Assembly (NCBI RefSeq): GCF_000814685.1
Contig: NZ_JXAC01000025.1
Location: 193 to 38,948 of the forward strand
Reading direction: 5' to 3'
DNA: 38,756 nucleotides
DNA from: Sphingobacterium sp. T2
GTDB taxonomy: Bacteria > Bacteroidota > Bacteroidia > Sphingobacteriales > Sphingobacteriaceae
The notes under the pieces were generated by a model. It saw only the letters and a program-made list of their open reading frames with translations. It was not told where the DNA came from and did not search any database. The position numbers and the translations under genes were made by a program. Below are positions 1 to 38,756 of the stretch, piece by piece (within the stretch, counting starts at the first letter, position 1; each line of letters opens with the position of its first letter).

Positions 1-326
1 TCTCTTCTTTTTATCGGGCAACAAAAAAGATAAACTATCTTTTCCCTACCCTCTTCTACCCTCTTTTCAAACGTTCCGTAGAACTTCTCTCCCTCGCGGA
101 GTGGTGCAAAGAATAGAGAGTTTAAACCATTTAACTTCCAAAACATTTTTAAACCTATTTTTTAACCCTTAAAATCATAATACGCTGAATCATTGTCAGA
201 TAATTTTATCAAGCTCCATATTGTTAACGCGCAAAGCGAAGAAATCTTATTCAAAAAGGCAAAAAAACACTTTATTTGAAGAATTATATTAGTTTTGTTA
301 GAGGGGTACGCAACAGCGGAACACTT
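1..326. other. Left-edge non-coding stretch
   Basis: No convincing coding frame is present on either strand. The stretch is pyrimidine-rich and holds two small hairpins (GTTC-cgta-GAAC near 74-85 and CTCC-ctcgc-GGAG near 89-101). It also holds a possible leftward promoter, listed separately. The rest up to the first gene is AT-rich and shows nothing I can name. Confidence 0.5.
107..143 (-). promoter_or_regulatory. Possible leftward Bacteroidota-type promoter
   Basis: Read on the minus strand, TTTTG (143-139) is followed after 23 bases by TATTCTTTG (115-107). This resembles the Bacteroidota pattern TTTG, about 19 bases, TAnnTTTG, with a slightly long spacer and one extra base in the -7 box. 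The transcript would begin TGCACC or just after, pass through the two small GC-rich hairpins and leave the window. That layout would suit a structural RNA operon or another strongly expressed gene, but nothing downstream is visible. Confidence 0.3.
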
Positions 327-933
327 ATGAGCATCATTTATTTTATTGACTTATTAGGAACTATGGTCTTTGCCATCTCGGGAGCCATGGCCGGACATCG
401 GAAAGGAATAGATATTTTTGGATGTACCTTTCTGGCTTTTGTGACAGCTATCGGTGGAGGGTCTTTGCGCGATATATTCTTAAATATACGTCCGGTATGG
501 GTGGAAGATGGCAATTACCTTATCGCGATATTCATAGGAGTATTTATCTCGGTTATCGCCAACAAACAATTATATAATCTAAGCAAAAACTTTTACGCTG
601 TTCGACGCTATAGGTATAGGTTTTTTTACAGTGGTAGGAACACAAAAGTCCATAGACTATGAAAGCAGCAACATTGCTGCCATCATGTTGGGAATGTTCT
701 CCGCCGCCATGGGAGGTGTCATCCGCGATATTCTTATCAGTGAAACCCCTCTTATCCTTCGAAAAGAAATTTACGCTTCGGCCTGCCTTTCCGGCGCCCT
801 CCTTTTTGTTTTGCTGAACAGCTTACACGTACATAACGGATGGAATGCTTTTATCAGCGCCACCTTGGTGTTTATCATCCGTATTGTCGCTATAAAATAT
901 AACCTTTCTCTCCCTGTCGTAAGAAAAAAATAG
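327..933 (+). CDS. TRIC/UPF0126 family membrane channel protein, one frame break
   Basis: This is a trimeric intracellular cation channel family (UPF0126, YadS-like) protein of about 200 residues in the inner membrane. Both halves of the internal repeat are visible, each with the GG-x-x-RD motif: GGGSLRDIFLN in the first and GGVIRDILIS in the second. The family is thought to conduct monovalent cations; bacterial physiology is poorly defined. I chose ATG 327 (MSIIYFIDLLGT) because the hydrophobic first helix starts there; a TTG at 276 would add a non-conserved leader. The frame breaks in the T-run at 591-594: removing one T joins SKNF to TLFDAIGIGFFTVVGTQK. It faces murF tail to tail, with 10 bases between the stops. 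Confidence 0.85.
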
Positions 934-943
934 AGAAGGAAAT

Positions 944-2239
944 CTATAGCAATTCCAGCAACTTTTCGAAAGTCATGCCGCGTGAAGCTTTCAGTAACAC
1001 TAAGCTATCGCGGATAGTGGAAACCGCATCTTTAGCCTCTTCGATGGATGGATAAAACTCGGCAACATCGTCTTTATGTTTATAAAACTCTTTGCCCACA
1101 AAGATAAGGCGCTGAAAACCCAAGCTTTTTGCTTTTTCGATGATGTTTTTGTGCTCTTCGAAAGAGTCATCTCCTAGCTCAAACATGTCACCTAGGATAA
1201 CAACCTTACGGTCTGCTGACAGCACATGCATATTCTCCAAAGCCGCCATCATGCTGCTAACATTAGCATTATAAAAGTCGGCCACGACCATGTTGTTGGA
1301 TGTTTTGGTAATCTGTGAACGGTTGTTTTTAGGCACATAAGACGCAATACCCTTATTAATAGTTTCCGGACTCATGCCAAATTCCAGACCCACGGTCACT
1401 GCTGCCAGAATATTTTCAGTATTATAAGACCCTGTAAGGTGCGTCTGCACATTATACCACTGGCTATCATCTTTTCTTTTCCAGCTTACGGATAGGTAAG
1501 GGTTGGCCTCCAACAGCTTTCCTATCACATCATTCTGGTCCGAAAAGCCGTAACGCACAATTCGATGGAAGTGACGTGAAGAAGCCATTTCCTTAAGGTG
1601 AGGGTTGTCGGCCTGCAGGAATACGGTCCCTCCATTGTTGGCTAGGAAATCATACAGCTCTCCCTTTGTTTTCTTAACTCCTTCGAATGAGCCAAACCCT
1701 TCCAGATGGGCCTTACCCACATTAGTAATAAAACCATGAGAAGGCAGCGATATATTACACAGGAACTCAATCTCCTTAAGATGGTTTGCTCCCATTTCCA
1801 CGATGGCCATCTCATATGTATTGTCAATAGATAATAGAGTTAAAGGCACACCGATATGGTTGTTGAGATTTCCCTGTGTAGCGTAGGTACGAAACTGCTG
1901 CGAAAGGACGGAATATACCAGCTCCTTAGAGGTAGTCTTTCCGTTAGTACCTGTAATACCTATAACAGGAATTGTCAATTGCTGTCTATGAAACAACGCT
2001 AAATGCTGAAGTGTCTTCAGCACATCCTCTACCAAAATATAACGTTCATCTTGCTTATACTGCGGCTCATCGATGACCGCATAGGCAGCACCATTCTGTA
2101 AGGCCTGAGTAGCAAAAGCATTTCCGTTGAAATTGGCTCCCTTCAAGGCGAAGAATATACTCTGTGGTTTTATATTACGGGTGTCCGTAGATACCTGAGG
2201 ATATCGTAGATAGATGTCGTAGAGTGTTTCTATTTGCAT
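944..2239 (-). CDS. murF: UDP-N-acetylmuramoyl-tripeptide--D-alanyl-D-alanine ligase
   Basis: MurF is the last cytoplasmic Mur ligase; it joins D-Ala-D-Ala to UDP-MurNAc-tripeptide at the expense of ATP. The protein has 431 residues from ATG 2239 (MQIETLYDIYLRYPQVSTD), the usual length. The N-terminal substrate domain carries STDTRNI and FFALKGANFNG. The ATP-binding P-loop GITGTNGKTT lies at about residues 94-103, followed by the central NNHIGVPLTLL segment. The C-terminal ligase domain has DFYNANVSSM and GDMFELG. An in-frame TTG upstream at 2266 would add nine residues, but a -7 box at 2264-2271 makes ATG 2239 the better start. It has its own promoter and stands apart from the usual mur/fts cluster, as is common for Bacteroidota murF. 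Confidence 0.95.
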   Translation of the reverse strand: MQIETLYDIYLRYPQVSTDTRNIKPQSIFFALKGANFNGNAFATQALQNGAAYAVIDEPQYKQDERYILVEDVLKTLQHLALFHRQQLTIPVIGITGTNGKTTSKELVYSVLSQQFRTYATQGNLNNHIGVPLTLLSIDNTYEMAIVEMGANHLKEIEFLCNISLPSHGFITNVGKAHLEGFGSFEGVKKTKGELYDFLANNGGTVFLQADNPHLKEMASSRHFHRIVRYGFSDQNDVIGKLLEANPYLSVSWKRKDDSQWYNVQTHLTGSYNTENILAAVTVGLEFGMSPETINKGIASYVPKNNRSQITKTSNNMVVADFYNANVSSMMAALENMHVLSADRKVVILGDMFELGDDSFEEHKNIIEKAKSLGFQRLIFVGKEFYKHKDDVAEFYPSIEEAKDAVSTIRDSLVLLKASRGMTFEKLLELL

Positions 2240-2263
2240 GACAACAATTGTTTTGAATAAAAA

Positions 2264-2295
2264 CAAAGGTAATAATCTTCCTTTCTTTCACTAAA
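2264..2295 (-). promoter_or_regulatory. Promoter of murF
   Basis: The minus strand reads TTTAG (2295-2291), 19 bases, then TACCTTTG (2271-2264). The -7 box matches TAnnTTTG exactly and the -33 element differs at one position. The start point would be near 2258, giving a leader of about 20 bases. Confidence 0.6.
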
Positions 2296-2318
2296 GAAAA
2301 AAGGAGCTTTCGCTCCTT
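2295..2318 (-). terminator. Intrinsic terminator after the SMP-30-like gene
   Basis: On the minus strand AAGGAGC-GAAA-GCTCCTT is followed by a T-run of six (2300-2295). It begins at the stop codon of the upstream gene. The same stem and loop recur at 12431-12448. Confidence 0.85.
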
Positions 2319-3138
2319 AATTTATCTTATAAGCTATAATGCTGTTGCTATTAAAAGTAGGAATGTAAATGATATTTTCTTTTGGGTTATATCCCAGATC
2401 GGCGGTATTCATCTTTCCTTGCACGTCCTGCAGCTTTTGTATTTCTCCTTTCTCCGAGACAAAATATACTAGCCCAGGCCAGCAGGTCACAATAAACCCT
2501 CCGCCATTGATGGGCTCAATGCCATCTCCGCCATGTTCGAAACCTTTTGCAATTACCTTCACCTGCTTTTGAGCGTCTATGGCCCACAATTCTTTTCCTA
2601 CCAGAGCTAGCAGCATTCCCTTATGATATTTCAAACCATTTACCGAAGGAACATTCTCCATATAGAGCGAAATTTTTCCGTTTTTCAGTTGAAAGATTTT
2701 ATTTTCTCTCGTGTCGGAAATATATACCACGCCGTTATCATCTACCGTAACGTCGTTTAGGAAGGTTGCTTCAGGCACGGTAAGTTCATCCACCATATTA
2801 CCGGTATAAATATCTACCGTGATTACTTTTGTCACATCAGCGATATAAAGAAGGTCCTTATATATAGCCATCCCTTTAGGAGCATTCAGGCCGGTAACCC
2901 AATGAAGATTCTCTATTTGGCCATCCGGACGTATAATGGCTATTTCTCCTTTGTCTGTTCCGTCTTTTCCGATGAGCGAAACGTACAACTTATTATTTGG
3001 CGCGTGATATAGTACGGACTCCGGAACATGGATGCCTTCGGTGACTTCCCACACTTTACCGATTGTTATTTGTTGGGAATACCCTTCCGACAGGACTATC
3101 AAGAATGCTGCTAACAAAAGTAGTGATGATCTTATCAT
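2317..3138 (-). CDS. Secreted SMP-30/gluconolactonase-like beta-propeller protein
   Basis: A 273-residue exported protein. The start at ATG 3138 gives a clean signal peptide (MIRSSLLLLAAFLIVLSEGYSQQ) with cleavage likely after GYS; an in-frame start further upstream would only add a polar leader. The mature part shows repeated propeller-type strands such as LYVSLIGKDG, LYIADVTKVITVD, NDVTVDDNGVVYISDTRENKIFQL and IIYIPTFNSNSIIAYKI. This resembles the SMP-30/LRE and NHL-like families of six-bladed propellers, in which some members are lactonases. The substrate cannot be read from the sequence. It is the last gene before a strong terminator and follows the thioesterase gene on the same strand. 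Confidence 0.75.
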   Translation of the reverse strand: MIRSSLLLLAAFLIVLSEGYSQQITIGKVWEVTEGIHVPESVLYHAPNNKLYVSLIGKDGTDKGEIAIIRPDGQIENLHWVTGLNAPKGMAIYKDLLYIADVTKVITVDIYTGNMVDELTVPEATFLNDVTVDDNGVVYISDTRENKIFQLKNGKISLYMENVPSVNGLKYHKGMLLALVGKELWAIDAQKQVKVIAKGFEHGGDGIEPINGGGFIVTCWPGLVYFVSEKGEIQKLQDVQGKMNTADLGYNPKENIIYIPTFNSNSIIAYKIN

Positions 3139-3187
3139 AGCGTTAATATATTGGTTTTCAATTAAAGATAACAAATTCCTAAATTTC

Positions 3188-3935
3188 TCAGCCTCTTATT
3201 TCAAAAACACATGCAAAGCAAATTTGTTCTCCTTTTTGAATTTTAAAACCAATATTTCCGTTTTCGAGGACCCCTCTATGGATGTGTATTTCCTCTCCGA
3301 GGCTCAACTCTTTGATGAAGTTCACATCTATTGCCTTTATCTTGTTCTCCAGAATCAAACGCGGATCAAGATGATTCAAACACCACTCCAAGTATTTGGT
3401 ATTGTTGACATGATTGACGATATCGAGGTCGGAAAACTGTACCTTTTGCGGGAAGATATCCTGTGTAGGAAAGTTCAGATCTATACGCTGATTCGGAATA
3501 TGTGTCGCATGTAATTCGGGAAACTGTTCTACGTAAGAAGTGTCGAAGGGGAGAGCTCCCGGTCTGCGTGTTTTCATATTGAATATAGCCCATAGGGATG
3601 AAACACCTATCATCTTATGCCCTTCACCATACACCTCAAAGTTACGGATAGACATAAACCCTTTCAGCTCTTCTATCCATGTTTTGATTTCTTAAAGGCT
3701 TTCCAAAGGAGGGCATCTCTTCTACTTCTATACGCATTCTGTTCATCACCCACGATAGGTCGTGCTGTGACAGATCGCTAAATCCCACCCCTCCTAAATC
3801 CGCATGTTCGGCCGCCGTAAGCTGTAAAATGTTAGCTAGTTCGGGAAACTTCAGTCTTCCGTTGGGATAAGCTTGGGAAAAATACGTCTCCCAAATCTTG
3901 AAATGGATGGATTTAAAATCTTTAGACAGCGGCAT
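3188..3935 (-). CDS. Acyl-[acyl-carrier-protein] thioesterase, one frame break
   Basis: A FatA/FatB-type acyl-ACP thioesterase of about 249 residues with two hotdog folds, which releases fatty acids from ACP in the cytoplasm. The N-terminal half holds YPNGRLKFPELANILQLTAAEHADLGGVG and LSWVMNRMRIEVEEMPSFGKPL. The C-terminal half holds DIVNHVNNTKYLEWCLN, which matches the catalytic N-x-H-x-x-N pattern of the family. The frame is broken at about 3692-3696: dropping one base of the TTAAA run gives MPSFGKPLEIKTWIEELKGFMSIRNFEVYGEG, joining the two halves. Base-calling error or recent inactivation are the alternatives. The LOG gene starts 13 bases further up on the same strand, so the two are probably cotranscribed. 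Confidence 0.85.
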
Positions 3936-3947
3936 CTTTCCTCCTTT

Positions 3948-4534
3948 CTAGCTACGCTCCTTATCTAACCATTTTGGTACGGAAGGAGCTTCATAAAGCT
4001 CCATCTTTGCCACCAACTCTTCAATGTTATCGGCCACCAACAACATCTCCTGATTTTGCTTGTTCAGCAACCCCACATCCACCATATTCTGAACAAAGGC
4101 AATAAGGTGATCGTAGAATCCGTTTATGTTGAGTAAGCCACGGGCTTTTGATGCAATCCCAGCTGACCCCACGTTATCATTTCAAACAACTCTTCCATAG
4201 TGCCGTATCCGCCCGGCAGAGCTATTATAGCTTCACTGAGTTCATTCATCTTCATCTTTCGCTGGTGCATATTATCCACCGTAATCAGCGTGGTGACCCC
4301 ATGATGACCGATTTCCTTGCTATTAAGAAAATGCGGAATAACCCCAATCACCTCTCCTTTGTGGTCTAGAGCTCCATCGGCTACAGCCCCCATGAGCCTA
4401 CACGGCCTCCTCCATACACTACGGTAATATTATGCTGTGCCATAAAGGCTCCTACACTATAAGCTTTTTGTGTCCAGATGGCGTCAAAGCCGGAACTGGA
4501 AGCACAAAAAACAGCTATGCTACTTAAATTTCAT
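3948..4534 (-). CDS. LOG-family (TIGR00730) nucleotide-processing protein, three frame breaks
   Basis: A Rossmann-fold LOG-family protein of about 195 residues, related to cytokinin riboside 5'-monophosphate phosphoribohydrolases, which split AMP-type nucleotides into base and ribose phosphate. Repaired, it opens [20 protein letters not shown], then has [19 protein letters not shown], and the family signature [12 protein letters not shown] with [17 protein letters not shown]. Breaks lie at 4526-4528 (one base too many in TTT), at about 4395-4397 (one C missing in GGCCTC) and at about 4138-4139 (one G missing in GTGGGC). Three repairs in under 600 bases, each restoring a conserved motif, favour base-calling error. 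If real, this would be a pseudogene. Confidence 0.8.
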
Positions 4535-4545
4535 ATCGCAATAAT

Positions 4546-4580
4546 TAAAAAAAAACCGACAGACTATTTCAGTCTACGGT
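4546..4580 (-). terminator. Terminator after the outer-membrane receptor gene
   Basis: On the minus strand ACCG-t-AGACT, loop GAAAT, AGTCT-gt-CGGT is followed by a run of nine T (4554-4546). It lies 39 bases after the stop of the beta-barrel gene. Confidence 0.75.
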
Positions 4581-4618
4581 CATCTATTATAAATAATAAC
4601 TAAGAATTAATACAACGA

Positions 4619-7033
4619 TTACATTGCACGTTCTTTCTCTTCACTGTTGTTGTCAATACGGCGGAACGACTGTTTGAGATTTCCGAACTTGCGTGTAAAG
4701 GTAAGTCGGAACGTTTGGCTGTCGTGGTATTGATAAATCTTAGAGTCAAACTCTTTGAAGTGCGTGAACACGTTGTTGTGGTCCGTATGGAACACATCCG
4801 TAAAACCGAATTTAAGACTGGAAACTTTGTCTTTGAAGTTGTAAGTAAGGCCTAAGTCTGTCGCTATTCTCGGCTGGATCTCATACATATTGAATATAAA
4901 ACGTGTGTTACCCCTTACCAACACTTCTGCCGAAAGCTGGCTGTTAAGTTTAAATGTGTTGGTCGAGTTACCTTGAACAAAGAACGCCCCCTGATCCACA
5001 TAATACCCCGAAACAGGACCTTTGAAATATAAATGTATACCTGTCAGGTTGTTGTACATGGTCCATACTTTGCCTATACGTACAGGAACAGTCAGGTTGA
5101 CATAGCCTGTGGATTGTCTTCCCACATTTTCTTTCAACACCCAAGTAGTCTTCAACACCGAATCCTGTCCAATACTTTCTACGATAGCGTCATTCGTATA
5201 ATCAAAACCTACCGCAACATTGAATCGCTTAAATAGGGTATAGACTAGCGTGAAACCGTCTTTATACGAAGGCCGTAAGAAGGAATTTCCTTTGACATAA
5301 GTTCGCTTATCTATATATGTTTCAAAAGGGTTCAAGTCATTGTAGTTAGGTCTTGTTACCTTACGTGAGTAGCTTAAAGAAAAATTGTGGTTTTCATTCA
5401 GCGAATAGGATACGGAAGCTGATGGAAACAAATCGAAGTAATTTTTCTTCACTGCCTCATCTAACGTAGGAGAATAGCCGTTCGATATGGTGTATTCTCC
5501 TCGTAATCCTATTTTGAAACCCCATTTCTTAATGTCACGAGCAAAGTCGAGGTAGCCGGCCATAATCTCTTCGGTATAGTTGAAGCTGTTGGTTCTACCG
5601 TTATCTACAATCCAATTTCCGGCCTTATCATTTGACAAAAGGAAGGATATATCATTTTTCGTATCCACGTTGCTATACTTCACTCCGGCTTCCAGAGCTC
5701 CTTTCCACAGCGGCTGGGTATAGTCCAATTTCGTAGCAAAAATGTTGATTTTCTTTCCAGTAATGGCTTGTTCATACTCTATAGGACGCAACAGCTGCAT
5801 ATCATTTAGCTTCGTAGCATATTCATAATTACTCAATCCATCTCTGTTGAAAATACTATAATCCACATCCAGCGCTAATTTTTTTCCGGTAGAATCTATA
5901 GTAAATTCGTTGTTTACATTGAAGGAGTATCTATTGAATTTATCTCCCGCAATATTGTATGAATCCAAGAGGGAGTCCACCACACCAAAGTGCTCGCCCA
6001 TCTTGGTGTCACTGATGTTGTTTTCATCGTTATTATTGTTGCTGCCCGTAAATTGAGCTACCAAAACATTGCGTTTGGAGGTTCTCTGCTCCACACCAAA
6101 CTTATAAGAATGAGTCTTCATTCTATCCATAGCGTCAGCCATCTGGTCGAAGGTGGTCTGGCTGTTTCCTCCCGGGATTACTCTTAAGATATTGATATTT
6201 TCAAGACGTTTATTATCGGTATAAGAATAGTTGCTGAAGAAAGCAGTTCCATTTTTTCTGTAGTTAAGATTGAACCCTCCGTTTCCTCTGAATTTCTTAC
6301 CATATCCGGCGCTGAGTGTCACATTACCGTTCATTCCTTCGAGACGGTTCTTCTTTAAGGTAATGTTGATAAGACCGCCTCCTCCTTCTGCATCGTCTTT
6401 GGCTGTACGTACGGTAGAGAGCTCTATACTTTTAATCTGATCGCCACTCATGCTTTTGAGCAAAGTTGCCAATTGCTCTCCAGTCATGTATGTTTGTCTT
6501 CCATCTATAGTTACGTTTACACCACTGTTACCCATTAAGGTAATGTTGTCATCTTTGTCTACATAAACGCCTGGTGCACGCTTCAACACCTCTAAGGCAT
6601 TGTTGCCTGCCGCAACAGAAGAATTCTCCACATTCATGACAAGCTTACCTTTGGAATTCTGAATCATCGGAAGCTGGCCTTTCACTTCCACAGTCTCTAT
6701 TTCTTTGGTTTTCTCCAATAAAATGATGTCGTCAACCACAAAAGAAGTATCGTCAAGGGTAAAAGGCGCACTTTCACCGGCGGCAAAGCCTACTGCCGTA
6801 ACCTGGATTCGGAAGGAACCTTTAGGAAAGCCCAAAAACTTATACACACCATTCTCATCCGTAACAGCTGACTTGATAATCCCCCTACTGGGTTCCGTCA
6901 CTAAAAACACGGACGCATTAGGCACAGCGTCTCCATTCTCTTTCAAAACTTTTCCACTGAGTGTCAGTTGCTGCGCCTGCGCTACCGACAGGAAAGCAAG
7001 TATAAATAGTACTAGATTGTAAAAAATTCTCAT
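4619..7033 (-). CDS. TonB-dependent-receptor-like outer-membrane beta-barrel protein
   Basis: An 804-residue outer-membrane protein. Residues 1-20 are a signal peptide ending AQAQ. Residues 22-105 form a carboxypeptidase-regulatory-like beta-sandwich (SGKVLKENGDAVPNASVFL). Residues about 117-228 form a plug-like domain with VLKRAPGVYVDKDDNITLMG, VNVTIDGRQTYMTGEQL and a GGGGLINITLKKN ending. The rest is a large barrel rich in aromatic-alternating strands and ends RLTFTRKFGNLKQSF. This is the outer membrane beta-barrel (OMP_b-brl_3) class widespread in Bacteroidota; no SusD partner is present, so glycan import is unlikely. It follows the PspC gene by 44 bases with the PadR gene at the head, suggesting one transcription unit. 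The ligand is unknown. Confidence 0.85.
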   Translation of the reverse strand: MRIFYNLVLFILAFLSVAQAQQLTLSGKVLKENGDAVPNASVFLVTEPSRGIIKSAVTDENGVYKFLGFPKGSFRIQVTAVGFAAGESAPFTLDDTSFVVDDIILLEKTKEIETVEVKGQLPMIQNSKGKLVMNVENSSVAAGNNALEVLKRAPGVYVDKDDNITLMGNSGVNVTIDGRQTYMTGEQLATLLKSMSGDQIKSIELSTVRTAKDDAEGGGGLINITLKKNRLEGMNGNVTLSAGYGKKFRGNGGFNLNYRKNGTAFFSNYSYTDNKRLENINILRVIPGGNSQTTFDQMADAMDRMKTHSYKFGVEQRTSKRNVLVAQFTGSNNNNDENNISDTKMGEHFGVVDSLLDSYNIAGDKFNRYSFNVNNEFTIDSTGKKLALDVDYSIFNRDGLSNYEYATKLNDMQLLRPIEYEQAITGKKINIFATKLDYTQPLWKGALEAGVKYSNVDTKNDISFLLSNDKAGNWIVDNGRTNSFNYTEEIMAGYLDFARDIKKWGFKIGLRGEYTISNGYSPTLDEAVKKNYFDLFPSASVSYSLNENHNFSLSYSRKVTRPNYNDLNPFETYIDKRTYVKGNSFLRPSYKDGFTLVYTLFKRFNVAVGFDYTNDAIVESIGQDSVLKTTWVLKENVGRQSTGYVNLTVPVRIGKVWTMYNNLTGIHLYFKGPVSGYYVDQGAFFVQGNSTNTFKLNSQLSAEVLVRGNTRFIFNMYEIQPRIATDLGLTYNFKDKVSSLKFGFTDVFHTDHNNVFTHFKEFDSKIYQYHDSQTFRLTFTRKFGNLKQSFRRIDNNSEEKERAM

Positions 7034-7077
7034 AATAGTTTGATTAGGTAAATAATAATGTTTGCTTACTCGTTAGT

Positions 7078-8646
7078 TTAGTTATTTGATTGGAAATTCG
7101 GCGTGCAACGCAATCCATTTGGTCCCATAATCCATTCGGTCTTTTTGATATCATCCTCTTCATATTCGTTTCTGCAATCCCAAATGGATAGGCTTCTTAT
7201 CTTGGAGTTCAATGACTTGTCAATGATTACTTTTGACCCTAGCGGTAGATATACGAAAACCGAAACTTCTTGGTCTCTATATTTATTGTTGTGCTTCAAT
7301 GCAAAGTGTGAGTTAAACACGATATTTTCATTATCCTGCTTAGCGAGGTATTCTATTTCCGAAGCATTGCGTGTCGCTAATCGGAAGTTCCTTCCTCTTG
7401 CAGAATAATTATATTGTATGTACGGTTTAGCCAACGAATCCACGCTCATAAAACGTATATCAATGTCGTCGTGCAACACATTAGCCAAACTTTCTCCGTT
7501 AATTTCTATCTTAAAGTTTCTATCATCTTTATCCTCAGTAGCTTCAATCTAACCTTAACATCTTTTTCTGAAAAACGATAAAGCCGCTGAGACTGCCAGT
7601 TCCTTCTCTACTTTGATCGTGCTAGACTCTTTGTACTCCTGAGCTCCCATTAAGCTGAAGAATATCACCGCTATCACAGAAGTTATCCACGTTGCCCACA
7701 GTCCTAAAGAGACATAGGTGTTCATCGGTTTTGTTTTGAACAAAAGGCGCAACATGATATGCAACAGAGCAGCAAAAGGAATAGCTATAGCTAATGTTCC
7801 AGCCACCAAAGCTAGAATAGCCTGATACGTCGGCAAGGCTTCCGTTCCAGGAAATACCATCTCATTCTGATAACCCAATACCCCTGTAATAAAGCCCACA
7901 CAGCCTATCAGCAATCCTAAGATGGTCATAGCACAAAATATCAATACAGCGATACCTATAACCTGCGCGAACAGCTTCCCTAGCTTACAGATAAAGTTTC
8001 CGCAGAAAGACGTGCCTTTAGCTATTTCTGATTTCGCTTTTGATAGATGCGGGTCAAGAGATTGAAGTTCTTCTTCAAAACTTTTCTTAAAATTCTGTAG
8101 GTTAGGCATTTCTCCCTTCATGGCTAGCTTATCTGCTCTAGTTACAGCCAAAGGCATTACCACCCACAGCACAGCATATAGCATAAACCCAGTACCGGCA
8201 AAAAAGAAGAAACACAAGAAGATTATTCTCACCCATTTAGCTTCCAAACCGAAATATGCGCCCAAGCCGCTACATACGCCTCCTAGAATCTTGTCATCCG
8301 GATTTCTCATCAGCTTCTTATGAAATGCGGCCGACGCCTGCGAATCGTAGCGATGCTCCTGCGATGTAGTCTCCTCCGCCTCAATATCAAAGTCGTTGAC
8401 CGTACCCATCTGCTCTATTACATGATGGACATCTTCCAGAGAGATAACTTCTTTCTTTCCCTGCTGTATTTTTTCGGAAAACATTTCGGCAATACGGTTC
8501 TCAATATCCATCAGAATCTCTTCACTATCCTGTGTCTTAGCGAAATGCTTTTTAATATCTATCATATACGAGCGTAGCACCTCGTATGCTTCTTCCTCTA
8601 TATGAAATACAATGCTGTTGATATTTATGATAATAGTCTTATTCAT
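7078..8646 (-). CDS. PspC-domain membrane protein with C-terminal extension, two frame breaks
   Basis: A PspC-type envelope protein of about 523 residues once repaired. Residues 1-100 form a cytoplasmic part (MNKTIIININSIVFHIEEEA, then a helical region). Residues about 111-170 are the PspC domain (MRNPDDKILGGVCSGLGAYFGLEAKWVRII). Three more hydrophobic segments follow at roughly 220-255, 275-300 and 315-335. The C-terminal 160 or so residues form a beta-rich domain (SVFVYLPLGSKVIIDKSL, TEWIMGPNGLRC), as in Sphingobacteriaceae PspC proteins. Breaks are at about 7584-7585 (one G missing) and 7546-7547 (one T extra), giving VSAGFIVFQKKMLRLDEATEDKDD. PspC proteins answer membrane stress in other phyla; here the role is inferred. 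It starts 11 bases after the PadR gene. Confidence 0.85.
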
Positions 8647-8657
8647 AACGTATTGAT

Positions 8658-9014
8658 TTATTGGGGTTGTTCTTCATTAGGTTTATTGCGTCCAGCCACG
8701 GAAGTCTCTACGGCATAGACCAGCTCTTTCCAAGTTTCATCCAGTCTATGCAAGACATGTAAGCCTTCTTCCGTAATCTGATAATACTTTCGTGGAGGTC
8801 CTGAAGTAGACTCCTTCCAGCTGTAACTGAGCAAGCCGTTATTTTTCAGCCGAGTAAGCAAAGGGTATAAGGTACCCTCAACCACCAAAAGCTCTGCCCG
8901 CTTAAGCTCAGCTATTATATCCGATGCGTAGATCTCTCCCTTGGAAATAATGGATAAAACACAGTACTCCAATATTCCTTTTCGCATCTGTATTTGTGTA
9001 TTTTCTGCTATCAT
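8658..9014 (-). CDS. PadR-family transcriptional regulator
   Basis: A 118-residue PadR-type winged-helix regulator, probably a repressor. The DNA-binding part spans about residues 10-85 (MRKGILEYCVLSIISKGEIYASDIIAEL, VVEGTLYPLLTRLKNNGLL, GPPRKYYQITEEG), followed by a short helix for dimerisation. The length is that of the short PadR subfamily. As first gene ahead of the PspC and beta-barrel genes it most likely controls this unit and itself. Its promoter region holds a direct repeat listed separately. The signal sensed is not evident. Confidence 0.93.
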   Translation of the reverse strand: MIAENTQIQMRKGILEYCVLSIISKGEIYASDIIAELKRAELLVVEGTLYPLLTRLKNNGLLSYSWKESTSGPPRKYYQITEEGLHVLHRLDETWKELVYAVETSVAGRNKPNEEQPQ

Positions 9015-9016
9015 AA

Positions 9017-9061
9017 CAATACAAAGTTATATCCTTAAGACAGTACTTTGCAATACATAGT
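9017..9061. repeat. Direct repeat overlapping the PadR promoter, possible operator
   Basis: CAATACAAAGT at 9017-9027 and CAATACATAGT at 9051-9061 match at 10 of 11 positions and start 34 bases apart. One copy covers the -7 box and the other the -33 element. A palindromic AGTACT lies between them at 9042-9047. The placement is what an autoregulatory PadR operator would need, but the link is inferred. Confidence 0.4.
9022..9053 (-). promoter_or_regulatory. Promoter of the PadR-PspC-barrel unit
   Basis: The minus strand reads TTG (9053-9051), 21 bases, TAACTTTG (9029-9022). The -7 box matches TAnnTTTG exactly. Transcription would start near 9018, a few bases before ATG 9014. Confidence 0.6.
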
Positions 9062-9179
9062 AGTATATAAAATCACAAACAACTGATTTTCAGGTAATTA
9101 ATTTTAAATTATTTTTCGATTAGTCACAAAAAGTAGTAAATATTAGGATAATTGATGGAGAATTGACAGTTTTGCCCTG

Positions 9180-9596
9180 ATGAGATATTTGCTGCATTAC
9201 AAGTGGTCTTTAGCTTGGGTAGTATTGGTTTTGTTTTTATTGCTTACGCCATCCAACGATATGCCGGACCTCAACAGATTTAATTTGTTTCCAGGGACAG
9301 ATAAAGTCGTTCATTTGGGAATATTCTTCATTCTTGCTACATTGATATATGTAGAGTCGGCTATCAAATCGGGATGGTCACAATCCAGATGGAAGACCAT
9401 GGTCAAAGTGGTGTTGAGCACAGTAGTCTTTGCAGTGCTAACCGAAGAGGCACAGCTCCATATCTCAAGCCGTTCCGGAGATATTATGGACTTGCTAGCC
9501 GATTGTATAGGAATCGGAATGGCAACATTTGCTTACTTACTCATATACAGAAAGAAGGATGAAAAAAGCAATATTGGTACTGAGTATGATCGTTAG
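9180..9596 (+). CDS. VanZ-like membrane protein
   Basis: A 138-residue protein with four predicted membrane helices. It shows the VanZ-like pattern: a first helix (WSLAWVVLVLFLLLTPS), FPGTDKVVHLGIFFILATLIY with the conserved D-K-x-x-H, then LTEEAQLHISSRSGDIMDLLADCIGIGMATF, where E-x-x-Q and the D-x-x-D-N-like motif sit. VanZ-like proteins are common in Bacteroidota; the biochemical role outside teicoplanin resistance is unknown. Its end overlaps the start of the small lipoprotein gene. Confidence 0.85.
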   Translation: MRYLLHYKWSLAWVVLVLFLLLTPSNDMPDLNRFNLFPGTDKVVHLGIFFILATLIYVESAIKSGWSQSRWKTMVKVVLSTVVFAVLTEEAQLHISSRSGDIMDLLADCIGIGMATFAYLLIYRKKDEKSNIGTEYDR

Positions 9597-9672
9597 TATG
9601 GCCATCGTGTTTCAGTCGTGTGCATCACAGAAATGCAACTGTCCGAAGCCTTATATTCCTAAGAAACGTTAA
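9559..9672 (+). CDS. Small Cys-rich lipoprotein, 37 residues
   Basis: A short gene starting at ATG 9559 inside the VanZ-like gene in another frame, preceded by GAAGG. It encodes a 20-residue hydrophobic signal (MKKAILVLSMIVSMAIVFQS) ending in a lipobox-like FQSC, then only ASQKCNCPKPYIPKKR. After processing, the mature peptide would be about 17 residues, with an acylated Cys, a C-N-C pair and a basic tail. The stop touches the stop of comF on the other strand. I do not recognise a function; tiny lipoproteins of this kind are common and underannotated in Bacteroidota. The strong signal sequence, RBS and 38-base overlap argue for a real gene. Confidence 0.7.
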   Translation: MKKAILVLSMIVSMAIVFQSCASQKCNCPKPYIPKKR

Positions 9673-10356
9673 TTAGGCGCGCGCAATAGTGGCTATAGAC
9701 ACTTTGGCTCCTGCCTCCACCAGCGTGAGAGCAGCTTCGCTCATCGTAGCCCCTGTGGTGAGCACATCATCTACCAACAGTATATGCAGATCTTGTATGG
9801 TCACATAAGGATTCAACACAAATGCATTTTTTACGTTATCATACCTGTCTATACGAGATCTCTTGGTTTGACTTTCAGAAGCCAACACCCGAATAAGAAG
9901 ATCCTCCTTCAACGGTATGCCTAAGCCCTGACTTAGCCCTTCTCCGAATTTTGCAGCTTGGTTGTACCCTCTCTTGCGTAATTTGCTTCTATGCAACGGT
10001 ATCGGTGCTATCAGATCCACCTCACCAACATATCCTGCAATAGAGGAAGCGTACAGTCTTCCTAAATAAATTCCTATTTCCGGTTGATTTTTGTATTTGA
10101 GTTTATGAAGCAATGTTTCAACTCTAGAGGATTTCGACAGTTCAAACATGGAAAAAGCCCGTTCGAAAGACACCTTTCCCCACAGCTGTCTAGCCGTATC
10201 GTTATCATCAAAAAGATGGAAATCAGTAAAAGGGAGATGAAATAGGCAAGAAGTACACAGCATCTCCTCATGTGATAGCAGGGTTGCCTCACATGCCGCA
10301 CATAGACGGGGAAAAAAGAGATGTAAGAAATGGTCAATATACCTTTTCCAAAGCAT
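9673..10356 (-). CDS. comF: ComF-family phosphoribosyltransferase-like protein
   Basis: A 227-residue ComF-family protein. The N-terminal zinc-ribbon motif is C-x-x-C (LCAACEATLL) then C-x-x-C (LCTSCLFHLP). The C-terminal phosphoribosyltransferase-like domain has PIPLHRSKLRKRGYNQAAKFGEGLS and the PRPP-binding loop LLVDDVLTTGATM. ComF homologues take part in handling of incoming DNA during natural transformation. The family name is secure, but a competence role in this organism is not shown. It lies tail to tail with the small lipoprotein gene and 39 bases downstream of rlmN on the same strand, so it may be read with it. Confidence 0.9.
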   Translation of the reverse strand: MLWKRYIDHFLHLFFPRLCAACEATLLSHEEMLCTSCLFHLPFTDFHLFDDNDTARQLWGKVSFERAFSMFELSKSSRVETLLHKLKYKNQPEIGIYLGRLYASSIAGYVGEVDLIAPIPLHRSKLRKRGYNQAAKFGEGLSQGLGIPLKEDLLIRVLASESQTKRSRIDRYDNVKNAFVLNPYVTIQDLHILLVDDVLTTGATMSEAALTLVEAGAKVSIATIARA

Positions 10357-10395
10357 ATCGAACCTCCACCTTTTTCTTTGGTCTAATCTACGAAA

Positions 10396-11451
10396 TTAAT
10401 TGTTTTTTTCTTTGATGGCCAGCTGTCCACAGGCAGCATCAATATCCTTTCCGCGGCTACGGCGCACGTTGGTCACAATACCTTGGTTACGCAGATAATT
10501 AGCAAAGGCCTCAATCTTGTCGGCTTCAGCATTCATAAAATCCGCCAGCGAGATAGGATTATATTCGATGATGTTGACCTTGCAAGGAACATGCTTACAG
10601 AATTTAGCTAGTTCTTTCGCATCCTGCAAATCGTCGTTGAAATTATGAAAAACGATATACTCAAACGTTATAGGATTTTTCGTCTTAGAATAGAAATATT
10701 TAAGGGCTTCGGCCAGCGATTTCAATGAGTTTTGCTCATTGATCGGCATGATTTCATTTCTCTTCTGATCGTTGGCGGCGTGCAAAGATAAAGCCAGGTT
10801 GAAACGTACTTGGTCATCTCCCAGCTTTTTGATCATTTTGGCAATACCGGCAGTGGATACCGTAATTCGCTTGGCAGCCATATTCAATCCATCCGGCGAC
10901 GTGATACGATCGATAGACTTGAGCACATTAGAATAATTGAGCAAAGGTTCTCCCATACCCATATACACAATATTACTTAATGGGAGACCGTAATTCTCAC
11001 GCGCCTGCTTGTCGATCAGCACGACCTGGTCGTATATCTCATCCGCATTGAGGTTACGCTTGCGGTCCATATATCCTGTAGCACAGAACTTACAAGTCAG
11101 GCTGCAGCCCACCTGCGAGCTGACACAAGCGGTCATTCTGTCCGGCGTTGGGATAAGAACACCTTCAATGATGTTGCCATCATAAAGTACAAAACTACTC
11201 TTGATGGTTTTGTCAGAAGAGATCTGCGATTGTTTTACCTGAACAAAATTAATAGTAAAGTTGGCCTTCAACTTTTCGCGCAGCGACTTGCTTAAATTAC
11301 TCATCTCATCAAAATTGGTAGCAGATTTCTGCCATAGCCATTCATATATCTGCTTGGCACGGAAAGCCTGCTCTCCCATATCCACCAACTTCTCTTTGAG
11401 CTGATCCAGCGAAAGACTTCTTATGTCTATTAATTTGTTTACAGTATTCAC
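10396..11451 (-). CDS. rlmN: 23S rRNA (A2503-C2)/tRNA (A37-C2) methyltransferase RlmN
   Basis: RlmN is a radical SAM enzyme that methylates C2 of A2503 in 23S rRNA and of A37 in some tRNAs. The 351-residue protein has the C-x-x-x-C-x-x-C cluster motif (GCSLTCKFCATGYMD) near residues 115-125, GMGEPLLNY for SAM binding, and the second catalytic Cys in DIDAACGQLA near the end. No ATG precedes the conserved N-terminus. I chose GTG 11451 (VNTVNKLIDIRSLSLDQ), which fits the family N-terminus; TTG 11469 is the alternative. A perfect -7 box ends at 11456, five bases upstream of the GTG, which implies a leaderless mRNA. Confidence 0.95.
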   Translation of the reverse strand: MNTVNKLIDIRSLSLDQLKEKLVDMGEQAFRAKQIYEWLWQKSATNFDEMSNLSKSLREKLKANFTINFVQVKQSQISSDKTIKSSFVLYDGNIIEGVLIPTPDRMTACVSSQVGCSLTCKFCATGYMDRKRNLNADEIYDQVVLIDKQARENYGLPLSNIVYMGMGEPLLNYSNVLKSIDRITSPDGLNMAAKRITVSTAGIAKMIKKLGDDQVRFNLALSLHAANDQKRNEIMPINEQNSLKSLAEALKYFYSKTKNPITFEYIVFHNFNDDLQDAKELAKFCKHVPCKVNIIEYNPISLADFMNAEADKIEAFANYLRNQGIVTNVRRSRGKDIDAACGQLAIKEKNN

Positions 11452-11455
11452 ACGA

Positions 11456-11485
11456 CAAAGATACGGCAATTTTTTTCATTAATAA
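11456..11485 (-). promoter_or_regulatory. Promoter of rlmN, probably giving a leaderless mRNA
   Basis: The minus strand reads TTA (11485-11483), 19 bases, TATCTTTG (11463-11456). The -7 box is a perfect match. Start points in this promoter class lie a few bases after the box, which places them at or next to GTG 11451. Confidence 0.6.
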
Positions 11486-11551
11486 GTTTTTATCCTTGGA
11501 GAAAAGTTAAATGAAAGTCAACAACTTAAAAAAGCTGTATTTCTTAAATCC

Positions 11552-11579
11552 TTGAAAAGCTATTAATTTCGCTATATTG
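11552..11579 (+). promoter_or_regulatory. Promoter of the amidase gene
   Basis: TTG at 11552-11554 is followed after 18 bases by TATATTG at 11573-11579, close to the Bacteroidota pattern. ATG 11601 lies about 15-20 bases after the expected start point. Confidence 0.5.
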
Positions 11580-11600
11580 CAACCCTAAATCTAATAACCC

Positions 11601-12428
11601 ATGAAGAAGTTTTATTTATTGCCTTTCCTTGTTGCCGGAGCTCTGCTGGCGTCCTGTGGTGGTGGCAAATATGCTGCTACAGAAAAAATATATAAGAAAA
11701 AGGCTAAAGAGTTTGCTGCCTTCTACAAAGAAGCACCTGTAGAAAGCCAGCTTCCTAAAATAGACGTGACAGACAAAGAATGGATAGGTTCTATCAACTT
11801 TGGTGTGCGCAAACCTAACTATGTGATGATTCACCATACTGCTCAGGATTCTTTAGCGCAGACTGTGAAAACTTTCCATAGCGCGAGAGCAGGAGTGAGC
11901 TCACACTATGTCATCGGCCGCGATGGAAAAATCGTTCAGATGGTAAACGATCTCTACCGCGCACATCATGCGGGCTTAGGACGTTGGGGCAACGACACCG
12001 ACCTAAACTCCTCTTCTATAGGCATAGAACTGGATAACAATGGCGTGTCAGACCCTTGGCCGGATGCTCAAATCGACGCTTTAATCAAACTATTGACATA
12101 CCTTAAAGAAACCTATAAAATTCCACAAGGAAACTTCATCGGCCATATGGACTATGCGCCTACACGTAAAAATGATCCTTCCCGTTTCCCGTGGAAAAAA
12201 CTTGCTGATGCAGGTTTCGGATATTGGTATGACGATGTGTTAGAAACGCCGCCGGCAAATTTCGATGTTAAAATAGCCTTAAAAGTTATAGGCTATGATG
12301 TGAAAAATTTAGATGCAGCCATCAAAGGATTCAAACACCACTATATCCAACGCGACACAAAAACGGCAGAACTGACCGATGAGGATTTGAAAATCCTTTA
12401 TAATATCATGTTAAAATATTTGCAATAA
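11601..12428 (+). CDS. Lipoprotein N-acetylmuramoyl-L-alanine amidase (amidase_2)
   Basis: A 275-residue cell-wall hydrolase that cleaves the MurNAc-L-Ala bond. Residues 1-19 are a lipoprotein signal with lipobox LLASC, so it should be anchored in the outer membrane facing the periplasm. The amidase_2 (T7 lysozyme/PGRP-like) domain follows with the zinc ligands in MIHHTAQDS, then SSHYVIGRDGKIVQMV, HHAGLGRWGNDTDLNSSSIGIELDN and GHMDYAPTRKNDPSRFPW, where the second His and catalytic K/D-P sit. A C-terminal peptidoglycan-binding-like region follows (ALKVIGYDVKNLDAAIKGFKHHY). It is monocistronic, with its own promoter and a strong terminator shared with rimO. A role in muropeptide recycling or wall turnover is likely. 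Confidence 0.92.
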   Translation: MKKFYLLPFLVAGALLASCGGGKYAATEKIYKKKAKEFAAFYKEAPVESQLPKIDVTDKEWIGSINFGVRKPNYVMIHHTAQDSLAQTVKTFHSARAGVSSHYVIGRDGKIVQMVNDLYRAHHAGLGRWGNDTDLNSSSIGIELDNNGVSDPWPDAQIDALIKLLTYLKETYKIPQGNFIGHMDYAPTRKNDPSRFPWKKLADAGFGYWYDDVLETPPANFDVKIALKVIGYDVKNLDAAIKGFKHHYIQRDTKTAELTDEDLKILYNIMLKYLQ

Positions 12429-12452
12429 AAAAGGAGCTTTCGCTCCTTTTTT
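12429..12452. terminator. Bidirectional terminator between the amidase gene and rimO
   Basis: AAAAGGAGC-TTTC-GCTCCTTTT (12429-12450) has A and T runs on both sides, so it can serve both convergent genes. Its core is identical to the hairpin at 2301-2318. Confidence 0.88.
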
Positions 12453-13785
12453 ATTTTACTATTGTTCCGTATAAATCAAAATCTTCCGCTCTATCCACCT
12501 TTACCTGCACAAAATCTCCTATACGGGCATAATTGGTCTTCGCATCCAACACCACTTCGTTGTCTACCTCCGGAGAATCGTATTCGGTACGGCCTATAAA
12601 ATAATCGCCATCCACCCTATCTATCAACACTTTAAATTCTTTACCGACCTTCGTCTGGTTGATTTCATAGGAAATACCTTGCTGCAATTCCATCACTGCT
12701 TCTACTCGTTCCTGTTTTACCTCCTCCGGCACGTCATCTTCCAAGGTGTAGGCATGCGTCTTCTCCTCATGCGAATAGGTGAAGCATCCTAATCTGTCGA
12801 AACGGGTCTCCTCCACCCATTCCAGCATCTCTTGGAAATCTTCCTCCGTCTCTCCCGGATAACCACAGATGAGGGTAGTACGCAAAGCAATATCAGGCAC
12901 TTTGTCGCGAATACGGTTAACCAAATCTATCTGCTTCTGTTTGCTGGTACCACGTCGCATAGAGGTCAGCATACGGTCCGAAATATGCTGTAAAGGCATA
13001 TCCAAATAGTTACAGATATTGCTTCTTTCATTCATCGCATCCAGGATATCCATAGGAAATCCCGAAGGATACGCATACTGCAGACGTATCCACTCTATGC
13101 CTTCCACATCCGACAGTCTACGCAAAAGCTCGGAAAGATTTCTTTTACCATACAGATCCAATCCATAATAGGTGAGATCCTGTGCAATAAGTATTAGCTC
13201 TTTGGTTCCGTTGGCTGCTAAGTGTTTAGCCTCTTTCACCAGATCTTCCATAGGCTTAGACACGTGTTTGCCACGCATCAAAGGGATGGCACAAAACGAA
13301 CAAGGACGGTTACATCCTTCCGCTATCTTAAAAAAAGCATAATGTGAAGGTGTTGTCAGTAGACGTTCGCCCAACAGCTCATGGCGGTAGTCCGCACCTA
13401 TAGTTGCCAGTAGATCCGGTAGGTCATTGGTGCCAAAGTATGCATCTACATTGGGTATTTCCGCCTCCAGTTCGGGCTTATAGCGCTCCGAAAGACATCC
13501 TGTGACGATGACCTTCCCTACTTTGCCCTGATCTTTAAGGTCTGCAAACTGTAATATCGTATCGATGGATTCCTGCTTTGCATTATCAATAAATCCGCAG
13601 GTATTGATCACTACAATATCATTGTCCTGGATGTGATTGGCTTCATGTACTACATCAATCTGGCTTCCCTTAAGCTGGCCCATCAACACTTCCGAATCAT
13701 GGATATTTTTAGAGCAACCCAATGTCACGACATTCACACGAGGCTTTCCCTTTGGTGATCCGGATTTACTGAATTTTGTTTTCAT
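12451..13785 (-). CDS. rimO: Ribosomal protein uS12 methylthiotransferase RimO
   Basis: RimO adds a methylthio group to an Asp of ribosomal protein S12 using two 4Fe-4S clusters. The 444-residue protein has the N-terminal UPF0004 domain with its Cys ligands (VVTLGCSKNIHDSE, VINTCGFIDNAKQES, VTGCLSERY). The radical SAM motif is CNRPCSFCAIPLMRGKHVSKP, followed by a C-terminal TRAM-like domain (FKVLIDRVDGDYFIGRTEYDSPEVD). CSKN, HVSKP and EGCNRPCSFC distinguish RimO from MiaB. The length is as usual for the family. It converges on the amidase gene and lies 108 bases from ftsY. Confidence 0.96.
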   Translation of the reverse strand: MKTKFSKSGSPKGKPRVNVVTLGCSKNIHDSEVLMGQLKGSQIDVVHEANHIQDNDIVVINTCGFIDNAKQESIDTILQFADLKDQGKVGKVIVTGCLSERYKPELEAEIPNVDAYFGTNDLPDLLATIGADYRHELLGERLLTTPSHYAFFKIAEGCNRPCSFCAIPLMRGKHVSKPMEDLVKEAKHLAANGTKELILIAQDLTYYGLDLYGKRNLSELLRRLSDVEGIEWIRLQYAYPSGFPMDILDAMNERSNICNYLDMPLQHISDRMLTSMRRGTSKQKQIDLVNRIRDKVPDIALRTTLICGYPGETEEDFQEMLEWVEETRFDRLGCFTYSHEEKTHAYTLEDDVPEEVKQERVEAVMELQQGISYEINQTKVGKEFKVLIDRVDGDYFIGRTEYDSPEVDNEVVLDAKTNYARIGDFVQVKVDRAEDFDLYGTIVK

Positions 13786-13893
13786 ATGATATTATAATTT
13801 GGATAGGCACAATCTTGCCCATCCATTAAAAATTTCTTTTATAGATATAGCTTTTATTCGGAAATAAAGTCTTGCAGTGGTATAAAAGACTTG

Positions 13894-14856
13894 CTATTTG
13901 AATAAGGATTCTACGAATTCTCTCTTGTTGAACAGCTGCAAATCTTCCATCTTCTCTCCTACGCCGATGTATTTCACCGGAATTTTGAACTGGTCGGAGA
14001 TACCAATGACCACACCCCCTTTTGCAGTACCGTCCAGCTTGGTCAATGCCAAGGCGTTGACATCTGTAGCCTGCGTAAACTGCTTACACTGCTCTATGGC
14101 GTTCTGTCCTGTGGAAGCATCCAATACCAAAAGGATTTCATGTGGCGCTCCGGGAACTATCTTCTGCATGACATTCTTGATTTTGCCCAGCTCATTCATC
14201 AACCCCACCTTATTATGTAGACGTCCCGCCGTATCGATAATGGCTACATCATCGCCGTTAGCCACGGCCGACTGTACTGTATCGAAGGCTACCGAAGCAG
14301 GGTCGGAACCCATGGCCTGTGCTACCACACGTACCCCCACACGCTCTCCCCACAGCTTGATCTGGTCTACCGCCGCCGCACGGAAAGTATCCGCCGCGCC
14401 CAATACCACTTTATTGCCTGCCTGTTTAAGCTGATAGGCCAGTTTGCCTATGGTGGTGGTCTTCCCTACGCCGTTTACTCCTACTACCATAATCACATAA
14501 GGCTTATGGTCGCCGTAAGCAAAACTTTCAAAGTCATTACTGTTGTTTTCAGCAAGAAGAGCTTGGATTTCTTCTTTCAACAGGCGGTTAAGTTCATCCG
14601 TACCGACATACTTATCTCTGGCCACACGGTCTTGAATACGTTCGATAATTTTTAAGGTCGTACTAACACCAACATCCGACGTCACCAACACCTCTTCCAA
14701 ATTATCCAATACCTCATCATCGATGGTAGATTTACCTATGACCGCTTTGGTAATCTTAGAAAAGAACCCTTCTTTAGTCTTTTCAAGACCTTTGTCCAGA
14801 GCCTGTTGCGCTTCCGGAGTCTCCTGTTTTTTCTTGAAGAAATCGAATAAACCCAT
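13894..14856 (-). CDS. ftsY: Signal recognition particle receptor FtsY
   Basis: FtsY is the SRP receptor GTPase at the inner membrane that delivers ribosome-nascent-chain complexes to the translocon. The 320-residue protein has a short N-terminal region (MGLFDFFKKKQE), an N domain (LDNLEEVLVTSDVGVSTTLKIIE) and a G domain. The G domain shows GVNGVGKTTTIGKLA, the DTFRAAA motif, DTAGR, and TKLDGTAKGG; it ends KYIGVGEKMEDLQLFNKREFVESLF. It lacks the long acidic A domain of E. coli FtsY, as is usual in this phylum. It sits downstream of the L28-L33-DUF4295 genes, separated by a terminator, and has its own promoter. Confidence 0.97.
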   Translation of the reverse strand: MGLFDFFKKKQETPEAQQALDKGLEKTKEGFFSKITKAVIGKSTIDDEVLDNLEEVLVTSDVGVSTTLKIIERIQDRVARDKYVGTDELNRLLKEEIQALLAENNSNDFESFAYGDHKPYVIMVVGVNGVGKTTTIGKLAYQLKQAGNKVVLGAADTFRAAAVDQIKLWGERVGVRVVAQAMGSDPASVAFDTVQSAVANGDDVAIIDTAGRLHNKVGLMNELGKIKNVMQKIVPGAPHEILLVLDASTGQNAIEQCKQFTQATDVNALALTKLDGTAKGGVVIGISDQFKIPVKYIGVGEKMEDLQLFNKREFVESLFK

Positions 14857-14892
14857 GTATTACTTATGATAAGTAGTGCCAAATATGTTGGT

Positions 14893-14900
14893 CAAATATA
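14893..14900 (-). promoter_or_regulatory. -7 box of a likely ftsY promoter
   Basis: TATATTTG on the minus strand fits TAnnTTTG, 37 bases before the ftsY start. No clear TTTG is seen at the -33 position, which falls in the T-rich tail of the upstream terminator. Confidence 0.4.
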
Positions 14901-14918
14901 CTTAAATCTTGCTATACT

Positions 14919-14957
14919 AAAAAAGCCCTTTCGGTGTGCTTACCAAAACGGCTTTTT
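14919..14957 (-). terminator. Terminator after the ribosomal protein operon
   Basis: AAAAAGCC (14919-14926) pairs with GGCTTTTT (14950-14957), and the inner TTTCGGT pairs with ACCAAAA with one mismatch. On the minus strand the hairpin runs into a T-run. It lies 43 bases after the stop of the DUF4295 gene. Confidence 0.75.
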
Positions 14958-14999
14958 ATCTTTTTAAAGAAAAACTTTAAAAAAGGAATATCTTGTTGC

Positions 15000-15161
15000 T
15001 TATTTTGAAGCAGCTGCAACAACTTCTTTTACGTTGTCGTTGTGTACCATACTTTCTTTGAAAGTATAAGCTCCAGTTTTAGGAGATTTAGTAGTGATAA
15101 TAACTTTAGTGAACTCTTTACCACCACCTTTTTGTAATGATGCTACCGCTTTCTTTGCCAT
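15000..15161 (-). CDS. DUF4295 family protein, ribosome-linked small protein
   Basis: A 53-residue basic protein beginning MAKKAVASLQKGGGKEFTKV and ending VKEVVAAASK. It matches the DUF4295 family, a short protein found in Bacteroidota directly after rpmB and rpmG. Its position as third gene of this operon, small size and Lys-rich character suggest it is a lineage-specific ribosomal or ribosome-associated protein; that role is inferred from context. ATG 15161 was chosen because it gives the conserved MAKKA start. It is followed by a terminator. Confidence 0.88.
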   Translation of the reverse strand: MAKKAVASLQKGGGKEFTKVIITTKSPKTGAYTFKESMVHNDNVKEVVAAASK

Positions 15162-15213
15162 GGTATTATGTTTTTAATTAAAAGGTACAGCTTACGCTAT
15201 CCCTATACATTAA

Positions 15214-15396
15214 TTACTTAATTTCTTTGTGAACAGTCACTCTCTTCAACACAGGGTTGTATTTTCTCAATTCCAAACGCTCTGTGGTGTTCTTTTTGTT
15301 TTTTGTAGTGATGTAACGTGACATCCCTGGAAGACCACTTTCTTTGTGCTCAGTACACTCTAAGATAACTTGTACTCTATTTCCTTTTTTAGCCAT
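15214..15396 (-). CDS. rpmG: 50S ribosomal protein L33
   Basis: A 60-residue L33 (bL33), a component of the large ribosomal subunit near the E site. It has [20 protein letters not shown], then [23 protein letters not shown] and [12 protein letters not shown]. The Cys-free form lacking the zinc-binding C-x-x-C pairs is seen; only one Cys (ECTEH) remains, so this is the zinc-independent type. It lies between L28 and DUF4295. Confidence 0.97.
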
Positions 15397-15466
15397 TGTT
15401 TTTACTTTGTTTAATCCTCACGGACTATTAGTTCATGAATATCTTTAATTAACAGGCGAATAACGA

Positions 15467-15700
15467 TTAAACGTATCCTTTCTTGATAAATTTATTGATA
15501 ACTGCAGTGATACCGTTTTTGTTAATCGTTTTAATCGCTGATGTTGACACTTTCAAAGTGATCCAACGATCTTCTTCAGGAATGTAAAAACGTTTAGTTT
15601 GTAAATTAGGATAGAATTTACGCTTGGTTTTAACGTTCGAGTGAGATACGTTATTACCATTTAATGCCGTTTTGCCTGTTAAATCACAAATTCTTGACAT
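15467..15700 (-). CDS. rpmB: 50S ribosomal protein L28
   Basis: A 77-residue L28 (bL28) of the large subunit. It shows MSRICDLTGKTALNGNNVSHSNVKTKRKFYPNLQ, RFYIPEEDRWITLKVSTSAIKTINKNGI. It is the first gene of the rpmB-rpmG-DUF4295 operon and has a promoter about 70 bases upstream. Confidence 0.97.
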   Translation of the reverse strand: MSRICDLTGKTALNGNNVSHSNVKTKRKFYPNLQTKRFYIPEEDRWITLKVSTSAIKTINKNGITAVINKFIKKGYV

Positions 15701-16008
15701 GATATTTATTCTTTAATGTTGTCTATTTATACTCCAATTCTCTATGCAGTCCCTGCAAAGAGTTTGCAAATATCTATATTTCTTTTGGGATTTACAACAG
15801 TACAGGTAGAATTATTTAAAAAAATAATCCTAAAAACAGCAGGAATGAGCAAATATAAATCATTTGCCTTTAAATTCTCCCCGTACAGCCCCAAAATAGT
15901 TTTCAACAATTCACATCCTTGTCACGGAGAAGCCCGCCATCATCTTTCCAAAATACATACAATATTAGTACTTTTATCCTTTCAAATCAACAGCATAGGA
16001 GAGGGAAG
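15701..16008. other. Divergent intergenic region between rpmB and recO
   Basis: This 308-base stretch holds the rpmB promoter near 15767-15797. A plus-strand open frame runs through most of it, but its composition and lack of homology signs argue against coding. Nearer recO there is only a weak -7-like box (TTATCCTTTC around 15974). Nothing else is evident. Confidence 0.5.
15767..15797 (-). promoter_or_regulatory. Promoter of the rpmB-rpmG-DUF4295 operon
   Basis: The minus strand reads TTG (15797-15795), 20 bases, GATATTTG (15774-15767), one base off TAnnTTTG. The leader to the rpmB start would be about 60 bases. Confidence 0.45.
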
Positions 16009-16731
16009 ATGCTCGAAAAAACGCGCGGCATAGCACTTAAAGTCACCAACTATTCGGAAAGCAGCGTAGTAGCCCAGATCTATACCGAGAAGTTCGGTCT
16101 GCAGTCGTACCTTATCAATGGCGCCAAAAAGCCTAAAGCCAAAATACATATCAACATGCTGCAACCTCTTCATCTGTTGGACATGGTGGTATACTATAAA
16201 GACAGCGGCACACTGCACCGCATCAAGGAAGCGACAGCTTCACCTGTGTTGCAGCAGATACCTCTGGATATCGCTAAAAGTTCTGTTGCCATCTTTCTGA
16301 ACGAAATCCTATATAAAGTTCTCAAAATTCAACAACCGGACCCTTATCTATACGAATTTATCCAACAATCTATTCTCTGGCTCGACAAAACGCATACTGC
16401 CATCCATAATTTCCATTTATGTTTCCTGATGAAGCTGAGTCGATTTTTAGGGTATATGCCTTCGGCCGACAAAGGGGATAAGCCTTTTTTCGACCTCGTG
16501 GAGGGGATATTTACCCACACACCACCTCCTCACACATTCATGCTACACGAGCCCCATACCTCCATGTTTCAGGCCATCCTGCATGTTCCCTACGAAGAAT
16601 CTCACACCATACAAATGAAACATGAAGACCGTATTTACTTGTTAGAGCAGATTATCAACTTTTACAAATTACATACTGACAACTTCGGTTCTGTCAACTC
16701 CTTAGAAATTTTAGAAGAAATTTTCCATTAA
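16009..16731 (+). CDS. recO: DNA repair protein RecO
   Basis: RecO loads RecA onto SSB-coated single-stranded DNA in the RecFOR pathway. The protein has 240 residues from ATG 16009, which has GAGGGAAG just upstream; starts further up would add a non-conserved leader. The N-terminal OB fold shows MLEKTRGIALKVTNYSESSVVAQIYTEKFGLQSYLINGAKKPKAK, followed by the helical part (LSRFLGYMP). No C-x-x-C zinc cluster is seen in the C-terminal part, which is common in Bacteroidota RecO. It stands alone, divergent from rpmB. Confidence 0.92.
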   Translation: MLEKTRGIALKVTNYSESSVVAQIYTEKFGLQSYLINGAKKPKAKIHINMLQPLHLLDMVVYYKDSGTLHRIKEATASPVLQQIPLDIAKSSVAIFLNEILYKVLKIQQPDPYLYEFIQQSILWLDKTHTAIHNFHLCFLMKLSRFLGYMPSADKGDKPFFDLVEGIFTHTPPPHTFMLHEPHTSMFQAILHVPYEESHTIQMKHEDRIYLLEQIINFYKLHTDNFGSVNSLEILEEIFH

Positions 16732-16801
16732 CAAACTGAATATCAAAAGATAGTGTTAAATTTAAGTAATAAAAATTTCCGTTTACTTAAATAAACCTAT
16801 T

Positions 16802-17263
16802 ATGGAATGGTATCTAAAAGTTGTCCGTGACAACTACGCCAACTTTAGTGGAAGAGCTCGCAGAAAAGAATTCTGGATGTTCGTCCTCTTCAATATTGTC
16901 ATCTCTTGGGGGCTCAACTTCATCGACAATATGCTCGGATTCACATATCAGACAGCCACCTGGCCCATACCGGGCTATGAGGAATGGTCTTCTTACTATT
17001 CACAGTCAGGATATCTAAGCTCCATATATTCCCTTGTCGTTTTTATTCCTTCTTTGGCTGTGAGTGTGCGTCGACTGCATGATATCGGCAAATCGGGTTT
17101 CAATCTGTTATGGAGCTTCGTATGCTGTATAGGATTTCTTTACCTGCTATATCTTTTCGTAACGGAAGGAGAAAGAGGAACGAATCAGTATGGTCCTGAT
17201 CCTAAGGAAGAAGATTTTTTCGACCAGAACCATCCGGACAACTCCTTCAAAAGAGAGCTCTAA
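16802..17263 (+). CDS. DUF805 family membrane protein (first copy)
   Basis: A 153-residue inner-membrane protein with three to four helices. It has the DUF805 hallmark at the start (YANFSGRARRKEFWMFVLFN), PSLAVSVRRLHDIGKSGFNLL in the middle, and a GTNQYGPDPKEED ending. DUF805 proteins are widespread with no settled function. A second copy lies 110 bases downstream. This copy carries a longer loop after the first helix (about residues 44-70) and a longer acidic tail than the second. Confidence 0.88.
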   Translation: MEWYLKVVRDNYANFSGRARRKEFWMFVLFNIVISWGLNFIDNMLGFTYQTATWPIPGYEEWSSYYSQSGYLSSIYSLVVFIPSLAVSVRRLHDIGKSGFNLLWSFVCCIGFLYLLYLFVTEGERGTNQYGPDPKEEDFFDQNHPDNSFKREL

Positions 17264-17373
17264 TCGCCGACAAGTTTTGAGCTCTTTACAAAAATAAATT
17301 ACCGCATCTTGCTGATTAGCAGTGTTTTTTATTAAATTTATATAACTAATTGCTAATTATAAACTTTAAAATT

Positions 17374-17757
17374 ATGGAAGAGTTAAAAGCATATTATTTG
17401 AAAGTTGTGATAAACAACTTTGCAAATTTTGACGGTAGAGCCGGACGCAAGGAGTTCTGGTATTTTACACTAATAAATATTGTGGTATTTGGAATATTAA
17501 GCATTTTGTCTGCCTTGTCAGACTTTCTTTTCTTCCTATATCCATTGTATGGGTTAGCTGTACTTATCCCTTCTTTGGCTGTCACGACACGGCGTCTGCA
17601 TGACACTAACCGTTCGGCGTGGTATATTATTTTGGCTTTCGTGCCTTTCGTCAACTTATATATTCTTTATCTCATGCTGTTGAAAGGAGATAAGGGCGAA
17701 AACAAATACGGCCCCGAACCTGATGAATCCATGCCGCAAAATACCGCTATTATATAA
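17374..17757 (+). CDS. DUF805 family membrane protein (second copy)
   Basis: A 127-residue paralogue of the preceding gene. It has FANFDGRAGRKEFWYFTLIN, PSLAVTTRRLHDTNRSAWYII and KGENKYGPEPDE. ATG 17374 (MEELKAYYLKVVINN) aligns with the start of the first copy; an in-frame start at 17350 is less likely. The two probably arose by tandem duplication and have since diverged. A strong bidirectional terminator follows. Confidence 0.88.
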   Translation: MEELKAYYLKVVINNFANFDGRAGRKEFWYFTLINIVVFGILSILSALSDFLFFLYPLYGLAVLIPSLAVTTRRLHDTNRSAWYIILAFVPFVNLYILYLMLLKGDKGENKYGPEPDESMPQNTAII

Positions 17758-17772
17758 TACGTAGGAATCACC

Positions 17773-17806
17773 AAAAAAGCTCGAAATGAAGGATTTCGAG
17801 CTTTTC
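17773..17806. terminator. Bidirectional terminator between DUF805 and the cold-shock gene
   Basis: AAAAGCTCGAAAT-GAAGG-ATTTCGAGCTTTT forms a perfect 13-base stem (17775-17805) with A and T runs outside. It separates two convergent genes. Confidence 0.88.
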
Positions 17807-17841
17807 TCACAATAAATATATGTGGAATCTAATGCCGTAGA

Positions 17842-18033
17842 TTAGATAACTCTTACATTTACCGCGTTTAGACCTTTACGGCCTTGTTCTACTTCGTAAG
17901 TAACACTGTCGCCCTCACGAATTTTGTCTACTAATCCTGAAACGTGAACAAAAATTTCGCTTTCACCTGAAGCTGGTACAATGAAACCGAAACCTTTGGT
18001 CTCATTAAAGAATTTTACTTTACCTTCTTGCAT
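17842..18033 (-). CDS. Cold-shock domain protein
   Basis: A 63-residue CspA-type protein that binds single-stranded RNA and DNA through a five-stranded OB fold. RNP1-like KGFGFI and RNP2-like IFVHVS motifs are present in MQEGKVKFFNETKGFGFIVPASGESEIFVHVSGL. The C-terminus GRKGLNAVNVRVI is typical of Bacteroidota members. The start at ATG 18033 gives the normal length; the frame stays open upstream to 18126 but through promoter sequence. The leader is short (about 20 bases), so the long cold-responsive leader of E. coli cspA is absent. Confidence 0.95.
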   Translation of the reverse strand: MQEGKVKFFNETKGFGFIVPASGESEIFVHVSGLVDKIREGDSVTYEVEQGRKGLNAVNVRVI

Positions 18034-18060
18034 TATTGTATTGTATTTTAAATTATATTC

Positions 18061-18090
18061 TAAAGATAAGATTATTCTTCTCATTAACAA
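18061..18090 (-). promoter_or_regulatory. Promoter of the cold-shock gene
   Basis: The minus strand reads TTG (18090-18088), exactly 19 bases, TATCTTTA (18068-18061). Both spacing and -7 box are close to the Bacteroidota consensus. The start point is expected near 18055. Confidence 0.65.
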
Positions 18091-18173
18091 GAATATTTTT
18101 TCACGTATTGTTAAACATTGTGGCATTTTACTTGTCTATTCGTTATATAAGAAAACAAAAAATTAAAACATAT

Positions 18174-18884
18174 ATGAAAAAATTATTGACACTCGCAGTT
18201 TTATTAGGAAGTATTCTCATGACTAATGCACAAACGAACAGTATAGACTCATACCGCAAGGTAGCGACAAAAGGTTATGCCGAAAAAGAAGTCACTCCAG
18301 ACATCATATATCTTTCTGTATCGCTGAAAGAATTCTATATGGATGGCAACGTGAAGAAGAAAGTATTTATCGAAACGTTAGAAAAGCAGCTCTACGACGC
18401 AGCGATGGCCATCGGCGTGAAGAAAGAGGATTTCACCATCCAAAACATTTACAGCTACAAATACGATACGAAAAAGAAAAACAATGAATTGTTGCAGTCG
18501 CGTCAATACCGCATCAAGGTGACAAACCTTAATGGGCTTAATTCGTTGTTCGACAATGTTGACCCTCGTGGCATTCAAAGCACTTCTATCAGCGGATACG
18601 ACCATTCGCAGAAGAAAGACATAGAAAAAGAACTTAAAACTCTTGCTGTCAAAGATGCTCGCGCCAATGCAGAAATCCTTGCCGCAGCCGACGGCCAAGG
18701 AGTAGGTAAAGTATTGGTGATCAACGACAACTCCTCATTCAACATGGGAGAGCTTATGCCAGTAACACGCACTATGTATGCAAAAGCTGCCAACGACATG
18801 GCTGTAGAAGAGTCTTCGCTAGTGATAGACATTAAACCTATAAAATTGACTTGCTATATTGATGCGGTCTTCGAACTAAAATAA
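18174..18884 (+). CDS. SIMPL-domain (DUF541) periplasmic protein
   Basis: A 236-residue exported protein of the SIMPL/DUF541 family. ATG 18174 starts a signal peptide (MKKLLTLAVLLGSILMTNAQ). The mature part begins with the typical ATKGYAEKEVTPDIIYLSVSLKE and ends VVIDIKPIKLTCYIDAVFEL, with a helical middle (KKDIEKELKTLAVKDARANAEILAAADGQ). The family is periplasmic or outer-membrane-associated and linked to oxidative or envelope stress in some species; the exact role is unknown. The start upstream at 18036 runs through the opposite promoter and is rejected. It heads a four-gene operon. Confidence 0.9.
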   Translation: MKKLLTLAVLLGSILMTNAQTNSIDSYRKVATKGYAEKEVTPDIIYLSVSLKEFYMDGNVKKKVFIETLEKQLYDAAMAIGVKKEDFTIQNIYSYKYDTKKKNNELLQSRQYRIKVTNLNGLNSLFDNVDPRGIQSTSISGYDHSQKKDIEKELKTLAVKDARANAEILAAADGQGVGKVLVINDNSSFNMGELMPVTRTMYAKAANDMAVEESSLVIDIKPIKLTCYIDAVFELK

Positions 18885-18885
18885 A

Positions 18886-19377
18886 TTGGAAAAGAATTTA
18901 GACATAGATGCTCGTCGCAGGCGTGAAAAAGATTTCGCCTGGATAGAGCGTATGTCCATACTGCTGGATAGCAAATTCAACATAGGAGGATTCAAGTTTG
19001 GCTTGGATCCTCTTTTGAATTTAATACCTTACGCTGGACAGGTTGTTTCCTTCCTCTTTTCTTTGGTCTTGGTCCTTGTGATGCTGCGCAATGGTGTAAG
19101 CAGCAAGGCCGCCGTAAAGATGTTGCTCAACATCCTTTATGATGCCATTCTAGGTTCCATCCCTCTAGTAGGTTATGCTTTTGACTTCTTCCATAGGGCT
19201 AACAAAAAGAACGTCCGCATTCTCAAAGAGCACTACTTTAGAGGCAAATATCAGGGTAGCGCCAAAGGATTATTGATAACATTATTCATAATAATAGTAC
19301 TTTTGTGTTGCGTCGCCTTTTATTGGATGTGGCAGCTGGCAACATGGCTATGGAACGCTCTTGCCGACCTTTTTTAA
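18886..19377 (+). CDS. DUF4112 family membrane protein
   Basis: A 163-residue membrane protein of the DUF4112 family, seen from SILLDSKFNIGGFKFGLDPLLNLIPYAGQVVSFLFSL and LGSIPLVGYAFDFFHRANKKN, followed by a C-terminal membrane helix. It starts with TTG 18886, one base after the upstream stop; the only later Met in the conserved part is too far in. The one-base gap suggests translational coupling with the SIMPL gene. Function is unknown. Confidence 0.85.
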   Translation: MEKNLDIDARRRREKDFAWIERMSILLDSKFNIGGFKFGLDPLLNLIPYAGQVVSFLFSLVLVLVMLRNGVSSKAAVKMLLNILYDAILGSIPLVGYAFDFFHRANKKNVRILKEHYFRGKYQGSAKGLLITLFIIIVLLCCVAFYWMWQLATWLWNALADLF

Positions 19378-19386
19378 AGTAAGATT

Positions 19387-19758
19387 ATGTCAAAGACAAG
19401 ATTTTTTGCACTACTGCTTATTGCAGTGATGGTTGCGGCTTTACTTACCAATCCTACCCAGGATAAACTGGAAAGTGCCGTTCAGGACAAAGCTACGTCG
19501 CTGCTGATGTCCCAACTCAATTACAAGGATAAGGAAGCCATGCAGCTCGGCATGACCTTGTTTGGCAACCGCATCGTTAAGGAGTTTGTGTCCAACAGCG
19601 TCATCATAGAAAATTATTACCTGTTTTCTATTATAAAGATTAGATGGCAAGGACAAACTACACCTCCGATAGGAGGGGGAGCATTCACCAAAGTGTGGCT
19701 GAGCCCCGAAATTGACCGAAAAGCTGACGAAATAGTACGTATACTCAAAAATCTTTAA
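19387..19758 (+). CDS. DUF4359-like small exported or membrane-anchored protein
   Basis: A 123-residue protein with one N-terminal hydrophobic segment (FFALLLIAVMVAALLTNPTQDKL) and a small soluble domain ending NYYLFSIIKIRW... and a helix (EIDRKADEIVRILKNL). This pattern, TNP after the helix and YYLFSI near the end, fits DUF4359. It starts 9 bases after the DUF4112 gene and its stop overlaps the next start in a TAATG. Function is unknown; the family assignment is from memory. Confidence 0.7.
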   Translation: MSKTRFFALLLIAVMVAALLTNPTQDKLESAVQDKATSLLMSQLNYKDKEAMQLGMTLFGNRIVKEFVSNSVIIENYYLFSIIKIRWQGQTTPPIGGGAFTKVWLSPEIDRKADEIVRILKNL

Positions 19759-20458
19759 TGTTAGAAATCATTTACCAAGACGAACATCTTGTTGCCATCA
19801 ACAAGCCACACGGCCTTTTGGTACATCGTTCATCCATCGCACAGGATGCCGATGAGACGGCCTTGCAGCTGCTGCGTGATCAGATAGGGATGACGGTGTA
19901 TCCGGCTCATCGTTTGGACCGCAAAACAGGAGGAATACTGCTCTTCTCTTTGGACAAGGCGACGGACCAAAAGACCCAGCAAATGTTTCAGGACAAGAAA
20001 ATGGACAAACGCTACCTAGCTTTGTTACGAGGCTTCTGCCTGAAGAGGGAACTATAGATTACTCCCTTACCAAGGCTAATACCAACAAGACGCAGGAAGC
20101 CATCACCCATTACCGCCGCCTAGCCATCGCTGAGATTGATGTTCCACAAGGAAAGTTCAACACATCACGATATTCTCTGGTAGAGGCAAACCCTATCACA
20201 GGACGTACACACCAGCTGCGGCGTCATTTCGCCCACATCATGCATCCCATCATTGGTGACAGACCCCACGGATGTAACAAACAAAACAAAATGTGGAAAG
20301 AAAAATTCGCCATGGAAACTATGCTTCTGCACGCCTCCGCTCTTTACTTTACACACCCTTGGACTAATCAATCGATTGCGATAAAAGCTGATTTACAGAG
20401 CGAATTCAAACGCTCTCTCGATATTTTGGGCATTAGCATTTCTGAAGTGGAGATATAA
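19758..20458 (+). CDS. truC: tRNA pseudouridine(65) synthase TruC-like, one frame break
   Basis: An RluA-superfamily pseudouridine synthase of about 233 residues, closest to TruC, which modifies U65 of tRNA. The N-terminal half has MLEIIYQDEHLVAINKPHGLLVHRSSIA and the catalytic-Asp motif AHRLDRKTGGILLFSLDK. The second half has NPITGRTHQLRRHFAHIMHPIIGD and MLLHASALYFTHP. One T is missing in the run at 20034-20035; adding it gives LLRGFLPEEGTIDYSL and joins the halves. The start overlaps the preceding stop. Everything conserved is intact after one repair, so a base-calling error is the simplest reading. Confidence 0.88.
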
Positions 20459-20543
20459 CAAGAAATTTTCAGGTTTTCCGCAAAATAGGCCGTCATTTTT
20501 ACGAAATTATTAAAATCGTAAACCTAAATCTAAAGATATTAAT

Positions 20544-20551
20544 TAGATTTG
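20544..20551 (+). promoter_or_regulatory. -7 box of a likely gcvT promoter
   Basis: TAGATTTG fits TAnnTTTG, 26 bases before ATG 20577. No good -33 element is seen at the right distance. Confidence 0.4.
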
Positions 20552-20576
20552 TAAAAAAAGATTACACCAAATATAG

Positions 20577-21659
20577 ATGATGAAAAATACCGCTTTAACT
20601 GACCTCCACATATCCTTAGGGGCCAAGATGGTTCCTTTCGCAGGATTCAATATGCCCGTCCAATATTCAGGAATCAACGACGAACATGAAACTGTACGTA
20701 ATGGAGTTGGAGTATTCGACGTAAGCCACATGGGTGAGTTCATCCTAAAAGGAGAGAAAGCTCTTGACCTTATTCAAAAGATTTCTTCCAACGACGCCTC
20801 AAAATTATATGCCGGAAAAATACAGTACGCTTATATTCCAAATGAAACCGGCGGTATTGTAGATGACTTTTTGACTTATAAAATTGATGATACTACCTAT
20901 CTGTTGGTAGTGAATGCAGCAAACATAGAAAAAGACTGGAACTGGATCAGCAAATACAACACCTACGGCGTAGAGATGAAAAACATCTCCGACGAGACTT
21001 CTTTATTTGCCGTACAAGGCCCTAAAGCCGCTGAGGCTTTACAAAGCCTTACAGATATTGAACTGGCTTCCATGGAATATTACACCTTCGCCAAAGGAAC
21101 ATTCGCAGGCGTAGACAACGTGCTGGTTTCTGCAACAGGATATACCGGAGCCGGTGGTTTTGAAATATACGTAGCCAACAAGGATGCCCGCAAAATTTGG
21201 GATGCTATCTTCGAAGCAGGAACACCTTTCGGCATCAAACCTATAGGTTTGGGCGCACGTGACACCTTACGTCTAGAAATGGGCTTCTGCCTTTATGGAA
21301 ACGATATCGACGACACCACTTCTCCAATCGCGGCAGGCCTTGGCTGGGTGACTAAATTCACCAAAGACTTTGTCAACTGTGAAAATATCAAAGCCGAAAA
21401 AGAAAAGGGAACAGCACAAAAATTGGTGGGCTTCGAGATGATAGAAAGAGGTATTCCTCGTCACGACTACCAGATTGTGGATGCAGAAGGCAACGTGATA
21501 GGACGTGTAACCTCAGGAACACAATCTCCAACCTTGAAAAAATCTATAGGATTAGGTTATGTAAATACCGCTTTCGCCAAAGAAGGTACGGAAATTTATA
21601 TCAGCATCCGCAACCAAAAGGTGAAAGCCGTAGTAAAGAAAGCTCCTTTTATTAAATAA
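20577..21659 (+). CDS. gcvT: Aminomethyltransferase (glycine cleavage system T protein)
   Basis: GcvT transfers the methylene group from the H-protein-bound aminomethyl intermediate to tetrahydrofolate and releases ammonia. The 360-residue protein is full length. It shows the family landmarks [39 protein letters not shown], the folate-site region (NNA-like [12 protein letters not shown]), [39 protein letters not shown] and the C-terminal [19 protein letters not shown]. The first ATG (20577) is directly followed by another (20580); either is possible. gcvH and gcvP are not in the window, so the cleavage genes are dispersed here. It stands alone and ends in a perfect-stem terminator. Confidence 0.97.
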
Positions 21660-21930
21660 TAATATCTAATAAAGATAAAAAGGGATAATCGATGATTATC
21701 CCTTTTTGTTTTTGGGCTTGTTGTGTTTTTTGTTGCTCCTGCTGCTTTCTGATCAGCTCGGCTTTCACATGTTTCAACAGGACAACTTTCAGATATATCA
21801 AAACTACAGACAACGCTATGGCCACACCAAGAATAAGCATGTTGCCACTACGATATGCCGCAACACCGCTCATCACCAGAAAGATTATTCCCAGATTGAG
21901 CAATAAGTTTAAGATAAAATGTTTTTTCAT
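21652..21930 (-). CDS. Small two-helix membrane protein
   Basis: A 92-residue protein with two membrane helices ([42 protein letters not shown]) and a Gln/Lys-rich tail. It resembles a short uncharacterised family seen in Sphingobacteriaceae; I cannot name it securely. Its start overlaps the stop of the next upstream gene (21927) by four bases, so the two are coupled. Its last 20 or so codons run through a terminator hairpin and end inside gcvT on the other strand. One base fewer in the A-run near 21711 would end it at KKG just inside the hairpin, so the C-terminus is uncertain. Confidence 0.6.
21677..21707. terminator. Terminator of gcvT, perfect 14-base stem
   Basis: AAAAAGGGATAATC (21677-21690), loop GAT, GATTATCCCTTTTT (21694-21707). 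A and T runs on both sides make it usable in both directions. It overlaps the 3' end of the small membrane protein gene on the minus strand. Confidence 0.88.
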
Positions 21931-22229
21931 TTCGTTTGTTTAGGAGTTTCTACAACTCTTTTTCTTAATCCATAAAAGTATACCAAACCGGCCAAAATAT
22001 TCAGCAATATAATGAATATCGCCAGAAGGAGACGTTCCACAGAGCTTATTTTTGAGGACACCATAATCTCTCGCAATACCAGAAGCACCCAAATCATGGA
22101 TATCAGTAGTGAGAAACTGAATAGGATAGGAGCGATGCTGACTTTAAAAAGCATCAATATCAAAGCACCTATATAGAATACCAAACTGAAATAGAAGGCT
22201 TGCGTAGTCTGCTGATATAAGTTTCTCAT
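21927..22229 (-). CDS. Hypothetical membrane protein with four helices
   Basis: A 100-residue protein from ATG 22229 (MRNLYQQTTQAFYFSL); a start 15 bases earlier is less likely. Three to four hydrophobic segments fill most of it (FYFSLVFYIGALILMLF, ILFSFSLLISMIWVLLVL, LLAIFIILLNILAGLVYFYGL), with a basic tail. It shares ATGA with the next gene, which suggests the two proteins are made together. I do not recognise the family. Likely an inner-membrane protein of unknown role. Confidence 0.65.
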   Translation of the reverse strand: MRNLYQQTTQAFYFSLVFYIGALILMLFKVSIAPILFSFSLLISMIWVLLVLREIMVSSKISSVERLLLAIFIILLNILAGLVYFYGLRKRVVETPKQTK

Positions 22230-22320
22230 ACCGCAAAGGTACAACCTTCTAGCACAGTACTTAAAAATAAAAAGAGAGGATCAAATACCTACTTCTTTCC
22301 TGTTGATATATCTCTTTCTC

Positions 22321-22635
22321 TTAATATACGTCCATCTCAGGATCTATCTCGTCACGCCAAGCCAGGATTCCTCCTTTAAGGTTTGCTAGATTCGTAAACC
22401 CTTGCTGCTCCAACAACATGACGGCTTGTGCACTTCTTTTTCCCGAACGGCATTGAATAATCACAGGGATATCTTTTGCTATCTTATCTTGTTCGATAAG
22501 GATTCCCGCCAAAGGAATATTAAGACCATTAAGGTTTGAAACTTCATATTCAAAAGGTTCGCGAACGTCAATCAGCTGAAATTGCTCGTTGCGATCCATC
22601 ATTTCCTTTAATTCTTGAACAGTAATTTCTTTCAT
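22321..22635 (-). CDS. Rhodanese-like domain protein
   Basis: A 104-residue single-domain rhodanese, a cytoplasmic sulfur-transfer or related protein. It has IDVREPFEYEVSNLNGLNIPLAG and the active-site loop IQCRSGKRSAQAV with the catalytic Cys, ending LKGGILAWRDEI. The six-residue loop CRSGKR is typical of sulfurtransferases. It lies downstream of the GNAT gene in the secA run with 39 bases between them, and may be its last gene. Confidence 0.92.
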   Translation of the reverse strand: MKEITVQELKEMMDRNEQFQLIDVREPFEYEVSNLNGLNIPLAGILIEQDKIAKDIPVIIQCRSGKRSAQAVMLLEQQGFTNLANLKGGILAWRDEIDPEMDVY

Positions 22636-22674
22636 GATTCTATTTTTATATCAAATATAACAATACCGGTTGAT

Positions 22675-23166
22675 TTATAGGGTAATTTTCTTTTGCATCA
22701 CGTAATCATCCAAAATATATCCGTAATAAGGAATATCTACTTCTTCGACCACTTCAAAACCTTGCTTCAGATAGAAATAATATGCTTTGTTACCTCTATT
22801 TACGTTAAGCTCTAACGTATCCCTGCCCCTTTGGGTAGCCTCCTCTTCAGCAAAGCTTATCATAAGCCCTCCAAAGCCTTTTCCCTGTGAAGACGGTAAT
22901 AGATATAACTTTTCTATGCGTAAAATGTTTTCATTTTTGTTGGTTAAGGCTATAAACCTACCGGCACGTTTTCCTCATAGGCTATATAAAAAAGCTGTCC
23001 GTGCTGAATCGACTGCTGGATGGCCGTAACGGTATAGTTTTTTTCAAGCATAAATTCCATCTGATCCTCACTGAGACTGCCAAGTATAGGTAGGAAAATA
23101 TATTTTGTGGGCCAGCTCGTGGATGATAGATGCTTCTTCCAATGTGGCTACGCGAATCTCCAACAT
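22675..23166 (-). CDS. GNAT-family N-acetyltransferase, two frame breaks
   Basis: A GNAT acetyltransferase of about 163 residues. Repaired, it opens MLEIRVATLEEASIIHELAHKIYFPTY, then LGSLSEDQMEFMLEKNYTVTAIQQSI, and has the acetyl-CoA-binding motif LYLLPSSQGKGFGGLMISFAEE, followed by ELNVNRGNKAYYFYLKQGFEVVEE, typical of RimI/YhhY-like members. Breaks are at about 23085-23089 (one base extra or two missing near TATACTT) and 22954-22956 (one T missing in TTT of GGTTTTATAGCC). The substrate is not evident. It starts six bases after the thiamine-pyrophosphokinase-like gene. Confidence 0.82.
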
Positions 23167-23172
23167 GATGTT

Positions 23173-23733
23173 CTAAACTTCTTCTCCGACAATAATATAT
23201 TGATCAGTATTCATTTCCAAAGCTACGAAACCGTCCTGTTCGACTTGAAAGATGTTATCTTCCACATAGCGCAAGCCATTGAAAGATTTTATTTGTGAGG
23301 GCTCCACAAACATCCTGTCCCCTTTGGTCTTCCATTTTTCGTACTTCTCTCGGATGACAACATAGCGGATACCTTCGCAGAACAGAACGATATTTATTGC
23401 ATCAGCAAAAGACAAAATATGCTCGGAAATGGTTTTCGTTAGAATATTTACCGCCTTATGGCCATGCGCTATCAGATATTGAATGCTATCCGTCAGAAAG
23501 TCTTTCTCAGGTAGAATAACTTTTATATCTTCCTGATATTGGTCTGTGGATACACCATACAGTACATCTATCTTAATGTCCTGCATCAGAAAATAATCTA
23601 TCTGCTGTGGAGTGGTGATGAGGGTAGGGGACCACTCCAGAAGCTGTCCTAAATATTCTTCTGAAAGTGCTTGCACCTCTTCGACGACTAATGCAGGTTC
23701 CTGATTTTCGCGAACAATATGGTGTGAAGACAT
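23173..23733 (-). CDS. Thiamine-pyrophosphokinase-like protein lacking catalytic residues
   Basis: A 186-residue protein whose N-terminus (MSSHHIVRENQEPALVV), LLEWSPTLI and the LIAHGHKAVNI segment resemble Bacteroidota thiamine pyrophosphokinases. In true enzymes LEWSP is followed by a D-G-A motif, the next strand ends in G-D-x-D-S, and a Q/K-T-D motif precedes the helix. Here these positions read TTPQQIDYF, YGVSTDQYQ and EKDFLTDS, so the Mg/ATP-binding acidic residues are gone. The frame is intact over its length, with no homopolymer break. It is probably a non-catalytic relative rather than a decayed copy. The resemblance is from memory, not from a search. It sits between the M20 and GNAT genes, each six bases away. 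Confidence 0.6.
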   Translation of the reverse strand: MSSHHIVRENQEPALVVEEVQALSEEYLGQLLEWSPTLITTPQQIDYFLMQDIKIDVLYGVSTDQYQEDIKVILPEKDFLTDSIQYLIAHGHKAVNILTKTISEHILSFADAINIVLFCEGIRYVVIREKYEKWKTKGDRMFVEPSQIKSFNGLRYVEDNIFQVEQDGFVALEMNTDQYIIVGEEV

Positions 23734-23739
23734 GTTCTA

Positions 23740-24929
23740 TTATTGATTTAGTTGTGTGATGGCGATAAATGCCATAAGTCCCATTCCTATTTCCAAAGCG
23801 TCTTCGTCAATATCGAAGGTGGGCGTATGTACCGCAGACTGTATTCCTTTGGCTTTATTTCCTGTTCCAAGCCTGTAAAAACAAGCATTGGCAACCTGCG
23901 AATAGTAAGAAAAGTCTTCTGCGGCAGGCCATAGGTCCAAATCCACGACATTCTCTGCTCCTAAGTATTCTTCTGCTGCCTTTCGTGCCGCTGATGTAAG
24001 CTGAGGCTCATTGACCAAATAAGGATATCCTTTACGAACCTCGATGTCGCAAGAAGCTCCCATGCTTTCGGCTATGCCTGTAGCGATTTTTACGATTTTG
24101 TCGTGGGCTGCCGCCCTCCACTCTTCGTTGAATGTACGGAAGGTTCCCTCAAGATAAACTTCGTTAGGAATAATGTTTGTTGCCCCGTTGCCCACGATTT
24201 TTCCCCAAGACAATACCGTAGGGATACGTGGATCGGCAAATCGGCTTACCACCTGCTGCAAAGCAGATATAATCTGTGCCGTAATAGCTATAGGGTCTAT
24301 ATTTTGATGCGGTTGTGCTCCATGTCCTCCACGACCCCGTACAGTCATAAAGAGCTCATCGCAAGAAGCCATATACTGTCCGGCACGGAAACCCACTTTA
24401 CCTACTTCAATGAAAGGCATCACATGTTGGCCTATCACGGCGTTAGGCTCCGGATTTGTCAGCACGCCCTCCTTAATCATCAGCGAAGCTCCTCCCGGCA
24501 GTTTTTCTTCCCCCGGTTGGAAGATAAGTTTTACCGTTCCACCGAATTTAGACTTCAGTGCATACAATATTTTGCTACGCCAAGCAGGGAGGAAGTATGT
24601 ACATCATGACCACAGGCATGCATGACACCTTTATTTTGCGAGCCGTAGGGGCGTCCTTCCACCTCTGTGATAGGAAGAGCATCCATGTCTGCACGTAGGG
24701 CAATAACCTTATCCGACGGTAAATCGCCTTTCAAGAGCGCTACGACTCCCGTATTAGCCATGGAAGTATAAGGAATACCTATCTTGTCTAATACAGCCTT
24801 TACAAATGCTGACGTATTATACTCTTCGAAAGAAAGTTCCGGATTACGGTGTAGGTGACGGCGAATATCAACGATTTCAGCAAAAAATTCTTTCGCTAAT
24901 TGCTGAATTTCATGCTTTATATTGGTCAT
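23740..24929 (-). CDS. M20-family amidohydrolase, one frame break
   Basis: A zinc-dependent M20/M40 peptidase (N-acyl-amino-acid or hippurate hydrolase type) of about 396 residues. It has RRHLHRNPELSFEEYNTS, ALRADMDALPI and HACGHDVHTSSLLGVAK in the first half. The second half has IFQPGEEKLPGGASLMI, RGRGGHGAQPHQNIDPI (dimerisation-domain His) and AAEDFSYYSQ, with zinc ligands and the catalytic Glu-Glu pair in place. The break is in the T-run (24570-24573 on the plus strand): one A missing in the coding strand; adding it gives GVAKILYALKSKFGG. ATG 24929 was chosen since it starts the family-typical leader (MTNIKHEIQQLAKEFFAE); ATG 24950 overlaps the upstream stop. Export signals are absent, so it is likely cytoplasmic. 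Confidence 0.88.
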
Positions 24930-24940
24930 GATAAAATGTT

Positions 24941-25405
24941 TTATTCCCAAACCCAGATGTCTTCCTGAAAGACAAATACGGATTTGTACTGAGAACGTAT
25001 GGTTCGCATAAATTCATTAGCCTGGCTACGGCTGAGGAAATCTCCTACCTTAACCCTGTAATTAGGCTCCGAATAGGTGATATAAGTATCTATGTCCGGA
25101 TATTGGCTTCGGAAGCGGGCCTGCACGGCATAAGCTTCACTTCGATTGGATCCGGAATAGATCTGTACTCTGAAACCCTTTCTTCTAACCCGGGTAGCTT
25201 TGGCCTTATCAACAACCTTAGGTCCTAGGCTTATCAATCGAGGTGTTGTAGGATTGATTTCATTAGCAGCTCTGAAGTTTTGCAGCAAAGTAATAAGCGT
25301 ATCCTTTTGAACTTCTACTGCATTACTTTCCTGCGCCTTTACATCTATAGATATTAGGCATGCTAAAGTGCTCCAAAATAAAATCAATCCATTTTTTTGC
25401 AACAT
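24941..25405 (-). CDS. SPOR-domain exported protein
   Basis: A 154-residue protein with an N-terminal signal sequence (LILFWSTLACLISIDVKAQ) and a C-terminal SPOR domain (KGFRVQIYSGSNRSEAYAVQARFRSQYPD, YRVKVGDFLSRSQANEFMRTIRSQYKSVFVFQEDI). SPOR domains bind glycan strands stripped of stem peptides, as at division sites. It lies 32 bases after secA on the same strand. The protein is likely periplasmic or outer-membrane-linked. Confidence 0.88.
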   Translation of the reverse strand: MLQKNGLILFWSTLACLISIDVKAQESNAVEVQKDTLITLLQNFRAANEINPTTPRLISLGPKVVDKAKATRVRRKGFRVQIYSGSNRSEAYAVQARFRSQYPDIDTYITYSEPNYRVKVGDFLSRSQANEFMRTIRSQYKSVFVFQEDIWVWE

Positions 25406-25437
25406 CTCTATAAAACTCCTTCTAATTGTCTTAGCGA

Positions 25438-28716
<3,279 letters not shown>

Positions 28717-28982
28717 AATTTTATTTTATCTCTACACTAATGCACAAAATTGAATCCAAACTCGTTATCAGGGACATTTTGGCACGAATCGGACAAATTT
28801 AATTATTCAGACTGACAAGTTACAGTATTACAGCTATTTTTTTTCATGTCAACGGCTTATTTTGTTAAACTTGCTTTCACGTGATGAGAAGCCAATGTTT
28901 CAAGGATAAGACTCTTCCAAAAAGTATTTTTGAAGTACACAAAACTTTTGTCCGAAAACAAAAATAGACCGATATAGTCGGT
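28717..28982. other. Non-coding region upstream of secA
   Basis: This 266-base region must contain the secA promoter, but no -33/-7 pair stands out. TTTTGTGC near 28745 is a weak candidate. No coding frame or secM-like regulator is visible. The right end holds the mqnD terminator. Confidence 0.4.
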
Positions 28983-28988
28983 CTATTT
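28957..28988 (-). terminator. Terminator of mqnD
   Basis: AAATAGACCGA-TATAG-TCGGTCTATTT is a perfect 11-base stem (28962-28988). The minus strand continues with a T-rich stretch. The mqnD stop codon lies within the stem. Confidence 0.82.
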
Positions 28989-29849
28989 CAAGAATATATT
29001 TTTCGAGGTCTTCGGCACGATGTTCAAAGTATATGCTCTTTCGAACATAGACTGTATAGCTTTCTTTCCCAAAGGTCCCAAGTCTACCGAGTATTGATTT
29101 ACATACAAATCTATATGCTTATACATAACCTCTTCATCCATCTCTTGAGCATGGGCGCGTATATACTCCAATCCGGATTTAGGGTTGGCAAAAGCATATT
29201 CCACACTTTTACGAATAAGCTTGTTGACCTTGTTTTTGATTTCCTCTGGCATATCACGACGGATGGCAATTCCGCCAAGTGGAATAGGACTTTCTGTCGT
29301 TTTCTCCCAATAATCCCCCAAATCCACAACCTTAAACAGTCCTTTATCCTGATAGGTAAAGCGATTTTCGTGGATGATAAGCCCCAAATCTATCCGTTCG
29401 TCCAGCAAGGCTGATTCTATATCGGAGAACACCATGATTTCCTTGTTTTGGAGGGATGGATAGGCCAATCCTAAAAGGAAGTTTGCCGTTGTATATTTTC
29501 CCGGAATGCCCACTTTGAGCTGATGAAATTGCTCCGGCAGAGGCTTTCCAGCAAAAGCAGCAAGCTGTTCGGCTAATTCTGTTCGTTTAGTAATCAGCAG
29601 CGGACCTACCCCAAAGCCCAAGGCTGATCCAGCGTCCAGCAGCTCATAATCCTCCACAGCATAAGCAAAGGCGTGATAACTCAGCTTAGTAATGGCAAGC
29701 TCTCTGTTGAAAGCTTTATGGTTCAGCGTCTCAACATCATGATATTCCACCTCAAAAGTCAAGCCTTCGGTGTCAATCTTATGATGAATCAACGCATCGA
29801 AAATAAAAGTATCGTTAGGACAAGGGGAAAACCCTAAACTTAATTTCAT
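28983..29849 (-). CDS. mqnD: 1,4-dihydroxy-6-naphthoate synthase MqnD
   Basis: MqnD acts in the futalosine route to menaquinone, converting cyclic dehypoxanthine futalosine to 1,4-dihydroxy-6-naphthoate. The 288-residue protein has the family start MKLSLGFSPCPNDTFIFDAL and then EVEYHDVETLNHKAF, AITKLSYHAFAYAVEDYELLDAGSALGFGVGPLLI and LGLIIHENRFTYQDKGL. The fold is that of a periplasmic binding protein, but no signal sequence is present. The start at ATG 29849 is preferred to an upstream in-frame start at 29876. It implies menaquinone synthesis by the Mqn route here. It follows the small membrane protein gene by 51 bases. Confidence 0.93.
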   Translation of the reverse strand: MKLSLGFSPCPNDTFIFDALIHHKIDTEGLTFEVEYHDVETLNHKAFNRELAITKLSYHAFAYAVEDYELLDAGSALGFGVGPLLITKRTELAEQLAAFAGKPLPEQFHQLKVGIPGKYTTANFLLGLAYPSLQNKEIMVFSDIESALLDERIDLGLIIHENRFTYQDKGLFKVVDLGDYWEKTTESPIPLGGIAIRRDMPEEIKNKVNKLIRKSVEYAFANPKSGLEYIRAHAQEMDEEVMYKHIDLYVNQYSVDLGPLGKKAIQSMFERAYTLNIVPKTSKNIFLK

Positions 29850-29900
29850 AAACTTTACTTTAAAATCCGGTTTCAAAATATGATAAGGTACATGAGCACC

Positions 29901-30164
29901 CTACACTTTCAGCTTGGTGAGCCAAATCAACACTACCATAGCAAGGAAAGTTAGCAGCATCACACCTTTGGCCAAAGACTCTTTTCCTGCCCTATAGGCA
30001 AAGCGCACAACAATAAGGTTAATTGCTGCGGCCAGCACATGTATGGCTATAGGTTTTTCGACAAAATAATCTCGTTGCAAAGAAGTGTATTGCGTAAGGA
30101 GATAGGATGCCAAAGGAGCTATGACCCCGATAACCATTCCTAATATAAAGTCTTTCTTCTGCAT
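29901..30164 (-). CDS. Small hypothetical membrane protein
   Basis: An 87-residue protein with three predicted membrane helices (FILGMVIGVIAPLASYLLTQY, HVLAAAINLIVVRFAY, GVMLLTFLAMVVLIWLT). Its start overlaps the surE stop by one base (TAATG), so it is translated together with surE. I do not recognise the family with certainty; short proteins of this kind commonly follow surE in Sphingobacteria. No function can be assigned. Confidence 0.7.
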   Translation of the reverse strand: MQKKDFILGMVIGVIAPLASYLLTQYTSLQRDYFVEKPIAIHVLAAAINLIVVRFAYRAGKESLAKGVMLLTFLAMVVLIWLTKLKV

Positions 30165-30943
30165 TATTTTACATCAAAAGCCCAAGAATTCAACTCCGGA
30201 ATGGCGTGATGCGCCGTCATATCGTATTGTGTAGGCACAATAGAGACATATCCGTTATTAATCGCAAAGACATCAGTATCTTCTCCGCGGTCCACCCAGT
30301 CGTATCTTCCTGTCATCCAGTAATAGTCTCTATTATGTGGATCTTTGCGGTATTCGAATTCTTCCACCCAGCAACCGTTAGCTTGTCTACAGATCTTCAC
30401 ACCTTTAATGCCCTTTTCTATATGGGGAAAATTAACGTTAAGCAGAGTACCTTTAGGAAGACCATTTTGCAACACCTGCTGTGCTATTCCATAAACATAG
30501 GGTCTCGTGTGGGAGAAATCGGCTCCATGAGCAAAATCATCCAATGAGAAGCCTATGGAAGGGATTCCCTCTATAGCTCCTTCTACCGCAGCGGACATGG
30601 TACCCGAATACAGCACGTTGATGGAATAGTTTAGTCCGTGATTTATTCCCGAAACACATAAATCCGGCTTCTTATCTTTAAAGATTCTGTCTACTGCCAA
30701 CTTCACACAATCCACCGGCGTGCCCGAACATTTATACATCTCCACACCAGGATATAATTCTATTTTATCCAATCGTAAGGGCTTGGCAATGGTAATCGCA
30801 TGTCCCATTCCGGACTGTGGGGCGTCCGGCGCCACCACAACTACATTTCCCAGTCTTTGCATTTCTTCCAGCAACACCTTGATACCGGGTGCTGTAATGC
30901 CATCATCATTTACGACAAGGATTGTCGGTTTCTTCTTTGTCAT
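30164..30943 (-). CDS. surE: 5'/3'-nucleotidase SurE
   Basis: SurE is a metal-dependent phosphatase acting on nucleoside monophosphates, and on short polyphosphate in some species. The 259-residue protein has ILVVNDDGITAPGI with the metal-binding Asp pair, VVVVAPDAPQSGMGHAIT, CSGTPVDCVKLAVD, CVSGINHGLNYSINVLYSGTMSAAVEGAIEGIPSIGFSL and the C-terminal DVFAINNGYVSIVPTQYDMTAH. The length is normal. It heads a likely surE-membrane protein-mqnD unit. Confidence 0.97.
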   Translation of the reverse strand: MTKKKPTILVVNDDGITAPGIKVLLEEMQRLGNVVVVAPDAPQSGMGHAITIAKPLRLDKIELYPGVEMYKCSGTPVDCVKLAVDRIFKDKKPDLCVSGINHGLNYSINVLYSGTMSAAVEGAIEGIPSIGFSLDDFAHGADFSHTRPYVYGIAQQVLQNGLPKGTLLNVNFPHIEKGIKGVKICRQANGCWVEEFEYRKDPHNRDYYWMTGRYDWVDRGEDTDVFAINNGYVSIVPTQYDMTAHHAIPELNSWAFDVK

Positions 30944-30963
30944 AATGCTAAGTTAGGAAAAAT

Positions 30964-30992
30964 AAAAAAACTCCGACATATGCCGGAGTTTT
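30964..30992 (-). terminator. Terminator after the CsbD-like gene
   Basis: AAAACTCCG (30967-30975), loop ACATATGC, CGGAGTTTT (30984-30992). The minus strand ends in a T-run of seven. It lies just after the csbD-like stop at 31009 and before the surE start. Confidence 0.8.
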
Positions 30993-31008
30993 ACGTATTA
31001 GTTTTGGT

Positions 31009-31197
31009 TTAACCTAAACTTTTCAACCAGTCTACTACTTCTTCACGAGCTTTACCCATTTTTTGCTGTAGACGACCGATTAATTCATCTTCTTGTCCTT
31101 CTTCGTATTTAAGATCGTCATCCGTCCAATCGGCATATTGTTGTTTGATCTTACCTTTCATAACATTCCATTTTCCTTTTAAATCCAGTTTGTCCAT
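31009..31197 (-). CDS. CsbD-family stress protein
   Basis: A 62-residue hydrophilic protein of the CsbD family, from ATG 31197 ([48 protein letters not shown]). It has the typical repeated K-G-K-x-K-x-x-x-G pattern, small size and charge. The RBS AAAGGAC lies nine bases upstream of the chosen start. CsbD-like proteins rise under general stress in several phyla; the function is unknown. Single gene with its own terminator. Confidence 0.92.
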
Positions 31198-31280
31198 AAC
31201 ATGTCCTTTCATTTTATTAAGTACAGTACTAACAAGTGGTGATAGGACAAGTTTGTCATCATAACGTCATGAAAGAAAAC

Positions 31281-31304
31281 AAAAAACTCGGCTTTTCGCC
31301 GAGT
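31281..31304 (-). terminator. Terminator of nadD
   Basis: ACTCGGC-TTTTC-GCCGAGT (31286-31304); the minus strand continues with a T-run of six or more (31286-31281). It lies nine bases after the nadD stop. Confidence 0.85.
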
Positions 31305-31312
31305 CTTGTCTT

Positions 31313-31894
31313 TTAAAGATATAATCCTTTTTTATCTATGAATTCTGCCACTTTGTCGGGCGTAAAAAACTTTATATTTTTTCCAGCTTTTACTGCCTGT
31401 CTGATAAAAGTAGAGGAAAGCTCCATCAGGGGTGTGTCCGTCATCATCACCGCAGGATGGTTCTTCAAGTCTCCTCCCTCAAATCCCGGACGGGGATACA
31501 CTATTATCTTGTAATCCCGAAGTATGATATCCGCATTTTTCCATTTGTGAAGGCCAGCAAGATTATCCTCGCCCATGATGAGCACAAAATCCCGATGTGG
31601 GTATTTCTCATGCAAATGAATTAAGGTGTCAATAGTATAGGATGGTTGCGGCAGCTTGAATTCTATGTCGCTTGCACGAAAATAGTCAATGCCTTCTATG
31701 GCAAGATTTACCATCTCCAACCTATCGTACATGTTGGCTAAGGATTTTTTTTCCTTGAAAGGATTATGTGGCGACACGACAAACCACACCTCATCCAAAT
31801 CCGTGAAATTGGCCATATAATTGGCTATTATCAAATGCCCTGTATGAATGGGGTTGAATGAACCAAAAAATAAACCAATCTTCTTGTTAGCCAT
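31313..31894 (-). CDS. nadD: Nicotinate-nucleotide adenylyltransferase
   Basis: NadD makes nicotinate adenine dinucleotide from NaMN and ATP in NAD synthesis. The 193-residue protein has the nucleotidyltransferase motif GLFFGSFNPIHTGHLIIANYM, VVSPHNPFKEKKSL, FVLIMGEDNLAGLHKWKN and the second ATP-site motif SSTFIRQAVKAGKNI. The start shares a base with the gmk stop (TAATG), so the two are coupled. It is the last gene of yicC-gmk-nadD. Confidence 0.97.
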   Translation of the reverse strand: MANKKIGLFFGSFNPIHTGHLIIANYMANFTDLDEVWFVVSPHNPFKEKKSLANMYDRLEMVNLAIEGIDYFRASDIEFKLPQPSYTIDTLIHLHEKYPHRDFVLIMGEDNLAGLHKWKNADIILRDYKIIVYPRPGFEGGDLKNHPAVMMTDTPLMELSSTFIRQAVKAGKNIKFFTPDKVAEFIDKKGLYL

Positions 31895-32463
31895 TATTTT
31901 GCAAGGAAATCCAACACTAATTTTTCAGCCTCCTGTTTGGCTGTCTCCAAATCAAAATTGTTCAAGATGACGTCAAACTTATCGGCATAACTCAATTCTT
32001 TTTCCGCTTTAGCAAAACGTTCCTGTAGTTTTTCTTCCGAGTCGGTGCCCCTTCCTGCCAAGCGTTGTTTCAACACCTCCAAAGAAGGAGGATTCACAAA
32101 AATCGCCAAAGCCTGGTCCGGAAATTTAGAACGCAGACGCAAGCCCCCCACCACGTCAATATCGAAGATAACATGCTTTCCTAAAGCCCAAATACGCTCT
32201 ACTTCCGAACGCAAAGTACCATAATATGTTCCGGAATACACTTCTTCAAATTCAATAAATTCCTGCTTGGCCACACGGTGCAAAAACTCTTCTTTCGTAA
32301 TAAAATAGTAGTCTTTGCCATCCACCTCATTGCCTCGAGGCTCACGTGTACTTGCCGAGATGGAAAACTCCAATTTATCATTGAATTTTTCTAGTAAATG
32401 CTTGACAATAGTTGTTTTGCCTGCACCTGAAGGCGCTGAAAAAATAATTAGCTTTCCGCTCAT
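31894..32463 (-). CDS. gmk: Guanylate kinase
   Basis: Gmk phosphorylates GMP to GDP. The 189-residue protein has the P-loop IIFSAPSGAGKTTIVKHL, the GMP-site SISASTREPRGNEVDGKDYYFITKEEF, FIEFEEVYSGTYYGTLRSEVE and HVIFDIDVVGGLRL. It lies five bases after yicC and overlaps nadD by one base. Confidence 0.98.
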   Translation of the reverse strand: MSGKLIIFSAPSGAGKTTIVKHLLEKFNDKLEFSISASTREPRGNEVDGKDYYFITKEEFLHRVAKQEFIEFEEVYSGTYYGTLRSEVERIWALGKHVIFDIDVVGGLRLRSKFPDQALAIFVNPPSLEVLKQRLAGRGTDSEEKLQERFAKAEKELSYADKFDVILNNFDLETAKQEAEKLVLDFLAK

Positions 32464-32468
32464 ATATG

Positions 32469-33341
32469 TTATAGTACGTTTAATAGTTGTTCTTTAATCT
32501 TTTCGAGTTCTTCTTTCATGCGGACTACGATCTGCTGTATGTCCGCATTGTTGGCTTTAGATCCCAACGTATTAATCTCACGTCCCATTTCCTGGGAGAT
32601 GAACCCTAATTTTTTTCCATTGGAATCCGGCGAGTTGAGTTCTTGGATAAAGTAGTTGCAGTGGCTTTTGAGTCTCACTTTCTCTTCGGTGATGTCCAGC
32701 TTGTCGATATAGAAAACGATTTCCTGTTCAAACCGGTTTTTATCAATATTATCAGCTCCTACTGCTTCCTCCATATATTGATTGAGACGCTCCCGGATCA
32801 AGGGAATTCGGTCTCCCTCCACGCTTTCCACTTCCGTAAGATAATTCAAAATGAGATAAACGCGCTTTTCTAGGTCTCCTTTAAGAATGCGTCCCTCGTC
32901 GGCACGAAAGACGTTAAATTGCTCTACCGCCTTGTAAAAGGCTTCCATAAGCACCTTTCCTTCTTCTTCGTCCACTTCGTCGTTTGTGGAGATCACTTCA
33001 GGCATGTTGAGCGCCAAGCTGAAAAGATCTGTTTTTTCTTCGCCTACTTCCATAGCTATCTCCTTCAGCTGGGTGTAATATTTCTTAAGAAGTTCTGCGT
33101 TTATCGTAGATGCTTTTGCTGTTTGGTCAGCATATTCTGCCGTAACGGCAATATTTACTTTTCCGCGCTCGATAAGTTTACTGCATTCCGCACGGAGGGT
33201 AAGTTCCTTGTCCGATACGACCTTCGGAAGACGTAATCCTAATTCGAGGAACTTTGAATTAAGTGATTTTATCTCGACAGTGTATTTTACTTTCGCATTT
33301 TCATGCGTTCCCACACCGTAGCCGGTCATTGATTTTATCAT
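32469..33341 (-). CDS. YicC/YloC-family endoribonuclease
   Basis: A 290-residue YicC-family protein, now known in E. coli as an RNase acting in small-RNA turnover. It has the signature start MIKSMTGYG, VEIKSLNSKFLELGLRLP, and the C-terminal DUF1732 region (KLDITEEKVRLKSHCNYFIQEL, GKKLGFISQEMGREINTLGSKANN). The start is ATG 33341, as the family begins MIKSMTG; a TTG two codons earlier is the alternative. A -7 box ends four bases upstream, so a leaderless mRNA is expected. It heads yicC-gmk-nadD, a neighbourhood also seen in other phyla as yicC-gmk. Confidence 0.93.
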   Translation of the reverse strand: MIKSMTGYGVGTHENAKVKYTVEIKSLNSKFLELGLRLPKVVSDKELTLRAECSKLIERGKVNIAVTAEYADQTAKASTINAELLKKYYTQLKEIAMEVGEEKTDLFSLALNMPEVISTNDEVDEEEGKVLMEAFYKAVEQFNVFRADEGRILKGDLEKRVYLILNYLTEVESVEGDRIPLIRERLNQYMEEAVGADNIDKNRFEQEIVFYIDKLDITEEKVRLKSHCNYFIQELNSPDSNGKKLGFISQEMGREINTLGSKANNADIQQIVVRMKEELEKIKEQLLNVL

Positions 33342-33344
33342 ACG

Positions 33345-33352
33345 CAAAGGTA
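33345..33352 (-). promoter_or_regulatory. -7 box next to the yicC start codon
   Basis: TACCTTTG on the minus strand matches TAnnTTTG exactly and ends only three bases before ATG 33341 (box, CGT, ATG). No strong -33 is seen. If used, the mRNA would begin at or beside the start codon. Confidence 0.5.
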
Positions 33353-33400
33353 TGAAAACTAATACTAAAAGAGAATTTTACCTATCTGAAGAGAAAAATT

Positions 33401-34034
33401 TTACTTCTTTTTCAGATATTCTATTACGGGAGGGAGTAATGATATACCTATTATGGCTAACACCATCAAAGAAAAATTCATTCTGAATAAAAGATATCTG
33501 CCCGAAGAAATATCCTGCCAGCAGAAAAAGAGTAACCCATAACACCCCACCTAAGATGTTGAACTTACCAAACTGCCTGTACTTCATCCTCGATATGCCG
33601 GCCACGAAAGGAGCAAATGTACGTACTATAGGCACAAAACGAGCATATACTATGGTCTTGTTTCCGTATTTAGCATAAAAGTTTTGAGTCTTCTCCAAGT
33701 AGGAAGGTTTGAAAATTCGAGACTTGCCATTGAAAACACGCACCCCCACATGCTTGCCGATTTCATAGTTTATTAAATCTCCTAACACTGCAGCAGCAAT
33801 CAATAGAATCAGCATGGTGAAGAGCGAAAGGTCGGTTTCCGGCTTTGCAATAAGTGAGCCTATGGCAAACAACACAGAGTCGCCAGGAAGAAAAGGAGTA
33901 ACCACCAGTCCCGTTTCGGCGAAGATGATCACAAACAATATCAAATACGTCCATGATTGATAATCGTTGATGATGTCCACCAGATGCTTATCAATATGGA
34001 GAATAAAATCTATTAATGTGCTGACAATATCCAT
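33401..34034 (-). CDS. DedA-family membrane protein (first copy), one frame break
   Basis: A DedA/SNARE-associated inner-membrane protein of about 211 residues; members of this family act in lipid-carrier or phospholipid flipping. It has FAETGLVVTPFLPGDSVLFAIGSL, DLINYEIGKHVGVRVFNGKS, FYAKYGNKTIVYARFVPIVRTFAPFVAGISRM and GYFFGQISFIQNEF. At 33472-33476 one T too many (minus strand) throws the end out of frame; removing it gives EFSLMVLAIIGISLLPPVIEYLKKKK and a stop at 33401-33403, matching the tail of its neighbour. ATG 34034 (MDIVSTLIDFILHIDKHL) aligns with the start of the second copy. It lies 22 bases after that gene. Confidence 0.88.
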
Positions 34035-34056
34035 ATCCAACAAAAAAAAGGAAGTA

Positions 34057-34713
34057 TTATACTTCCTTCTTCTTAAATTTTTCTTTCAAAATCTCTATTA
34101 TGATTGGCAGTACGGATACAAAAATTATCAGCAATACCACCTTTGAAAAATTATCACGAATAAAAGGAATATTTCCTAGGAAATATCCGGCTAAGGTTAT
34201 TCCTACTACCCACAAGATAGCCCCTACAATGTTGTAAGTAAGGAAAGTACCATAGTTCATCCGCCCTATGCCTGCTACGAAGGGAGCTAAAGTACGGACT
34301 ATAGGCACAAAACGGGCGATAACTATAGTCTTACTGCCGTACTTTTCATAGAACGAATGTGTCTTATCGAGCTGCTCATCGGTAACCATATGTTTTCCGA
34401 AAAGCTTAAACTTAGTGACACGCAAACCAAAATGCTTTCCTATGGAATAATTGAGAGAATCTCCTGTTACCGCCGCCACAAGAAGAATTAAAATCAACAC
34501 CCATATGTTCAGCTCATTAGGTTGTGCTGCCAACATTCCTGCCGCAAATAGCAACGAATCGCCAGGAAGAAAAGGCATCACCACAACTCCTGTCTCTACA
34601 AAAATGATAAGAAACAGAATCAAGTAGGTCCACATCTGATAGTTGTTTACTATCTCTACCAGATGGTCGTCCACATGTAATATAAAATCTATTAGTCCGT
34701 AAATAATATCCAA
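34057..34713 (-). CDS. DedA-family membrane protein (second copy)
   Basis: A 218-residue intact DedA protein. It has the conserved FVETGVVVMPFLPGDSLLFAAG, DSLNYSIGKHFG, FYEKYGSKTIVIARFVPIVRTLAPFVAGIGRMNY and a C-terminal helix (VVLLIIFVSVLPIIIEIL) with a basic tail. It and the next gene are close paralogues from tandem duplication. It lies 13 bases after dnaN and is presumably cotranscribed with it. Confidence 0.93.
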   Translation of the reverse strand: MDIIYGLIDFILHVDDHLVEIVNNYQMWTYLILFLIIFVETGVVVMPFLPGDSLLFAAGMLAAQPNELNIWVLILILLVAAVTGDSLNYSIGKHFGLRVTKFKLFGKHMVTDEQLDKTHSFYEKYGSKTIVIARFVPIVRTLAPFVAGIGRMNYGTFLTYNIVGAILWVVGITLAGYFLGNIPFIRDNFSKVVLLIIFVSVLPIIIEILKEKFKKKEV

Positions 34714-34726
34714 AACGAGCTAACCT

Positions 34727-35851
34727 CTAATTATAATTATTTAACATCACCGGCATCACCAACATCAAGATATCTTCATTATCCTTCTTCACAGAAGGCA
34801 ACAACAATCCTGCACGATTTGGTGTACTCATCTCCAACACCACCTCTTCACTGTCTAAGTTTGACAACATCTCGATAAGGAATTTGGCGTTAAAACCTAT
34901 TTCCATATCTTCTCCTTCAAACTGACAGCTTAAACGTTCGTATGCTTCATTAGAGAAGTCAAGATCTTCTGCCGAGATATTCAATTCCGAACCGCTGATC
35001 TTCAAACGTACCTGATGCGTGGTCTTATTTGCAAAGATTACCACACGACGCAAGGTATTTAAGAATAATGCACGGTCCACAGTAAGCTTATTTGGATTTA
35101 CCTGAGGAATTACCGCTTCATAATCTGGATAGCGCTCATCCACTAGGCGGCATATTAAGTGAATAGAACCGAACTGGAAGAACGCATTGGTATTGTTATA
35201 TTCTATAGAAACCGTGGTATCATCCGAAGGTAACGACGATTTCAACAGGGTCAAAGCTTTCTTAGGCAAGATGATGGAAGCAGTCTTTTCTGCGCCTACA
35301 TCTGTACGGCGATATCTTACAAGTCGGTGTGCGTCGGTAGACACAAAAGTGATGTTCTGATCACTAAACTGTACATATACCCCCGACATTGCCGGCCTAA
35401 GCTCGTCAGTACTTACCGCAAAAAGAGTTTTATTAATAGCTTCCGCCAGAATAGCGGCCGATAATTTCACTGTAGAGACATTGTCTACTACCGGAATTTT
35501 AGGGAAATCATCTGCATTTTCGCCGCTCAATTTGTATTTACCGTCGCCAGCGCTGATTTCTATTGTCAACGTATTAGTATCTACCGAAAAGGCTACAGGC
35601 TGGTCAGGAAGCGTCTTCAATGTGTCAATCAAAATTTTTGACGGCATGGCTACTCTACCTTCTTCTTTTGCTTCTATAGACAAAGAAGTAACCATACTAG
35701 TCTGCAAATCTGTCGCTGAGATGGTCAGCGTATTGTCCTTTATCTCAAACAAAAAGTTCTCCAAAATAGGAAGAACGGTACTGCTACTTGACGCGCCACT
35801 GATGGCTTGAAGTTGTTTTAATAAAACAGATGTGGATACAATAAATCTCAT
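34727..35851 (-). CDS. dnaN: DNA polymerase III subunit beta (sliding clamp)
   Basis: The processivity clamp of the replicative polymerase. The 374-residue protein is full length, with three clamp domains: MRFIVSTSVLLKQLQAISGASSSSTVLPILENFLFEIKD at the start, SGENADDFPKIP, ISTDELRPAMSGVYVQF, STDAHRLVRYRR and the C-terminal LIEMLSNLDSEEVVLEMSTPNRAGLLLP and LMLVMPVML. The upstream region is shared with holB, which is divergent. dnaA is not in the window. Confidence 0.98.
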   Translation of the reverse strand: MRFIVSTSVLLKQLQAISGASSSSTVLPILENFLFEIKDNTLTISATDLQTSMVTSLSIEAKEEGRVAMPSKILIDTLKTLPDQPVAFSVDTNTLTIEISAGDGKYKLSGENADDFPKIPVVDNVSTVKLSAAILAEAINKTLFAVSTDELRPAMSGVYVQFSDQNITFVSTDAHRLVRYRRTDVGAEKTASIILPKKALTLLKSSLPSDDTTVSIEYNNTNAFFQFGSIHLICRLVDERYPDYEAVIPQVNPNKLTVDRALFLNTLRRVVIFANKTTHQVRLKISGSELNISAEDLDFSNEAYERLSCQFEGEDMEIGFNAKFLIEMLSNLDSEEVVLEMSTPNRAGLLLPSVKKDNEDILMLVMPVMLNNYN

Positions 35852-35957
35852 GTGCTATTTGCGATAAATTACTTATATGCAATATTACATAATTTATGTC
35901 TAAAATTATAATGGTGCACTATTACAATGTTATTATTATAGACAATTTTAATTTTAG

Positions 35958-35965
35958 TACATTTG
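35958..35965 (+). promoter_or_regulatory. -7 box of the holB promoter
   Basis: TACATTTG matches TAnnTTTG exactly, 13 bases before ATG 35979. No TTTG is visible at about 19 bases upstream, where the sequence is very AT-rich. Confidence 0.5.
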
Positions 35966-35978
35966 TCTAGAAATAAAT

Positions 35979-37126
35979 ATGCTATTCAGAGAGATAATTG
36001 GTCATCAAGAGGTTAAAAGACATTTAATCAATTCGGATAAAAAACAACCGTGTAAGTCATGCACAGCTGTTTTTGGGGCCGGAAGGTTCTGGATCTCTTG
36101 CTCTTGCGGTAGCATATGCACAATATATCAATTGCGAACACCGTACGGACGAAGACAGCTGTGGGCAATGTCCTTCGTGCCGCAAATACGAAAAGCTTAT
36201 CCATCCGGACCTTCACTTTTCGTATCCTTTTTTCCCTACGAAGGAGCTAGCTGTAGCTACCGACGTGCTGAAAGAATGGAGAGAAGCTTTTCTCACCAAT
36301 CCCTACTTGGGAATGGATTATTGGAGGGATAGGCTTGATGCCGGCAACAAGCAGGCCAACATTCCCATCAAGGAAGCACATGACATCATCAAAAAGCTTA
36401 GCTTGAAAGCCTATGAGGCTGAATACAAGGTTTTGATCATGTGGCTTCCGGAATATCTGGATAAAGAGGGAAATGCCTTGCTTAAGCTTATCGAAGAACC
36501 GCCGGCAAAAACTCTTTTCCTACTGGTAGCAGAAAACCAGGAAAAGATTTTGAATACCATTATCTCGCGCACGCAGCTGGTCAAAATCAACAAGGTTAGT
36601 CATGAAGAGATAACAAACTACCTTGTAGAGAAACACAGCCTTCCGCACAACGAGGCAAGAGAGATTGCCTTCATCGCCGACGGCAATATTCAGGACGCTT
36701 TAAATCTGCTGCAAAACAAAGAACATAGCAGCAACTTTCAACTTTTCGTGGAATGGCTTCGCACCATAGTGACAGACAGAGGATCAGATCTGATACGTAT
36801 CAGCGAGGAGAGACTTGCTTCCCTAGGACGCGAGAATCAGAAAAGCTTCATCCTCTATGCCATCAACATGATTAGGCAGATCATTCTGATGCAACAAGGG
36901 TTGAAAAATTTAGTGTTTCTGCGAGAAGAAGAGTTAAAATTTGTAGAAAAATTCAAGTGAATTATATCAAATTGAACAATTGACCGAAACCATAGGGCTG
37001 TTAGAAAAAACACATTATGGTATTGAAAGGAATGGTAATCCTAAAATATTATTTTTAGATTTATCTTTGCAATTAGTTTTATTGTTCAAATATCAAACGT
37101 TCCCACAAGGGACTCAATATATATAG
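35979..37126 (+). CDS. holB: DNA polymerase III subunit delta', two frame breaks
   Basis: The delta' subunit of the clamp loader, about 381 residues after repair. It opens MLFREIIGHQEVKRHLINS, then RVSHAQLFLGPEGSGSLALAVAYAQYINC, with a degenerate P-loop as expected for delta', and a C-x8-C-x2-C zinc module (CEHRTDEDSCGQCPSC). The lid follows (NALLKLIEEPPAKTLFLLV) with the SRT-like ISRTQLV. One A too many at 36039-36044 breaks the start. A second extra A at 36947-36957 cuts the end; without it the frame continues ELYQIEQLTETIGLLEKTHYGIERNGNPKILFLDLSLQLV to the stop at 37124-37126. This is essential, so base-calling error is likely. It lies ten bases before ricT. Confidence 0.9.
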
Positions 37127-37136
37127 AAAGAAAATT

Positions 37137-38501
37137 ATGGGATGTGGCAGTTGCTCATCCGGTGGTGGTTGCGGTACAGGAGCCAAATTAGGTACAGTAC
37201 CAGCAGGTTGTAACAATAACGGCACCTGCATGACCAGCGGATGTAATAAATTAGATGTGTACGACTGGCTTTCCGATATGGATTTGCCATCTAACTATAA
37301 ACCCTTCAATATAGTAGAAGTTCGTTTCAAAGGATCTAGAAAAGATTTCTTCGTCAATACGGACAACCTCTATCTTGAAATGGGTGAAATGGTCGCCGTA
37401 GAGCCTTCTACAGGAGGTTATGACATAGGACACGTGTCGCTTACAGGAGAGCTGGTAAGGCTACAGCTCAAGAAAAACAAATATCAGTCCTGATGCTGTA
37501 ACCAAACGTATATACCGTAAAGCGACAGAGGCAGATGTTGCCAAATATAAGGCAGCAAAAGATTTGGAGTGGGAGACCATGCACAGAGCCCGTAAGATGG
37601 CTTTGGACCTAGGTCTTTCAATGAAAATATCGGACGTAGACTATCAGGGTGACAAGACCAAAGCTACCTTCTACTATACGGCAGAAGGACGTGTAGACTT
37701 TCGTGAGCTCATCAAGAAGATGGCCGAAGCATTCCGTATACGTATCGAGATGCGCCAAATTGGAATGCGGCAGGAGGCAAGCCGTCTAGGGGGTATAGGT
37801 TCCTGCGGCAGGGAGCTATGTTGCTCTACATGGCTGACAGACTTCAAGACCGTGTCAACCTCTGCGGCAAGATATCAAAACCTGTCGCTCAACACGCTTA
37901 AACTGGCTGGTCAGTGCGGTAAGCTCAAATGCTGTCTCAACTATGAGCTGGATAGTTATATGGACGCCCTGAAAGATATTCCTACCGACGTAGATAAAAT
38001 AGAAACACAAAACGGTACAGCAATCTTACAAAAAACCGATATTTTCAAAAAGATTATGTGGTTCTCCTATCCGGGAGCAGAAAGCTGGGTGCCTCTGGCT
38101 ATCAGCAAGGTCAAAGAGCTGGCAGAACTCAACAAGCAAGGCGAAATTCCGGAAACTTTATCCGCCGTAAGCCTACAAAAAGAAACGATAAAACCTATTG
38201 TTTTGGATTATGAGAATGTTGTAGGACAGGATAGCCTGACACGCTTGGATGAAAAATCCAAAAAACGCAAGAAGAAAAAGAAAAAACAAAAACAGCAATA
38301 AGGCTGAAGCTCAGTCTTCTTCTGCCGACCAAAGTAAAAAAGCTGAAAAGCCTGCAAGCTCCCTCCGGAGAAAAGAAAGAAAAAGCAGATATCAAAAACA
38401 ACGAAAAAGCAGCAAAACCTAAAGAGCAGCAGAGGAAGAAAAGAAGATTCAACAGAAATAAAAACAAAAATTCAGATAAACAAAACAACAGTGGAGAATA
38501 A
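37137..38501 (+). CDS. ricT: PSP1-domain protein RicT (YaaT), three frame breaks
   Basis: RicT belongs to the PSP1 family; in Bacillus it is part of the Fe-S RicA/F/T complex that works with RNase Y. Here it is about 454 residues after repair. Residues 1-45 are Cys/Gly-rich (MGCGSCSSGGGCGTG..., eight or so Cys). The PSP1 core has YKPFNIVEVRFKGSRKDFF, then GSCGRELCCSTWL and QCGKLKCCLNYEL, the Cys sites that bind the Fe-S clusters in the Bacillus complex. A long Lys/Asn-rich tail ends RRFNRNKNKNSDKQNNSGE. Breaks lie at about 37473-37481, 38281-38286 and 38361-38363, each one base too many in a homopolymer. The order holB-ricT-gldH is known from Bacteroidota. Confidence 0.85.
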
Positions 38502-38525
38502 TCTTCTCCACTCTTCTTTTTTATT

Positions 38526-38756
38526 ATGAAAAGATATTTAGCTATACTAGGTCTGCTTGCCTCCTGCAGCGATGGCGCCTTTTATGAAAAAAATGTGGCC
38601 ATAGCTGATCGCTCTTGGGAGTACAGAGATATTCCTACCTTTGAAGTGAAGGTAGAAGACAACAAAGCTAAATACGATATCTATATCAATGTGCGTCATA
38701 CCAACCTAAGTTAATGTCTTTTCCAACCTACATTTTGTGAGTCACACAAGGAAAGC
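38526..38756 (+). CDS. gldH: Gliding motility lipoprotein GldH, frame break and cut by the window
   Basis: GldH is an outer-membrane lipoprotein linked to the type IX secretion/gliding machinery. The visible part has a lipoprotein signal (MKRYLAILGLLASC, lipobox LASC at 11-14), then SDGAFYEKNVAIADRSWEYRDIPTFEVKVEDNKAKYDIYINVRHTN. One extra A near 38711-38714 breaks the frame; removing it gives NLSYVFSNLHFVSHTRK, which matches the GldH core. The rest runs off the right edge. It starts 24 bases after ricT. Confidence 0.82.

Follow-up and report, generated by a model that had tools for sequence, protein, structure and literature searches.

Described proteins of the TPK fold

The closest described relatives of the protein considered here are the canonical thiamine pyrophosphokinases (TPK; TIGR01378, PF04263 plus PF04265), such as that of B. 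thetaiotaomicron (2omk), with which its model has a fold in common over 170 aligned residues. The family to which it belongs, termed pseudo-TPK below, differs from canonical TPKs in keeping only 0–3 of 11 active-site positions, in being without the T-G-R-x-A-D-H loop, in matching no TPK profile, and in having an N-terminal arm that is absent from 12 canonical TPKs. Active TPKs with a similar arm occur in other families of Bacteroidia (e.g. L063 and L065). These resemble the degenerate proteins in the arm and in an E-W-x-P motif (34–40% identity), and most also have K-x-D and K-W, but they differ in keeping the whole active site and in passing the TIGR01378 cut-off.

SteA of Corynebacterium and Mycobacterium is a cell-division regulator with the partner SteB (PMC12977500), and the SteA homodimer retains a conserved pocket resembling the TPK nucleotide site (PMC12977500). 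It is the one precedent we met for a TPK-like fold turned regulator, and an SSHH arm is not mentioned for it in the available part of that source. The structural match of SteA (9hmz) to the model of the present protein has a Z score of 6.5 over 117 residues, far below those of TPKs, and the ORF itself has no Pfam match over cut-off. A report of a TPK pseudoenzyme in Bacteroidota was not found in the open-access literature searched. In the current study, the pseudo-TPK is probably, on balance, derived from an arm-bearing TPK of Bacteroidota, catalytically dead and kept family-wide for a non-catalytic function.

The window and the pseudo-TPK gene

The window, i.e. the whole stretch of DNA analysed, comprises 38,756 nt of Sphingobacterium sp. 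T2, and the features discussed here are collected in Table 1. A preliminary description of this region had reported an intact frame, a set of sequence landmarks (the N-terminus, LEWSP, LIAHGHKAVNI) and a spacing of six bases on both sides, and reanalysis agrees on each point. The ORF has an ATG start, all of the landmarks occur in the protein, and six bases separate it from both the stop of the M20 amidohydrolase gene (nt 23740) and the start of the GNAT frame (nt 23166).

Table 1. Features of the pseudo-TPK gene and its two flanking genes (positions in the window; degenerate and active sets as described in the text).
Feature	Position (nt)	Strand	Basis
Degenerate protein of predicted TPK fold, M-S-S-H-H start, catalytically dead by sequence, 186 aa	23173..23733	-	ORF, model, fold match, alignment
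Codons 1–15, N-terminal arm MSSHHIVRENQEPAL; M1–H5 and Q11–L15 at least 90% in active and degenerate sets; no H-H arm in 12 canonical TPKs	23689..23733	-	alignment
Codons 33–36, E-W-S-P just before strand 2; E33, W34 and P36 at least 90% in both sets	23626..23637	-	model, alignment
Codon 42, Pro; Asp in active TPKs	23608..23610	-	alignment
Codons 54–56, K-I-D just before strand 3; K54 in 139/139 degenerate, 54/62 active; D56 at least 90% in both sets, 10/12 canonical	23566..23574	-	model, alignment
Codons 60–63, G-V-S-T; G-D-F-D in active TPKs	23545..23556	-	alignment
Codons 78–79, D-F; T-D of K-T-D in active TPKs	23497..23502	-	alignment
Codons 101–102; approximate site at which active TPKs have a T-G-R-R-A-D-H segment, missing here	23428..23433	-	alignment
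Codons 133–134, K-W; K at least 90% in both sets, W in 138/139 degenerate, 47/62 active	23332..23337	-	alignment
Partner GNAT acetyltransferase frame with three internal stops, six bases downstream of pseudo-TPK	22675..23166	-	domain match, comparison with L197
M20 amidohydrolase upstream of pseudo-TPK, two frames in window, one frame in 6 same-genus relatives	23740..24950	-	domain match, comparison with relatives

The gene had also been placed among broken neighbours. This holds for the two flanking genes (M20 in two frames, GNAT with three stops) but not for the wider region, since 13 of the 16 proteins of the relative L197 that match the window lie on genes that read through, and only three on broken genes (RluA-type, M20, GNAT). 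The breaks fall at nt 24555–24576 (M20), 20033–20042 (RluA-type) and 22675–23166 (GNAT), and relatives have unbroken versions. ThiL, elsewhere in the genome, is likewise split in two frames (G000:C90:3696–4476) while relatives have it whole, so assembly error may, and probably does, account for the breaks in these genes. An open frame by itself is little proof of maintenance, and the real evidence for the latter is comparative (see below). The secA, SPOR, RluA-type and rhodanese genes of the window are putative assignments, made by recognition. Two tandem genes of the window (nt 16802–17248 and 17392–17721) both match a single 155-aa protein of L197, with 65% and 43% identity respectively.

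Fold and homology

An AlphaFold model of the window protein, built on an alignment with 62 homologues, has a pLDDT of 90.4 and a pTM of 0.83, while residues 1–10 have a mean pLDDT of 49, i.e. the arm is predicted to be poorly ordered in the monomer. A Foldseek search of the PDB with this model gave 2omk as the best match (E 1.1e-11). Among the first 20 matches, 16 are titled TPK and the other four are chains of 3cq9 (lp_1622), an entry that an active TPK also matched by sequence. VIA-align likewise ranked 2omk first (Z 15.8, rmsd 2.7, 170 residues aligned, model residues 11–186); ranks 1–14 (Z 15.8 to 11.6) bear TPK titles except for 3cq9, and SteA comes next. A TPK fold of the window protein, as had been proposed in the preliminary description, is therefore well supported on the predicted structure.

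Profile searches gave a different picture. A Pfam/NCBIfam search with the window ORF listed no TPK model (TIGR01378, PF04263) at E values up to 1, and neither the ORF nor the family alignment A1 retrieved a TPK from Pfam, NCBIfam or the PDB sequences. The preliminary description had made the TPK assignment depend on a profile or fold match, and profiles alone would have led to its being dropped. Homology to TPK surfaced solely by comparison of folds and by comparison with the arm-bearing TPKs, and in the absence of a profile match it is shown by the fold together with alignments to the active arm-bearing TPKs L065 (E 7e-31, 40% identity over 156 columns) and L063 (E 2e-29).

Loss of the active site

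Eleven active-site positions were tallied in 139 degenerate sequences (131 from the window's family, f1, and 8 from the family f8) and in 62 active sequences; four exact f1 duplicates and the proteins L109 and L113, which have TTG and GTG starts, were left out. The active sequences keep 11 (59 sequences) or 10 (3 sequences) of these positions, against 0 (66), 1 (55), 2 (17) or 3 (1) in the degenerate set. At the positions D42, G60-D61-x-D63, T89-D90 and R115-x-D117-H118 the window protein retains only the Gly of G-D-x-D (G60), and this is also the sole position of the 11 that it keeps. Residual Asp residues are found in a minority of the degenerate sequences (D42 in 26/139, D61 in 28/139, D63 in 11/139), while R115, D117, H118 and N196 occur in none of the 139 and the loop R-x-D-H is absent throughout. 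The loss of catalytic motifs claimed in the preliminary description is thus borne out by the window protein, which has none of the active-site Asp residues and lacks both the T-D of K-T-D and the loop T-G-R-R-A-D-H. As judged from the alignment, it is well supported that the active site, this loop and the B1-binding Asn are gone in all degenerate members inspected.

The Ser-Asn pair of the B1-binding region is replaced by Ile and Phe in the window protein, and in the degenerate set Ser persists in 6/139 and Asn in 0/139. Because of these counts, thiamine itself is not favoured as a ligand of the pseudo-TPK.

The N-terminal arm and other retained residues

Of the alignment columns conserved at 90% or more in the 62 active sequences, 21 reach the same level in the 139 degenerate sequences, nine are intermediate, and 35 fall below 30%, the last group including all 11 active-site positions. 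The 21 shared columns are M1–H5, Q11–L15, L31–W34, P36, D56, L98, N107, K153, G202 and E217 (L063 numbering), and two further residues, K54 and W154, are held more tightly in the degenerate than in the active set (counts in Table 1). The degenerate family and the arm-bearing active TPKs have the arm consensus M-S-S-H-H-x-V-x-E/D-x-Q-E-P-A, together with E33-W34-x-P36. The arm, E-W-x-P and K-x-D residues of this SSHH TPK lineage are present in the window protein. The active set was assembled without 16 of 60 class-level sequences in which the N-terminus is absent, altered or unclear, so that the arm conservation within it is partly a product of selection.

M-S-S-H-H coincides with the start codon in all 157 genes of a set picked by the pattern M-x-H-H, a count that is also partly due to selection, and 151 of these have no in-frame ATG further upstream. 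Outside the picked set, L109 and L113 have the same arm behind their TTG and GTG starts. At class level the S-S-H-H arm is exact in 46 of 60 sequences, varied in 5 and absent in 9, the variants being S-H-H-V (3), S-S-H-L (1) and S-S-N-H (1). In contrast, the 12 canonical TPKs examined (the 10 top TIGR01378 matches and two from f63) retain both the active site (T89 in 11) and, mostly, D56 (in 10), but have no H-H arm, E33 or W34. Three classes can therefore be distinguished: canonical TPKs, with the active site only; the parent subfamily, with active site and arm; and the degenerate family, with the arm only.

The charged and His residues conserved in the degenerate family (e.g. H4, H5, E12, E33, K54, D56) might suggest that a new enzyme has arisen on the old fold, with catalysis moved to these positions. 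This is unlikely. Active TPKs with a normal active site conserve these residues too, so that the residues do not represent a replacement active site arising with the loss of the old one; the poor order predicted for residues 1–10 also argues against it. A second possibility is suggested by the pattern X-X-His, which is that of amino-terminal Cu(II)/Ni(II) sites. Removal of Met1 is expected before Ser, and the mature protein would then start with Ser-Ser-His. The strict placement of the motif at the start codon, including the two genes with TTG and GTG starts, fits such a metal site, as do the variants S-H-H-V and S-S-H-L, which keep His in third place (among the 51 arm-bearing class-level sequences only the one S-S-N-H does not). 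Conservation, however, extends to Q11-E12-P13-A14, which a site of this kind would not need, and a metal-binding arm is considered quite unlikely.

The function that has been retained most likely resides in the arm and in the patch associated with it. The conserved residues lie just before strands 1 (residues 14–17), 2 (38–40) and 3 (57–59) of the model, and in a parallel alpha/beta domain the edge before the strands is opposite the catalytic ends. The putative second function would accordingly involve the arm (residues 1–15) and a patch before these three strands, a patch deduced from the secondary structure of the model rather than its coordinates, and probably situated at the edge of the sheet remote from the active site. 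The three classes suggest a separate function of the arm, one that has outlived catalysis, and their best explanation is a bifunctional ancestor, i.e. an enzyme that would have combined thiamine phosphorylation with a second function in the arm and patch. That the arm-bearing Bacteroidota TPKs are themselves bifunctional (SSHH-QEPA arm, E-W-x-P/K-x-D patch), and that their second task outlived catalysis in f1 and f8, is proposed tentatively, at a little under an even chance. If this is true, nature has provided a separation of function in which whole families have the second half only. The three natural classes would allow a direct test of whether a housekeeping enzyme has a hidden second function.

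Parent enzymes and origin

A family profile searched against a phylum-level sample gave matches in 35 of 296 genomes, comprising 20 active TPKs and 15 degenerate proteins (8 from f1 and 7 from f8). The 20 active carriers pass TIGR01378 at the same place (one of them, G469, was judged by TIGR01378 alone), and the 15 degenerate carrier genomes have no TIGR01378 match. The arm-bearing proteins L063 and L065 exceed the cut-offs of TIGR01378 and of both Pfam TPK models (PF04263, PF04265). At class level, 92 of 395 genomes had matches; 15 of these belong to f1, 15 were already among the sequences collected, the two weakest (G311, G532) were left out, and the remaining 60 were inspected. Fifty-eight of the 60 keep D42, G60-D61-D63, D90 and D117-H118, while L201 (from f8) is degenerate and L259 is a fragment. 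On these alignments, a TPK subfamily of other Bacteroidia families, with complete active site and N-terminal arm, is taken as the parent of the pseudo-TPK. The preliminary description had regarded orthologues with catalytic Asp residues as counting against a pseudoenzyme. The degenerate family itself offers none with an active site of that kind (0–3 of 11 positions kept), and the relatives that do have one belong to other families and are the putative parent enzymes.

A quick tree was computed from 35 of the 131 f1 sequences, 7 from f8, 19 active proteins and 3 of 6 intended outgroup sequences. In it, f1 and f8 form one group (SH-aLRT 99) on a long branch (1.43 changes per column), but an alternative that groups f8 with the active proteins could not be rejected (p-AU 0.179). 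A tree constrained to keep the active rows together scored 9 log units above the free tree, showing that the tree search was not exhaustive. The degenerate form may have had either one origin or two, both being compatible with the tree.

Distribution and maintenance

By protein search, a pseudo-TPK homologue is present in 277 of 301 genomes of the window's family, including the window genome, which has a single copy. The other 24 lacked a match, so the family does not need the gene throughout. Second homologue matches were seen in four family genomes (G208, G244, G256 and G141). Named carriers, among the best 80 of 544 matches, belong to Pedobacter, Mucilaginibacter, Daejeonella, other Sphingobacteriaceae/Sphingobacteriales and a few unplaced Bacteroidetes, and some f1 sequences are 93–95% identical to those of named carriers. 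From these names and identities, f1 is very likely the Sphingobacteriaceae.

Synonymous and nonsynonymous rates were compared in 30 non-overlapping pairs of degenerate f1 genes, of which nine were saturated and left out. In the remaining 21 close pairs (dS < 2) the median dN/dS is 0.10 and the maximum 0.48, the latter in a pair with a dS of only 0.05. Purifying selection on the degenerate gene is thus well supported in the relatives, on which it was measured; the nearest match of the window gene is about 61% identical, too far for dN/dS. The pseudo-TPK is family-wide and not peculiar to the window locus. The loss of the active site and the broken flanking genes of the window assembly would also fit a decaying remnant of an old TPK gene, open here by chance. 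At the level of the family this was rejected on the retention of the gene and the dN/dS of relatives, and it is very improbable given a homologue in most family genomes and 21 columns conserved at 90% or more across 139 sequences.

Neither does the family appear to have a conventional TPK. The window genome contains none over the PF04263 cut-off (best score 12.4 bits, in a 977-aa frame) and no TIGR01378 match, and across 251 family genomes TIGR01378 gave four weak matches, none over cut-off. The further checks envisaged in the preliminary description, for a second complete TPK in the genome and for dN/dS among orthologues, thus turned out in favour of its main proposal, a maintained TPK-derived pseudoenzyme. 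ThiL is over cut-off in 97 of 101 family genomes, and phosphorylation of thiamine may have become dispensable, perhaps since ThiL supplies ThDP from TMP, with the second function being retained. ThiL is also over cut-off in 7/7 f8 genomes and in all 20 of the active-carrier genomes searched, so ThiL alone cannot explain the lost catalysis. The window genome has a 540-aa ORF (G000:C237, L261:502–2124) that combines a TMP-TENI domain with an N-terminal part resembling ThiL. As this ORF is its only TMP-TENI match over cut-off, a normal ThiE may be missing from this genome.

Gene neighbourhood and possible partners

In the window and in six same-genus relatives the gene order is secA, SPOR, M20, pseudo-TPK and GNAT, with M20 and GNAT broken in the window. 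Among named loci, the pseudo-TPK could be placed in 79 of the best 80 of 544 (the exception being L094). In these 79 loci the immediate upstream gene is of the ThiE/TenI family in 39 (cluster 1, e.g. L096, L098, L106) and M20 in only one (L112, Mucilaginibacter hurinus). GNAT follows directly downstream in 27 of the 79, another gene being next in 52, and in 14 of the 27 GNAT-coupled loci it overlaps the pseudo-TPK by four bases (gap -1, stop codon left out). The tie to an amidohydrolase and an acetyltransferase proposed in the preliminary description therefore holds for M20 within the genus but hardly beyond it, while that to GNAT is wider.

The likeliest mechanism is docking, whereby the poorly ordered arm would bind a partner protein and regulate or scaffold it, although the arm might instead serve in folding or dimerisation. 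The GNAT coupled to the gene is one candidate partner, and the ThiE-like neighbour present in many loci is another. The latter may itself be altered. Lys61, Asn92 and Asp93 of B. subtilis ThiE are the Lys and metal-site residues expected for catalysis by thiamine phosphate synthase. In 43 ThiE-like neighbours the place of Lys61 is occupied by Leu, Phe or Met in 42 and by a gap in one, that of Asn92 by Thr in 40, and that of Asp93 by Asn in 32 and Asp in 8. Judging from these residues, the neighbour may be another thiamine enzyme of this cluster with altered catalysis.

Further upstream on the same strand, part of the loci carry genes for a PafA phosphatase, a PnuC/PnuT-like protein and a TonB-receptor-like protein, the receptor (cluster 5) presumably being such, as it was named by recognition. 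The choice of PnuT over PnuC is based on context. The active TPK, too, has a TonB-receptor-like gene nearby in four of the seven active loci compared (L184–L187). In gut Bacteroidetes, OMthi, pnuT and the kinase gene tnr3 form one operon in most genomes (PMC5613172), and in some genera the degenerate gene thus occupies the place expected for a live kinase. Together with the ThiE-like and PafA neighbours, these arrangements would suit a sensor that has kept its binding of thiamine or ThDP and controls uptake or synthesis. Such a role is rather unlikely, considering the almost complete loss of the B1-binding pair, the neighbours in the window's own genus (secA, SPOR, M20, GNAT), and the absence of all five counted upstream markers from 30 of the 79 loci (best 80 of 544). 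A link of the pseudo-TPK to thiamine uptake or use is plausible, though least so in the genus of the window. The carriers with a pseudo-TPK behind PnuC/PnuT-like and TonB-receptor-like genes raise the question of how imported thiamine, if it is imported, is trapped, given that a TPK over cut-off was found in 0 of 251 family genomes.

In 11 of the 80 named loci, the window not being among them, no Rfam family, TPP riboswitch included, reached its gathering score, and scans for promoters and terminators gave results near chance level. In L091, L098 and L106 an acyl-CoA-dehydrogenase-like gene lies after the PnuC/PnuT-like gene, upstream of the pseudo-TPK, and these two genes always occur together, all 13 loci with one having the other.
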